Of a stretch of 64,000 nt of DNA, positions 1 to 64,000 are shown piece after piece. Both the position numbers and the translations under genes were made by a program. The stretch comes from an uncultured Saprospiraceae bacterium (GTDB taxonomy: Bacteria > Bacteroidota > Bacteroidia > Chitinophagales > Saprospiraceae). The notes below the pieces were generated by a model that was not told the DNA's origin, searched no databases, and saw only the letters and a list, made by a program, of their open reading frames with translations. The first letter of the stretch is position 1. Every line of letters begins with the position of its first letter. The stretch is from assembly GCA_937928405.1 (NCBI GenBank), contig CALFWZ010000156.1, positions 1 through 64,000 of the forward strand. Reading direction: 5' to 3'.

Positions 1-274
1 GATTGCAGACAGCTCCAAATTCTGTGTTTTCAACCTAAATAACAATTTCAAATTTCCTGCTAACGTGAAAAAAAATTTTAAAGCAACCATTTTTAGACAT
101 TGAGGTTGATGTTGCCTGCTGCCGTCGGACAGGTTTTTGAATCCGCCTTCAGTCGAATAGGGTTTTAAATTTATTTTGTCACACTCGTATATTTGTAAAT
201 CTTTTACTGAACAGTCTCTTGATCGGATAAAAAAATGATTTTTATTTTAGAATAATCCCTTAAAATCCGTAATT

Positions 275-330
275 TTCAACAATTCAACAATTCAACAATT
301 CAACAATTCAATAATTCAATAATTCAATAA
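275..330. repeat. 8-bp tandem array, 4x TTCAACAA followed by 3x TTCAATAA, ending 1 bp before the ATG of the next gene
   Basis: Direct reading: seven contiguous 8-bp units, positions 275-330. Confidence 0.95.
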
Positions 331-331
331 T

Positions 332-1696
332 ATGACACGAGTCCTACTTACCACCGTCCTTTTACTTTTTATCACCAGCCTGCAAGCCCAAGATTATTCT
401 GCTTTCCAGAAAAAATATTGGGATTATAGAGCTCGACTTTTGGGAACTGATGGGACCGCTGGGTTTGTTTCAGTTGGCCCAGATCGTGGACAAAGCATTC
501 CTGCGGATGGTCGTAATTTTGAGACTGATTGTGAAAAAGATTGGGTGATGAAAACCCAATGTTCTACCCATCCAGGTCGTGGAAAGATGAACTGGGGTGA
601 TGCCACCGCTTTTCAAGGATTTTATCTCGCTATGCTTGCTCTGGAATACGCTAATTTATCTCGAGAAGGAAGAATCAATGAGTTAGAAGCGACCGCTCGT
701 GAATTACATTACGCTTTATCCGCAGTTATCCGTTTAGATAAAGGTGCTGAAGAAAAATTTGACTTACCTGGTCAATGGGATGGTTTCTTTTTGCGAGACG
801 ATATTCCTGTGGATTTTTATAAGGATTCCAAGGCAGAAGAAGGACTGAGATTTTTAGGAAAGGATGGAAAAAGGATCGAGTGTGTTAGTTCAGATTTTTC
901 TTGCCATAAAAATAGAGGTCCCGTTAATAGTGACAGTGGAAATTTTACCAGCCAAGACCAAGTTATTGGATTGTTTTTTGGATTTTCTTTAATTAAAAAA
1001 TTAGTGCCTAATGCATTCTATCAAGATTCTACTCAGACATTTGGAAAATTGGTTTGCGATCAAACGGAAAAAATAATGGATTTATGTCTTCGAAATAATT
1101 GGAAATTAAAAGGTCCTGATGGTATGAAAATTTCAAATAAATGGGGCGGAGATTTTCGAGGATTTAATAATTTGTTTCAAAAAATTGCGGTAAGGCTAAC
1201 AGATGCTACCTCCAAAAAAGCCTATAAAAATGGCAGTACTCGTACGGTCGGTTGGGCAGCGAGAACTACTTTTGATTGGGCCTTTTGGGCACAAGCTAGG
1301 CGCAATCATTGGCTGATACTTTCTAACATTGTCAGTTCTGGAATTTGGAATAATAAAAAAATAGCGAAACGCAGTCTTAAAAGTGATCAAGTGATGTTTG
1401 CACTGGCTTATTCCGTAGTGAATGATGTGCCACTCCATAAAAAAATAAAAAGAACTGATCTAAATGAACTCCTTGCAACAGCCCCCCCTTCGGGTCCATG
1501 CTTTGGACCAATCGATTGCGAGGCACCATCTGGTTGGTTGTCTAATAATCGTTGGGTTTATCCAAACTATAAAAAGGCTGGGAATCCTTATGGAATCCAT
1601 ATGGAATGGAATGGTATTGATTATATGCTTCTTTATAATTTATACCATTATTTATATAATCAAGATATGCCTACTTATGAGCGTGTGAGTGATTAA
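332..1696 (+). CDS. Secreted hypothetical protein
   Basis: 454 aa ORF with a clear signal peptide (MTRVLLTTVLLLFITSLQAQ); family not recognised. Confidence 0.8.
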   Translation: MTRVLLTTVLLLFITSLQAQDYSAFQKKYWDYRARLLGTDGTAGFVSVGPDRGQSIPADGRNFETDCEKDWVMKTQCSTHPGRGKMNWGDATAFQGFYLAMLALEYANLSREGRINELEATARELHYALSAVIRLDKGAEEKFDLPGQWDGFFLRDDIPVDFYKDSKAEEGLRFLGKDGKRIECVSSDFSCHKNRGPVNSDSGNFTSQDQVIGLFFGFSLIKKLVPNAFYQDSTQTFGKLVCDQTEKIMDLCLRNNWKLKGPDGMKISNKWGGDFRGFNNLFQKIAVRLTDATSKKAYKNGSTRTVGWAARTTFDWAFWAQARRNHWLILSNIVSSGIWNNKKIAKRSLKSDQVMFALAYSVVNDVPLHKKIKRTDLNELLATAPPSGPCFGPIDCEAPSGWLSNNRWVYPNYKKAGNPYGIHMEWNGIDYMLLYNLYHYLYNQDMPTYERVSD

Positions 1697-1849
1697 AAAG
1701 GTTTTAATAAAATTTTAATCTTTAACCACCGTTTAAAATTTGTAAATAGTTTTACTAAAGTATAAGTTCGATATTAAAAATAGTTGACATTATCCTATAT
1801 TGTATTTATTCTTATTTTCTAATTAGAATAGAATTTCAACTAACCTAAA

Positions 1850-4825
1850 TTGAAACAACCACCCATTAAAATTTTATGTATCCTTTTATGCTGTTGGCTA
1901 TTCAACTTGGATGGGATACCGCTTCTCAACGGCCAAGATCCCTATTATATTAACTTTAATACGAATGATGGACTTCCTAGTGTGGAAGTCTACGATATTC
2001 GAGAAGATAAGAATGGTAAATTATGGTTTACCACAGATCGAGGTGTGGCCGAATATGATGGTTATGGTTTTAAAACTTATTCTACCTTGGATAAGATGAC
2101 CAGCAATACGAATTTCAATTTTATTGAGTTAACCGATGACAATTTTTTTTTGACAGCTTATAATGGAGGATTATGTCACTATGAAAAAGGTGAGTTTAAA
2201 GAACATAAATATAACAAAGCACTAAAAGAGCAAACGAAAAGTGTCTGGATCCGAAGTTGGCTCCTTTATGAAGACTACTTGCTGTTTATACCTACTAAGG
2301 AACTGAAGTCACTTTTTGCATTTAATCTAACCAGTGGTGTTATCGAAACTCAACCAACCGTGACGCCAGAAAATTTTCATTCTAATATTCTAGAAGGAGA
2401 TATTTACCAGACAAAATTTAAGAACAAAGATATTTTTTTTATTAAATCTACGGATGAAGATAATGGTTCAGCAGTATCAATTGAAAAACAAAGGATTAAG
2501 ATTAAAGAAAATGAATATCTCATTGAATTTAAAAATAATACATTGATTTATAAGCACAATCAATTTGCACCAATCCCCAGATTAGAAGGAAAATCAATAG
2601 AATCTATTAAAAGAGAAGAAAATGGAGATTTGTGGCTTGGAACAAATAAAGGATTGTTTTATTTTCAAGAAGGGAATATTAAGGTGGCTCCTGAAGTATT
2701 TTTTGAAAATTTGACTATTAGTGCTATCCATAAAGATAAAGATGATAATTATTGGATTGCTTCTATTCAAAAAGGAATCTTTTTTGTTCCATCTTTTAAA
2801 ATAAAAGCACTACAAAATCTTCCCGAGGAAATAATTTCTGAAAAGGTTGGAGGATTTGGATTAGGATTAAAAGATTCTAATTTAATTTTGGTGACTTCTC
2901 AATGGAAAGGATTCCATATCAAGGATAGCACCTCAGTTGATGTTAATAATAGGAATAAAAAATATCATATCTATTCATTCACGCCTCCTTTTTTAAATAA
3001 AGCTGCTTTTTCTAAAACGTCAAATCTTACGTTAAGTAAGTTTAATAAATTTCGAATTGAAACGCTACCAATATCATCTGATAATTCAAGCACAATGACA
3101 ATTGGTCCCAAGTTTATTCTTAATGATAAAAGTTATATAACGCCAAATTATTCTGGGTATAGTGTTCGTTTTTTAAATGGTGATCCTTCCTTTAACTCCA
3201 CAATTCATTCTTCTTCCAAAACAAAATTTGAAAAAAGAATCACCGCAATTTTAAAAGATTCTAAAGAAAATATTTGGATCGGATCCATGGAAGGCTTGTA
3301 TCATTTCAATACGGTCGACCATGCATTTCTCTACAGCCATAATAAAGCGTCGAAGTTATTACAAACTCGAATCTCAAGCATACTTGAAATTAAGAAAGAT
3401 CATTTATGGATTAGTACTATCGGAAATGGATTACTGCATTATACGCGAGATTCTGTTTCTCAAGTAAGTACCCAAGAAGGTTTAAGCAGTAATTTGATAA
3501 ACTGTATGGAGTTAGAAAATGATTCAACCTTGTGGGTCGGTACTAATAATGGACTGAATAAAGTAAATTTTCAATTTACAGGAAAGGATATTCAAATAAA
3601 TTCGATTGAGATTTATACTAAACGTGATGGACTTTTCTCCAATTATATTAATGATATTATTTTTTGGAATGGATACTTATGGCTAGCTTTAGATAAGGAT
3701 ATAAATTATTTATCACCCTATAATTTGATTAAAAATATACAACCTCCAAAAATTTTTATTGCCTCCGTGGAAGTATCAAACCTTGATACCTTGCTTGAAG
3801 AAAATGATCAATTGGCATATAATGAAAATGATGTCAAAATCAATTTTAAAGGTATCTGTTATAACAAGCCTTTTAATAAAACCTTTTATAGATATAAACT
3901 GCTGCGAGATAATAAAGAGAATGATTGGTTTCATACGAATGATGTTTCGGCACAATTTCTTGATCTACCTTCTGGCTCATATCGTTTTATTGTAGACGCT
4001 AGAAATAAGAACGGAGAATGGTCCCTTTCGCCTGCCAGTTTTAGTTTTGAGATTGCTGCTCACTTTTCTACCACGCTTTGGTTTAAGTCATTGATTCTTT
4101 TAGGTTTATTAGGGATTTTGGGATTGTTTTTTTGGTACAGATACAGAGCCTTAGTACGAGAAAAAGCCTTGCAAGGCGCCTTATTTCGTTCTAAAAATGC
4201 TGAATTATCGGCCCTTAGAAATCAAATGAATCCTCACTTTGTTTTTAATTCCTTAAACTCAATACAAAATTATATTTTTAATAAGGATGTGGAACAAGCT
4301 AATTTTTATTTATCTAATTTTTCAAAATTGATGAGAGATAGTTTAGAGTTGTCTAAGTTAGATTTTATTACAATGAAAAAGGAAATTGATTTTATCCGTA
4401 ATTATTTGGAATTGGAACAGATGAGGTTTCCTGATAAGTTTATTTTTGAGATTAAAGTAGATCAAGCACTTGATCAAGCATTTATTCTTATTCCTCCACT
4501 TATCATTCAACCGATTTTAGAAAATTCTATAAAACATGGATTTAGACATATTGACTATACAGGAAAGCTTTCTATAAAATTTCAGAAAACGGAAAAAGAT
4601 AATCTAATTAGAATCAGAATTGAGGACAACGGAAAAGGGATGCTAACAGAACAACGACAGAGAGAATCTGAAGGTTTTACTTCCCATGGAATGGGAATTA
4701 TCAAAGAGCGAATAAATCTTTTTAACTATAATTCTCCAAAGAACAATTCTTCTTTTGTTTACGGTAACAAAAAAGAAGCGAAAGGTTTTTATTCAGAATT
4801 AATACTTCCTCTAAAAAACGACTAA
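1850..4825 (+). CDS. Two-component regulator propeller sensor histidine kinase (LytS/His_kinase type)
   Basis: Signal peptide, propeller repeats (DGLPSVEVYDIREDKNGKLWFTT, LWVGTNNGLN), Y_Y_Y-like domain, TM segment, His-kinase box RNQMNPHFVFNSLNSIQNYI; TTG start. Confidence 0.93.
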   Translation: MKQPPIKILCILLCCWLFNLDGIPLLNGQDPYYINFNTNDGLPSVEVYDIREDKNGKLWFTTDRGVAEYDGYGFKTYSTLDKMTSNTNFNFIELTDDNFFLTAYNGGLCHYEKGEFKEHKYNKALKEQTKSVWIRSWLLYEDYLLFIPTKELKSLFAFNLTSGVIETQPTVTPENFHSNILEGDIYQTKFKNKDIFFIKSTDEDNGSAVSIEKQRIKIKENEYLIEFKNNTLIYKHNQFAPIPRLEGKSIESIKREENGDLWLGTNKGLFYFQEGNIKVAPEVFFENLTISAIHKDKDDNYWIASIQKGIFFVPSFKIKALQNLPEEIISEKVGGFGLGLKDSNLILVTSQWKGFHIKDSTSVDVNNRNKKYHIYSFTPPFLNKAAFSKTSNLTLSKFNKFRIETLPISSDNSSTMTIGPKFILNDKSYITPNYSGYSVRFLNGDPSFNSTIHSSSKTKFEKRITAILKDSKENIWIGSMEGLYHFNTVDHAFLYSHNKASKLLQTRISSILEIKKDHLWISTIGNGLLHYTRDSVSQVSTQEGLSSNLINCMELENDSTLWVGTNNGLNKVNFQFTGKDIQINSIEIYTKRDGLFSNYINDIIFWNGYLWLALDKDINYLSPYNLIKNIQPPKIFIASVEVSNLDTLLEENDQLAYNENDVKINFKGICYNKPFNKTFYRYKLLRDNKENDWFHTNDVSAQFLDLPSGSYRFIVDARNKNGEWSLSPASFSFEIAAHFSTTLWFKSLILLGLLGILGLFFWYRYRALVREKALQGALFRSKNAELSALRNQMNPHFVFNSLNSIQNYIFNKDVEQANFYLSNFSKLMRDSLELSKLDFITMKKEIDFIRNYLELEQMRFPDKFIFEIKVDQALDQAFILIPPLIIQPILENSIKHGFRHIDYTGKLSIKFQKTEKDNLIRIRIEDNGKGMLTEQRQRESEGFTSHGMGIIKERINLFNYNSPKNNSSFVYGNKKEAKGFYSELILPLKND

Positions 4826-4828
4826 CCT

Positions 4829-5572
4829 ATGCTAAAAGTAATAATAATAGAAGATGAACGAAATAGTAGAGAATTACTTTCTAATATGATTAAACATTAT
4901 TGTGAAGGCATCGAATTGATTGGTGAGGCAATTGATGTCCAAACTGGTGTAGCGTTAATTAAAGAAAAACTCCCTGATCTGGTATTACTAGATATAGAAA
5001 TTAAGGGAGGTACAGGCTTTGATGTATTAGATCAGTTAAAAGACATTCCTTTCTCCGTTATATTTGTAACAGGGTACGATCAATATGCTATCAAGGCGAT
5101 TAAGTATGCGGCTTTAGATTATATTTTGAAACCTATTGATTTAAGAGAACTGAGAGCCGCCATCAAAAGAGCTAAAGAACAATTAAACTTCGTTCGGCAA
5201 AAACGTCAATTTTTGTTGGACTCTAAAAAAGAAGAAGATACTGATTTAACAAAAATCGTGTTAAGTGATCGCGATCAATATTCTATTCTAAATTTTGCTG
5301 AAATTATTTATTTAAAAGCAAGCGGAGGTTACGTTGAATTTGTTTTGGAAAAAGGATTTAAAAAAATAGCTTCCTATTCCTTAAAACATTACGAATCTTT
5401 GTTGCCAGAAACCATTTTCTTTCGTATTCATCATTCTTACCTAATTAATTTAACAAAGGTGGAAGGCTTTGAAAGTGGCAGAACAGGTAAGGTGAAATTA
5501 AAAGGTGGTCACTTGCTCGGTATTGCTGCCAGACGTAAAGTTGAATTTACAAAAAAAATAAAATCCTTCTAA
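4829..5572 (+). CDS. LytTR-family response regulator
   Basis: Receiver domain (LPDLVLLDIEI, K at ILKPID) plus C-terminal LytTR domain; 3 bp after the kinase gene. Confidence 0.95.
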   Translation: MLKVIIIEDERNSRELLSNMIKHYCEGIELIGEAIDVQTGVALIKEKLPDLVLLDIEIKGGTGFDVLDQLKDIPFSVIFVTGYDQYAIKAIKYAALDYILKPIDLRELRAAIKRAKEQLNFVRQKRQFLLDSKKEEDTDLTKIVLSDRDQYSILNFAEIIYLKASGGYVEFVLEKGFKKIASYSLKHYESLLPETIFFRIHHSYLINLTKVEGFESGRTGKVKLKGGHLLGIAARRKVEFTKKIKSF

Positions 5573-5663
5573 GTTATATTTATCGCCGTAATTGATAACT
5601 AACTTTTAGATCAAAGTCTATAAAATATTTCAACTGTTTTCCCAGGCTAAGAAAACTACACCT

Positions 5664-5702
5664 GAGCGGTTAAGGAAATTTTCCTTAACCGCTCAATTTT
5701 TT
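5664..5702 (+). terminator. Rho-independent terminator after the two-component operon
   Basis: GAGCGGTTAAGGAAA/TTTCCTTAACCGCTC perfect stem followed by a T-run. Confidence 0.9.
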
Positions 5703-5890
5703 TAATTATCTATCATCTGTTTGGAATTAAATTTTTACCCTGTCATTAGATAGAAGGAGTATCCAATATCACGAGTATAAAAGAATACTACACACTTAAT
5801 GTTTTAGATGTAAAAGGATTTTGTAATTCTAAAATTGATCCGCATTATTACTGCTGACAATTAGTATTTCCTTGAATCAAAATCATTTTT

Positions 5891-8422
5891 ATGAAAAAAA
5901 TAAATGTATTCCTCAAGTTTTTTCTTTTACTTCTTTTTTTTATTTCAAATATCCATTTGCTTTTAGCTCAAAATGTTTGTGACAGAGAATTTGTCATTAC
6001 CGTAAGTTATGATGATTTCGATGAGTGCCCAACTGAAATTTGTCTCATGGAAGTCGTGTTCAATAGTATGTCGGGTACAACTGAATTAATTAATGTTTCT
6101 AATGTAATTGCCATCGATTGGTCTGCGGCAGGACAATCAATTGAACTAGCACCTTTCCAGAGTGATTGTGTAGATGAAGAAACCTTACAAGCTTTTCAGG
6201 GGGAAACTTTTACAGTCACGACTACTTACTTTGTTTTTACTAATATTATAGAGCAGTGTACGGCAACAGTGACTTATACCATGGACTGTGATCCAGGTTG
6301 CGAAGAAATAGGCTCCAGTTTTAATCTTGATGGATCATTTGATAATTGGCAAGTATTTGAAAATGGTATTGGAGATGTAGGAGCTACACTAAGCATAGTT
6401 GAACAAAGTCCTCACTCATTGGATGGTACTCCATTTTTAAGCGTTAGGGATAATTCTAGACCTACTTCTTGGGTCTTTAACGAAGTAGACTTTGTTGGAA
6501 TAAATTGCGGTACTTTATGCTTTGACCTTAACATATCAGAACATAAGCAAGGAAATGAAGATTTTACAAATCCTCAAGTAATTCTATATGCAGGGAATGC
6601 AGAATGGTTAGATACGGATCTTAACGCTACACCACCAGAAGGAATGATAATTGGAACTACCGTAGAAGCTACCTTTACTGCTGATATTCAAATGAATGAT
6701 CTAACTGGTCCTGCCACGATTTGTACAGAAATATTTGAGGCTACAAATTCTTTACCTCCAGGTTGGGCAATTACCGGCGGTGATAATGTTCCCATCGATC
6801 CCATCGATGCTTGGAACACTTTACTAGCGGATGTAACAGGTTTAGCCTTAAAACCTGAAGTCGTAGATATTGCAGGAGAAGTCTTTAATTATGATAATAT
6901 TTGTTTTGATCCTTGTCTAGAACCTTGTGATGAGAGAACATTCGTTGTTGAGCCTTTATTTTATGTGAATGGATGTTTGGATTTATTGTGTCTAAGGGAA
7001 GAAGTGGATGGAATGCTGGTAGGTAATCCTGTATGGCCAATTGAATGGTCTTTGCTTGACGATGGAACGATTCTTAATACCACAGGTTTGTGTATAGGTG
7101 ATGAAGAAAATTTTGAAGGTGAGACGGTTGTGGTTACATTTAATTATGATGGCAATGGTGATGGAGCCAATGAATGTGAACAAACCATAGTTTTTGATGC
7201 ACCAACTTGTAATCTCTGTAATGGAACAGATTTTAATGATGGTACGGAGATGAATTGGCAGGCTTTTACCAATAGCTTTGGAATCCTTGGCGCTGTAGTA
7301 GTAAACGAACAAGATGCTAATAATAATTTTGATGGTACCCCTTTTTTAGAAGTTACAGACGATACTGGAGCTTCTTCCATATTTAATGACCAAGATTTTT
7401 TGAATATTAATGAGGGTATGCTTTGTTTTGATATTGAGGTGATGCACGACTTAGGTGGGGCATACACTCCAAATATTAGCATATATTCAGGAGTCATGCC
7501 AGACGGAATAATCTTGGAGGCCACCTTTACAGCTAATTTCACCATGGATGAAAATAGTGGACAAGTAAACTTTTGTGCACCAATTCTAGCTGCGAATACT
7601 TCATTACCTCAGGGGATCCAAGGAAGTTGGAGTATTACCCAAGGAACAGGAGATGATATATTGGATTGGAATAATTTAATTGACAATAATGATGGTATTG
7701 CCCTCAATCCAGATTTTGTTTTTGGAAAAGGGGAAGTGATTCGATATGATAATTTTTGCTTTACGCCTTGTACAAGTCCTGATGCCAATTGTCCTACGGA
7801 ACCAAGTTGTAATTGTAATAATCTAACAAATAATTGCTTAGACCTAGAGATAGTTGATACGCCACAGGGTTGTGGAACGTTAACTGCAGAAATTATGGAA
7901 GAATGTTTAGCTGCTACTCCTTGTTGGGATCAAATTGATTGGAGAGTGGAACTTGGAGGAGGTTTTGTACAAAATTTTATTGATCATGGTAGTGAACTTT
8001 CATTTGATTTCCCACAACTTGGATTTCCTAGTTTTACGGTAGTTATTACCGTCAATGTACACTTAACAAATGGAGAAGTTTGCCCGCTTGGTACACGATT
8101 TACCCGGGATTGTAGCTACCAATTTAAGCCAAGAGGCGGTAGACGCGACAGCTCGAATGATACGGATCAATTAAGTGAGAAAATTCGGCTTTTCCCTAAT
8201 CCAGCTCGAACGGAGAGTTCTATTTACAATCCTTTTGATCGAGTAGTAGTAGCCCAAGTCTATAACACGAGTGGACAAGAGTTACGCTCTATCAACTTAT
8301 CTCCAAATTCTACGAAAAGGTTAGGGCTTACTGATTATGCAAACGGTGTTTATTTTGTACATTTCACCGATCAGATTTCCAATGAATATCTGTCAACTGA
8401 AAAATTGATTTTGGTGGAATAA
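5891..8422 (+). CDS. Large secreted protein with duplicated lectin/laminin-B-like domains and a T9SS type A sorting domain
   Basis: Signal peptide; two related internal blocks (GSFDNWQVFENG..DGTPFLSVRDN and GTEMNWQAFTNS..DGTPFLEVTDD); C-terminal IRLFPNPA..GVYFVHF. Confidence 0.85.
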   Translation: MKKINVFLKFFLLLLFFISNIHLLLAQNVCDREFVITVSYDDFDECPTEICLMEVVFNSMSGTTELINVSNVIAIDWSAAGQSIELAPFQSDCVDEETLQAFQGETFTVTTTYFVFTNIIEQCTATVTYTMDCDPGCEEIGSSFNLDGSFDNWQVFENGIGDVGATLSIVEQSPHSLDGTPFLSVRDNSRPTSWVFNEVDFVGINCGTLCFDLNISEHKQGNEDFTNPQVILYAGNAEWLDTDLNATPPEGMIIGTTVEATFTADIQMNDLTGPATICTEIFEATNSLPPGWAITGGDNVPIDPIDAWNTLLADVTGLALKPEVVDIAGEVFNYDNICFDPCLEPCDERTFVVEPLFYVNGCLDLLCLREEVDGMLVGNPVWPIEWSLLDDGTILNTTGLCIGDEENFEGETVVVTFNYDGNGDGANECEQTIVFDAPTCNLCNGTDFNDGTEMNWQAFTNSFGILGAVVVNEQDANNNFDGTPFLEVTDDTGASSIFNDQDFLNINEGMLCFDIEVMHDLGGAYTPNISIYSGVMPDGIILEATFTANFTMDENSGQVNFCAPILAANTSLPQGIQGSWSITQGTGDDILDWNNLIDNNDGIALNPDFVFGKGEVIRYDNFCFTPCTSPDANCPTEPSCNCNNLTNNCLDLEIVDTPQGCGTLTAEIMEECLAATPCWDQIDWRVELGGGFVQNFIDHGSELSFDFPQLGFPSFTVVITVNVHLTNGEVCPLGTRFTRDCSYQFKPRGGRRDSSNDTDQLSEKIRLFPNPARTESSIYNPFDRVVVAQVYNTSGQELRSINLSPNSTKRLGLTDYANGVYFVHFTDQISNEYLSTEKLILVE

Positions 8423-8449
8423 GAGAACCTAAAACGAAAGTCATACAGA

Positions 8450-8486
8450 TGGAGTAGTATAGAAATATGCTGCTCCTCTTTTTTAT
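8450..8486 (+). terminator. Rho-independent terminator
   Basis: GGAGTAGTATA gaaa TATGCTGCTCC then T-rich tract. Confidence 0.7.
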
Positions 8487-8498
8487 GCTTCTTGAATT

Positions 8499-8960
8499 TT
8501 ATTCCAAATCTTCGGATAGCTTATTTCTCTTTCGATTCCTAATAAAAATTATCGCCATCATGCCAGTTAACAGAAATATAAAAATTAGAAGAATAATACT
8601 TAATGGGTTGTTAGTTTCCCATACCGACAAGGAAAATAATGAAAGAAAACTAATCCAAATTGGATAAGAACCGAGTAGTAAAAGAAAAACTATATCAAGT
8701 AATTCATCTCGATTAAAAGACCAATTATTACCAGGCCATGAAAATCCCACAAAAATCCAAAGGAATAAGAAACTCCAGAAACGACTTATTACCAAAGCGT
8801 GGAAAACAAAAAAAAGTAGGAAGACTATTTTTATTAGGATGGGAAGTTTAACATAAATTAGATCAAGCCCATATTTCGTAAATGGATAAGAAATTAAAAA
8901 TGCCATGATAATTAGTCTAGGAATAGCAAAATAAAAACCGAATAAAAAAACGTTTCTCAT
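8499..8960 (-). CDS. Small integral membrane protein, hypothetical
   Basis: 153 aa hydrophobic ORF with several TM segments, convergent to the preceding gene. Confidence 0.6.
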   Translation of the reverse strand: MRNVFLFGFYFAIPRLIIMAFLISYPFTKYGLDLIYVKLPILIKIVFLLFFVFHALVISRFWSFLFLWIFVGFSWPGNNWSFNRDELLDIVFLLLLGSYPIWISFLSLFSLSVWETNNPLSIILLIFIFLLTGMMAIIFIRNRKRNKLSEDLE

Positions 8961-9175
8961 AATTCTTTTTTACAAAAATCTTTCTTTTATCCATTGTGCA
9001 CCATGAACTTAGGTTAAGAAATTAATTTTCATAAAATCTAAAGAATTTTATCCAATGCTTAATCTTTATCAAGGAAAGGCAATATTTAAAATCAACAAAA
9101 ACTATTCAAAATCAATACAAAATAGTCTCTTTCTATAATGGAATAGGATAATTCAATGCCAATTCCCCCAATTAA

Positions 9176-11446
<2,271 letters not shown>

Positions 11447-11477
11447 TTTTGATGAAATTTTAGTGAATGATATTTAG

Positions 11478-11504
11478 AAGGCGACCCACACGGGTCGCCT
11501 TTAT
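11478..11504 (+). terminator. Rho-independent terminator after katG
   Basis: AAGGCGACCC acac GGGTCGCCTT. Confidence 0.85.
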
Positions 11505-11583
11505 CATTAATATCAAATAAACTTTCTGTCTTAGCGTCTTAGTGGCAAAATTAATTTACTTTGCATCTTAAATTAAAAATACT

Positions 11584-12792
11584 ATGACCCACTATCCACA
11601 GCTAAAGATAAAAGACGACCGGCTACCTGCTATTCAACGACGCCATCCCTGGATTTTTTCTAGAGGGATCCTCAAACACGATCCAATTGAAGATGGGGAA
11701 ATAGTTGAAATCATTTCTCGTAAAGGACATTTTCAGGCCATTGGACTTTATCAAAATGGTAGTATCATGGTCCGGGTTTTAACTTTTATTCAAGAAGCAA
11801 TAAATGATGAATTTTGGTTGGATAAAATAAAAGAAGCTTATGATTTGCGTATAAAATTGGGAATCATTTCTGATCAAACCAATGCCTATAGACTCTTACA
11901 CGGGGAGGGTGACGGGCTGCCGGGATTAGTGGTGGATATCTATGCATCGGTGGCCGTCATTCAATGTCATGCCATCGGAATGCATCGCCAATTACCTGCT
12001 ATTCAGCGTGCATTAGAAAAGATTTTAGGCGATAAGGTTACCACCATTTATGATAAAAGTAAAAATACCTTACCAGAAAAGTACGGTAGCACACTGACCA
12101 ATCGACCCATCAAAGGAACGGCAACCGACACCGAAATTTTAGAGAATGGACACCGCTTTTACGTGGATTTAATTACTGGCCAAAAGACTGGCTTTTTCCT
12201 CGACCAACGGGATAATAGAGCCATCCTAAGTCGGTTTTCTAAAAATAAAACAGTTTTGAATTTGTATTGTTACACAGGAGGATTTTCAATCTATGCCCTG
12301 GAAGCAGGAGCTAAAAAGGTTTTAAGTATTGATGCTTCCAAAACGGCGATTGCCTTACTAGAAAAAAATATTGCATTGACAGAACAATCAGACCGACACG
12401 AATCGTTAGTGCAAGATGTGAATCGATACCTAAAAGAAATCCCAGTTGGCGTGTATGATACGATCATCGTTGATCCTCCCGCTTTCGCTAAAAGTGTTCG
12501 GAAAAAGCACAATGCCATTCAAGCTTATAAAAGAGTCAATAGTATGGCCCTTCAAAAACTTAAACCAGGTGGTACCTTGTTTACGTTCTCGTGTTCTCAA
12601 GTAATTGACCAACAACTATTTTATAATACCATAACCGCTGCCGCAATTGATGCTGGCCGGAATTGCCGAGTCATCCGTCATCTGTCACAAGGAGCAGATC
12701 ATCCAGTTAATATATTTCATCCTGAAGGGAAATATTTAAAAGGGTTGGTATTAGTGGTGGAAGATACCAGGAAAGTGGACCGGCTGCTATAG
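11584..12792 (+). CDS. rlmI: Class I SAM-dependent rRNA methyltransferase (RlmI-like)
   Basis: N-terminal PUA-like region RHPWIFSRGI, GEGDGLPGLVVDIY, KTGFFLDQRDNR, NLYCYTGGFSIYA, VDPPAFAKS. Confidence 0.88.
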   Translation: MTHYPQLKIKDDRLPAIQRRHPWIFSRGILKHDPIEDGEIVEIISRKGHFQAIGLYQNGSIMVRVLTFIQEAINDEFWLDKIKEAYDLRIKLGIISDQTNAYRLLHGEGDGLPGLVVDIYASVAVIQCHAIGMHRQLPAIQRALEKILGDKVTTIYDKSKNTLPEKYGSTLTNRPIKGTATDTEILENGHRFYVDLITGQKTGFFLDQRDNRAILSRFSKNKTVLNLYCYTGGFSIYALEAGAKKVLSIDASKTAIALLEKNIALTEQSDRHESLVQDVNRYLKEIPVGVYDTIIVDPPAFAKSVRKKHNAIQAYKRVNSMALQKLKPGGTLFTFSCSQVIDQQLFYNTITAAAIDAGRNCRVIRHLSQGADHPVNIFHPEGKYLKGLVLVVEDTRKVDRLL

Positions 12793-12908
12793 TACTTTAG
12801 AATATAGTTTTGCTTGTTCGAATTTTTAATATCATTTTAATTTGATAATTTTATCAACTCGCAGCCGACCCGGATCGTTTAAATAACTACTGTCTTAATT
12901 AATTGATT

Positions 12909-13871
12909 ATGAAAAACCTATTCCTTCTATTATTCTCTTGTATTTGCACTAGTTTGGTCGCTCAAACAGCACCAGATATTTTTTCTAAATTTACACCAAA
13001 ATTTTTTGAGATTGATGGATATAAAATCAACGTAGAAACCTTGGGGGAAGGAGATCCTATTTTCTTTTTTGCAGGTGGTCCGGGTAATTCCCATGACTAT
13101 ATGCAAGGAGCATTTGGACAATACCATACAACCCATCAAGTGGTTTTTATCGATATGTTAGGTCGTGGAATGTCAGATGATGCTAAGGAGGTATCCGAAT
13201 ATTCCATTTCGAATGATGTACATATAGCAGAGCAAGTTCGAATCGCTTTAGGACTTGATAAAATTGGAATAGTGGGACATTCTTATGGGACGGTGGTGGC
13301 TCAAGCCTATGCGATCAAGTATCCGGAAAAAGTCAGCAAAATGGTGCTAATTGCCGGATTTCATAGTGGGGAAATGTGGCAAGCGAATTGTGAAAGTTAT
13401 AACCATTATACCAAAACTCATTTTCCAGAAACTTGGAAGAAAATAGATTCTTTACGCAATTTAGGATACGTCTCTAGTGATCCTATTTTCTCCAAAGTTT
13501 ACGGAAGTGTTCCTACCAAATACATTTATTACCATGATACCAAGATTAAAGGGAAGCGTCCTAAGACTAAATACCGTAACTGGAACAATGATGTGTATTA
13601 TGGTATCGTTGGCAGAGACGCAGATTTTTTTGTGAGTGGCTCAATGATAGATACAGATTTTCGCAGACACCTAAAAAAACTTGATTTCCCAACCTTAATT
13701 ACCGCAGGTCGCTATGATGGCGTTTCTACTCCGCAATACAATGTTCAATATAAAACCTATATGCCGCAAGCGAAGTTTGTGATGTTTGAACAAAGTGCAC
13801 ATAATCCTTATTTAGAAGAACCTGAAAAATTTTACAAGCTGTTGGATGAGTTTTTGGGGATTGCTCCTTAG
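12909..13871 (+). CDS. Alpha/beta hydrolase (proline iminopeptidase-like), exported
   Basis: Signal peptide from MKNLFLLLF; FFAGGPGNSHDYM, nucleophile elbow GHSYGTVVAQ; ATG at 12909 preferred over the track start. Confidence 0.85.
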   Translation: MKNLFLLLFSCICTSLVAQTAPDIFSKFTPKFFEIDGYKINVETLGEGDPIFFFAGGPGNSHDYMQGAFGQYHTTHQVVFIDMLGRGMSDDAKEVSEYSISNDVHIAEQVRIALGLDKIGIVGHSYGTVVAQAYAIKYPEKVSKMVLIAGFHSGEMWQANCESYNHYTKTHFPETWKKIDSLRNLGYVSSDPIFSKVYGSVPTKYIYYHDTKIKGKRPKTKYRNWNNDVYYGIVGRDADFFVSGSMIDTDFRRHLKKLDFPTLITAGRYDGVSTPQYNVQYKTYMPQAKFVMFEQSAHNPYLEEPEKFYKLLDEFLGIAP

Positions 13872-13909
13872 TATGTTCTAAAAAAAAATGAAAATAGACA
13901 GAACTAGTA

Positions 13910-13950
13910 AACCCAATTTATCAATTGTTTAATAACTGATAAATTGGGTT
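13910..13950. terminator. Bidirectional terminator-like inverted repeat between convergent genes
   Basis: AACCCAATTTATCA (13910-13923) and TGATAAATTGGGTT (13937-13950). Confidence 0.8.
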
Positions 13951-13959
13951 AGAGAATTT

Positions 13960-14643
13960 TTAATCAACTCTATATGGAAAATGCTTGGTAGATCTTCGAT
14001 TGATATTATCTACTATTTGATCAGACTGTTGCCTCCAATCTGCCTGACAGGTGTAATTAATTGACCAAAGAACAGTTCCTTTTTCTGAATCAACAATAGA
14101 ATAATCAGATTTTATATTTTTATTTCTATTTGAAACAAAAGGGACCCGATTTCTGGAACCAAGTAAATTTATGATATCATTTCCAATCTCAATTCCTGCT
14201 GATAGTAAATCTGAAAAATATTTTTCTTTTTGAACACGCCCTTTCACAACAGCATCTACACCTAAGATCTCTGCCATTTTTTCAGAAGATTCATTCCAAG
14301 AATCTACAATTGAAATATTATTTTTTTCTAATTTACTGATGGTCGTACTATAATGTTGGAGATTTATCCGCAGTTGATTTTTTCCTTTCTTGGTACTTCT
14401 TAAAAGTTGATTATGAAAAGAAACCTGGAATGCTTTGCTTTCCGTTGCATTTATTTTTTCTACCATCTCAGGCGTTATAGAAGGATCATCTTCTCCAATG
14501 GTAACAACCTCAAAAGGTAATACTGCAATAGTTTTATGAGATTTGGTTAGATCTTCAAAATCATCAATTGAATAATATCGATTTTGCTTGCAGCTAGATA
14601 GAAAAATAATTAGTGAGAGACAAAAAATGATTTGATTTTTCAT
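13960..14643 (-). CDS. Lipoprotein, hypothetical
   Basis: Lipobox-like FLSSC after signal sequence; IAVLPFEVVTIG and VDAVVKGRV resemble LPS-assembly/GNA1162-type lipoproteins. Confidence 0.7.
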   Translation of the reverse strand: MKNQIIFCLSLIIFLSSCKQNRYYSIDDFEDLTKSHKTIAVLPFEVVTIGEDDPSITPEMVEKINATESKAFQVSFHNQLLRSTKKGKNQLRINLQHYSTTISKLEKNNISIVDSWNESSEKMAEILGVDAVVKGRVQKEKYFSDLLSAGIEIGNDIINLLGSRNRVPFVSNRNKNIKSDYSIVDSEKGTVLWSINYTCQADWRQQSDQIVDNINRRSTKHFPYRVD

Positions 14644-14836
14644 AGGAATAGTTTTAGTTTAAAAAATCTTTATTTTAATATAGATAAACTAGAACTAAAA
14701 AGAAAAAATGCAAATCAATTTAACTTTGAATTAACTACAATAATTAAAATTTATGATTTTAGAAAGATTTCTAATCAAAAATCGAACTCCTCTTAATAAT
14801 ATTACAATCCATCCTCTCCATATTCATCATCTCAGA

Positions 14837-15256
14837 TCACTCTTTTTTCATTTCTAGAGAGATGGAAGATTCTGATAAATAAAATAATATTTTATCGCCT
14901 TCTTTTTTGGTAATAATTTCCATTAGCAATTTTTGACTATTAGCCTTTTTTTGCGATGCTTGAATCGTGTAAGAATTTGTGGCTTCGTTGTATGTCCAAC
15001 GAGCTTCGGAAATAGCCATTCCTTCAAAGGTAAAATCAAATGAAAAATTATGATTTTCTTCAAATGTGAATTTTGCTTTTAGAAAAGCATCCTTTAACAT
15101 AGCCATCATGGCTAATTGTTCTTGCGGTAATTCTTTTAAGACATTTATTTCAAGAACTTTCCAAGTTCCTACAATTTCATCTCCGGTTAAAGATTGAGCT
15201 GAAGTTTTTCCTCCAAGAAATCCGAGTATTAAAAATAGTAACAGCGTCTTTTTCAT
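14837..15256 (-). CDS. Lipocalin-like secreted protein
   Basis: Signal peptide MKKTLLLFLILGFLGGKTSAQ; EIVGTWKVLEI; internal Met preferred as start. Confidence 0.65.
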   Translation of the reverse strand: MKKTLLLFLILGFLGGKTSAQSLTGDEIVGTWKVLEINVLKELPQEQLAMMAMLKDAFLKAKFTFEENHNFSFDFTFEGMAISEARWTYNEATNSYTIQASQKKANSQKLLMEIITKKEGDKILFYLSESSISLEMKKE

Positions 15257-15390
15257 TTTTTTTAATTTAAAATATTTAATGATTACGAACATGGACAAAA
15301 ACATTTGTCATAACTTATAGTTTATTTTGTCCACGTATTTATTATAATTGAATTTCAAACCTATCTATAAAATAGTTTTTTTACAAAAGA

Positions 15391-15873
15391 TTAATTACAC
15401 AACAACCGAATCGGATCTGTCTCAATGATATTACTGGCATTTCCAGCATTATCTGTAATCTGAACACTAAAAGTCAATTCATCTTCGGGCATATCTGGAA
15501 AAGGTTGACAAGAGATTGAGCCTTGAAAACAACAAACGGAAAAGATCTTGATATCCATTGTGCCAGAAATACCGTTCTCCGCCCCTTGTTCTGGAATCTC
15601 TGGAATGGAAAAACCAAAAGGAACGGCATTGGGTAACCGCAGGTCCTTTATTTCAATATTCAAGACTTGTCGTTGACCAATATCACCATCTCCATCTTTA
15701 AATCCAATTCGGAGAATGACCGTATCCTGATTTTGACTTCCTTGTAATAATGTATTTTTGCTAAATCCTTGGAAATCAATTTCGGGTATTTCACTAAAAT
15801 CTGATGGTGAGGTACAAGCCCAAACACCAAAGATTAAAAGAAAAGAAAGAACGAGAAGAGAATTGACTTTCAT
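15391..15873 (-). CDS. Lipoprotein, hypothetical
   Basis: Signal peptide with lipobox-like GVWAC; KDGDGDIG motif common in Bacteroidota secreted proteins. Confidence 0.7.
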   Translation of the reverse strand: MKVNSLLVLSFLLIFGVWACTSPSDFSEIPEIDFQGFSKNTLLQGSQNQDTVILRIGFKDGDGDIGQRQVLNIEIKDLRLPNAVPFGFSIPEIPEQGAENGISGTMDIKIFSVCCFQGSISCQPFPDMPEDELTFSVQITDNAGNASNIIETDPIRLLCN

Positions 15874-15909
15874 AATACTATATTTTATAACCAAAGATAC
15901 CTAATTTTT

Positions 15910-16890
15910 GTGATCTCAAAAAAATCCATATTAAATCTTCCTTCCACTGATTTTGAAAAAAAAGCATTAGCAATTTTTGCCTATCAAGCAAAGGAAAATT
16001 TAGTATATCGGGAATATTTATCGCTTCTAAAAATAGACGCAAAAAAAGTTCAGGCAATTTCGCAAATTCCCTTTTTACCCATCTCGCTGTTTAAATCCCA
16101 CAAAATTATTAGTGGATCGAAATCTGCTCAAATCACGTTTACCAGCAGCGGCACCACCGGATCAACAACCAGTCAACATCAGGTGGTGGATCCTGCTTTT
16201 TACCTCACTGTTGCTAGGACCGGTTTTGCTTCTTTCTACGGACCAATAGAAGGTTTTTGCGTTTTGGCCTTATTGCCCGCCTATTTAGAACGTCAAGGAA
16301 GCTCCTTGGTGTATATGGTTCAAGATTTTATTAATAAATCCCAATACCGAGAAAGTGGCTTTTATTTGGACAACCTAACGGCCTTATCCACACAGTTAGC
16401 TCATAATCAAGCACATCAAATTCCCACCTTATTGATTGGGGTAAGCTTTGCCTTGTTAGATTTAGCCGAACAATTCCCTCAAAACTTATCGGAAATCATG
16501 GTAATGGAAACAGGAGGAATGAAAGGACGTCGTAAAGAGATTACGCGCGAAGAACTTCATGCCAACCTTAAAAATGCGTTTAATTTAGCCAAGGTCCATT
16601 CCGAATACGGGATGACCGAATTATTATCTCAAGCATACTCATTAGGAGATGGCTGGTTTAAAGGTTCACCAACCTTGCGGGTATTGGCCAGAGAAATAAC
16701 GGACCCTTTTGCCTATCTGCCTTCCAATCGAACTGGATTGTTGAACATTATTGATTTGGCGAATGTCGACAGTTGTAGCTTTATTGCGACGGATGATTTA
16801 GGACGAGTTCAGGAAGATGGTTCTTTTAGCGTAATTGGACGACTAGATGCCAGTGATATCAGAGGCTGCAATTTGATGGTATATGGTTAG
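15910..16890 (+). CDS. LuxE/PaaK-like acyl-protein synthetase/acyltransferase
   Basis: ITFTSSGTTGSTTSQH AMP-binding-like motif, MVMETGGMKGRR, EYGMTELLSQAYS; GTG start. Confidence 0.82.
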   Translation: MISKKSILNLPSTDFEKKALAIFAYQAKENLVYREYLSLLKIDAKKVQAISQIPFLPISLFKSHKIISGSKSAQITFTSSGTTGSTTSQHQVVDPAFYLTVARTGFASFYGPIEGFCVLALLPAYLERQGSSLVYMVQDFINKSQYRESGFYLDNLTALSTQLAHNQAHQIPTLLIGVSFALLDLAEQFPQNLSEIMVMETGGMKGRRKEITREELHANLKNAFNLAKVHSEYGMTELLSQAYSLGDGWFKGSPTLRVLAREITDPFAYLPSNRTGLLNIIDLANVDSCSFIATDDLGRVQEDGSFSVIGRLDASDIRGCNLMVYG

Positions 16891-16968
16891 GATCGGTTTC
16901 AAAATCAAATAACGGATAGCATTCTTACTTTAGAACAATCAGGTTCAATCATTCACCTATTTTGTTCG

Positions 16969-16976
16969 TAACTTTG
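16969..16976 (+). promoter_or_regulatory. Putative Bacteroidota -7 element (TAACTTTG)
   Basis: Matches TAnnTTTG, 39 bp upstream of the cobalamin adenosyltransferase start. Confidence 0.45.
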
Positions 16977-17014
16977 GGCTAAATTATATTCTTTAATAGA
17001 AAACAATCACAGAT

Positions 17015-17572
17015 ATGTCCTTTAAAATATATACGAAAACAGGAGACAAAGGTACTACTGGACTTTATGGAGGCGCTCGGATACCTAAGTATCATATCCG
17101 GATAGAATCCTATGGGACCGTAGACGAACTTAATTCACATCTAGGATTGTTGCGAGATCAATTAATGAATGTGGAAGATCAGAAGATGATTGAGATCATC
17201 CAAAATCGATTATTCACCATTGGCAGTAATTTGGCAAGTGATCCATCTAAAGAAATGACTACGCCCGATCTAACGGAGGCGGATACTGCGCTGTTGGAAA
17301 ATGGAATTGACAATATTGACGCGATCGTACCACCGCTCAAAAATTTTATTTTGCCGGGAGGTCATGTATCGGTATCCCAAACGCATATTTGTCGATGTGT
17401 TTGTCGTCGAGCTGAACGACTCGTCGTAGCCTTATCTGAAAACGAACCAGAAACGGTCCCTCCAATTTTGGTGATTTATCTCAATCGCTTATCAGACTAT
17501 TTATTTATGTTAGGACGAAAATTAAGTCACGATTTGGGGGTTCCTGAGACCCCGTGGATCGCCCGATCCTAG
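17015..17572 (+). CDS. PduO-type cob(I)yrinic acid a,c-diamide adenosyltransferase
   Basis: KIYTKTGDKGTTGLYGG, ESYGTVDELNSHLG, FILPGG, RRAERLVV. Confidence 0.95.
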   Translation: MSFKIYTKTGDKGTTGLYGGARIPKYHIRIESYGTVDELNSHLGLLRDQLMNVEDQKMIEIIQNRLFTIGSNLASDPSKEMTTPDLTEADTALLENGIDNIDAIVPPLKNFILPGGHVSVSQTHICRCVCRRAERLVVALSENEPETVPPILVIYLNRLSDYLFMLGRKLSHDLGVPETPWIARS

Positions 17573-17589
17573 AAAACCTTTAAGGTCAA

Positions 17590-19650
17590 ATGAAAATACT
17601 GGGAACACCATTGTCGAGTGTCGCAAAGTACCTGATTGTTTTAGGTACGGTTATTTTTATTAGTTTTCTTTTTCCAAAAAATATCCTTTTCAATTACGAG
17701 TTTGAAAAAGGCCAACCATGGCAATACGATGATTTGGTGGCAGCTTTTGATTTTACCATTCAAAAGCCCGACATAATCATCGAGCAGGAAAAATCTGCTA
17801 TTAGTCAGACGCTTCCTTACTACACTATTAATCCTGATCGAGCAAGACAACGAAAAAATATTTTTCAAAAAAGCTTTGATAGCGCATTAAAAACGGTCCA
17901 ACAAGAAGACCAGTTTATCGATGTAATTCAAAGACCAAAAACGTATCGTAATTACGGTCTTCAATTTATTGATCGAATCTATCAGCGTGGTCTAATTACA
18001 GCGGACCACGAACTGGCGAGCTTGGAAAAAGACAAGCCTATCATGCTTCGTAATGAGGAGGGTGCCGTAAAAAAAACAGTTGAAAGTTTATTAAATCCTA
18101 AAGAGATTGAATTTTGGATAACAGATTCTTTGTTCCGAAGCGGTTTGCCAGAGGCTGAATTTCTAATTCCGCTTTTGCGAAGAGATTATGCCGCTAACGT
18201 AGAATATGATTCCGAAGCTACCAAACGATTTCGTACCGAACAACTTGCCAATATTTCCACGACCTTTGGAACGATAAAAAAAGGAACACTAATCGTTGGG
18301 GAAAAAGACTTAGTTACTGATTCAATTTATCAACAGCTTACTGCCTATCGAGATGGTTATCAAACCACCGCTTCCAGCGGAGAATCTGCTTGGTGGGTTT
18401 ATATAGGATACTTACTTCTAACTGTATTTATTCTGGGTGTTTTTATTATGTATCTGCGCATTCATGTACCTACTGTTTATTACCACCTAAAACCGTTTTG
18501 TTTTGTCATGATCTGGCTAATTATTTACAGTTACTTGGTTTATCTTTTTAGAATAAATGGTACCCTAAGTCTGTACATTATTCCATTTTGTATCGCTCCG
18601 ATTGTGATCAGTATATTTTATAATGAGAGACTTGCTTTATTCACGCATGTGATCATTGTTTTGATTGCCAGTTTACTTTCTGGTCTAGGGTATGCTTTTA
18701 TTTTTTTGCAATTACTAGCTGGGGTTGTAGCAGTGTTCGGTAATATCAAAGTTCGTGATTGGACGCGTTTTTTTTCTGCTATGTTTTATATTTTTATGGC
18801 CTATGGAATGGCCTATTTAGGACTTTCTTTGATCAAAGAAGGTGGACTCTCGACCATTGATTGGTCTGTTTATAATTGGATATTATTAAATGTATTGCTA
18901 ACCTTATTAGCTTATCCATTAATTCCGTTATTAGAAAGAGTATTCGGGTATACCTCTTCCATTACCTTAACTGAGTTATCAGATATGAACCATCCGCTGT
19001 TGAAGGAATTGTCCATCAAGGCCTCGGGAACCTTACAACATGCTTTGCAAGTAGCCAACTTGAGTGAAGCCGCTGCTCGAAAGATCAACGCCAATGTTCA
19101 ATTAGTAAAGGTGGCAGCTTTGTATCATGATATTGGGAAAATAAAAGATCCCGCCTATTTTATTGAAAATCAAAAAGGACAAAACCCACATGATGATTTG
19201 CCTCCGATAGAAAGTGTCGAAAAAATTATTGGCCACATTTCGTATGGCGTTGAGTTGGCAGAAAAACATCGGTTGCCAAAAATAATTATTGATTTTATCA
19301 AAACCCATCATGGTACATCTAGAGTGGAATATTTTTATCATCAACATATAACGCAAAATCCTAAGGGGGGTATCGATCAAAAGGCATTTCGATATCCTGG
19401 GCCTCGTCCTCAAACGAAGGAAGAAGCCATTCTGATGTTGGCAAATGGTATTGAAGCTGCGGCGAAAGGAATGAAAGATCCCACAGCCTCAGATATTGAT
19501 TTATTGGTCAACAAAATGATTCAAAGTAAAATAGCGAAAGGACAATTGATTCATTCAGCATTAAGCTTTAAAGAATTAGAAATTTGTAAATTAGAATTTA
19601 AAAAATTGTTGAATAGTATTTATCATATTCAGGTTGAATACCCAGAATAG
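17590..19650 (+). CDS. 7TM-HD domain protein, PgpH-like (candidate c-di-AMP phosphodiesterase)
   Basis: N-terminal extracytoplasmic region, 7TM region, HD domain with ALYHDIGKIKDP and KTHHGTSRVEYFY. Confidence 0.92.
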   Translation: MKILGTPLSSVAKYLIVLGTVIFISFLFPKNILFNYEFEKGQPWQYDDLVAAFDFTIQKPDIIIEQEKSAISQTLPYYTINPDRARQRKNIFQKSFDSALKTVQQEDQFIDVIQRPKTYRNYGLQFIDRIYQRGLITADHELASLEKDKPIMLRNEEGAVKKTVESLLNPKEIEFWITDSLFRSGLPEAEFLIPLLRRDYAANVEYDSEATKRFRTEQLANISTTFGTIKKGTLIVGEKDLVTDSIYQQLTAYRDGYQTTASSGESAWWVYIGYLLLTVFILGVFIMYLRIHVPTVYYHLKPFCFVMIWLIIYSYLVYLFRINGTLSLYIIPFCIAPIVISIFYNERLALFTHVIIVLIASLLSGLGYAFIFLQLLAGVVAVFGNIKVRDWTRFFSAMFYIFMAYGMAYLGLSLIKEGGLSTIDWSVYNWILLNVLLTLLAYPLIPLLERVFGYTSSITLTELSDMNHPLLKELSIKASGTLQHALQVANLSEAAARKINANVQLVKVAALYHDIGKIKDPAYFIENQKGQNPHDDLPPIESVEKIIGHISYGVELAEKHRLPKIIIDFIKTHHGTSRVEYFYHQHITQNPKGGIDQKAFRYPGPRPQTKEEAILMLANGIEAAAKGMKDPTASDIDLLVNKMIQSKIAKGQLIHSALSFKELEICKLEFKKLLNSIYHIQVEYPE

Positions 19651-19737
19651 GAGTTGATCAATAAATTTAGAGATTACAAAGTGAATATTCATTTTTTAAT
19701 TTTCCTGTAGTTGATAGAATGGTAAGTTCGAGCCAAT

Positions 19738-19745
19738 TATCTTTG
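19738..19745 (+). promoter_or_regulatory. Putative Bacteroidota -7 element (TATCTTTG)
   Basis: Matches TAnnTTTG, 53 bp upstream of the glycosylase start. Confidence 0.5.
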
Positions 19746-19797
19746 TAAGAAGAAAACCTCGATATTTAATTAACCTTTTAGATAAGAAAAAAATCCT

Positions 19798-20604
19798 ATG
19801 CCTGAGCTTCCAGAAGTAGAAACTTTTAAAAAATATTTTGACGGAACCAGTCTAAATCAACAGATTGAGCGAGTAGAAGTAAGCGATGATAAAATAATTC
19901 GTAACTTGACTGGCAATGAGTTCATTGATAAACTTACCGGTCGAACCTTTTTGGACTCTTATAGAAGAGGAAAGTATTTATTTGCCAGACTTGATAATGA
20001 GGAATATATCCTTTTTCACTTTGGGATGACTGGTGACTTGAATTATTATGAAGTAGAGGCAGACCGAACTAAGCACGAGCGTTTTGTGTTTTATTTTACG
20101 AATAACCAACGCTTAGGCTTTGACTGTCCTAGAAAGTTTGCTAGGATCAATTATGTAGAAAATCTGGAAGCATATATCGCCAAGGTAGGATTGGGGGAAG
20201 ACGCTTTGGAAATTTCAGAGGCAGAATTTTTGGACGCTGCCAAAAATAGAAAAGGATCCATTAAAGGATTTTTATTAAATCAAAAGATACTAGCCGGAGT
20301 TGGGAATTTATATGCGGACGAAGTTTGTTATCAAACCCGCATCCATCCAGCTTCGCAAGTTGGAGCAATTCCTACCAAAAAACTAAAAGAAGCGTTTGCA
20401 GTCATGCAAGAAATTTTAAAAAAAGCCATTGAACGATCTGCTTATTATAAGGAGTATCCCGAAAATTGGTTTTGGGAATGGAGGAAAGAAGGAACTTCCG
20501 CCCCCAATGGAAAAGAGAAAGTAGCTTGGGAGAAAATTGGAGGACGAACCACCTATTTTTTTCCTACCTATCAACGACTCTATTTATTTGAAAAAAAACG
20601 ATAG
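19798..20604 (+). CDS. Fpg/Nei family DNA glycosylase with a cysteine-free C-terminal finger
   Basis: MPELPEVETF N-terminus, LNQKILAGVGNLYADEVCY (H2TH region), C-terminal GGRTTYFFPTYQRL lacking zinc-ligand cysteines. Confidence 0.93.
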   Translation: MPELPEVETFKKYFDGTSLNQQIERVEVSDDKIIRNLTGNEFIDKLTGRTFLDSYRRGKYLFARLDNEEYILFHFGMTGDLNYYEVEADRTKHERFVFYFTNNQRLGFDCPRKFARINYVENLEAYIAKVGLGEDALEISEAEFLDAAKNRKGSIKGFLLNQKILAGVGNLYADEVCYQTRIHPASQVGAIPTKKLKEAFAVMQEILKKAIERSAYYKEYPENWFWEWRKEGTSAPNGKEKVAWEKIGGRTTYFFPTYQRLYLFEKKR

Positions 20605-20629
20605 GGCTCATTAGCATTAAAAAAATATT

Positions 20630-21679
20630 ATGAAAGAACAAATCACGGACGAACAGTTGAAGAAAGAAAAATTTGAGTTCCAAAAGTTAAAAGTGGACCC
20701 AGGGCAATCTCCGATTCGTCTAGATAAATTTTTATTCGATAAACTATTTCAAGTTTCTCGCAATAAGATCCAAACTGCCATCAAAAAAGGAATGATCACC
20801 TTGGATGGAAAGGAGGTAAAACCCAACGTCAAAATCAAACCCAATCAAGAAATTATTGTCTATCTGGACGAGCCACGAGAAGGAAATCCTGAAGTTATTC
20901 CGCAAGATATTCCACTAACAGTTGTATACGAAGATGAAGACGTAATGGTTATTAATAAGCCGGCTGGACTGACGGTCCATCCAGGGGTTGGTCAAAGAGA
21001 TGGGACGCTGGTAAATGCACTCATGTATTATTTTAAACAAAAAGAATTACCGATCAAAGAAGGCAATGAACCGGATCGTCCGGGTCTAGTTCATCGAATT
21101 GATAAAGATACCACAGGTCTAATGGTTATTGCTAAAACATCAGAAGCGATGACGCATTTGAGTAAACAATTTGCCGATCATACCGTTGAACGAAAATACG
21201 TTGCTTTGGCTTGGGGGAATTTTGATGATCCCGATGGAACTATTACTGGTAATTTGGGACGTCACCCAACCAATCGTACAAAGCAAACGGTTTATGCTGA
21301 CGACGAAGGTGGCAAACATGCCGTGACACACTACAAGGTCTTGCTCGATATGTATTATGTCAGCCTAATTGAATGCCAGCTAGAAACTGGCCGAACCCAC
21401 CAGATTAGGGTTCATATGCAGCATACGGGACATCCGCTCTTCAATGATGCTAAATATGGTGGTAATAAAGTTATTAAAGGAACGGTGTTCGATAAATATC
21501 GACAATTTGTGGAGAACTGCTTTAAAATGATTCCTCGACATGTTTTACACGCTAAGTCCATCGGGTTTGTCCATCCAAGAACTGGAAAACAAATGTTTTT
21601 TGAATCAGAATTGCCAACGGATTTTCAAGCTGTTTTAGATAAGTGGGAACGGTATTTAAAAGGTCGCAAGAAGGGATAA
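20630..21679 (+). CDS. RluA-family 23S rRNA pseudouridine synthase (RluD-like)
   Basis: S4 domain plus VINKPAGLTVHPG, GLVHRIDKDTTGLMVIAK, LETGRTHQIRVH. Confidence 0.96.
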   Translation: MKEQITDEQLKKEKFEFQKLKVDPGQSPIRLDKFLFDKLFQVSRNKIQTAIKKGMITLDGKEVKPNVKIKPNQEIIVYLDEPREGNPEVIPQDIPLTVVYEDEDVMVINKPAGLTVHPGVGQRDGTLVNALMYYFKQKELPIKEGNEPDRPGLVHRIDKDTTGLMVIAKTSEAMTHLSKQFADHTVERKYVALAWGNFDDPDGTITGNLGRHPTNRTKQTVYADDEGGKHAVTHYKVLLDMYYVSLIECQLETGRTHQIRVHMQHTGHPLFNDAKYGGNKVIKGTVFDKYRQFVENCFKMIPRHVLHAKSIGFVHPRTGKQMFFESELPTDFQAVLDKWERYLKGRKKG

Positions 21680-21732
21680 GGAATGTTTGTCAAGAGGAGC
21701 GAATTGACCATAGTAAAAATTAAATTAAAGTT

Positions 21733-21740
21733 TATCTTTG
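21733..21740 (+). promoter_or_regulatory. Putative Bacteroidota -7 element (TATCTTTG)
   Basis: Matches TAnnTTTG; overlaps the TTG proposed as start in the ORF track, favouring ATG at 21786. Confidence 0.5.
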
Positions 21741-21785
21741 CCTCATTCCTGGAAAAAAAATAGAAACTCATCCAAATTACGCTTA

Positions 21786-22826
21786 ATGAAAATTGAAAAA
21801 GTTGCTTCTTCCGTTATCGTAATGGCTTTTGTAATAGCTCTTTTGGTGATTGGTAAACCGCTTTTGGTTCCTCTTTTTTTGGCAATTGTTATTTGGTATG
21901 TTATTACCTCTATCAATGAGTGGGTTCGAAAACCAGAATGGATTAACAGGTATGTTCCCAACAGTCTCTCTCTCTTGATTTCGAGTGTATTAATTATTGG
22001 GGTCTTATTTTTATTGGGTAATGTGGTGGCTCAAAATATTGAGATGATGCGGACCAATGCTCCTAGTTATCGGGTAAATATTGAGCAACAATTACAGCGA
22101 ATTTTGATTCACTTAGGACTAGAAAAACAGTATAATTTAAGTAGCCTAGCGCATGAATTCAACCTCAACGATTATATGGGACAGCTTATCAATTCCATAA
22201 CCGGAATGGCCCAAAAAGCGGTTTTAATTTTGATTTATGTGATTTTCCTATTGATTGAACAACATACCTTCCCTAGAAAAATAGCGGCCCTTAATTGGAC
22301 CAGAGAACGAACGGATCACTTTAAACTGATTCTTCGGCAAGCCAATTCTGCTATCAAAACCTACTTGTCTGTAAAAACGGGAGCAAGCATTCTAACCGCT
22401 TTTTTAAGTTTTTTAGTATTGTATTTTATCGGCGTAGATTTTCCTGTTTTCTGGGCCTTTCTCATTTTTCTACTCAATTATATTCCAACGGTAGGTTCTA
22501 TTGTTGCGACCTTTTTTCCTTCCGTGGTGGCCTTAGTGCAGTTTGATACCCTTGGGCCATTCTTCGCGGTATTTATTATAATTACGGGTCTTCAATTTTT
22601 AATTGGGAGTTTTTTAGAACCACGTTTATTAGGGAATTCCTTAAACATAAGTCCTTTTGTCATTATCCTTTCTCTTGTTTTATGGGGCCTGATTTGGGGC
22701 GTGGTGGGAATGTTATTATGTGTACCATTGACGGTGATCATGATTATTGTTATGGCGCAATTTCCAAATACTAGAGCTATTGCAATCTTGCTCTCAAGGA
22801 ATGGTAAAATGGGAGAGGTAAAGTAG
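21786..22826 (+). CDS. AI-2E family transporter
   Basis: Multi-TM protein; FLLNYIPTVGSIVA and FLEPRLLGNSLNISPFVI are typical of the family. Confidence 0.92.
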   Translation: MKIEKVASSVIVMAFVIALLVIGKPLLVPLFLAIVIWYVITSINEWVRKPEWINRYVPNSLSLLISSVLIIGVLFLLGNVVAQNIEMMRTNAPSYRVNIEQQLQRILIHLGLEKQYNLSSLAHEFNLNDYMGQLINSITGMAQKAVLILIYVIFLLIEQHTFPRKIAALNWTRERTDHFKLILRQANSAIKTYLSVKTGASILTAFLSFLVLYFIGVDFPVFWAFLIFLLNYIPTVGSIVATFFPSVVALVQFDTLGPFFAVFIIITGLQFLIGSFLEPRLLGNSLNISPFVIILSLVLWGLIWGVVGMLLCVPLTVIMIIVMAQFPNTRAIAILLSRNGKMGEVK

Positions 22827-22838
22827 GGTAGTTTTCAA

Positions 22839-23654
22839 TTAAAGTGCTTCCCAAATTTTTTTTGTCATTTTATGCTGGAAGGTCCTTCCATCTATCTCTT
22901 TTACCCAGCGAATTCCTTGGACGGCATTCGTTAAAAAGACCTCATCCGCGGCAAATAATTCGTCTGGTGAAATTTCCTTTTTTTGTACGGTAATTCCATT
23001 TTTCTTTGCTAACCTATTTATCTGGTGACGCATCACGCCATGAATCGCACCAGACTGATCAGTTGGGGTGAAAAGTTGATGTTCCTTAAAATAAAATACG
23101 TTGGAGCTACTCGCTTCGGCCACAAATCCTAATTGATTTAGTAAAATACAGTCAGCGACATTTTGTTCTTGTTTCCATAAACTTGCTAGAACATAGGGCA
23201 AGGAATTAGTGGTTTTTAGACCAGACCATGGAGTAATTGGAAGTTGTACGGTTGGGCATACTTTTATAGTTAATCCCTTATTCAACCACTCCCAATTGCT
23301 TTTTTTAACTGATTGATATTCAATCAAATAAATAGGTTGATTGCTAGTAGGAGTGTATAGGCCACCGGAAGCTCTAAATACAGTGATTCGGATGCGCGCG
23401 TTTTTCTGCAAACCGGTAAGTCGTTGGATTTCTTTACGAAAAAAGGCAGTGGTGAAGTGCTTGGGTTTTTTAATTTTTAATAATTGCAGGCCACGATAAA
23501 GCCGTCGCATATGATCTGGCAATAAAGGCATTTTACCATCCATCATTCGAATAGATTCGAATAAACCATCTCCATATTTAAGTCCTCGATGATCCTTACC
23601 AGCGAAGTCTTCTGCGGAATTCAGGATCTGACCATTGACATTAATCTCGCTCAC
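22839..23654 (-). CDS. Aminotransferase class IV (PLP fold type IV)
   Basis: GDGLFESIRMMDG, RLYRGLQLL, ILLNQLGFVAEASSSNVF, GAIHGVMR. Confidence 0.9.
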   Translation of the reverse strand: MSEINVNGQILNSAEDFAGKDHRGLKYGDGLFESIRMMDGKMPLLPDHMRRLYRGLQLLKIKKPKHFTTAFFRKEIQRLTGLQKNARIRITVFRASGGLYTPTSNQPIYLIEYQSVKKSNWEWLNKGLTIKVCPTVQLPITPWSGLKTTNSLPYVLASLWKQEQNVADCILLNQLGFVAEASSSNVFYFKEHQLFTPTDQSGAIHGVMRHQINRLAKKNGITVQKKEISPDELFAADEVFLTNAVQGIRWVKEIDGRTFQHKMTKKIWEAL

Positions 23655-25257
23655 TAGGAAGGTTAACTAAGTAGTCAATAAAGGTGAGGATTACATTGTT
23701 TCGAAGATCGGTTCGATCATCTGGGTCAGGTCTGTAAAATCTGGTGATACCAGGATCGTTGACATGCAAAGTTTTTAGGTCAATTCCTTTCAATAAAAAA
23801 TCGGTAGTGATGGCATGGTAATCTTTTTCAGGATCAATGGGAGCTCCGTTGACCATCCAAGTATTATTTTTATCACTGAAAAAGACTTTTTTTCGTTGGA
23901 GATAAGCACCTTGTCCAACCCGTGATTTACTTTCGTTCAAAACTTTTATCAATAAGTCACCTTTGATATCAATTTCTACGAGTTGTCCACCAAATGGAAG
24001 TATTTTAAATACATCAACCGCAGTTATAGTACCCTCCAGTTTATCATCAATTCGAATAGAACCACTATTGAAAAAACTGAGATCGACTTCCCGTTTTGCT
24101 ACCTTTATCATCGCCTCGTTAATCATTCGACCAATATTAGTTTGTTCGCGACGATTAACCGCTTCACGGGCATCTAAAGGAACTTTTGAATAGTATATTT
24201 CAGCATATGGTTGATCTACCACTTTGGTGATATTATCGTCCATGATTCGCTTCCATTTGTCAACAATTGTTTTTACCGCTTCGTCCGCATGCAACTGTTC
24301 ATTGATGTCAATAAGTTTAGAAGAGACTTTTGTCTCACGCGTGTTTTTATTATACGTAAGGGTGTGGACATAAGCGGTTTTAGCGTTAGCATCCGCTTTT
24401 GTTACCAAGGTATTCCCGACGGTTTCTCTGATATGATGATGATCATGGCCGCCCATCAGCAAAGGTACTTGAGGAAGTTTTGCGGCAAGCTCCAAATCTT
24501 CCGCTACATTCAAATGCGTAAGACCAATCACGACGTCGGTTTGCATGGATAAGGTTTGTACGGCTTCCAAGCAGGTGTTGGTTACGTCCAAATACTTCAC
24601 ATACTTTACCTCATTCATATCTAAGGTAGCTCCAAAAAAACCAACTCGAATGGACGTACCGTCTTCGTCAGAAATTTCCCAAGTCCAAGTGTCTGGGACA
24701 TAATTGATGGTAGAATCAGTCTCCTGATAGAATTTGGATACCTTACCAGTCTTGGTGTTGATCCGACGGACACTAGTTCCCAACCAAGTAAACTTGGATT
24801 CATTAATACGGTCCTGAAGTTCCTGTTCTTTAATATCAAATTCATGATTACCAAAAGTGACCAAATCAATACCCGTAGCATTCATTACTTCCACCATTTG
24901 CGCCCCTTTAATCCGTTTTCCATCTTTTTTAATGGTGCCGATCAAGGAGGGTGAAAGGAAATCTCCCGCGAGTACCGTAAGTGTATTGGGATTTTCATTG
25001 GTGAGTCTTTTCCGTAAAGTAGCTACTCGAGCCATTCCACCAACTTTACCGCCTTCGAGCGGCGCAATTTCATAGACATCATTTAGTTGAAGAAAGTTAA
25101 AACTGATAATTCCGTCATCTGTTGAAACGGGTGTCACTACTTTTTTGGTGGTTTTACAACCATAATTAATCATTAAGGCCGAGCCAATCAGCAGTACCAT
25201 TAATATACCGAAGGATTTTTTTCCAAGAGATGGAAATTGGTGATCGTTTTTTTTCAT
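23641..25257 (-). CDS. Bifunctional metallophosphatase/5'-nucleotidase
   Basis: LQLNDVYEIAP, LTVLAGDFLSPS, DLVTFGNHEFDIK, LMGGHDHH, FFNSGSIRIDD; overlaps the downstream gene. Confidence 0.94.
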   Translation of the reverse strand: MKKNDHQFPSLGKKSFGILMVLLIGSALMINYGCKTTKKVVTPVSTDDGIISFNFLQLNDVYEIAPLEGGKVGGMARVATLRKRLTNENPNTLTVLAGDFLSPSLIGTIKKDGKRIKGAQMVEVMNATGIDLVTFGNHEFDIKEQELQDRINESKFTWLGTSVRRINTKTGKVSKFYQETDSTINYVPDTWTWEISDEDGTSIRVGFFGATLDMNEVKYVKYLDVTNTCLEAVQTLSMQTDVVIGLTHLNVAEDLELAAKLPQVPLLMGGHDHHHIRETVGNTLVTKADANAKTAYVHTLTYNKNTRETKVSSKLIDINEQLHADEAVKTIVDKWKRIMDDNITKVVDQPYAEIYYSKVPLDAREAVNRREQTNIGRMINEAMIKVAKREVDLSFFNSGSIRIDDKLEGTITAVDVFKILPFGGQLVEIDIKGDLLIKVLNESKSRVGQGAYLQRKKVFFSDKNNTWMVNGAPIDPEKDYHAITTDFLLKGIDLKTLHVNDPGITRFYRPDPDDRTDLRNNVILTFIDYLVNLPSERD

Positions 25258-25546
25258 TAGAAATGTTTGGTGAAGGATGTAGTAAAAATAAAAACCTTTG
25301 GAATGTATGTGGTAGGAGAACTATTTCAAAAATTAGATGTAATGTCTCCACAAGGAACAAATATATAAAATTTTGATTTGTGATAATAAAAAAAGGGTTA
25401 GCACCACAGAAATTACTTTGAAAATGATTCCAACCAAAAAATACTCATACCCTGTAGCCTATACAAACTAGAATTATTGATCCTAGATCTTAGTAAAATC
25501 TTATCTTTTCCATTTTCCAAAATAAAATCCTACATTTAGGCAAAAA

Positions 25547-26185
25547 ATGAAATCTAAATTTTATCTGCTACTCATTTTTGTGCTGCTGCTTTCCGCCTGT
25601 AAGACCATACAAAAAACCACCAACCTTCCCGCCAAGTTAGTGACAACAGAATTAATCAAGTTGATGAGTGGAACCTTTTCAAGTCGAGCGCAAGCAGCCA
25701 AAGATTCTACCTATTATGATATCAATTTGGTTATGCATCCTATTTGGCAAACAGATAAAACGGCCGCTTGGCTCTATGTGGAGCAGGCGGTTACGCAGAT
25801 GATAAAGAAACCATACCGTCAAAGAATCTATAAAGTGACTCCAACGACAGATGGTCGATTTGAAAGTAAAGTTTACACCTTACCCAATCCTGCCAAGTTT
25901 ATTCATGGTTGGGATAATCCTTCGGTCTTTAATTCCATTACGCCAGATTCATTGACGGTTAGAACCGGTTGCTCGGTGTTTTTGCAGAAAACAGCTGATG
26001 GTTGTTATACTGGATCAACGAATGAAAAGGATTGTGAAAGTAGTATGCGTGGTGCGAGCTATGCCACCAGTGAAGTGACCGTTTGTAAGGGAAGTGTGAT
26101 GTCTTGGGATCGAGGCTGGGATGTCAGTGATAGTCATGTTTGGGGAGCGGAGAAAGCTGGGTATGTTTTTGAGCGATTGAAGTAA
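25547..26185 (+). CDS. CpcT/CpeT-like chromophore lyase family lipoprotein
   Basis: Lipobox LLSAC; LMSGTFSSRAQA, WLYVEQAV, PYRQRIYKV, GCSVFLQKTADGCYTGST. Confidence 0.8.
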   Translation: MKSKFYLLLIFVLLLSACKTIQKTTNLPAKLVTTELIKLMSGTFSSRAQAAKDSTYYDINLVMHPIWQTDKTAAWLYVEQAVTQMIKKPYRQRIYKVTPTTDGRFESKVYTLPNPAKFIHGWDNPSVFNSITPDSLTVRTGCSVFLQKTADGCYTGSTNEKDCESSMRGASYATSEVTVCKGSVMSWDRGWDVSDSHVWGAEKAGYVFERLK

Positions 26186-26218
26186 AGGTAATTTTTTTAT
26201 TAAAATAGGAACATAAAA

Positions 26219-27166
26219 ATGCGCATCTCTGGATTCACTATGGTAAAGAATGCCGATAAGCTCTATTATCCAATTAAAGCGGCTATCGCCTCGATTTTGC
26301 CGCTCGTTGATGAGTTTGTCGTGGCTCTTGGTGACAATGATCCCGACGACCGAACCCTCCAAGAAATTGAATCGCTTCAGGATCCAAAAATAAAAATTAT
26401 TCATACCAAATGGGATTTAGAGAAGTATCCCAATGGAACTGAAAATGCGCACCAAACAGATTTAGCCAGAGCAGCTTGTACCGGAGATTGGTTGTTTTAC
26501 CTACAAGCAGATGAAGTCATTCACGAAAAATATTTGCCCATCATCAAAGCGACTTGTGCCCAACATTTGGAGGACGAAAGGGTAGAGGGTTTCCTTTTTA
26601 ACTATCTGCATTTCTGGGGAGACTATGATCATTACCATCTCTCGCATGGCTGGTATCCTGAAGAAATTCGCATCATTCGTAACCACCCCGATATTCATTC
26701 TTGGGAGTCGGCTCAATCCTTCCGACGGATTCCGGATTTTGATTATAAAAACTACCGGCAACAGGAAAATACCTTTAAACTAAACGTCAAACGAATCGAT
26801 GCTTGGGTTTATCATTATGGTTGGGTACGTCCTCCTCGCTTAATGCAAAACAAAAGAAAATCGTTAGATACCATCCACCAAGGGAAAGCGGCGGCGGTGG
26901 ATAAATACGCTAAAGAAGAAGATGTTTTTAATTATGGCCCCATGCAATATGCCACTAAATTTTCTGGAACACATCCAAAAGTCATGAACGAATGGATCGC
27001 TCGGTTTGATTGGGGAGATCAACTATATGAAGTTGGTCCGATTCCCAAGAATCGACAAAAATTTAAGCATGAACGCTTAAAATATCGTGCGCTCACTTTC
27101 CTTGAGCAAAACTTCAACGGTGGTAAAACTTTATTCGGTTTTAAAAATTATGTTTTGTTGAAGTAG
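26219..27166 (+). CDS. Glycosyltransferase family 2-like protein
   Basis: ISGFTMVKNADKL, VDEFVVALGDNDPDDRT, WLFYLQADEVIHE. Confidence 0.82.
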   Translation: MRISGFTMVKNADKLYYPIKAAIASILPLVDEFVVALGDNDPDDRTLQEIESLQDPKIKIIHTKWDLEKYPNGTENAHQTDLARAACTGDWLFYLQADEVIHEKYLPIIKATCAQHLEDERVEGFLFNYLHFWGDYDHYHLSHGWYPEEIRIIRNHPDIHSWESAQSFRRIPDFDYKNYRQQENTFKLNVKRIDAWVYHYGWVRPPRLMQNKRKSLDTIHQGKAAAVDKYAKEEDVFNYGPMQYATKFSGTHPKVMNEWIARFDWGDQLYEVGPIPKNRQKFKHERLKYRALTFLEQNFNGGKTLFGFKNYVLLK

Positions 27167-27201
27167 ATTGTCTATTTTATGCCTACATTTACCAAAAAAA
27201 A

Positions 27202-28257
27202 TTGATCGCTTATCTTTTAAAAAGGCTGGCTTATGGTGGGGTGGTGCTGGTTCTGGTAACGGTGATTATTTCTAGTATTATTTATCTAGCGCCTGTTGAT
27301 CCAGCTCGACTTACCTTTGGACAACGTTCTGATGCTGCTACGGTGGATGCTAAGCGCGCCGCTTTAGGATTAGACCAACCGCTTTATGTTCAATTGGGTT
27401 TATATCTAAAAGATATTACGCCCATTGCTATCTTAGCCGATTCACCGGAACATCAAGAACGGTATAAATTTCAAAAATTAATTCCTTTTGGAAGTCATGC
27501 CTTGGTCGTTAAGTGGCCTTATTTACGAGAATCTTATCAAACGGGCGCACCAGTCAGTCGAATTCTAGCTGCGGCTATTCCACGGACGATGATCTTGGCC
27601 TTTAGTGCGATATTTTTAGCCGCTTTTGTTGGAATTGCGTTGGGAGTGGTGGCAGCTTTAAAACAAAATTCTTGGTTCGATCATTTGGCGGTAACACTTT
27701 CGGTAGCAGGAATTTCCTTGCCCAGTTATGTCAGTGCGATGATGCTAGCATTGGTTTTTGGATATTATCTTTCGGACTATACGGGCCTCGAAGTCCGGGG
27801 AAGCATTTACGATCTTGATGATTTTGGAGATGAAGCCTATTTTTGGCGTAACCTCATTTTACCAGCCATTGCTTTAGGTATCCGACCCATAGCCATTGTC
27901 ACCCAGCTTACTCGAAGTGCTATGCTTGAAGTACTTTCTCAGGACTTTATTCGCACTGCCAAAGCAAAAGGCTTATCTTATTATAAAGTAATTTTTAAAC
28001 ACGCTTTACGGAATGCTCTTAATCCTGTTTTGACCGCCCTATCTGGATGGTTTGCCGCTTTATTGGCTGGAGCATTTTTTGTAGAAAATGTTTTTGACTT
28101 CAATGGTTTAGGACAAGTGACCGTTAATGCTTTACTGAGTTACGATATTCCAGTAGTATTAGGTGCTGTGCTTTTTACTTCCGTGCTTTTTGTAGGAATT
28201 AATATCCTAGTTGATTTATTATATGCTATTTTAGATCCAAGGGTGAAGCACCAGTAA
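27202..28257 (+). CDS. DppB-like ABC transporter permease (orphan in this window)
   Basis: MIAYLLKRLAYGGVVLVLVTVIIS, ALGLDQPLYVQL, EAA-like loop RTAKAKGLSYYKVIFKHALRNALNP; TTG start. Confidence 0.9.
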   Translation: MIAYLLKRLAYGGVVLVLVTVIISSIIYLAPVDPARLTFGQRSDAATVDAKRAALGLDQPLYVQLGLYLKDITPIAILADSPEHQERYKFQKLIPFGSHALVVKWPYLRESYQTGAPVSRILAAAIPRTMILAFSAIFLAAFVGIALGVVAALKQNSWFDHLAVTLSVAGISLPSYVSAMMLALVFGYYLSDYTGLEVRGSIYDLDDFGDEAYFWRNLILPAIALGIRPIAIVTQLTRSAMLEVLSQDFIRTAKAKGLSYYKVIFKHALRNALNPVLTALSGWFAALLAGAFFVENVFDFNGLGQVTVNALLSYDIPVVLGAVLFTSVLFVGINILVDLLYAILDPRVKHQ

Positions 28258-28258
28258 A

Positions 28259-28340
28259 GGGACTGTTTGGTAAACTGTGTCAATTTAAATTTGTAATCTC
28301 AAAAGCAACCTCAATCTCAATCTCAAAAAAAAAATGAAAC
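28259..28340. repeat. Dispersed element copy A (GGGACTGTTTGG ... CTCAAAAgCAACCTCAAtcTCAAtCTCAA ... AAAATGAA)
   Basis: Near-ungapped match by eye to 46471-46552. Confidence 0.75.
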
Positions 28341-28370
28341 ATTGAAATCAAAAGTTTATTAAAGAATTTA

Positions 28371-28448
28371 CTCAACGACTCAACGACTCAACGACTCAAC
28401 GACTCAACGACTCAACGACTCAACGACTCAACGACTCAACGACTCAAC
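28371..28448. repeat. 8-bp tandem array, 9 perfect CTCAACGA units plus a partial
   Basis: Direct reading; ends 5 bp from the stop codon of the minus-strand gene. Confidence 0.97.
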
Positions 28449-28453
28449 ACCTT

Positions 28454-29068
28454 CTAAAAATCATATCCCACATATAAAGCAACTGGCGGAATAAAATTCC
28501 CATTGATCCGTAGTGTATTTTGTTCCGAAATCCTGCTAAAAGTAACACCCAGATCGTAAGCCATTTCTGTCGAAATAGAAAGTCTTTCATTGATTTGAAA
28601 GGATAACCCAAAAAACGGAGAGGGCCCAAATTTCATAGAAAAATTGGTCACATCGTTTGCTCCGATATGGATAATTCCTAATTGCGATATCCAATCCCAA
28701 CCATAAAAGGCACGCCATCGACTGATTCCGGGATTGTTGGGAAGGATTTTGCCAAAATGCTTAAATCGTTCTTTGCCAAAGCGAAATTGGATGGAGGTCT
28801 GTGAAGTTGGTTCTAGATCTCCTATGTCAAGGCCAATTCGAAAACCTAAACCATAGCGTTTATTACTAGTCTCTCCATATTTTCGATAGGTGATTTGATA
28901 AGGACTGCTTTGAGGATTGGAACCAGAAAAATTTAAGAAACGATTGATCAAAACACTCGCATCAAAACCAAATTGCTTTTTGTACTGAATGGTACTCGGA
29001 GGGTCTTGAGCAGAAATACCAGAGCAAAGAAAACACGATAAAAAGAGTAGGAAGAAAAGGCGAATCAT
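28454..29068 (-). CDS. Outer-membrane beta-barrel-like protein, hypothetical
   Basis: Signal peptide; alternating beta pattern; C-terminal aromatic YVGYDF. Confidence 0.7.
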   Translation of the reverse strand: MIRLFFLLFLSCFLCSGISAQDPPSTIQYKKQFGFDASVLINRFLNFSGSNPQSSPYQITYRKYGETSNKRYGLGFRIGLDIGDLEPTSQTSIQFRFGKERFKHFGKILPNNPGISRWRAFYGWDWISQLGIIHIGANDVTNFSMKFGPSPFFGLSFQINERLSISTEMAYDLGVTFSRISEQNTLRINGNFIPPVALYVGYDF

Positions 29069-29164
29069 TTTTTATTAATTTAATTAAAGATGAAGAATTT
29101 TAAAGAAAAATGGCAGATTGAAATAAAATCAATCTGCCAATAAAATTTGAAGGAAATAAACTTG

Positions 29165-30685
29165 TTATTCTAATTCTTTTGCTTTCAGAATCCATGAAAG
29201 AAATTCTGCTCGATAATTATTAGGATCATAATTTCGTGCTTGATCAGCCCATTGATAGACCTTGTCCCAATTGAGAGATCCTTTATACTCACTATCTCGC
29301 AGCAAAAGTCCATACCCCGCTGCTGCCGCCGCGAAACGGGTGTTTTCAGAAGCTGATTCAAAAGGAATGTTTTGATTGAAAATATCTAAAGACAATCCAC
29401 TGCTATTGTTAGAACTTGGCAGCTTATAACGGAAATCAATTTGGATAGAAGGATCAAAAAGTGAAAGACTTTGACTTGTTTCAATTTCATAAAGTGCCGT
29501 GATTCGCTGGTCGGCTCCTATCTCTCCAGCATCCTTGGTATCATCCAAGAAATCTTCGGTGGCTAGTATTCGATTTTCATATCCAATCAAACGGTATTTA
29601 TACACTAAAGATGGATCAAAATCAATTTGTATTTTAACGTCTTTGGCCACGGTATAAAATTTACCAAATTCATCAACGAATACCTTTTGTGCCTGTTCAA
29701 TATCATCGATATATTCATAATTTCCATTCCCGTTATTTGCCAATTGCTCCATTTGTTGATCGCGATAATTTCCTGTACCAACTCCCAAAACACTCAGGAA
29801 AATTCCAGATGCTCTTTTTTCTTCAATCAGTTCTACCAATTCTTCTTGACTACTAATACCTACGTTAAAATCTCCATCAGTTCCAAGCACGATCCGATTA
29901 TTTCCGTCTGGAATAAAACTGGATTCAGCGAGTTCATAAGCCGCATTAATACCTCCCGCCCCATTGGTGCCGCCTCCACTAACCAATCTTTCAATCGCTT
30001 CTTTAATCACCTCTTTTTGATTGCCTGGGGTAGGACTTAAAATAACTCCGGCATCTCCAGCGTAGGTAACTATGGAAATTAAATCTTGGGGACGCATATA
30101 ATCGGTATAGATGGTAAAACCTTCTTTCAATAATTCTAATTTATCGCTACTTCTCATAGACCCCGAAACATCAATAAGAAAAACAAAGTTAGCTGGTGGC
30201 ATCTCTTCCCTAGACAGGTATTTGCCCTTGATCCCAATTCGTAAAAGTTTATGTTCAGGATTCCAAGGACAATTGGCAATTTCTCCATTCAAAGAAATGG
30301 GTTTTCCTTGCTCAGGTTCTGGATAATCCATTTGGAAAAAATTGATAATCTCTTCCGTTCTAATAAGATTAGCAGCAGGAAATCTATTCTCTTCAAGTTG
30401 TCGGCGGATATTAGAATAAGACCCTCCATCGGCATCTATAGAAAAAGTAGAAATAGGTTCTTCAATGGTTCTTATCCAAGGGTTCTCATCAGATTCAGTA
30501 GGGTTGGTATTATCTGGGTCAATGGACACAGTAGTATTATTTCTTGAAAAATTCTCGCCACTACTAGCAAAGGCGGAATCTACCAATAATCCACTATTGG
30601 CATTTGCATTTTCCTTTTCGCAACTGGTAAAAAGCAGTCCGATGAAACCGATAGTTAAAAAAAAGTAGAATTTTAAAATTTTCAT
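29165..30685 (-). CDS. VWA domain lipoprotein (YfbK-like)
   Basis: IRTIEEPISTFSIDADGGSYSNIRR, VFLIDVSGSM MIDAS, LGTDGDFNVG, C-terminal DUF3520-like region. Confidence 0.92.
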   Translation of the reverse strand: MKILKFYFFLTIGFIGLLFTSCEKENANANSGLLVDSAFASSGENFSRNNTTVSIDPDNTNPTESDENPWIRTIEEPISTFSIDADGGSYSNIRRQLEENRFPAANLIRTEEIINFFQMDYPEPEQGKPISLNGEIANCPWNPEHKLLRIGIKGKYLSREEMPPANFVFLIDVSGSMRSSDKLELLKEGFTIYTDYMRPQDLISIVTYAGDAGVILSPTPGNQKEVIKEAIERLVSGGGTNGAGGINAAYELAESSFIPDGNNRIVLGTDGDFNVGISSQEELVELIEEKRASGIFLSVLGVGTGNYRDQQMEQLANNGNGNYEYIDDIEQAQKVFVDEFGKFYTVAKDVKIQIDFDPSLVYKYRLIGYENRILATEDFLDDTKDAGEIGADQRITALYEIETSQSLSLFDPSIQIDFRYKLPSSNNSSGLSLDIFNQNIPFESASENTRFAAAAAGYGLLLRDSEYKGSLNWDKVYQWADQARNYDPNNYRAEFLSWILKAKELE

Positions 30686-30952
30686 ATTTAGAGGATTATG
30701 GTAAAGGATTCTTTAATTTTTATTATAAGCAAGACGGAAGGTTTTTATAAATGGTTGGGTGTATAGATAAAAAAACATTATATTTATTTGAAGGTTTGCA
30801 TTTTTTCTATACTTAAAGGTATCAAAAAAATGCATCTATTCTTTCTAAGTCTCAATTAACATCCCATTAACAAACCTGATCACACCAAAACTAATTTCTA
30901 AGTCCTCTTGAGTATGTAAACAACTTTTTCATTGTCGAAAACAAAATAAATC

Positions 30953-31825
30953 ATGAAAAAATTACTCTTTTATGTATGGGGTCTTCTACTTTTTGTCGCG
31001 TGTTCTTCTGAGTCAAGAGGAGACTTCGATTACACCAAAGAAATGACAACAGAACCTGCTATGGCACCAATGGGATTGGAAGAAGATTTAGAATTAGAAA
31101 TGAATGAAGCCGAATACGATCAGTCAAGTCAAGATGATCTAGCTCAAAATTCACCAATGGACCGCAAAATTCTGCGGACCGTTGAATCCCGTTTTCAAAC
31201 CAAAAACTTAAGTGCCACCACTGCTTATATCGATCAGCTAACTAAGCAGCACAAGGGTTTTGTTAGTAGTATGAATCATACCAACTCCCGTTATGAATTG
31301 AATAACCAGATGAACCTCAGCATTCCTGCTGAAAACCTTGACGTTTTCTTGGATGGATTGAAATCACAATCTATCTATACGGACTACACTCGGATTAATG
31401 CAAAAGATGTTACAGAAGAATTTTTTGATATTTCGACTCGGCTTAAAACGAAAAAAGAAGTGCGAGATCGGTATGTTGATATTTTGCGTAATCGGGCGCA
31501 AACGGTGGAGGATATCCTTAACGCGGAAGAAAAAATTCGCAACATCCAAGAAGAAATAGAGTCTATAGAAGGGCGAATCAAATTTTTAAATTCACGAGCT
31601 GCGATGAGTCAAGTTCGTCTGGATTTGTATGAGAAAATTCCCTATACGGAACAACCTGACCGATATTCAACTACTTTTTTTAGCAAAGTAAAATCTAGTT
31701 TTGTAAATGGTTGGGAACTGATTCAGGAACTAGTGATCGGATTGATTGCTATCTGGCCGCTTATTATCATCATCGGCCTAATCATCTATTTTAGAAGAAA
31801 AATCTTCGGAATCTTTAGAAAATGA
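30953..31825 (+). CDS. DUF4349 domain lipoprotein
   Basis: Lipobox LLFVAC, coiled coil with TRLKTKKEVRDRYVDILRNRAQTVEDILNAEEKI, C-terminal TM. Confidence 0.85.
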   Translation: MKKLLFYVWGLLLFVACSSESRGDFDYTKEMTTEPAMAPMGLEEDLELEMNEAEYDQSSQDDLAQNSPMDRKILRTVESRFQTKNLSATTAYIDQLTKQHKGFVSSMNHTNSRYELNNQMNLSIPAENLDVFLDGLKSQSIYTDYTRINAKDVTEEFFDISTRLKTKKEVRDRYVDILRNRAQTVEDILNAEEKIRNIQEEIESIEGRIKFLNSRAAMSQVRLDLYEKIPYTEQPDRYSTTFFSKVKSSFVNGWELIQELVIGLIAIWPLIIIIGLIIYFRRKIFGIFRK

Positions 31826-31936
31826 TTGACGTTAGATGAATTCATTTTTTTCAGAAAGCGATCTAAACAAAGGTTTAATTAATTCTTCTTTTGCAGCTTG
31901 AGATTGGACTATCAAATTGTTTAATTTGTTTTGTTA

Positions 31937-31952
31937 TTCAACGATTCAACCA
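31937..31952. repeat. Minimal two-unit copy of the 8-bp repeat (TTCAACGA TTCAACCA)
   Basis: Direct reading; the TetR gene stop codon (TCA, 31946-31948) lies in the second unit. Confidence 0.7.
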
Positions 31953-32632
31953 CATTCAGTCGGTTTATCCAAAATTTTAAAAGTAAAAAAGGAAAGCATT
32001 TTAATCAGATCTTCGTTGAGGTTTTTGTTTTGTTTTAGGCTGGAGAGACGAGGTAGATGATCCGCGAAATAAATTTGATTATTGGCCATTTCAAATAAAT
32101 TGCTCGAAAGACTACTGCTGTAGGGGAATTTCGGGTTTATTTCTAATATTATATCAGAAACCTTTTTTACCAAAGATTTATAAGAATAAAATAGGCCAGC
32201 TTTATTTTCATCATCCACATCATGAATATGATAGGCTTTACCGCCTTCTTTAATGACGACCTTGTGCAATAGGTGTTCGTTAATATACTTATTGCCTGGA
32301 TTTTCATCTGTAGCAATAACCAAGTTTTGAATGGCTATTTTCAATTTATGACAGGGATCTCCAATATTTCTACTATTTATTTCAATTAAATATTTTACCC
32401 ATTCCCAGTACCAAGAACTGAGAAATAGGAGTAGGAAATGCTTATTTTCAAAATATCGATAGATGGATTTTTCGGTAGAATTGATCCTCTTGGCCAGCTT
32501 TTTAAAGGTAAAAGCTTCAAATCCTAACTCGTCAATTAAAATAATACTGTGTTCTATCATTTTTTTTCCTAACTCAGAATCTTGAGGATCTTTGAGGAAA
32601 AGACGGTCATTTAAGTTAAATTTTATCTCCAC
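31946..32632 (-). CDS. TetR-family transcriptional regulator
   Basis: N-terminal HTH: IILIDELGFEAFTFKKLAKRINSTEKSIYRYFENKHFLLLFL. Confidence 0.88.
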   Translation of the reverse strand: MEIKFNLNDRLFLKDPQDSELGKKMIEHSIILIDELGFEAFTFKKLAKRINSTEKSIYRYFENKHFLLLFLSSWYWEWVKYLIEINSRNIGDPCHKLKIAIQNLVIATDENPGNKYINEHLLHKVVIKEGGKAYHIHDVDDENKAGLFYSYKSLVKKVSDIILEINPKFPYSSSLSSNLFEMANNQIYFADHLPRLSSLKQNKNLNEDLIKMLSFFTFKILDKPTECG

Positions 32633-32768
32633 AGTGAACAGTTTTGTCTTTTATGTGTTCTTAATTGCTGTAATAGATGTCAATATAGGCAACATTTTTG
32701 ATATTTATACGAACAATAATGACAGTAATACTATCTTTTGTATTATATTTGTCTTATTTTACCGAATT

Positions 32769-33059
32769 ATGAATAAATTATTACTCATCGCTTTATTTTT
32801 TGGTATTCTCATATCGAGTGAGGTCGCGATGACGGCATTGACAATGAAGATGTTCGATGTTTGTATTATAGATATGGCTACAGATCCGGAAGGAGAAAAA
32901 GATTCAAAAGAAAAGTCTGAAAAAGATGGCAAGGTAGAAATACTTTTGGGGAGTACTATTGAAGACCAGGCGTTACTCTTAAAATCTTTATTAAAACCTG
33001 AGATATCTATTTCTTCCAAACCATATCTCGATGAGGCAACACCGCCTCCGGAAGTCTAA
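32769..33059 (+). CDS. Small secreted protein upstream of the SulP gene
   Basis: 96 aa from the internal ATG, hydrophobic N-terminus MNKLLLIALFFGILISSE, charged middle, Pro-rich end; TATATTTG 18 bp upstream of this ATG. Confidence 0.6.
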   Translation: MNKLLLIALFFGILISSEVAMTALTMKMFDVCIIDMATDPEGEKDSKEKSEKDGKVEILLGSTIEDQALLLKSLLKPEISISSKPYLDEATPPPEV

Positions 33060-33195
33060 ATCCCTTATTTTTTCTGCAAAATTTTGTAAAAAAATCCCTT
33101 TTATATCCACATTACTATTAATTGAATTTTATCTATAAAACGATTCAAAATCTCAATAGTAGTGATGTAATTTCATTTAACAGTAAATATTAAAA

Positions 33196-33236
33196 AAAGG
33201 AGATGTATTACATTTTACATTAATTTTCTCCTTTAT
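33196..33236 (+). terminator. Hairpin between the small secreted ORF and the SulP gene
   Basis: AAAGGAGA ... TCTCCTTT inverted repeat. Confidence 0.45.
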
Positions 33237-33279
33237 TCAGGTTACTTTTCTTAATTTATTTTTTTAAAATATTGTTCTC

Positions 33280-34917
33280 ATGAGTTTAGATAATAGTTCA
33301 ACTTCCTTTTTTGGAAATATAAAAAACGACTTGCCATCTAGTGTGGTGGTATTTTTTGTGGCTTTGCCGCTATGTTTGGGTATTGCTTTAGCTAGTGGAG
33401 CACCACTTTTTTCTGGTTTGATTGCTGGGATTGTTGGTGGTATAGTTGTAGGAGCTTTGAGTGGATCATCCATTGGAGTTAGTGGTCCAGCAGCTGGTTT
33501 AGCAGCCATTGTTTTAACTGCGATTGGGACCTTAGGTGGTTTTGAAAATTTTCTCTTAGCGGTCGTATTAGGTGGAATCATTCAATTGATTTTCGGAATT
33601 CTAAAAGCGGGAGTTATCGGATATTATTTTCCATCTTCCGTCATTAAAGGAATGTTGACAGGTATTGGAATCATTATTATTCTAAAACAGATTCCTCATT
33701 TTTTCGGATATGATGTTGTACCCGAAGGAGATTTTGCCTTTATTCAAGGGGATGGTGAAAATACCTTTTCGGAACTTAGTGTGGTCCTAAATAATATCAG
33801 TTATGGACCTACAATTATCGCCATCATTGGTTTGTCCATTATGTTGTTTTGGGATAAAGTATTGGCAAAAAAAGCCAAGTTTTTTAAGATAGTACAAGGA
33901 CCATTTGTAGCAGTTGTTTTAGGCGTACTATATTACGTTGCCACGAAAGGGACCGCTTATGGCATTGAGTCCAATCACTTGGTGAATGTTCCAATTCCTT
34001 CTGATTTTGATTCATTCTTAGGACAATTTAGTTTCCCTAATTTCGGAGAGATTGGAAATCCTGCGATCTGGGTTACGGCTTTCACCATTGCCTTGGTAGC
34101 TAGTTTAGAAACCTTATTATGTGTGGAAGCAACGGATAAATTAGATCCAGAAAAAAGAGTAACTCCTACCAACCGAGAGTTGATGGCCCAAGGAACCGGT
34201 AATATTATCTCTGGGATGATCGGTGGATTACCGATTACACAGGTTATCGTTCGAAGTTCTGCCAATATTCAGTCAGGAGGAAAAACTAAAGCATCTGCTA
34301 TTATTCACGGTATGCTGTTATTGGTTTCTGTCGTGTTAATTCCGGGACTACTTAATATGATCCCATTATCTGTTTTAGCGGCTATCCTTTTGATTGTTGG
34401 ATTCAAATTGGCTAAGCCAGGATTATTTAAGGTGATGTATGCTTTGGGTTGGAAGCAATTCGTTCCTTTTATGGTAACAGTATTAGGAATTGTATTTACC
34501 GATTTATTGATTGGAATTGGAATGGGGCTCGCAGTAGGGATTGTGATTATCCTGATTAAGAGTTACCAGAATTCTCATTTTTTACATATTGAAGACAATA
34601 ACGATGCTGCTCATAAAGTCAAAATGACTTTGGCAGAAGAGGTAACCTTCTTTAACAAAGGTGCTATTCTAAAAGAATTAGATAGCTTACCAGCAGATAC
34701 TTTTTTAGAATTAGATTTAACAAAGACAAAATATTTAGACAACGATGTTATTGAAATCCTAGATGATTTTGCCATCAAAGCAAAGAATCGCAATATTTCT
34801 ATTAAATTAACTTCCGAAAGAGGCATGGTAGAAAATCCTCCTAGTTTTACTGAATATTTTAGATTAAATCCGAAACCAGAATTCCAAGAAAAAGGGAAAC
34901 TGGCCTTAACAAAATAA
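33280..34917 (+). CDS. SulP family inorganic anion transporter with STAS domain
   Basis: LPLCLGIALASGAPLFSGLIAGIVGG, GSSIGVSGPAAGLAAIV, ETLLCVEATDKLDP, C-terminal STAS-like LDLTKTKYLDND. Confidence 0.94.
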   Translation: MSLDNSSTSFFGNIKNDLPSSVVVFFVALPLCLGIALASGAPLFSGLIAGIVGGIVVGALSGSSIGVSGPAAGLAAIVLTAIGTLGGFENFLLAVVLGGIIQLIFGILKAGVIGYYFPSSVIKGMLTGIGIIIILKQIPHFFGYDVVPEGDFAFIQGDGENTFSELSVVLNNISYGPTIIAIIGLSIMLFWDKVLAKKAKFFKIVQGPFVAVVLGVLYYVATKGTAYGIESNHLVNVPIPSDFDSFLGQFSFPNFGEIGNPAIWVTAFTIALVASLETLLCVEATDKLDPEKRVTPTNRELMAQGTGNIISGMIGGLPITQVIVRSSANIQSGGKTKASAIIHGMLLLVSVVLIPGLLNMIPLSVLAAILLIVGFKLAKPGLFKVMYALGWKQFVPFMVTVLGIVFTDLLIGIGMGLAVGIVIILIKSYQNSHFLHIEDNNDAAHKVKMTLAEEVTFFNKGAILKELDSLPADTFLELDLTKTKYLDNDVIEILDDFAIKAKNRNISIKLTSERGMVENPPSFTEYFRLNPKPEFQEKGKLALTK

Positions 34918-34922
34918 CCCAT

Positions 34923-35600
34923 TTGATGATTATTAAAATTATTAAGCAGTTGGCAGCAATATCTATCATGGTATTGTTGCCAATCTTACTTTTTAGCCAG
35001 GACAGTAATTTAGGAAACTGGTTGGTTTATATTGGAAGTAAGAAAGTCAACGATCGTTGGAACATCCACCATGAAGTTCAGTATCGTAATTATAACGCCA
35101 TAGGTGATCTAGAACAGTTGTTACTTAGAACAGGAGTGGGTTATAACTTGACACCCGGCAATAATAATTTCTTACTTGGATATGGATTTATCCGCAGTGA
35201 AAATTATATAAATCTAGATGATAAAGAAGGGGTAGATGAACATCGAATTTTCCAGCAGTTTATTACCAAACAGAAGATTGGTAAATTTAAAGTGCAGCAT
35301 CGTTATCGATTTGAACAGCGATTTGCAGCGGATAAATTCAAAATGCGGTATCGGTATTTTTTAGCAGTAAACTATCCTGTAAAACTTGGAACGGAGGAGT
35401 CCCCTAGAGAATGGTACCTATCTGCTTACAACGAGATTTTTCTAAATTCTAAAGATAATGTCTTTGACAGAAATCGTCTTTATGGAGGGGTAGGTTGTCG
35501 ATTAAATAAAAATACACGATTAGAGTTGGGATATATGAATCAGTTTTTTAGCGGATCTGGCCGGGATCAAATAAATTTAATAGGATTCGTTAATTTTTGA
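34923..35600 (+). CDS. DUF2490-like outer-membrane protein
   Basis: Signal peptide; GNWLVYIGSKKVNDRWNIHHEVQYRNY, QKIGKFKVQHRYRFEQRF. Confidence 0.82.
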   Translation: MMIIKIIKQLAAISIMVLLPILLFSQDSNLGNWLVYIGSKKVNDRWNIHHEVQYRNYNAIGDLEQLLLRTGVGYNLTPGNNNFLLGYGFIRSENYINLDDKEGVDEHRIFQQFITKQKIGKFKVQHRYRFEQRFAADKFKMRYRYFLAVNYPVKLGTEESPREWYLSAYNEIFLNSKDNVFDRNRLYGGVGCRLNKNTRLELGYMNQFFSGSGRDQINLIGFVNF

Positions 35601-35630
35601 TCTTTAGATTAATCGATCAAGGAATCAAAG

Positions 35631-35672
35631 AAAAAGGCGATGCTACCAATTGGTAGCATCGCCTTTTTTAAT
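35631..35672. terminator. Strong terminator hairpin
   Basis: AAAAAGGCGATGCTACCA/TGGTAGCATCGCCTTTTT between convergent genes. Confidence 0.93.
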
Positions 35673-35691
35673 TAATAATTTGATTGTTATT

Positions 35692-36357
35692 TTAATTCTG
35701 TAAAACCCAAGTTTGACCGTTATAATCGTCCCATTCCACCACACCAATACCTTTCACTAAAACCATTCTTAGTGGGGCGATGATAGCACCAGCAACGGCA
35801 CCATCAAGAGAAATGGTTTCAATAATGACTGCAGGGATTTCCATTCCGTTAAAGGCATAGTTCTCTTCATAACTCGCCGAATAATTGTCTTGTAGTTCAG
35901 AAGTAATTTCTTCCGGATCATCATCCTCGAACCTTGCTATTGAAGCGTTTATTCCGACTCTATTAGCCATGACTCGCAATTCATTTGGACCAAATAAGAA
36001 AATACTAACATACACTTGGAAACCCATAGTATTTGTATTCCCTGGAAAAGCAAGATTGATCGATTCAGATTCGCACTGAGCTTGTTGGCTGTCCACTCTA
36101 CAATCCACATAAGAACGTTCTTCCAAATCGAATGTCCGTTCCACCACCACCGTTGCAGTAGCATTAGCATCTATCCTATTTTGATAGATGATCTCTTGAT
36201 CAACCTCATTGAATGGCAATATCCAATCTTCAAATCCATCAAGAATATCATAAACGATTTCATCCATGTTTGGAGTCGGTTCTGTTTCAAGAGAGCAGCC
36301 AGTTGAAAAGAGGCTGGAAATAAGACAGATGACAAAAAATATTTTTAAGTTCCTCAT
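35692..36357 (-). CDS. Lipoprotein, hypothetical
   Basis: Lipobox-like LFSTGC; no recognised family. Confidence 0.7.
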   Translation of the reverse strand: MRNLKIFFVICLISSLFSTGCSLETEPTPNMDEIVYDILDGFEDWILPFNEVDQEIIYQNRIDANATATVVVERTFDLEERSYVDCRVDSQQAQCESESINLAFPGNTNTMGFQVYVSIFLFGPNELRVMANRVGINASIARFEDDDPEEITSELQDNYSASYEENYAFNGMEIPAVIIETISLDGAVAGAIIAPLRMVLVKGIGVVEWDDYNGQTWVLQN

Positions 36358-36542
36358 GTTTATTTTTTTAAAAAATTAAGAACGCAAATATAATCTATCT
36401 AGGAGTATCCTGCAAAAGGGATGGGATAGCCTTCTCTTTAATTTTTATAAATAATTCTTGACTAATTTCTTTTCTTAACTAAAGTCAATGGATTGAAGCA
36501 CGAAACCTCCCACCTTTGTATCAGAAACAAATTTAGATACAA

Positions 36543-38951
36543 ATGCAAAAAATTATCGTTTTATTCATTTTTCTTTTTGGGCTTACCATTAATCAAGCCT
36601 TTACGCAAAATTTAACGCAAACCATCAGAGGGAGTGTGGTGGATGAAGATTCTAGAAATCCTTTGATTGGGGTGACTTTAGAAATTATTCAGGAGGAAAC
36701 CAAGCAGGGTAGTACAACGGATATGGAAGGTCGGTTTAGGTTAGAAAATGTTCCCATTGGTCGGGTTGATTTAGTAGTGAATTATCTTGGTTACGAACAA
36801 AAATTTATTCCAAATTTAGAAATTAATTCCGCTAAGGAAATGATTCTCGAAATTACGCTGACAGAAAAGGTTTTCGAAACTGAGGAAGTAGTTGTTACCG
36901 CCAACAAAAACAAAGGAAATCCTATCAATGAAATGGCGTTGATTAGTGCTCGATCAGTTTCAGCAGAACAGACTTCTCGCTATGCAGGAGGCTTTAATGA
37001 CCCTTCTAGAATTAACTCTAATTTTGCTGGTGTTACCAATACACAGGATGGAGGAAATGATATTATTGTTCGGGGTAATTCCCCAAAATATGTTCAATGG
37101 CGATTAGAAGGAGTTCAGATAACCAATCCCAATCATTTTGCTGATCAGAATGCGGTTAGTGGAGTGTTGAGTGCTTTGAATAATAATCTATTGTCTACGT
37201 CCGACTTTTATACAGGGGCCTTTCCGGCGGAGTTTGGAAATGCACTTTCGGGTGTCTATGATGTGCGGATGCGTAAAGGAAATAATGAGAAATTTGAAGG
37301 AACTTTTAGTTTAGGTCTATTAGGAACAGATATTACCCTTGAAGGTCCTATTTCAAAAAAATCGGGTAGCTCTTATCTAGTCAATTATCGGTATTCGACG
37401 ATTGGATTGGTTACAGATTTGGGTATCGTTGATATCGACGGTCTCTTTAATTTTCAGGATGCTGCTTTTAAACTTTGGTTGCCTACCAAAAAGCAAGGAA
37501 CTTTTTCATTTTTTGGATTATTAGGAAATAGTAAATTCCAATTGAATGATGTGGATCCTAGTTTATGGATAACTCCTGGAGATAATTTTATGCGTCCCGA
37601 AATATCCGAGAATTATGATAAAGGAGCCTACTTGATGAATATTGGCTTAAATCATTTTTATACTTTTAGTCCCAATACTTATTTGAAAACAACATTGTTA
37701 TATTCAAATGAAGGAATTGATGATGATATCTTTGAAACCGTGACCTTTCCTGATTCTACTTTTACCAAGCGATTAAGTTTTACCAATGATTTGAAAAGAT
37801 CAGCTTATCGAGCCAATTTTCTTTTACACCATAAAATGAATGCTCGACATAAATTGGTTGGGGGAGTGAAGTATAGTTTGTTTGATTTTGACATGGATCA
37901 AAGTCAGCTTAAAGTGGCAACGAACCAAAGAGAAATTACGGCTGATTTTAAGGAACAGATTGGAACGCTGGGAACCTTTCTAAGCTGGAAATACAAGATC
38001 ACCAAACCACTGACATTTGTTGCTGGATTACACAATATGAATGTTTTGTACAATGGCAAACATACCTTAGAGCCTAGAGTTGGTTTAGATTATCGGTTAT
38101 CTCAAACTAGTAATTTAAGCATAGGATTCGGAAGTCATAGTTCGATGGAAAGCATACACAATTATTTTGTTCAAATTGAACAGGCTAATGGAGACATATC
38201 TAGGCCCAACAGTGACTTAGGGTTGTTAAAAGCCACTCATTTTACACTGGGTATTCAAAAATATTTTGGTGAAAATTTAAGGGTTAAACTTGAAGGGTAT
38301 TATCAACATCTGCATAATTTACCAGTAGAAAATATTGATACGAGCGCCTATGCAACACTCAATGAAGGGTTAGAGTTTCGATATGTTGATTTGGTTAATT
38401 CTGGGACAGGTAAAAATTATGGTTTGGAATTAACCATCGAAAGATTTCTTAAAAACGGGTTCTACTATTTGATTAATGGAACACTTTATCAATCGAAATA
38501 TACCGCCTTAGATCAAGTAGAAAGAAATACACAATACAACGGTCGATATTTAGCAAATCTCTTAGTAGGAAAGGAATTTACTAAGCTTGGGAAGAAGAAA
38601 AATAAAACGTTGGCATTTAATGCAAAACTGTTTTTCGGTGGCGGAAAAAATATTATTCCATTACTGCGAAATACAAATGGTGCGGTGGATGTCGATCTCG
38701 AAAATGGTAATTTCTATGATTACGACAAGGCTTACACGAGTCGATTAGACAATGTATATGATATTATTTTCAACGTAAGTTATAAATGGAGTAAACCAAA
38801 AACTGCACATGAATTGTTCTTAAGTTTAGATAATCTAACCAACCAAAAAGCGCGATTGTCAGAGTACTATGATATCAATGAACCTGATGGAATTGGTTAT
38901 CAGCGGCAAGTTGGATTTTATCCAAACTTACTTTATCGACTATATTTTTAA
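36543..38951 (+). CDS. TonB-dependent receptor with carboxypeptidase regulatory-like domain
   Basis: GSVVDEDSRNPLIGVTLEI, TDMEGRFRLENVP, plug region GGNDIIVRGNSPKYVQWRLEG, beta-barrel, C-terminal F. Confidence 0.93.
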   Translation: MQKIIVLFIFLFGLTINQAFTQNLTQTIRGSVVDEDSRNPLIGVTLEIIQEETKQGSTTDMEGRFRLENVPIGRVDLVVNYLGYEQKFIPNLEINSAKEMILEITLTEKVFETEEVVVTANKNKGNPINEMALISARSVSAEQTSRYAGGFNDPSRINSNFAGVTNTQDGGNDIIVRGNSPKYVQWRLEGVQITNPNHFADQNAVSGVLSALNNNLLSTSDFYTGAFPAEFGNALSGVYDVRMRKGNNEKFEGTFSLGLLGTDITLEGPISKKSGSSYLVNYRYSTIGLVTDLGIVDIDGLFNFQDAAFKLWLPTKKQGTFSFFGLLGNSKFQLNDVDPSLWITPGDNFMRPEISENYDKGAYLMNIGLNHFYTFSPNTYLKTTLLYSNEGIDDDIFETVTFPDSTFTKRLSFTNDLKRSAYRANFLLHHKMNARHKLVGGVKYSLFDFDMDQSQLKVATNQREITADFKEQIGTLGTFLSWKYKITKPLTFVAGLHNMNVLYNGKHTLEPRVGLDYRLSQTSNLSIGFGSHSSMESIHNYFVQIEQANGDISRPNSDLGLLKATHFTLGIQKYFGENLRVKLEGYYQHLHNLPVENIDTSAYATLNEGLEFRYVDLVNSGTGKNYGLELTIERFLKNGFYYLINGTLYQSKYTALDQVERNTQYNGRYLANLLVGKEFTKLGKKKNKTLAFNAKLFFGGGKNIIPLLRNTNGAVDVDLENGNFYDYDKAYTSRLDNVYDIIFNVSYKWSKPKTAHELFLSLDNLTNQKARLSEYYDINEPDGIGYQRQVGFYPNLLYRLYF

Positions 38952-38969
38952 TACACAGTGTATTTAATC

Positions 38970-39554
38970 TTATTTAGTTGACTTGTTATGGATTCTTTTT
39001 CTAATGCGGCTTAATGATTCTGGTGTGATACCAAGATAACTAGCAATTTGATGTTGCGGTATTCTGTTAAAGAGATGTCCTTTGTTTTCTAAAAAATTAC
39101 GATAACGATCTTCAGGAGAAGAAGAAACAAAATCCGCAAATTCATCTTGTGACTTGCCAGCTATTTTCTCCGTTTCTTGAAGAATGACCGTTTGCAATCG
39201 AGGGATTCTTTTGTACATGTCTTGTTCTAAATCATGACTACCTACGGTTAGAATACAATCCTCCGCACATTCTAAATAATGTCTCGAAGGAGTTAAGGAA
39301 GAAGCACTAGAATAAGAGGTGACTGATTCTCCCTCTGTGAAAAAATTGGTAGATTTTTCAACACCATCTTTTAGATGATATTCTCTAATACAACCTTCTA
39401 GAACTAGGTAACATTTAGTGGCGACTTGACCTTCTTTTAATAAAATATCTCCTTTTTTGCAGGATATTAATTTGGTGTTATCCGCTATTAAGTTTCTTTC
39501 CGCTTCTGTCAGGATTTGGAAATTTTCTAAGAAAGTTAAAAATTTTTCTTTCAT
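38970..39554 (-). CDS. Crp/Fnr-family transcriptional regulator
   Basis: cNMP-binding fold GDILLKEGQVATKCYLVLEG; HTH IPQHQIASYLGITPESLSRIRKR. Confidence 0.92.
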   Translation of the reverse strand: MKEKFLTFLENFQILTEAERNLIADNTKLISCKKGDILLKEGQVATKCYLVLEGCIREYHLKDGVEKSTNFFTEGESVTSYSSASSLTPSRHYLECAEDCILTVGSHDLEQDMYKRIPRLQTVILQETEKIAGKSQDEFADFVSSSPEDRYRNFLENKGHLFNRIPQHQIASYLGITPESLSRIRKRIHNKSTK

Positions 39555-39633
39555 TATAACATGTTTTTATGTTTGGAGGATAATTTACTCCACAAGTTAC
39601 TTTTATTTTTCGAGTGAATTTAGGGTAGAACCA

Positions 39634-39671
39634 AAAAAATAGAGACGCTGTTTATAGTGTCTCTATTTTTA
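39634..39671 (-). terminator. Terminator of the SPOR-like gene
   Basis: AAAAATAGAGACGC...GTGTCTCTATTTTT inverted repeat. Confidence 0.8.
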
Positions 39672-39706
39672 GGTGAAAAAATCCAATTATTAATGAACGG
39701 CTCAAG

Positions 39707-40408
39707 CTATCTTTGAACAATCATTAATTTTCGATTTGATTTTTTCTCAAGATCTTTTTTAAAGGGTTCAGCAGTTTTTTTACTCGTAAAATTACCTACA
39801 TAATATCTACGGCAAATTTTATTTTTAACCTTTACAAAATCGTAAGTTACAATAGCCTCGTAGGACGCCGCAGTTTCCTCAGCAAAGCCGAAAGTATTAA
39901 TAATAAAGTCTTTAGATTTTTCTTCTGTAAACACACCAAGTTGAACGGTATACTCCTTGTCAGCAGTTTGGGTTTCCGTATTTATTCTTTCTCCTTTATC
40001 AGAAAATTCTGAAGGTATTTCTTCTTTGTACTGATCGAAAATATCACCGTAATAGACTAAGTTATCCCAGTTAACGCCCGATTTTCTGAAGGCGCCTTTA
40101 AAGTGAGGATTATTTTTGACCACATCTAAGACTTCCATGGTGCGCTCATAATTGTAAAAAAACATGGCAGTTCCTTGTTGACTATCTAAGAGATACACTT
40201 TAATGGAGTTACCGACCTGTTCACCATAAAAGTTATTGTCCGCTGTTCCCGTATTGGTATAAAATTTCTGTTCATCCTTGGCAAAATCAGCCCAACTAGG
40301 ATAAGTGGCAACTTGAATAACATAATAATGGGTAGACTCTTGCCCAAAAGCCTGGCTTGTCAAGAGAACTGAAAATAGGAGAATGGTAAATAATTTAATT
40401 GTTTTCAT
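39707..40408 (-). CDS. SPOR-like domain secreted protein
   Basis: Signal peptide; STHYYVIQVATYPS and EYTVQLGVFTEEKSKDFI resemble SPOR repeats. Confidence 0.65.
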   Translation of the reverse strand: MKTIKLFTILLFSVLLTSQAFGQESTHYYVIQVATYPSWADFAKDEQKFYTNTGTADNNFYGEQVGNSIKVYLLDSQQGTAMFFYNYERTMEVLDVVKNNPHFKGAFRKSGVNWDNLVYYGDIFDQYKEEIPSEFSDKGERINTETQTADKEYTVQLGVFTEEKSKDFIINTFGFAEETAASYEAIVTYDFVKVKNKICRRYYVGNFTSKKTAEPFKKDLEKKSNRKLMIVQR

Positions 40409-40677
40409 GGTGGTATAAGTTTTTAATAAGGGTTAAGAAGTTGTTCTGTATTTCTACTTCTGAAAATTTAAGAGACAAGTTATTCAATATATTTTAAAAT
40501 CAAATTTAATTTATAAAAAATAAAGGCAAATTTATGTTAAATACTATTTCTAAATTATTCACTGAAATATAAAGAATGCCTCTTTTTTAACCTTACACTT
40601 ACTGGTGTATTCGGCACAGAGATTATCAAAAAATGAAAAATTTTTTTCTAAATTAGTTTGAGTTGTTCATTTTTTGT

Positions 40678-40685
40678 TATCTTTG
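40678..40685 (+). promoter_or_regulatory. Putative Bacteroidota promoter (TTTG at 40657-40660, TATCTTTG at 40678-40685)
   Basis: Matches TTTG-N(~17)-TAnnTTTG; leaves a ~190 nt leader before the next gene. Confidence 0.5.
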
Positions 40686-40745
40686 CCAGACCCAAATGCA
40701 AACTTTTCCGCAATTTCCATGTCCTTGGAAATTAAATAAACAGAT

Positions 40746-40783
40746 TAACATGGTTTTTTAAATTTAACATGGTTTTTTAAATT
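40746..40783. repeat. Perfect 2x 19-bp tandem repeat (TAACATGGTTTTTTAAATT)
   Basis: Direct reading of two adjacent identical units. Confidence 0.95.
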
Positions 40784-40875
40784 ATTTTGGCCCTCTCTCC
40801 TTGAGATTGACAACTATTGCTAAACGTATTATACCGTTTTAGAGAAGACTTAGTACGTTCAATAAACCAAATGTT

Positions 40876-41844
40876 ATGCGACACACACAATTAATGGTTT
40901 TAAAAAAAGTATATTGTTTACTTTTTTTAACCCTCCTATTAACGCAGACCACCTTCGCCCAAGGGGATGGTCCACGTTCTGGATTATTAGCTCCTACAGG
41001 GGTATTCGGCATTGCATCCAAATATGTTAATCTAAGCACCAACCTTTCTCCAGCTACCGTTTTAGTAAAACAAGCTGACTTTGATATTCAACTATTTCCA
41101 GTCTCTGCCTTTTATACCTTTAAAATAAAAAAACAATTTGCCCAAGTTTTAGGAGTGTTTACTCCTGGAAGAGCAGAATTAAGGTTAACTGGAACTGCTC
41201 CTGGAGTTCCTGATCAACTAAATGCCAGTGGAATTGCTGATGGATTTTTAGGTTTTAAACTGGGGATGATTGGCGCTCCAGGCCTAAGCTTAAAAGAATT
41301 TGCAAAGCGAGCACCTACCTTTTCCATGTTTAGTTATCTGCGATTTTGGTATTCAGGAAAATATGCTTCAGAAGAAGTGCTCAATTTAGGAAGTAATCGC
41401 TTTACCATCCAATACAGTCTACCCATGGCTATTCCTTTGAGCGAAAATCGAGCGAGGATGACCTGGTTAGAGATTACCCCAGGAATTCGTTTTTTTACTC
41501 CAAATAAAGCACCTCAACTGTTGATTCAAAAAAATGAAATTCAGCAACGTCCATTATTTCAATTAGAAACACACCTATCACATAATTTTTCCAAAAAAAT
41601 CTGGGTGGCTGCAAATTTGCATTATCAACTCGGAGGCAGAACGCTCTTGGATGATATAGAACAGGATAATCAAATAAATATGCTTGGTGGTTCACTTAGT
41701 GCAGGATATAAAATTCTGCCTTTTTTAAGTGCAAGTGCCGATTATGGTCGTAGAATTTTTGGAGATAATGGGGTTAATTCCAGAATGATCAGGGCAGGGT
41801 TGGTTTTTACTTATGTGAAAATGGAACCTGACAATCCCAACTAA
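40876..41844 (+). CDS. Outer-membrane protein, possibly MetA-pathway of phenol degradation/transporter-like
   Basis: Signal peptide, beta-barrel pattern, PGIRFFTPNKAP, LSHNFSKKIWVAANLHYQLGGRT. Confidence 0.6.
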   Translation: MRHTQLMVLKKVYCLLFLTLLLTQTTFAQGDGPRSGLLAPTGVFGIASKYVNLSTNLSPATVLVKQADFDIQLFPVSAFYTFKIKKQFAQVLGVFTPGRAELRLTGTAPGVPDQLNASGIADGFLGFKLGMIGAPGLSLKEFAKRAPTFSMFSYLRFWYSGKYASEEVLNLGSNRFTIQYSLPMAIPLSENRARMTWLEITPGIRFFTPNKAPQLLIQKNEIQQRPLFQLETHLSHNFSKKIWVAANLHYQLGGRTLLDDIEQDNQINMLGGSLSAGYKILPFLSASADYGRRIFGDNGVNSRMIRAGLVFTYVKMEPDNPN

Positions 41845-41968
41845 TTAAGCATGTAACGAAGCATTTTAAATAAAACTTATTAGACACTATTACGACAAAT
41901 TTTAATCTCTTACTGGCTCTGACATCTCCTCCCACTAAAAGCTTTTATTTAAGCACCTTTGTTTGCAG

Positions 41969-41999
41969 AGGGACAAGCTGGTCAACGGTTTGTCCCTTT
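41969..41999 (+). terminator. Terminator hairpin
   Basis: AGGGACAA...TTGTCCCT followed by TTTC. Confidence 0.7.
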
Positions 42000-42173
42000 C
42001 ATTCTTAGATGCTTAATGAACCCACCCAAAATATTTAATAAGGACTTAATTCTTTCTTTACACTAAGTTAACATGATAGGCTTAGATTTGTGCCCTAATT
42101 TAAGGTGCTAGAAGATGAAGCTGGTGAAGTTATTAAGTAGCTGAAATTCAAGCACTTATGTGTTTTATTCATA

Positions 42174-43427
42174 ATGCTGTTAAATATAATTTTTATTTTG
42201 GACCAAAAAATTAACCAAATTATTCGTAAGATAATTCTTATGAGTATCATTTTTGCTGGATTTTCAGCAAGCTCTTCTGCTCAGTTTATTCCTCAAAAAT
42301 TCGGTAAAGGATTACAGGTAGTAGGAAAAGACTCAACTTATTATATAAGATTTGGATTTAGATTTCAAAGCCTTTATACGGGTGAATGGAGTTTAGCCGA
42401 TGATAAGCTTTCAGGAGCAGAAGATTTTGAAGCAGGATTTTTGCTTCGACGCTCTAGATTTAAATTTGACGGTTGGGCTTTGTCTCCCAAACTTAAATTT
42501 AAGTTTGAGTTAGGACTTACCAATCGAGATATTAGTGGAGGAAACACCAGTGAATTTCGAAATGCGCCGAATTTTTTGCTAGATGCTTCAGTCGAATATA
42601 ATTTTTATAAAAATTTTTATATTCAAGTTGGACAACGCAAACTACCGGGTAATCGAGAGCGGGTTATTTCTTCTGGAAACCTGCAATTTGTGGATCGATC
42701 TCGGCTAAATTCCCGCTTTAATATTGACCGAGACTTAGGAATGCAACTAAAGCATAAAGCTAAAGCAGGTAAAGTCTTGATTAATTCAACCATCGCTATT
42801 TCTCAAGGAGAAGGTCGAAATGTTACGCAAGGAAGTTTTGGTGGAACAGATTACACTTTCCACGTAGATATTTTACCGATGGGGAAATTTGCTTCTAAAG
42901 GAGATTATGTAGGAGCCGATCTAAAAAGAGAAAAAACACCAAAATTGTCCATCGGATTGACCTATGATATCAATAAGAATGCGGTACGAGAAAGAGGTCA
43001 ACTTGGAAGTTTTATTAAAAATTCGGATGGAGATTATGTAGGACGAGATTTAAATACTTTCTTTGCTGACCTAATGTTCAAGTATCAAGGCCTTTCAGTC
43101 ATGATGGAATATGCCGATAAGAGAGCTGCGGATAATAATCCATTTGTTTTGGATGGTTTAAATGAGGAGATCGGTACTTTTTATACTGGTACTGGATTCA
43201 ATGCACAGGTTGGATATTTATTGAAAAAAGACTACGAAATTGCATTCAGATTCACAGATATCAAACCAGACGCAGGTGTTTCAAATGATGAGACCCATTA
43301 TACCTTAGGCTTTTCAAAGTATATTGTCGGACATAAACTAAAAATACAAACAGATTATTCACTGATCAAAAAAGAAGGGGGAGATGATGCTTTATTGATC
43401 AGAGCACAAGTTGATATTCACTTTTAA
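42174..43427 (+). CDS. Phosphate-selective porin O/P family protein
   Basis: YYIRFGFRFQSLYTGEW, FLLRRSRFKFDGWALSPKLKFKFELGLTNRD, YIQVGQRKLPGNRERV. Confidence 0.88.
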   Translation: MLLNIIFILDQKINQIIRKIILMSIIFAGFSASSSAQFIPQKFGKGLQVVGKDSTYYIRFGFRFQSLYTGEWSLADDKLSGAEDFEAGFLLRRSRFKFDGWALSPKLKFKFELGLTNRDISGGNTSEFRNAPNFLLDASVEYNFYKNFYIQVGQRKLPGNRERVISSGNLQFVDRSRLNSRFNIDRDLGMQLKHKAKAGKVLINSTIAISQGEGRNVTQGSFGGTDYTFHVDILPMGKFASKGDYVGADLKREKTPKLSIGLTYDINKNAVRERGQLGSFIKNSDGDYVGRDLNTFFADLMFKYQGLSVMMEYADKRAADNNPFVLDGLNEEIGTFYTGTGFNAQVGYLLKKDYEIAFRFTDIKPDAGVSNDETHYTLGFSKYIVGHKLKIQTDYSLIKKEGGDDALLIRAQVDIHF

Positions 43428-43483
43428 ATAATTTCAGAACTAACTTACGAAAAAATTAATTTTTTACCTTAAAAACATCTACT

Positions 43484-45202
43484 ATGGAATTTGGAATTTG
43501 GGATGCTATTGAAATTGCTGGAGCACTTTGTTTCTTCATTTACGGTATGAAGTTGATGAGTGATGGTATTCAAAGAGCCGCAGGTTCAATGCTCAGGAAT
43601 ATACTACGATCTATGACCAAAAACAGATATTTGGGAGTCTTTACAGGATTCTTGATTACTGCCTTGGTCCAATCTTCTTCCGCCACCACCGTGATGACGG
43701 TAAGTTTTGTAAATGCTGGCTTATTAACATTAATCGAATCCGCGGGTATTATGATGGGGGCAAATATTGGTACCACTGTTACTGGATGGATTATTGCTAT
43801 CCTTGGGTTTAAAGTAAAACTGAGTGCCTATTCCATTCCTCTTTTTGCGCTTGGTGTACCGATGCTTTTTAGTGGCAGAGGAAAACTGAAATATTGGGGC
43901 GAATTTTTGATCGGTTTTGCGATTCTATTCTTAGGACTTTCATACCTAAAAGGAGCTGTTCCTGATTTAGGAAAAGACACCTTGGCATGGATTGAAGGGT
44001 TTGCGCAGTATGGGATTTTTTCCAGAATAGGATTTGTAATGCTCGGTGCCTTGGTTACCGTTATCGTGCAATCTTCGAGTGCGGCGATGGCAATTACTTT
44101 GACTTTAGTGTACGCTGGGTGGCTTCCTCTTGAAGTAGCAGCGGCAATGGTACTTGGAGAAAATATCGGAACGACAATTACTGCAGAAATAGCATCGCTT
44201 GTTGGAAATACAGAAGCAAAACGCTCTGCCAGAATTCACTCAATGTTTAATATTATTGGGGTTTGTTGGATGGTAATTCTACTTCCTTGGGTGATTGAAT
44301 TTTTGACCACTTTCGTGGAAAACTTTAGTAGCATTTTTGAAAGCAATAAAAAGTTGAAAACAGCAGATTTGAAAGCAGAGGATATCATGAATACCTATAT
44401 ACTTGCAGCTTTTCATACAACCTTTAACATCATCAATGTTATATTGCTGATTGGGTTCGTTCCATGGCTTGTCAAAATGGCCATCAAAACAGTGCCTGGT
44501 AATGCAGAAGATGAAGATACCGAAGGTAAATTGAAATTTATTGGTTCAGCAGGAGTTCGTACGCCAGAATTAGCGACCATAGAACTTCAAAAAGAGGTAG
44601 CACATTTTGGTGAAATTACTGCTAGAATGTCTGGATTTTCTAAAACTTTAATTAATTCAACAGATGCTAAAGAGCAGAAAAAAATGTTGAAAAAACTGAA
44701 GAAGTATGAGAAAATTACGGATAGACTTGAAATTGAGATTACCGAATACATGACTAAACTTTCTAATCAAAGGATTACGCCAAAGACTAGTTTAAGACTT
44801 CGTTCTATCTTGAATATCTGTAATGACCTAGAAAGAATTGGGGATATCTACTTCCAAATCTCTAAAGCAATTGAACGTAAAATTGAGAATAAAGATTATT
44901 TCTTACCGGAGCAACGAGAAAACATCAATAAGATGATTGGAAAAGTAGATAATGCTTTTGAAATCATGGTGAAAAACTTGAATTCTCCTAGCTACGATGA
45001 TGTAACTAAAGATGAAGCAAAAACGGCTGAAAAAGCAATCAATGCTATGCGTGATCAATTGCGCGAAGAGAATAATAAAAAGATCGGAACGTCAGATTAT
45101 AATTCCAGAACGGCGATGGTATACAACAACCTTTTCTCTTCTTTAGAAAAAGTTGGTGATCATATCATCAATGTAACTGAATCAGTTATCGGAGAAATTT
45201 AA
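43484..45202 (+). CDS. Na/Pi cotransporter family protein with PhoU-like C-terminal domain
   Basis: FIYGMKLMSDGIQRAAG, TALVQSSSATTVM, VIVQSSSAAMAIT, C-terminal helical PhoU-like region. Confidence 0.95.
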   Translation: MEFGIWDAIEIAGALCFFIYGMKLMSDGIQRAAGSMLRNILRSMTKNRYLGVFTGFLITALVQSSSATTVMTVSFVNAGLLTLIESAGIMMGANIGTTVTGWIIAILGFKVKLSAYSIPLFALGVPMLFSGRGKLKYWGEFLIGFAILFLGLSYLKGAVPDLGKDTLAWIEGFAQYGIFSRIGFVMLGALVTVIVQSSSAAMAITLTLVYAGWLPLEVAAAMVLGENIGTTITAEIASLVGNTEAKRSARIHSMFNIIGVCWMVILLPWVIEFLTTFVENFSSIFESNKKLKTADLKAEDIMNTYILAAFHTTFNIINVILLIGFVPWLVKMAIKTVPGNAEDEDTEGKLKFIGSAGVRTPELATIELQKEVAHFGEITARMSGFSKTLINSTDAKEQKKMLKKLKKYEKITDRLEIEITEYMTKLSNQRITPKTSLRLRSILNICNDLERIGDIYFQISKAIERKIENKDYFLPEQRENINKMIGKVDNAFEIMVKNLNSPSYDDVTKDEAKTAEKAINAMRDQLREENNKKIGTSDYNSRTAMVYNNLFSSLEKVGDHIINVTESVIGEI

Positions 45203-45264
45203 GATAATAAAGTATAAGATGATCAGTTAATTAAAGACTGCTTCAGTTCTTATCGTGCGACTAA

Positions 45265-45300
45265 GGAGGTCTTATCTTAAAAAGGTAAGACCTCTTTTTT
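45265..45300 (+). terminator. Rho-independent terminator
   Basis: GAGGTCTTATCTT aaa AAGGTAAGACCTC TTTTTT. Confidence 0.9.
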
Positions 45301-45324
45301 GAAGTTGATTAAAACCAAATAACT

Positions 45325-46431
45325 ATGAAAGAAATTTTCCAATACTTCCTTCGTCTCGGATTCGTAGCCTTTGGAGGCCCTGCTGCCCACGTGGCCATGA
45401 TGCAAGAGGATCTAGTAGAACAGAAAAAGTGGCTGACCACCGAAGAGTTTCTCGATTATATGGGAGCTACCAATCTCATTCCCGGACCAAACTCTACCGA
45501 GATGACGATGCACTGTGGTTACCACCGCGGAGGGGCGAAGGGACTGTTTGTGGCAGGGATAAGTTTTATCTTTCCTGCTGTTTTATTAACCTTAGCGGTT
45601 GCTGTTTTCTTTGAAAAATTTAGCGAGATCGCATGGGTAGTTCCGATTATCAATGGGATCAAAGCCGCGGTATTGTCCTTTATCGTGGGAGCTATTCTTA
45701 AGCTGGGAAAAAAGGCGGTCAAGACTCAATTTTTAGCAGCCATTGGAGTAGCTGTTATCGTAGTTTCCTATTTAGGAGTCAATGAAATTCTTTGTATTCT
45801 AGCAGCGGGAATTCTAGTTCTATTATTCCACCTTGCCACCAGGAGAAAACAATTAAATAGCAGTATTGCGCCTTTACTTTTCTTTTCTGCCGCTGCCGCT
45901 ATTCCTTATTCAAAATGGAAATTATTTTTTATTTTTCTAAAAGTAGGTGCCGTGCTTTTTGGAAGTGGTTATGTTCTTTTTGCTTACCTTGATGGAGAAT
46001 TGATCGAGCAAATGGGTTGGCTAACCCACCCAGATTTAGTAGAAGCCATCGCCGTAGGACAAGTAACACCTGGACCGGTTTTATCTACCGCCACTTTTAT
46101 TGGGTATAAAGTGGGTGGTTTTTCAGGGGCGATACTAGCGACGCTGGGAATGTTTATTCCTTCCTTTTTCTATGTTTGGTTGCTCAATCCTTTGATTCAT
46201 AAAATGCGGAAAAGTGCTCCACTAAAAGCGTTTTTAGAAGCTGTCAATGTAGCCGCCGTCGCCGTCATGGTCGTCGTCAGTGTAAAAATGGCAGAAAGTA
46301 TTTTGATTGATTGGAAAACCCTAGTTATTGCTGCCATCTCCTTTTTCGTTTATTTCTACTTTAAAAAATTAAATACCCTTTGGATTATTTTTGGTGGAGC
46401 AGTATTGGGAGCGATTTTGTCTTTTGTATAG
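45325..46431 (+). CDS. chrA: Chromate transporter, two-domain
   Basis: LRLGFVAFGGPAAHVAMM, LIPGPNSTEMTMHCGYHRGG and repeated LKVGAVLFGSGYVL, QVTPGPVLSTATFIGY. Confidence 0.92.
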   Translation: MKEIFQYFLRLGFVAFGGPAAHVAMMQEDLVEQKKWLTTEEFLDYMGATNLIPGPNSTEMTMHCGYHRGGAKGLFVAGISFIFPAVLLTLAVAVFFEKFSEIAWVVPIINGIKAAVLSFIVGAILKLGKKAVKTQFLAAIGVAVIVVSYLGVNEILCILAAGILVLLFHLATRRKQLNSSIAPLLFFSAAAAIPYSKWKLFFIFLKVGAVLFGSGYVLFAYLDGELIEQMGWLTHPDLVEAIAVGQVTPGPVLSTATFIGYKVGGFSGAILATLGMFIPSFFYVWLLNPLIHKMRKSAPLKAFLEAVNVAAVAVMVVVSVKMAESILIDWKTLVIAAISFFVYFYFKKLNTLWIIFGGAVLGAILSFV

Positions 46432-46470
46432 TAGGGGAGTGGTTATCAGATATTGAATATCCAATCAGGG

Positions 46471-46552
46471 GGGACTGTTTGGATAAAAAAATCAAAATAA
46501 ATTTGAAACCTCAAAAACAACCTCAACTTCAACCTCAATCCCTAAAAATGAA
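46471..46552. repeat. Dispersed element copy B (GGGACTGTTTGG ... CTCAAAAaCAACCTCAActTCAAcCTCAA ... AAAATGAA)
   Basis: Near-ungapped match by eye to 28259-28340. Confidence 0.75.
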
Positions 46553-46697
46553 TGTTTCTAATAAATTGATAATCCATATTTTAAAAATATCTTTTCACGT
46601 TAATAAATGACTGACTGATCTAAACAATCCTAAAATTAATTTTCTTAACAGCGCGAAATTTTTTTCAAAGAAATGAATATTTTTTACTTTAAATTTA

Positions 46698-46761
46698 TCA
46701 ACCATTCAACCATTCAACCATTCAACCATTCAACCATTCAACCATTCAACCATTCAACCAT
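46698..46761. repeat. 8-bp tandem array, 8 perfect TCAACCAT units
   Basis: Direct reading; last unit overlaps the stop codon (TTA, 46761-46763) of the SbcC-like gene by one base. Confidence 0.97.
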
Positions 46762-49169
46762 TACTGAAAAACCGCCGCTGACCCTTTTCCAGACTGCGTC
46801 ACCTGTAAAATATTCGGAAAATAATCCTTTACTGTATCCACATGAGTGATGATATAAATCTGCCGATATTGCTCTTTCAGATGTTCTAAGGCCAATAAAA
46901 TTTCCATACGACGATCTTCATCTTGGCTACCAAAAATTTCATCAAAACCTAGAAAGCTCAAAGCTTCTGTGCTACCAGATAACTCCGCAATGGCTTTGCT
47001 GATTCCAATCCGTAAACAGAGATTTGCGAGGTCGATTTCTCCACCAGAAAAACGGGAGATAGGGTAGGCTACGCCATTTTCAAAAATCTGAAAATCAAAA
47101 TTATCATCTACATGAATACTCTCGTAACGGCCTTTGGTGATTTTTTCAAACAAGGTTCCTGCATAATTAGTAATAGTTGGTTTTATTTTGTCAAGGATAA
47201 AAGTTTTAAAAGCTTTAAAAAGACCATCGAGGGTTTCTAATTCTTCAAATTCAACTAAATTTTCTGCGATGGTAGACCGGTTGGCTTCATCCGTTTCGAT
47301 TCGCTGCTGTCGGGTGGTTATTTGATTTTCAAGGACGCGTTGTTGTCGAATTAATTCTTGAACAGCCGTTTGTAATTGATCTCTCTCGGCTTCTAATTCA
47401 TCTTGTTTAATTTGAGTAGCTTGGTATTTTTCGGGAACATATCCACTGGCTTTGATGGCGGCTACGACTGTTTTTATTTTTGCTTGACCATCGGAAATGC
47501 GCGTTTTATTTTTGGTTAACTGCTCTTTGATCGAGACTGTATTTTTTAATTTTTCTTCGTTGATCTGGTAAGTTAAGTAGGTAGGTTTAAATGACTCAAT
47601 TTTTTCCTTTAGTGTTTCATATTTTTTTTGATCAAATTTTAAATTGGTGTAGCCTTTTATTTCAACTTCCTTCTCTTTGATCATTTTTTCTCCTTTAGCC
47701 AGTCGCTCTTCTGCTTGTGTCAGTCGTTTAAGGTCGTCTTCGATTTTATTAATAGTGAGAGAGCGTTTTTGTTTTTCCTCTATTAATGTATTTAGTAAAC
47801 TGTCGAATTTCGCAATTGACTTCTCGTTCGTTTTAATCTGCTGATCTAAAGATTTTAGCTGTGTCTGTTCATAGTCAGCTATTTCCTTGTTTAATTTATC
47901 TATGGTTTTCTGGTATGCATGAACAAGTGGCTGCAAACAAGTAGGACATTCTGCATCTGCTCCCAGTTCCCTTATGGTGGAAAGTTGATTTTTACGATCT
48001 GCAATGCTTCCCAATATTTTACCTCTTGCTTCGGTTAGTCCTTGTAATTCTTTAATTTGTAATTCTTTAGTTTTCTGCTGGCTGGTAATTTTTGGTGTCA
48101 GTTCAGCTAGCGCTTTTTTTAATTTTTCATATTCTTTGGTTGAATTTTTCAATTCCTTAATTTCGGAATTAATTTCAGCCAGCATGCTAAGGTAATGCGC
48201 TCTTTGAGATTTTAAATTTTGAAGCTCTTGAAATTTTGTTCGCTCTCCTTCCAGACCATTGAGATTATCTAATTCTCTTAAATAATTTCCAACGTTTTTC
48301 TTCATTTTTTGCTGATCCTTTTCTAGTATTTTAAGATCTGCCAATACTGCTTTTAATCGTTCATTGTCCGATTTGATTCCATCTAGTAAAGAAAGGTAGC
48401 GTGTTTCTTCTTGCTTTCGAAGGTTAAAATTTTCGAAAGCAGTAAGTTGTGCATTAAATGCCTTTTTTGCCGTTTGGTAGGCTTTGTTTGTTTTCTCTAA
48501 TTTTTTCTGATTGTTATCTATTGATTTTTGTAGGGTCTTATTTTCTTTGTTTAAATTTTTTATTTCCGAATGGATAGATTTTAAGTCATCGGCTCCGAGC
48601 AATAAGGCTTTTTGACCATCGACGGCTCTTTTTAAATTATTTCGATCTTCCCGAACTAGTTTTTGAATTTGATCTAAGTTATCAAGGCCGATCATTTTAC
48701 GAACCATTTTTTTCCGTTCTTCTCCTCGTGTATTAGACAAGATCCCCAGTTCTTTTTGCCCACTAAAAATTGAACGAGTGAACGCATCTTTATCCATTCC
48801 AATCAACCTACTGACTTCTTGATTAACGGCAGTAGCTCCTGTCGCCAACTGTTTATCTTCATAATCATAGATACCTGCATATGGCGCCAACGCCTTTCCT
48901 CTGAATTCTCGTAAAATCCGGTATTCTTTTCCTCCAACTTCTAACCAAAGCTCCAATCGGACATTATCCTTTTTGCCCGCCCAACTCGTTTTATAAAAGG
49001 ATTTATCTGTTGATACGGCAGAGCCAAAAAGACACAATAATATACCATCAAAAATAGAGGATTTACCCGAGCCATTTTTTCCTATAATCCCAATTAAACC
49101 TTCTCGGAAGCTTAAATCTAGGCTAGAATATTGCTTAAAGTTCTCTAATAATAATCGCTGTAAAATCAT
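46761..49169 (-). CDS. Rad50/SbcC-like AAA ATPase with zinc hook
   Basis: MILQRLLLENFKQYSSLDLSF, Walker A GKNGSGKSS, long coiled coils, CPTC hook, SRFSGGEIDLANLCLRIGISKA signature, LGFDEIFGSQD. Confidence 0.94.
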   Translation of the reverse strand: MILQRLLLENFKQYSSLDLSFREGLIGIIGKNGSGKSSIFDGILLCLFGSAVSTDKSFYKTSWAGKKDNVRLELWLEVGGKEYRILREFRGKALAPYAGIYDYEDKQLATGATAVNQEVSRLIGMDKDAFTRSIFSGQKELGILSNTRGEERKKMVRKMIGLDNLDQIQKLVREDRNNLKRAVDGQKALLLGADDLKSIHSEIKNLNKENKTLQKSIDNNQKKLEKTNKAYQTAKKAFNAQLTAFENFNLRKQEETRYLSLLDGIKSDNERLKAVLADLKILEKDQQKMKKNVGNYLRELDNLNGLEGERTKFQELQNLKSQRAHYLSMLAEINSEIKELKNSTKEYEKLKKALAELTPKITSQQKTKELQIKELQGLTEARGKILGSIADRKNQLSTIRELGADAECPTCLQPLVHAYQKTIDKLNKEIADYEQTQLKSLDQQIKTNEKSIAKFDSLLNTLIEEKQKRSLTINKIEDDLKRLTQAEERLAKGEKMIKEKEVEIKGYTNLKFDQKKYETLKEKIESFKPTYLTYQINEEKLKNTVSIKEQLTKNKTRISDGQAKIKTVVAAIKASGYVPEKYQATQIKQDELEAERDQLQTAVQELIRQQRVLENQITTRQQRIETDEANRSTIAENLVEFEELETLDGLFKAFKTFILDKIKPTITNYAGTLFEKITKGRYESIHVDDNFDFQIFENGVAYPISRFSGGEIDLANLCLRIGISKAIAELSGSTEALSFLGFDEIFGSQDEDRRMEILLALEHLKEQYRQIYIITHVDTVKDYFPNILQVTQSGKGSAAVFQ

Positions 49170-49188
49170 GGAGCAAAGATAAAAAAAG

Positions 49189-49587
49189 TTACAAGGAAAG
49201 TCCTATTCTCCAGAAAACAACACTTGTATAACCCCAAAACAAACTAAAAACGATGTGCACTGCGGTTTCAAAAAATTTTCCCTTCCAATGACTAGTCGAA
49301 TATCCAAAAAATTGAATGAAAAACCTCAAGGTCCAAAAAATTGCAAAGCCTAAACAAATCTTCCTTCCTAAGCGACTATTGCTTAAATCATCTCCAGAAG
49401 TTAAGCAAAGAATTCCCATTAAAAAAACCGTTAATGCCAAAAAAAAAGTATGGATAACCATCATCTCTGCGTTGATTAAGCTTAAAGATTTTAAGTCATT
49501 TTCCCAATTAAAATATTTAGGAAAAATGACATGGATTAAGGCCAACAAGATCAATGAAATTCCAATTAGTTTAAGGTGTATTTCCAT
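49189..49587 (-). CDS. Small integral membrane protein, hypothetical
   Basis: 132 aa, ~4 TM; overlaps upstream methyltransferase gene. Confidence 0.65.
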   Translation of the reverse strand: MEIHLKLIGISLILLALIHVIFPKYFNWENDLKSLSLINAEMMVIHTFFLALTVFLMGILCLTSGDDLSNSRLGRKICLGFAIFWTLRFFIQFFGYSTSHWKGKFFETAVHIVFSLFWGYTSVVFWRIGLSL

Positions 49588-50326
49588 GAGGTGTCAAAAT
49601 AAAAAGCGTAATAAATGGGTTGAGTTTTTTTTTATCCTGGATGGATAGACCTGCCATCCTAAAAGTTGTTAACCAAGTTTTTTTACTATAGAAATGTAAA
49701 AAACCAATAGTGTATGCCAAAAAATTACTGGTATCTCTTAGGTGTTCCATCACATATATTTTTCCAGTTGATTTAGTAACTCTATTAAGTTCTTGAAAGA
49801 ATAAAACCCTTTCTGCTTCGTCCCGAATTTCGTGTGCCGCGAAGATGACGATGGATTTATCAAATCGATGATTGGGAAATGGGAGCGCTTGAGAATTTAT
49901 AGAGATTGTTTCTGGCTGTGGTGGATATGCTTTCCTAGCTCGACGAATTGAAATTTCTGTATGCCTTTGTGGATCATAAAAATCGCAAATAGTCAATTTT
50001 GTGCTTGGATATTTATTCTTGATGGTAGAACTTGTTTCGTCAAACCCAGCATTTACATTTAATAGTTGGAGTTGGTTTGAATCATCTAACCAATCTAATT
50101 CATATAAATTTGAGCAGTCATACACATAATAGGAAACTAAAAGCGAAATAATAGTGATCAAACAACCAGATCCCAGACCAACCAATAACCAAAAATGTAA
50201 AAATGGAGGGAAGAGACTTTTAAGTAATAAAAGTCCGATCATTATCAAACCAACTATAAGATAAAAATGCCAATTGAAGTGAATAATATTCCAAACACCT
50301 TGAAATCGAGTACGGGCTACCTCCAT
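49571..50326 (-). CDS. Membrane-anchored class I SAM-dependent methyltransferase
   Basis: Two N-terminal TMs; LLNVNAGFDETS, ALPFPNHRFDKSIVIFAAHEIRDEAERVLFFQELNRVTKSTGKIYVMEHL. Confidence 0.82.
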   Translation of the reverse strand: MEVARTRFQGVWNIIHFNWHFYLIVGLIMIGLLLLKSLFPPFLHFWLLVGLGSGCLITIISLLVSYYVYDCSNLYELDWLDDSNQLQLLNVNAGFDETSSTIKNKYPSTKLTICDFYDPQRHTEISIRRARKAYPPQPETISINSQALPFPNHRFDKSIVIFAAHEIRDEAERVLFFQELNRVTKSTGKIYVMEHLRDTSNFLAYTIGFLHFYSKKTWLTTFRMAGLSIQDKKKLNPFITLFILTPHGNTP

Positions 50327-51057
50327 TTTTCAATCCTCCCTTTTTCCCACCGATAGGGAATATTCTTTATTTCAAAAGCATTGGCTAGTCTGCCATTTTT
50401 TAATCCTAAATCTGCGAAAAAATCAAAATGATACGCTTTAATTTGAACTGGTTTGGGGTGCCAATTCTGTCGGATGCCTCGGATAATTAAAACTTCCTTT
50501 GCGATGGGATCGACAGTGAAGGTGTGTGGCAAAGGTCCTGCGAATCTTCTAGCTTCTTTCCAATTAACAAAAGGAGAATTGCTTGGAATACTAATTTCGC
50601 TTTCATCTTCCGATTTGTCAATGGTTACTTTAAAATTAGACTTTTGGGAAGAGATGGTTTTAAAGTGGGTATCTTCAAATTGTTGAATATCCGTAGTTGA
50701 ATAGTTATAATTGGTAAAGAGGTTACCTGAATATTCCATTCTTTTTTTATTTGTTTCAGATTTTAAAATATACAGTCCACGTAAATTTTTTCCAGCTTGA
50801 TTAACATATCTAACAAAAATCCGATATCCCATTAAAAAAAAATCACTGCCGAAAAATTTGGGAAATCCTGCTGGTCGCAACCCCTTTGTCTGGACCATTG
50901 CAATGGCTACAAAACCCCACTCGTTCTGGAAGGTATCAAGTAAAAGCGGACTTGGGAGAAATTTTTGGAGCGCTTCTTTTGGGAATGCAAAGGTTAGCAC
51001 ATTGGATTGACTAAAATAGGCTTCAACGCCGAAAGGATGCTTTTTTAAGAATTTCAT
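50317..51057 (-). CDS. DUF2071 family protein (acetoacetate-decarboxylase-like fold)
   Basis: FLPSPLLLDTFQNEWGFVAIAMVQTKGLRPAGFPKFFGSDFFLMGYRIFVRYVN. Confidence 0.75.
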   Translation of the reverse strand: MKFLKKHPFGVEAYFSQSNVLTFAFPKEALQKFLPSPLLLDTFQNEWGFVAIAMVQTKGLRPAGFPKFFGSDFFLMGYRIFVRYVNQAGKNLRGLYILKSETNKKRMEYSGNLFTNYNYSTTDIQQFEDTHFKTISSQKSNFKVTIDKSEDESEISIPSNSPFVNWKEARRFAGPLPHTFTVDPIAKEVLIIRGIRQNWHPKPVQIKAYHFDFFADLGLKNGRLANAFEIKNIPYRWEKGRIEKWR

Positions 51058-51067
51058 CTCGTTAAAA

Positions 51068-51445
51068 TTACGATAATTGTTTGCTTAAAACAAATCCATG
51101 TATATAAACTAAAACAATAAATCCAAGGGCAAATATAGCATTGAGCTTCCCCCAAAGCAACAAGTTAGGAGCCAATATAAATTCCATAATATTCATTGTG
51201 GTCACTAAGATAATTTGGGTAATGGTCAATAATTTTTTTCTGAATTTAAGTATGATTAATAAACCTAAAATAACTTCACCTACCCCAATCAAGATGGTAA
51301 TGCTAGTTGCATATTGATATCCCAGAATACTCTCCACGATCTCTTGATGTCGAGGTATGAAATTTAATATTTTACAAAATAGTCCGTTAACCAACCAAAC
51401 GAGACCAATGAAAAAGGTAAGACCATTATAAATATTATTAGACAT
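51068..51445 (-). CDS. DoxX-like membrane protein
   Basis: GLVWLVNGLFCKILNFIPRHQEIVESILG..GVGEVILGLLIIL. Confidence 0.78.
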   Translation of the reverse strand: MSNNIYNGLTFFIGLVWLVNGLFCKILNFIPRHQEIVESILGYQYATSITILIGVGEVILGLLIILKFRKKLLTITQIILVTTMNIMEFILAPNLLLWGKLNAIFALGFIVLVYIHGFVLSKQLS

Positions 51446-51861
51446 CTTTTAATATGATTAATAATTTTCAAGCAAAAAATAAGTTGGAAGTTAAAGAAAT
51501 TGATCTCGAAAACAAAAACTTAAGGTTGTCTCTTTAGTGTTCAAAAACATGATGAGGATAATTGGTTAGCAAATAATAATATTCTTCAAATTATTAACAA
51601 ACGAATTCCTTCAAATATTTACGGTTGAATTTAAAGACGAATATCTAATAATATAATTTCAGTAATATTAATGGAATATACTATTATACTTTTGTGAAAG
51701 AAATACTTCATGATGATCTTAATTTCGATGAAAAATCATAAAAAGGCTCAAGTATTTTAAATTTTTATTTTAAATTTTTTCTTTTTTGCCAAATAAAACA
51801 CTATAATTGTGAATGCTTAGTCTTAAGTGTTCTGCAAAAAATATAAAAAGCCAAATAAAAC

Positions 51862-51951
51862 TACCTTTCGTGTTTTTTTAAGCTATATTGTTAGGCGAAT
51901 ACCGAAAAGCCTTAAAGTTTACTTGATTTCCAGTGTCTGTCACACATGGTC
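51862..51951 (+). promoter_or_regulatory. Conserved leader, copy 1
   Basis: 90-bp block differing at 3 positions from 53756-53845; contains TTAGGCGAATACCGAAAAGCCTTAA and CCAGTGTCTGTCACACATGG potential stem-loops. Confidence 0.75.
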
Positions 51952-52028
51952 GTGGTATTCTTATGGAAATGATTTATTAATGGTTAAACTTTTAAACAGA
52001 GTAGGCTCATTTCTAAATATTTTATTTT

Positions 52029-53405
52029 ATGAAAATTAACACACTATTTAAGACGTTTTTAATGACGTTATTCCTCTTCTTGGGGACATTCCAAATCCAA
52101 GGCCAAATCATTACCGGCCCTATTCCTATTAGCTTAGCACCTTGTGCAGGGATTACCGTAGATAGACAAGTCTGTAATCGTGATGGCACAGTGACCATCT
52201 ATTTTAGAGTAGACAATAACTCTGGCTCAACAGTTACTTTAGTTAATGTACTTGATGGTACTACCGTTGTTGGTACTTCGACTACTCCAATCCCTCCAAA
52301 TTCAACAGGGTCCCACGTCTATACTTATACAGGAGCTACTCCAAATTCGATTCAGTGTTTTAACCTTTACCTTTTCAACGATCGAGGCGGATGTTGTCAT
52401 CGTAGAGTATGTGTTAGAGTCCGGGATTGCTGTGATTTACAAACTAGAGCTTTTGGCCGTGATGCAACTTGTCCAACTGGTCTAGGATCTGCCGGGATTT
52501 CAGTTTGGGGTGGTACACCTCCTTATACTGGGCAATGGACAAATACAACTACTGGACAAACTGGAAATATGAACATTGGTGGCCCAATATCTATTCTTCT
52601 TCCAAATCTAACGCCAGGTGTTTATACTTACTGGTTTATTGATGCAATGGGCTGTAGAGTTCAAGGAACCTTTACAATAGGTACTGATTTTGTCGGTGAT
52701 AATTGTTTGGACTTTGAAATACATGATACGGCAAGCGATTATGGATGGTCAAATGGCTTGCAGGATATATATGATGGTACAAGTGAGGTAGCAGCAACTT
52801 TAAACTTCTGCTTTACCACGGTATATGCTCCAGATCAATTAATAGTTAGAGTAAATAATCAGATAGTATTAGATTCAGGACCATGGTCAACGCTTGGAAC
52901 TGATAATGGAACTCCTACTGGTTCACATGGTACATGTTCGCCTAATCCATGGGGCCCACAGGGAGCCTTTTTTGGACAAGTTACTGTTCAGCCATGTGAT
53001 GTAATCGATATTGATGTAGATGTAGAAGTTTGTAATGCAGGAGGTGTTGGATGGACTTTAGATGTTTCTTGTGGTCGACTTGATTGTGATAATGATGGTT
53101 CATCTGCACGAGGAGGTGCAGAAGAGCGAGGAGCAAGTGGTCGTTCCGACGATACGAATCTAGGCAGTGCAGGATCATTCAAGCTCTTCCCGAACCCAGT
53201 AACTGATGTATTAAATATTACAAATATCAATCAGAATTATGCGAAGGTTAGAGTATTGGATGGTACAGGTCGAACTATGATGCTTGATAATTCAGGTGAG
53301 ACTAATCTACAAATGGATGCAAGTGCCCTTCAATCAGGTGTTTACTTCGTAGAAATCACAGATGACGAGGGTAACAGAGTCGTTGAGAAATTTATCAAAT
53401 TATAA
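52029..53405 (+). CDS. Secreted protein with T9SS type A sorting domain (paralog 1)
   Basis: Signal peptide; Cys-rich N-terminal domain; C-terminal FKLFPNPVTDVLNITN...SGVYFVEITDDEGNRVVEKFIKL. Confidence 0.9.
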   Translation: MKINTLFKTFLMTLFLFLGTFQIQGQIITGPIPISLAPCAGITVDRQVCNRDGTVTIYFRVDNNSGSTVTLVNVLDGTTVVGTSTTPIPPNSTGSHVYTYTGATPNSIQCFNLYLFNDRGGCCHRRVCVRVRDCCDLQTRAFGRDATCPTGLGSAGISVWGGTPPYTGQWTNTTTGQTGNMNIGGPISILLPNLTPGVYTYWFIDAMGCRVQGTFTIGTDFVGDNCLDFEIHDTASDYGWSNGLQDIYDGTSEVAATLNFCFTTVYAPDQLIVRVNNQIVLDSGPWSTLGTDNGTPTGSHGTCSPNPWGPQGAFFGQVTVQPCDVIDIDVDVEVCNAGGVGWTLDVSCGRLDCDNDGSSARGGAEERGASGRSDDTNLGSAGSFKLFPNPVTDVLNITNINQNYAKVRVLDGTGRTMMLDNSGETNLQMDASALQSGVYFVEITDDEGNRVVEKFIKL

Positions 53406-53450
53406 TAAATTAAGTTTATTTTAATTTCAAATAAATTCTTTTTTTGAATA

Positions 53451-53488
53451 AACTGTCTCATAAGTTCTTTACTTATGAGGCAGTTTTT
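53451..53488 (+). terminator. Rho-independent terminator
   Basis: AACTGTCTCATAAGT tcttt ACTTATGAGGCAGTT TTTT. Confidence 0.92.
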
Positions 53489-53755
53489 TATGTATGAATC
53501 ATAGAATAATTATTTGGAAAATGGTCAACCAAATTCAATACATGATTTTTTTTAGCATTATTTTATGACTCCTTTGTGAAATTATTGTGAAACGAATAAG
53601 TCAATATTAATCTGTTCTAGAGTAGAAAAATGAAGGAGCTTTTTAGCATTACTAATTTTTATATTGAAATATTCTTTATTGCAAAATAAAAACATTATAC
53701 TTGTGAGTGTATAAACACAAATATTCTACAAAAAATATATAAAGCCAACTAAAAG

Positions 53756-53845
53756 TACCTTTCGTGTTTTTTTAAGCTATAGTATTAGGCGAATACCGAA
53801 AAGCCTTAAAGTTTACTTGATCTCCAGTGTCTGTCACACATGGTC
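53756..53845 (+). promoter_or_regulatory. Conserved leader, copy 2
   Basis: 90-bp block differing at 3 positions from 51862-51951. Confidence 0.75.
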
Positions 53846-53921
53846 CTGATATTCTTATGAAATTGATTTATTAAATGGTTAAACTTTTAAACAGAGTAGG
53901 CTCATTTCAAAATTTTATTTT

Positions 53922-55067
53922 ATGAAAATTAACACACTGTTTATGATGTTGTTCTTATTTTTAGGAACACTTCAACTTCAAAGTCAAATCAGCACTGGTC
54001 CCATTGATCCCGTCAGAGCTTGTGCAAGCATTTCTGTCATGGATCAAGTTTGTAATGAGGATGGTACCGTGACGATTTCTTTTAGGGTTACCAATAACAC
54101 AGCTTCAACCGCAACGTATGTAAATGTCTTCGCTGGTTCTACGTTAGTTGGTTCCTCCAACTCACCGATTGGACCATATTCAACTGGTGTGGCACTTTAC
54201 ACCTATACTGGTGCAACTCCAGGTACCGTACAATGTTTTGAAATTTACCTCTATAATAGAAGAGGAAGAATTTGTCGACAAAGAGCTTGTGTAAGAATTC
54301 AAAATTGTTGTACTGCAACCTGTGATGATTTTACTTTTACATCTACCGCAAATAATAATTTTAACATTGGCGTACCAATAGTTTCTAATGTTACGGCATC
54401 TATAGGAGTCACTCTTGATGCGCTTAGGGTGCCTGATTCAGTATGGGTAACGGTAAATAATGTCACGGTCTTAGGTTTTTCAGCTGGTGCCCCAGTATGT
54501 CCTGGTCCTACAGGGTTAGTCGTTGGGCCACAATATTTTACCGTCCAACCTTGCGATGTAGTAGTATTTAATGTGTTGGGTGATCATTGTAACCTGGCAG
54601 CTAGTTATTGGGAATTGTATGTTGAATGCAGACCGCGTAGATTGACCAGTGGAGGTGCAGGAGATATAGGGAAAGGTAATGTGGTTACAAATCCTTACAG
54701 CCATATGTCAGAAGCTGAATTAATCGAGACTGAAAGGAGTTTACTTGGCTTGCCTTCACAAGAGCAAGCGGATCTAAATTCAGAGGATGCTGATAGCGGT
54801 TCTGCTGAATTAGGTGCAACTACTGGAGCCCTCAAGATCTTCCCGAATCCTGTAAATGATGTATTGAATATCACTAACTATAATCAAGAGATTAATTATT
54901 CAGAGGTAAGAGTAATAGACGGCGCAGGTCGAACTATGATGCTTCAGAATATGTCAGGAATGCTTGATTTACGAATGGATGCAAGTGCACTTCAATCAGG
55001 TATTTACTTTATAGAAGTCACAGACGATGAGGGTAATCGAGTCGTCGAGAAATTTATAAAATTATAA
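53922..55067 (+). CDS. Secreted protein with T9SS type A sorting domain (paralog 2)
   Basis: MKINTLF.MLFLFLGTLQLQSQI N-terminus and LKIFPNPVNDVLNITNYNQ...EVTDDEGNRVVEKFIKL C-terminus shared with paralog 1. Confidence 0.9.
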   Translation: MKINTLFMMLFLFLGTLQLQSQISTGPIDPVRACASISVMDQVCNEDGTVTISFRVTNNTASTATYVNVFAGSTLVGSSNSPIGPYSTGVALYTYTGATPGTVQCFEIYLYNRRGRICRQRACVRIQNCCTATCDDFTFTSTANNNFNIGVPIVSNVTASIGVTLDALRVPDSVWVTVNNVTVLGFSAGAPVCPGPTGLVVGPQYFTVQPCDVVVFNVLGDHCNLAASYWELYVECRPRRLTSGGAGDIGKGNVVTNPYSHMSEAELIETERSLLGLPSQEQADLNSEDADSGSAELGATTGALKIFPNPVNDVLNITNYNQEINYSEVRVIDGAGRTMMLQNMSGMLDLRMDASALQSGIYFIEVTDDEGNRVVEKFIKL

Positions 55068-55098
55068 CTAAATAATTTTATTAAAGATAAATTTTTAG

Positions 55099-55134
55099 AT
55101 AGGGTAGAAGCATTGCTTCTGCCCTATTTTTTTT
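55099..55134 (+). terminator. Rho-independent terminator
   Basis: ATAGGGTAGAAGCA tt TGCTTCTGCCCTAT TTTTTT. Confidence 0.9.
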
Positions 55135-55146
55135 AACAACGGTCCA

Positions 55147-55527
55147 TCAGATAGAACGAATGCTAAAATTTAATCGTGTCATATTTAATAGAAAAACCAA
55201 CCATAAGGATAGGTTTAAAATCAACTCCATACCCATGCTTTCAATGGGGGTGAATATTGAAATAATTATCAAGGTAAGATGAAGGATAGAAAGGAGGAAA
55301 TTAGTTTTTTGTTTTTGAAATAATAATATTCCATATCCAAGATTAAAAATAAGTAGACTAGTAAAAAAAGAAGGAATATAACGAGACAAAGCCATAATTG
55401 GATCCCAACCCCAACCAATATATCTTTTTAAGGTCCAATTTGCCTTACCTTCAGGATAAAGTCATATCGCTATAGTTATTCCAAAAATAATCCAGAACAT
55501 ATTTTTTTGAATTACTTGCTTTATCAT
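55147..55527 (-). pseudogene. Small membrane protein ORF interrupted by one in-frame TGA
   Basis: From ATG at 55527: MIKQVIQKNMFWIIFGITIAI*LYPEGKANWTLKRYIGWGWDPIMALSRYIPSFF...; TGA at 55464-55462, same frame continues to stop at 55147. Confidence 0.65.
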
Positions 55528-55636
55528 TTATCGCTGCTTTAAAATTTTGATTACCCAGGAAAAGTTCAAAGAATTAGTAAAATAAAATTAACTTTAGCCT
55601 CACAAACTTCAAAATCAAAATTAAAATTATTCCATT

Positions 55637-56212
55637 ATGAAGCGAAGAGATGTTTTAAAATATACTGCGCTTGCTACCGGAACTATTTTGTCCGCTCCAT
55701 TGATTGCTGGTATTCTTACTGGCTGTCGATCTGAGGTGGCGGTCGTAGATCCGTACAAACCCATTTTTTTTAATGAGCAAGAATTTTCTATCATAGAACA
55801 AATCATTGATATTATTCTACCAAAAACAGATAGTCCGTCCGCCTCAGAAGTTGGTGTGCAAAATATTATGGATACCATGATTGGTTCTACCTATAATTCG
55901 GAAGATCAAATCAAATGGAAAAATAATTTTCTAGCCTTATTGACTAAACTAAATAACAATCCAGAGGATCTTGAATCTAAAAATGTAAAGAAAAATGTGA
56001 CGCTAGAAAATTTTGAAAAACTACGGACAGAGGTTTATGAAACAGAAATTCCAGTCAAAGCTGCCATTGCTGATCTTCGTCAACAAACCATTGCTTATTA
56101 TTTATCAACAGAAGAAATCTCAACAAATTTTTTAAATTATTTACCCGTACCCGGTCAATACGAATCTTGTATTACGGTGGCTGAGATGGGAGGAAAAGCT
56201 TGGGCATTATGA
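55637..56212 (+). CDS. Gluconate 2-dehydrogenase subunit 3 family protein
   Basis: MKRRDVLKYTALATGTILSAPLIAGILTGC; FNEQEFSIIEQIIDIILPKTDSPSASEVGV. Confidence 0.92.
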   Translation: MKRRDVLKYTALATGTILSAPLIAGILTGCRSEVAVVDPYKPIFFNEQEFSIIEQIIDIILPKTDSPSASEVGVQNIMDTMIGSTYNSEDQIKWKNNFLALLTKLNNNPEDLESKNVKKNVTLENFEKLRTEVYETEIPVKAAIADLRQQTIAYYLSTEEISTNFLNYLPVPGQYESCITVAEMGGKAWAL

Positions 56213-57921
56213 ATTTTAATTCTAAAGGAAAAGAGGAAAATACGTTTGATGCGATTGTGGTCGGATCTGGCATCAGTGGTGGATTTGCTGCCATGGAACT
56301 TTGTAAAAAAGGTTATAAAACTTTAGTGATCGAAAGAGGTCGTTTGGTTAAACACGGGGAATATCCAACTGCAAGTATGGACCCGTGGGAACTACCGTCT
56401 CAAAATGTAGTCAGTGCAGAGGAAATTGCTGCCCATTATTTCAAGCAGGATCGCTTACACTGGTGGGTCAACCAAGATAATAAACATTGGATCAATAAGG
56501 ACGACGAATATCCTTATGAGGAGGTCAATCGTTTTGATTGGATTCGAGGTCACCATGTGGGTGGTCGCTCCATTATGTGGGGTAGGCATTGCTACCGTTG
56601 GAGTGATATAGATTTTACTGCTAATGCCAAAGAAGGAATTGCCGTCGATTGGCCGATTCGATACAAAGACATTGAACCTTGGTATGATTACGTCGAAACC
56701 TTTGTCGGTATTGCTGGACAAAAAGAAGGATTGAAACAAGTTCCGGACGGAAAATTTTTACCTCCTTTTAAACTCAATTGTGTTGAACAACATATGCGAG
56801 AAAAAGTAAAAGCCGTATATCCAGAACGAATTATCACTCCAGGTAGGGTCGCCAATTTATCTGTTTATAAACCTGAAGTGCACAAAGGAACACGAGGTCA
56901 ATGCCAAACAAGAAATCGCTGTGTTCGGGGTTGCCCTTATGGTGCCTACTTTAGTAGTTTATCTGCTACCTTACCGGTAGCAGAAGCGACGGGAAACCTT
57001 TGGATGCGCGTTGATAGTATTGTTCAAGAAATAGTTTATGATAAAAAAACTGGGAAAGCTAGTGGTGTAAGAATTAAAGATACCAAAACGGGAGAAGAAC
57101 AAGAATTTTTTGCCCGCATCATTTTTTGTAATGCCAGTACCGTCGGAACTACTGCGATTTTGCTGAATAGTCGCTCAGAATCATTTCCTGATGGTCTCGG
57201 AAATAGCAGTGGTGAATTGGGACATAATATGATGGACCATCATTATGGAATGGGTATTTCAGCAAGGGTAGAAGGATTTGAGGATACCTACTATAAAGGC
57301 CGAAAACCGGTAGGATTTTATATTCCTAGATTTAGAAATATTGATAAAGCAACCAAACGAAAGGATTATCTGCGTGGTTTTGGTTACCAAGGAAATGCCT
57401 CTCGTGGTAATTTTGTTGCTCCGGATGTAATTGGTGCGCCATTAAAAGAAAATTTATTTAAGCCCGGACCTTACTATGTCTATATGACCTGTTTTGGGGA
57501 AATATTACCTTACCATGATAACAAGATGGTTTTGAATTTTGAAAAACTAGATCCCTTCGGAATGCCGATGATTAGTTTTGATGCTACCTTAAAGGAAAAT
57601 GAAAGAAAGTTACGACTGGATGGTATTTCCTGTGGGGAAGAGATGATGGAGGCAGCTGGTTTTAAAGATATCAAATCTTATAATGATCCCACTGCAGTTG
57701 GTGCTTGTATCCACGAAATGGGCACTGCTAGAATGGGACGAAGTAAAAAGACGAGTGTGCTCAATAAGTGGAACCAAATGCACGAAGTACCCAATGTTTT
57801 TGTGACAGATGGTTCTTGTATGACCAGTGCTGGAACTCAAAATCCAAGTATTACTTATATGGCATTAACAGCTCGGGCAGTTGATTATGCGGACAAGCAA
57901 GTTAAGGCTGGTAAGTTGTAA
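56212..57921 (+). CDS. GMC family oxidoreductase
   Basis: FDAIVVGSGISGGFAAMELCKKGYKTLVIERG, VGGRSIMWGRHCYRW, C-terminal CIHEMGTARMGR..FVTDGSCMTSAGTQNPSITYMAL; ATG at about 56209-56212 overlaps subunit 3 gene end. Confidence 0.94.
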   Translation, partial: NFNSKGKEENTFDAIVVGSGISGGFAAMELCKKGYKTLVIERGRLVKHGEYPTASMDPWELPSQNVVSAEEIAAHYFKQDRLHWWVNQDNKHWINKDDEYPYEEVNRFDWIRGHHVGGRSIMWGRHCYRWSDIDFTANAKEGIAVDWPIRYKDIEPWYDYVETFVGIAGQKEGLKQVPDGKFLPPFKLNCVEQHMREKVKAVYPERIITPGRVANLSVYKPEVHKGTRGQCQTRNRCVRGCPYGAYFSSLSATLPVAEATGNLWMRVDSIVQEIVYDKKTGKASGVRIKDTKTGEEQEFFARIIFCNASTVGTTAILLNSRSESFPDGLGNSSGELGHNMMDHHYGMGISARVEGFEDTYYKGRKPVGFYIPRFRNIDKATKRKDYLRGFGYQGNASRGNFVAPDVIGAPLKENLFKPGPYYVYMTCFGEILPYHDNKMVLNFEKLDPFGMPMISFDATLKENERKLRLDGISCGEEMMEAAGFKDIKSYNDPTAVGACIHEMGTARMGRSKKTSVLNKWNQMHEVPNVFVTDGSCMTSAGTQNPSITYMALTARAVDYADKQVKAGKL

Positions 57922-57977
57922 TGGTTTTAAAAATATTTAAAGTACTAACCATCTCGATTGCCTCCTGACGCTTAGAT

Positions 57978-58649
57978 TTAATTCGGATGAATCATTCCTT
58001 GTAGTACTTTATTCAAGGAATTAATAGCTTTGCCAATATCCCAATTTTCTTTATTTCGAGGCTCGACATAATTTGAAATGCTGCGAATTTGAAAAAATGG
58101 CGTTCCGGTCATTAAGGATGCGTAGTGAACGGCGGCACCCTCCATGCTCTCTAAATCTACGGGATATTTTTTTTGAATTTTCGAGATGCTAGCGGTGGTT
58201 CCATGAACTGTTTGGACAGTAATGGCCGTCGCTGTTGGTAAGAAATTTTGCCCTGCTGCGGCAGGATTAATTAACCAACTATCTTGAAATGGTGGCGTAT
58301 TGGGAGCGGGCATCTCTAGTTCGAAAACATCCACAAAATTTCCATCTGCTTCTTCGACTCCAAGATCTCCGAATCGGTCTTTCTCAACTAAGAATACATC
58401 TCCTATTTTTAATGTTTTTGAAAAACTACCTGCAATTCCGGCGTTAATCAATAGATTGGTTTTTACCCGTCCTAAATATTGTCCAAGAGCAAAAGCAGTA
58501 GCAGTCGTACCGACTCCAGTGATTAAAATCTGAACGGTCGTTTCTCCTTTTATGAAAGTTAGTTGGTCTTTGGAGTGAAAATTGTCGGCTAGAAATTGAC
58601 GAGTAGGTTCGATCTCAAAGAGGGTAGCAGCGACGATGGTTAGGTGCAT
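57978..58649 (-). CDS. mqnB: Futalosine hydrolase
   Basis: MHLTIVAATLFEIEPTRQFL, VQILITGVGTTATAFALGQYL, LLINAGIAGSFSKTLKIGDVFLVEKDRFGDLG, LESMEGAAVHYA. Confidence 0.9.
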   Translation of the reverse strand: MHLTIVAATLFEIEPTRQFLADNFHSKDQLTFIKGETTVQILITGVGTTATAFALGQYLGRVKTNLLINAGIAGSFSKTLKIGDVFLVEKDRFGDLGVEEADGNFVDVFELEMPAPNTPPFQDSWLINPAAAGQNFLPTATAITVQTVHGTTASISKIQKKYPVDLESMEGAAVHYASLMTGTPFFQIRSISNYVEPRNKENWDIGKAINSLNKVLQGMIHPN

Positions 58650-58686
58650 GAATTAACGATTGGTTGATGGATTAATAAGAAGAAAA

Positions 58687-59520
58687 TTATCTTTTCTTTT
58701 TTTGTATTGAATTTTTTAATCCATATCGAATCCCAATGCCAGGGCTTAAGCCAAGCACCTGATGATAGGTAGTCGCAATATCGATGTTAAATTGATCACT
58801 AATCCGAAATCCTAAACCGAAAGTTGCCAGCGTTGGATTTGCGGCCCCACCAACTCTAAGACTTACAACAGGGTGAATATGGTATTCTATTCCGGCTCGA
58901 ATAGAGAGATCCGTATCGATGCCTTTTTCAACTTCTCCGTTAAAGGTTACTTTCTTTGATGGATGATAACTAAAGCCTATTCCTAATAATCCAGGAACAT
59001 CTTCCTCCTCCGAAATGGTTACTCTCATCGGGCTAAAGATTCTAGCACCCACAGTCAATTCTTTATTGATAGGGGCAACAAAACCAATTTCAAAAGTAAA
59101 AATAGCTGCGCTACCATAGTCTGTAATCCGGGTATTTAAAAAATCAAACTGAACGCCCATGGAGAGTTTGTCAAATAATTTTCTGGCATAAGAAAGACCA
59201 ACCTTTTGCTCATTATAGTCTGTAATCCCATAGTTTTGAATGGTCAATCCGAAGGTTCCAGATCCTAAAGAGTGGGCTGCGCCCACTGCGAGATTACTGA
59301 TGCCTGTACCAACGAAGCGTTGCTCACCAAAAACCGCGAATTGAGTTCCTTCTAAAAAGGCCAATCCTGCGACGTTGCTAAAAATACTGTGAATATCTTG
59401 ATTGCTTACACCAGTATTTCCCATCCCGACACCACGAGCACCGGCTGGTAGCGGAGATCCATTTTGCGCGATGATGGTTATTCCGAGTAAAAGGAAAAAC
59501 GAGGTTATGAGTAGTTTCAT
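58687..59520 (-). CDS. PorV/PorQ-like outer-membrane beta-barrel protein
   Basis: Signal peptide; GARGVGMGNTGVSNQDIHSIFSNVAGLAFLEGTQFAVFGEQRF. Confidence 0.65.
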   Translation of the reverse strand: MKLLITSFFLLLGITIIAQNGSPLPAGARGVGMGNTGVSNQDIHSIFSNVAGLAFLEGTQFAVFGEQRFVGTGISNLAVGAAHSLGSGTFGLTIQNYGITDYNEQKVGLSYARKLFDKLSMGVQFDFLNTRITDYGSAAIFTFEIGFVAPINKELTVGARIFSPMRVTISEEEDVPGLLGIGFSYHPSKKVTFNGEVEKGIDTDLSIRAGIEYHIHPVVSLRVGGAANPTLATFGLGFRISDQFNIDIATTYHQVLGLSPGIGIRYGLKNSIQKKKR

Positions 59521-59812
59521 AAAAGAAAAGGTGATAACTTTTGAATAGGGTAAATATAGGAAATGTTTATCGAATAGGTATAGAGAGTTGGATTATTAAG
59601 AATTATAATGAGCTTAAACTAGAATGATTTCTTTAAAATATTTTACTCAGTTGAAGTTTTCTTTATATTTTTTTATGAAAAAATCTCTCCCATTACTTAA
59701 AATAAAAATCCAAATTTGTCCAATAATCCCATTACAGATTATGGTCTAATATTTATTCTGAAACTTTGACTCAAAAATAGGAGTTAAAAGAAGAAATTCT
59801 CTATCATATTTC

Positions 59813-59820
59813 TACCTTTG
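59813..59820 (+). promoter_or_regulatory. Putative Bacteroidota -7 element (TACCTTTG)
   Basis: Matches TAnnTTTG, directly before the track start at 59823, favouring ATG at 59880. Confidence 0.5.
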
Positions 59821-59879
59821 TCTTGGTTGGAAATTCTTTCATTAATTTTCTAGACAAAAAAATTAAATTCAATAAAATT

Positions 59880-61550
59880 ATGGCCTCAGATATCGAAATT
59901 GCTCGGACCATTCCCTTAAAACATATTGCTAAAATTGCGGAACAACTAGCGCTGAAAGAAGATCAGTTGGAGTTCTATGGAAAATATAAAGCGAAACTAC
60001 CTTTATCTTTAATTGATTCGGATCGCATCAAAAAAAATAAATTGATCTTGGTTTCTGCTTTAAGTCCTACGCCAGCTGGAGAGGGGAAAACAACGATGTC
60101 GATTGGTTTGACCCAAGGATTAAACCGGATTGGTAAACCGACCACGGTGGTACTTCGAGAACCCTCCTTAGGTCCAGTGTTTGGTATTAAAGGAGGCGCA
60201 GCCGGAGGTGGTTATTCCCAAGTGCTTCCGATGGAAGATATCAATCTTCATTTTACAGGAGATTTTTCGGCCATTGAAAAAGCACATAATTTATTGGCAG
60301 CTTTGATTGATAATAATATTCAAAGTAAAACAAGATCCATAGGTATTGATCCTAGAACGGTATTATGGAAACGCGTGATGGATATGAATGATCGCACACT
60401 CCGAAAAGTAGTAGTAGGACTTGGCGGTACGGGAAGTGGTATTCCACGAGAGACAGGATTTGATATTACCGCTGCTTCTGAGATCATGGCCATCCTATGT
60501 TTAGCTAATTCTCGTACCGATTTGAAAGAACGTCTTGGAAATATCTTTGTTGGGTTTACTCGAGAACGTAAGCCCGTTTATGCTCGTGAGTTGAATGCCC
60601 ATGGAGCGATGGCAGCGCTGCTGAAAGATGCAATCCAACCAAACCTTGTCCAAACAATTGAGGGTAACCCTGCTATTATCCACGGTGGACCTTTTGCGAA
60701 TATTGCGCAAGGAACCAACTCCGTACTTGCCACAAGGATGGGATTGTCCCTATCTGATTACGTGGTGACGGAAGCGGGATTCGGGGCTGATCTGGGAGCA
60801 GAGAAATTTCTAAATATTAAATGTCAAAGTGCAGGTTTAGCTCCAGAAGCTGTGGTGATTGTGGCTACGATCCGAGCTTTAAAATATCATGGTGGTGTAG
60901 ATCTAAAATCATTAAAGGAACCTAATCCCACAGCTGTCCAAAAAGGGTTGGTTAATTTGGAAAAACATTTAGAAAATATTCAACAGTTTGGTATTCAACC
61001 TGTGGTAGCTATCAATGAATTTATTGGTGATACGGATGCAGAGATTGCTGTAGTACGAAGAGGTTGTCAAGCTAAGGGCGTGAAAGCGGTGGTGGCTAAA
61101 GTTTGGGCGGAAGGTGGTAAAGGGGCAGAAGACTTGGCGCGAGCGGTAGTTGATAGTATTGAAAGTGGGAATAATAAATTTAAACCACTATATGATTGGA
61201 AGAGTTCCGTAGAAGGAAAAATCTTAACGATTGCTACAAAAATTTATGGAGCCTCTAAAGTAGAATATAGTTCTAGAGCTCGACGTGATTTGCGAAGAAT
61301 AGACAAATTAGATTTGAATGAATTACCAATTTGTATGGCAAAAACACAGAAATCTTTATCAGACGATCCGAAGAAAATTGGACGCCCGGAGGATTTCACT
61401 ATTACGGTTCGAGAAATTGAAATTGCCGCTGGTGCCGGATTTTTAATTCCAATAACTGGGGATATGATGCGGATGCCAGGCTTACCAGCGACTCCATCTG
61501 CTGAGTTAATTGATATTGATGAGGATGGACAGATTAGTGGATTGTTTTAA
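59880..61550 (+). CDS. fhs: Formate--tetrahydrofolate ligase
   Basis: TPAGEGKTTMSIGLTQGLNRIGKPTTVVLREPSLGPVFGIKGGAAGGGYSQVLPMEDINLHFTGD; ATG at 59880 (MASDIEIART) preferred. Confidence 0.98.
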   Translation: MASDIEIARTIPLKHIAKIAEQLALKEDQLEFYGKYKAKLPLSLIDSDRIKKNKLILVSALSPTPAGEGKTTMSIGLTQGLNRIGKPTTVVLREPSLGPVFGIKGGAAGGGYSQVLPMEDINLHFTGDFSAIEKAHNLLAALIDNNIQSKTRSIGIDPRTVLWKRVMDMNDRTLRKVVVGLGGTGSGIPRETGFDITAASEIMAILCLANSRTDLKERLGNIFVGFTRERKPVYARELNAHGAMAALLKDAIQPNLVQTIEGNPAIIHGGPFANIAQGTNSVLATRMGLSLSDYVVTEAGFGADLGAEKFLNIKCQSAGLAPEAVVIVATIRALKYHGGVDLKSLKEPNPTAVQKGLVNLEKHLENIQQFGIQPVVAINEFIGDTDAEIAVVRRGCQAKGVKAVVAKVWAEGGKGAEDLARAVVDSIESGNNKFKPLYDWKSSVEGKILTIATKIYGASKVEYSSRARRDLRRIDKLDLNELPICMAKTQKSLSDDPKKIGRPEDFTITVREIEIAAGAGFLIPITGDMMRMPGLPATPSAELIDIDEDGQISGLF

Positions 61551-61703
61551 AAATATGATCTAGCAATTTGTGAAAATTATTCTTGCATAGCGCAGAAAAT
61601 GGAAGCATTTAATAAAGGGCAAAAAACGCTTTGAAGGTGTCGATTTTCGGAATTAAATTTTTTTAAATGCTACATAAATTATTTTTAGAAGAACTTTCTT
61701 CTG

Positions 61704-62702
61704 CTAAATTTGTAATTCTATTTTGGTCAACTCAATATTGATTTTATTTTCACCTGAAAACTTCATAATCGTTTTTCGGAGACAGGAAATTTTTAAGGGG
61801 ATACCAGGATAATAATAATATTGATAAGTATTGATATCCTGTATATCAAACTTCGACTCTTTAAGCGCCGTTTGCATATCTTCATTCTGCTCATCGCTTT
61901 TGGCAACTCTAATAAAAAAATCTTTCAGAAATCTTTTTGTGTCCTCAGAATTAAGCGTCCGACCTTGTTCGAGAATGCAAAAGGAATTTTCATAATCTAC
62001 CGAATCGACAAATAATAATACATCTGATCGAATTGGGTCACCTCCTAAAGCATTTGGCATATCTTCTTCGTAAAAAATCGTGTCAACTGCTGAGAATTCT
62101 ACGCCAAAAGGAAAGTGGAAATATTGAAGTTCCTTTAATAAATGAGATTCGATTCCCTCTTTGCTTTCATAAAGATTCATCATGGGTCGTATAACTTTCA
62201 ACATATCTGAACGAGATACATCTTCTTCAGCAGATATTTCTTCAATGAGAACTGAAAACATGGATTTCATCGCTTTTGATACTTCTTCCCAATTTTCGAT
62301 GGTAATAAATTCTCCTACTTCATTTGTTTTGTAAATTATTTCAGTAATATTGAACTCATTCACTTTTTTGATGATTTGTACAGGTAGTTGTAATTCAGTG
62401 AGTGGCGTCTTATAGGTCCACTTAATTCGATAATTGGTCTCCGTAGAATCTAGGACAGTAAATCTAGCGATATAGGAAGAAGAGTCATTTCTAATAAGTT
62501 CATCTTCGTTCCATCTTTTCTTTATTTTGGTAATTTTAAAATCGTAGACGTCACCTACTTCCCAATATGCAACAAAAGGGATCCCAGGAGGGATAGAATC
62601 TGAATCATATGCTCCTAAATTAACGATAAGAGAATCCGTTTGTCCGATAATAAAAGAAACGCCAGACCAAAAGAAAAATGGAATTATTAAAATAAATTTC
62701 AT
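61704..62702 (-). CDS. Secreted hypothetical protein
   Basis: 332 aa with signal peptide; family not recognised. Confidence 0.7.
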   Translation of the reverse strand: MKFILIIPFFFWSGVSFIIGQTDSLIVNLGAYDSDSIPPGIPFVAYWEVGDVYDFKITKIKKRWNEDELIRNDSSSYIARFTVLDSTETNYRIKWTYKTPLTELQLPVQIIKKVNEFNITEIIYKTNEVGEFITIENWEEVSKAMKSMFSVLIEEISAEEDVSRSDMLKVIRPMMNLYESKEGIESHLLKELQYFHFPFGVEFSAVDTIFYEEDMPNALGGDPIRSDVLLFVDSVDYENSFCILEQGRTLNSEDTKRFLKDFFIRVAKSDEQNEDMQTALKESKFDIQDINTYQYYYYPGIPLKISCLRKTIMKFSGENKINIELTKIELQI

Positions 62703-62836
62703 CAGATTAAAATGTGTATTCGTTGTTTTGAAAATTGTTTTGTAGATTCATGTAAATATACTTGAAATTTTTCTCCTTATATAAAATCAACACATATGAT
62801 GAAGGTTTTATGATCATATACATTAAATGAAATAAA

Positions 62837-63436
62837 ATGCAAAAAGAAGCTAAAAAGATTCATTGGGATGTCTCCTTAGTGATCGCGTTGGTAGCGGTTT
62901 TTATTAGTACCATTACGGCTTTTATTAACTTTCAAGAATCGAGAATTATGATGGAGCAACAACAACTTTTTGCTACCCAGCAAGAAGCATCTGTCTGGCC
63001 TTTTTTAGATAACAGATCCTTTAATATATACAATGGAGATTCAATTGTAGTTTTTAGATATATCATAAAAAACAAGGGGATAGGACCAGCTATTATAGAT
63101 GAAGTGATTTATAAATATGATGGAAAACCTTTCGAGCAATATGAATTTTATCAAGTACTTCGCGATCGTTACGGAAATCAAGTAACTGTAGAGCAAAATC
63201 AAAACGCTTCCTTAAATAGGGTAGTCCTTGCCCCTGGAGAGTCACATACTGTTATTACCGAAGAATTGAAAACTAAACATGATTCTGTTCAATTAGATCT
63301 AATAGTAAATGAAATTAATGAACTTTATCAATTAGAATATTGCTATTGTTCTGTTTATGGAAAGTGTTGGTCTGTAAAAGGAAAGGAAGTCGTCCAAGCG
63401 AATGGTGATTGTGAATTTAGGAAGGATATTCGTTAA
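62837..63436 (+). CDS. Membrane-anchored hypothetical protein
   Basis: 199 aa, N-terminal TM followed by an extracytoplasmic domain. Confidence 0.65.
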   Translation: MQKEAKKIHWDVSLVIALVAVFISTITAFINFQESRIMMEQQQLFATQQEASVWPFLDNRSFNIYNGDSIVVFRYIIKNKGIGPAIIDEVIYKYDGKPFEQYEFYQVLRDRYGNQVTVEQNQNASLNRVVLAPGESHTVITEELKTKHDSVQLDLIVNEINELYQLEYCYCSVYGKCWSVKGKEVVQANGDCEFRKDIR

Positions 63437-63498
63437 ACGTTGACTGCTTTCTTTATTTTTAAAAATAGGTGTCATCCCGAATTTTCTTTAGGAATATA

Positions 63499-63543
63499 TT
63501 GCTGGTTAGCACTCTTTTACATAAAAAGAAGACTAACCAGCAA
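63499..63543. repeat. Inverted repeat between convergent genes (terminator-like)
   Basis: TTGCTGGTTAG (63499-63509) and CTAACCAGCAA (63533-63543). Confidence 0.6.
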
Positions 63544-63626
63544 AAAAAGCTGTGCTGAATTGTGAATCATCGGATTAAAGGATGATGGCAAAATTGAGAA
63601 AGACCATGCTAAGGCAGTTCCTCCCG

Positions 63627-64000
63627 CTACTGAAATATTTCAATATCCGGATAAAAGGCAGCCAAGGAAAAATAATATCCCAAAATAGATTCTACCGGTT
63701 CAAGTTGTGTTCCTGCTAAGGGGCCTTCAACAATTTCACCGGAAATGGAGATCTTATTCCCATTATCATCTTCCGCAACGACCACACCTTGCCCACTTAC
63801 ATAATTGAGATTTTCCAATCCTTCGTTACGATAAGCAATTAAAAAATTCTCTGTATTTGATCCAATCACGATTATTTCCTTATTTGGAAAATTATCAATG
63901 ATAACTTGACCATCACCAAAAGATGCTATTGGATAAACTTTGTTTTTTGAATCGGTTAAGACACCGAGTACCCGTTCTTTTGCTGGTAAACGAGTATCAT
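63627..64000 (-). CDS. DUF3179-like protein, truncated by the window edge
   Basis: Frame stays open upstream of the track start to the edge: DTRLPAKERVLGVLTDSKNKVYPIASFGDGQVIIDNFPNKEIIVIGSNTENFLIAYRNEG. Confidence 0.75.
   Translation of the reverse strand, partial: DTRLPAKERVLGVLTDSKNKVYPIASFGDGQVIIDNFPNKEIIVIGSNTENFLIAYRNEGLENLNYVSGQGVVVAEDDNGNKISISGEIVEGPLAGTQLEPVESILGYYFSLAAFYPDIEIFQ

Follow-up and report, generated by a model that had tools for sequence, protein, structure and literature searches.

The 64,000-nt stretch of Saprospiraceae DNA analysed here (the window) carries two paralogous genes preceded by almost identical leaders, which raises the question of what these leaders are and why they are so alike. 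Gene 1 (52029..53405; this and all features below lie on the + strand) encodes a 458-aa secreted Cys-rich protein, and gene 2 (53922..55067) its 381-aa paralogue. Both proteins end in a T9SS type A sorting domain (PF18962 at 3.1e-14 together with TIGR04183 for gene 1, PF18962 at 2e-13 for gene 2), in line with an earlier note, made from the letters of the sequence, that had described two paralogous T9SS genes. Each gene has its own terminator-like hairpin followed by a T run, with 16 pairs after gene 1 (53450..53486) and 15 pairs after gene 2 (55097..55129), and the two are thus probably single transcription units, each with its own leader.

We first considered the extent of the likeness. Only 3 of 90 positions distinguish 51862-51951 from 53756-53845, exactly as the earlier note had it, and the second identical block that it placed before the ATG is indeed there, 33 nt long in both leaders, TGGTTAAACTTTTAAACAGAGTAGGCTCATTTC being identical in copies 1 and 2. 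Over the 169-nt leader of gene 1 (51860-52028), identity to copy 2 reaches 93% (E 2.6e-66); the genome contains no other close match to it except a 28-nt piece on contig 68, which sits upstream of a third paralogue (L003). The hairpin 25-mer occurs just twice in the 64-kb window, even when 3 mismatches are allowed, and never in shuffled sequence. The N-terminal domains of the two proteins share 61% protein identity and 66% nucleotide identity, with only 12 of 39 fourfold sites identical; their synonymous sites are therefore near saturation, and the leader stands far above the conservation expected of neutral DNA in this domain. The sorting domains (53180-53405 and 54830-55067) are more alike at synonymous sites than the N-terminal domains (81% nucleotide identity, 16 of 23 fourfold sites identical), a contrast between coding sequences that suggests patchwise exchange between the two paralogues. 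The earlier claim that the leader is more conserved than the proteins thus holds for the N-terminal domain, the sorting domain being intermediate.

An Rfam scan identified the two blocks as parts of a single known motif: block 1 holds the hairpin of the DUF805b RNA (RF02914) and block 2 its 3' strand, AGAGUAGGC, the two matching the 5' and 3' parts of the family in the correct order, as separate matches of 23.3 and 14.4 bits, respectively. The hairpin, P1 (51893..51912 in copy 1, RF02914 positions 2-25, E 9.4e-5; 53787..53806 in copy 2, also 23.3 bits), contains the AGGC/GCCT pairing pointed out previously and the loop GAAT-ACC-GAAAA, which ends in the CYGAAAA of the family; AGGCGAATACCGAAAAGCCT aligned to RF02914 without mismatched pairs. 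Downstream, the AGAGUARGN strand is present in both copies as AGAGTAGGC, at 51998..52006 (partial RF02914 match 51986-52007) and at 53893..53901 (partial match 53881-53902), 22 and 20 nt before the ATG; this spacing and the sense orientation agree with the class, whose median distance is 24 nt. No Rfam cut-off is reached anywhere in the window, and neither half attains the RF02914 gathering score of 35.6 bits, because the halves are separated by an inserted arm: the linker between them measures 86 nt in copy 1, 87 nt in copy 2 and 81 nt upstream of the contig-68 paralogue, outside the range of 3-18 nt found in the 120 class elements described below. Given this split, sub-threshold match and the arm, we term the window leaders an arm-bearing DUF805b-related variant, not placed within the curated family limits. 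That they are a DUF805b-type structured RNA appears to us highly probable.

The same genome harbors three intact DUF805b elements over the cut-off elsewhere; behind one of them lies another element in tandem, ahead of a gene that has a relative with a TM2 domain at locus L072. A near-identical counterpart devoid of the arm, AGGCGAATACCGAAAAGCCTTTAACAGAGTAGG, is found in another genus (L058; 46.8 bits), and in two other genera plain DUF805b elements precede homologues of the window protein; at L030-L032, which hold the closest homologues of the protein, no such element is seen. More broadly, of 148 family genomes, 88 have DUF805b at E<=0.001 and 63 have it over the cut-off, as do 27 of 149 phylum genomes, with zero matches in 14 control genomes in the family and phylum runs alike, and it lies upstream of many unrelated genes. 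Rfam types RF02914 as Cis-reg, a candidate cis-regulatory RNA, and our literature searches on DUF805 or DUF805b found no paper in the collection searched. RF02913, guessed to be a sister family, is pemK and irrelevant here.

To describe the class, ~110 further loci were gathered and 120 elements were picked by the anchors GAAAA ... AGAGTA and P1 pairing, with no condition set on the loop triplet or on the three bases after AGAGTA. Nearly all come from family genomes, and four are the ordinary elements of this genome, both tandem copies being counted. Note that GAAAA and AGAGTA cannot vary in this set, since the search demanded them; both are also in the Rfam consensus. The loop triplet NCY pairs with the RGN that follows AGAGUA: all three pairs form in 117 of the 120 elements, 97 of them strictly Watson-Crick, whereas random re-pairing of the same elements yields on average 63 (at most 77) for all pairs, and 41 (at most 54) for strict ones. 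Sliding the partner by 1-3 nt leaves only 0-2 elements paired, and permutation within genomes yields a mean of 50 strict Watson-Crick cases (maximum 64) against 80 observed. The pairs seen include GCC/GGC, UCC/GGA, ACC/GGU, CCC/GGG and CUC/GAG, and such covariation indicates that the DUF805b motif is an H-type pseudoknot. The pseudoknot is established here from the class, and may have been annotated for DUF805b before. In the window, the loop triplets ACC (51901..51903 in copy 1; the homologous 53795..53797 in copy 2) and the GGC of the 3' strand form two of the three Watson-Crick pairs, the first being an A.C mismatch; all three form in the contig-68 leader (ACU/AGU). Outside the helices, several positions show strong conservation, among them the G that follows the P1 5' arm (96%) and the CY preceding GAAAA.

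We then examined the arm itself, which consists of a helix, P2, and a hairpin, P3, in place of the normal 3-18-nt linker. It spans 51914..51992 in copy 1, with P2 formed by AAAGTTTA (51914-51921) and TAAACTTT (51985-51992), and 53808..53887 in copy 2 (P2 53808-53815 / 53880-53887). The ends of the arm pair with each other in all three arm-bearing leaders, as AAAGUUUA/UAAACUUU in the window and as AGUUUG/CAAACU in the contig-68 leader, where an A-U pair of the window copies is changed to G-C. In a single sequence, P2 alone is not beyond chance (5-13% of shuffles); it carries weight because the helix recurs in the third paralogue. P3 (51930..51949 in copy 1, CCA-GTGT-CTGTC-ACAC-A-TGG; 53824-53843 in copy 2) corresponds to the CCA-GTGT/ACAC-TGG pairing of the earlier note, with a 1-nt bulge. 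All three leaders can form it with one and the same geometry, namely three pairs, four pairs, one bulge on the 3' side and a five-base loop, and in the contig-68 leader three pairs are changed on both sides, i.e. compensatory changes. A strictly Watson-Crick P3-like hairpin arises in 0.4% of dinucleotide shuffles of that arm. P3 is within the minimum-energy fold of the arm in copy 2 and in the third paralogue, copy 1 slightly preferring another fold of the centre.

Run over 395 family genomes, the present one among them, a covariance model of the two window copies recovers the contig-68 leader at 47.1 bits, with an alignment that skips P3, and no other match at E<=0.05. Sought by pattern and covariance model, the arm is absent from the 394 other family genomes; the one extra match to the arm pattern (G081) turned out to be two tandem plain elements. 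For all five arm-bearing sequences, a fold with P1 and the closed arm that leaves the pseudoknot strands free is 0.2-4.7 kcal/mol less stable than the unconstrained minimum. Left unconstrained, the minimum-energy structure of both window copies has the 3' strand paired to the arm. Capture of AGAGUAGGC by the 5' strand of the arm, as a switch, was considered and kept as a lead only, as 17% of shuffled arms do as well and the pairing is not conserved in the third paralogue. With a pseudoknot-free folding model, the folding energy of the leaders is no better than that of shuffled sequence (z -0.29 and +1.79), and folding energy was thus left out as support.

Does the identity of copies 1 and 2 itself speak for function? 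A recent copying event, by gene conversion or by duplication of the leader with the first codons, has close to an even chance of having contributed to it, and the identity would then by itself be silent on function. The near-identical block extends into the first codons and then stops, the sorting domains, with 16/23 fourfold sites identical, look younger than the N-terminal domains with 12/39, which makes patchwise exchange plausible, and the contig-68 paralogue has arm spacers quite unlike those of copies 1 and 2, which nearly match each other. As the spacers differ freely in that paralogue, gene conversion or recent duplication, the alternative given in the earlier note, remains a candidate cause of the identity. 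It leaves unexplained, however, why the leaders match DUF805b, why their distance to the ATG is fixed and why a separate, old paralogue has the arm with compensatory changes; the two accounts can both hold.

Overall, that the leaders as a whole are a structured cis-regulatory RNA is likely. This reading, put forward in the earlier note, is supported by the two DUF805b halves, the covariation of the pseudoknot and the compensatory changes in the arm; homologues at unrelated genes and covariation, whose absence the note had named as evidence against it, were both found. Against this reading stand the scores below the Rfam cut-off, the A.C mismatch at the first pseudoknot pair, a folding energy like that of shuffled sequence, a minimum-energy fold in which the arm occupies the 3' strand, and the lack of the element at L030-L032. 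What the earlier note had not recognised is the pseudoknot, and that the two blocks belong to a single motif into which an arm is inserted.

Arms at this position are not confined to the window type. A pattern scan of GTDB species genomes returned four Prevotella-type loci (L154-L157), with the same P1, the same 3' strand and an arm at the same point of the linker, and, GTDB-wide, no arm-bearing leaders of this pattern beyond these. Their pseudoknot is GCU/GGC, their arm is unrelated in sequence to that of the window, and their downstream gene looks DUF2589-like (by eye) as opposed to the T9SS cargo of the window. The two distinct sequences among the four loci fold alike, with changes that mostly preserve pairing. 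The arm of these loci is ~86 nt long and has a conserved core, CATATCC...GGTATG.

Compared to known systems, the window leaders share with the DUF805b RNA (clan CL00115) the AGGC/GCCU hairpin, the loop NCYGAAAA, the 3' strand AGAGUAGGN, the order of the parts and the place before the ATG, and differ from it by the 86-87-nt arm in place of the 3-18-nt linker, the score below gathering and the A.C mismatch at the first pseudoknot pair. The preQ1-I and SAM-II riboswitches are small H-type pseudoknots with translational control. The window RNA resembles them in the size of its core, the pairing of a loop with a strand near the start codon and an A-rich loop; unlike them, it has no Rfam match to these families, and its targets suggest no single metabolite.

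An ORF of at least 30 aa starts within ~130 nt after the element in 117 of the 120 cases, at a median distance of 24 nt. The products are diverse and mostly exported-looking, including T9SS cargo, lectins, peptidases, lipoproteins and lanthipeptide-type precursors. With a stricter, crude rule, export signals were scored in 66 of 90 targets compared to 28 of 63 background ORFs, a difference that is suggestive only; a first signal-peptide heuristic was dropped for its too high background (30 of 48 window ORFs).

How might such an RNA act? Most Bacteroidota genes are translated without Shine-Dalgarno initiation, and in this phylum a pseudoknot with its end 20-30 nt upstream of the AUG suggests control of ribosome landing. 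We infer that the element is transcribed as a leader, acts on translation and responds to a trans-acting factor. Each leader would be a cis-acting DUF805b-type RNA, a small H-type pseudoknot just before the start codon, in which P1 would display the loop NCYGAAAA and the loop triplet would pair with the RGN of AGAGUA-RGN, ~20-30 nt before the AUG. In the window genes and the contig-68 paralogue, the self-closing arm (P2 and P3) takes the place of the short linker and would bring the pseudoknot halves back together, possibly adding stability or a second contact. Binding of a small ligand or of an RNA-binding protein would then form or dissolve the pseudoknot, which would alter access to the A/U-rich region where ribosomes land and thereby set the translation of the secreted proteins. 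The leader RNA is probably an mRNA switch or a protein-binding site setting surface-protein output; for translational control that depends on a ligand or protein in particular, we consider the odds somewhat favorable.

A broader proposal can be made, with more doubt than trust on our part: DUF805b could be a widespread Bacteroidota pseudoknot switch by which one signal governs exported products and some phage genes, with the linker serving as a docking point that has more than once received an unrelated arm, which gives a second input or tuning domain, as in the two window leaders. If true, T9SS cargo, lipoproteins, lectins and lanthipeptide-like precursors would be jointly controlled, and with a switch of this kind the secreted products of a major phylum would have a control point in common. 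In any case, the present locus adds to DUF805b a covariation-supported pseudoknot, a precise start-codon spacing and a set of targets with many exported proteins and peptide precursors, and the arm-bearing variant beside an almost identical arm-less one offers a basis for designing probing and reporter tests.

The pseudoknot could also be constitutive and ligand-free, a stabiliser of the mRNA 5' end or a translation enhancer protecting highly expressed mRNAs of secreted proteins. The diversity of the mostly exported-looking targets, which do not form one pathway, and the shortness of a structure placed near the start codon speak for such an element. We nonetheless regard it as unlikely: the conservation described above for several positions outside the helices exceeds the need of a plain stabiliser, and tandem copies are more typical of regulated elements. 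That the block acts at the DNA level, as a promoter or operator whose double-stranded form is recognised by a transcription factor common to both genes, is very improbable: the conserved block of copies 1 and 2 does begin ~30 bp upstream of the hairpin, but this stretch is absent from the third paralogue, the motif is sense-oriented at a short and narrow distance from the ATG in the elements examined, and, from one unrelated gene to another, the loop triplet changes together with its partner in the strand so that pairing is kept, which is not predicted for a DNA operator.

Under the preferred reading of a cis-regulatory RNA, the stretch just 5' of the motif (51862..51892 in copy 1, matching its counterpart 53756..53786 in copy 2 except at 2 positions) is possibly a promoter or the 5' end of the transcript. 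A scan for sigma-70 promoters remained at chance level, and TAnnTTTG counts upstream of 117 elements are mildly raised near -40 to -11.

Several further arrangements of DUF805b were observed. Two head-to-tail elements lie upstream of the gene at four loci (L006, L072, L126 and L143); the L072, L143-like and L006-like proteins are related, with a TM2 domain in L072 and two others, and the tandem layout thus seems conserved with the gene. At five loci (L048, L077, L099, L124 and L132), the element precedes short precursor peptides of double-glycine, lanthipeptide-like or rSAM-RiPP-like type. Finally, DUF805b is present in IMG/VR viral contigs (L171, L174 and L176), upstream of a gene that looks ParB-like by eye.
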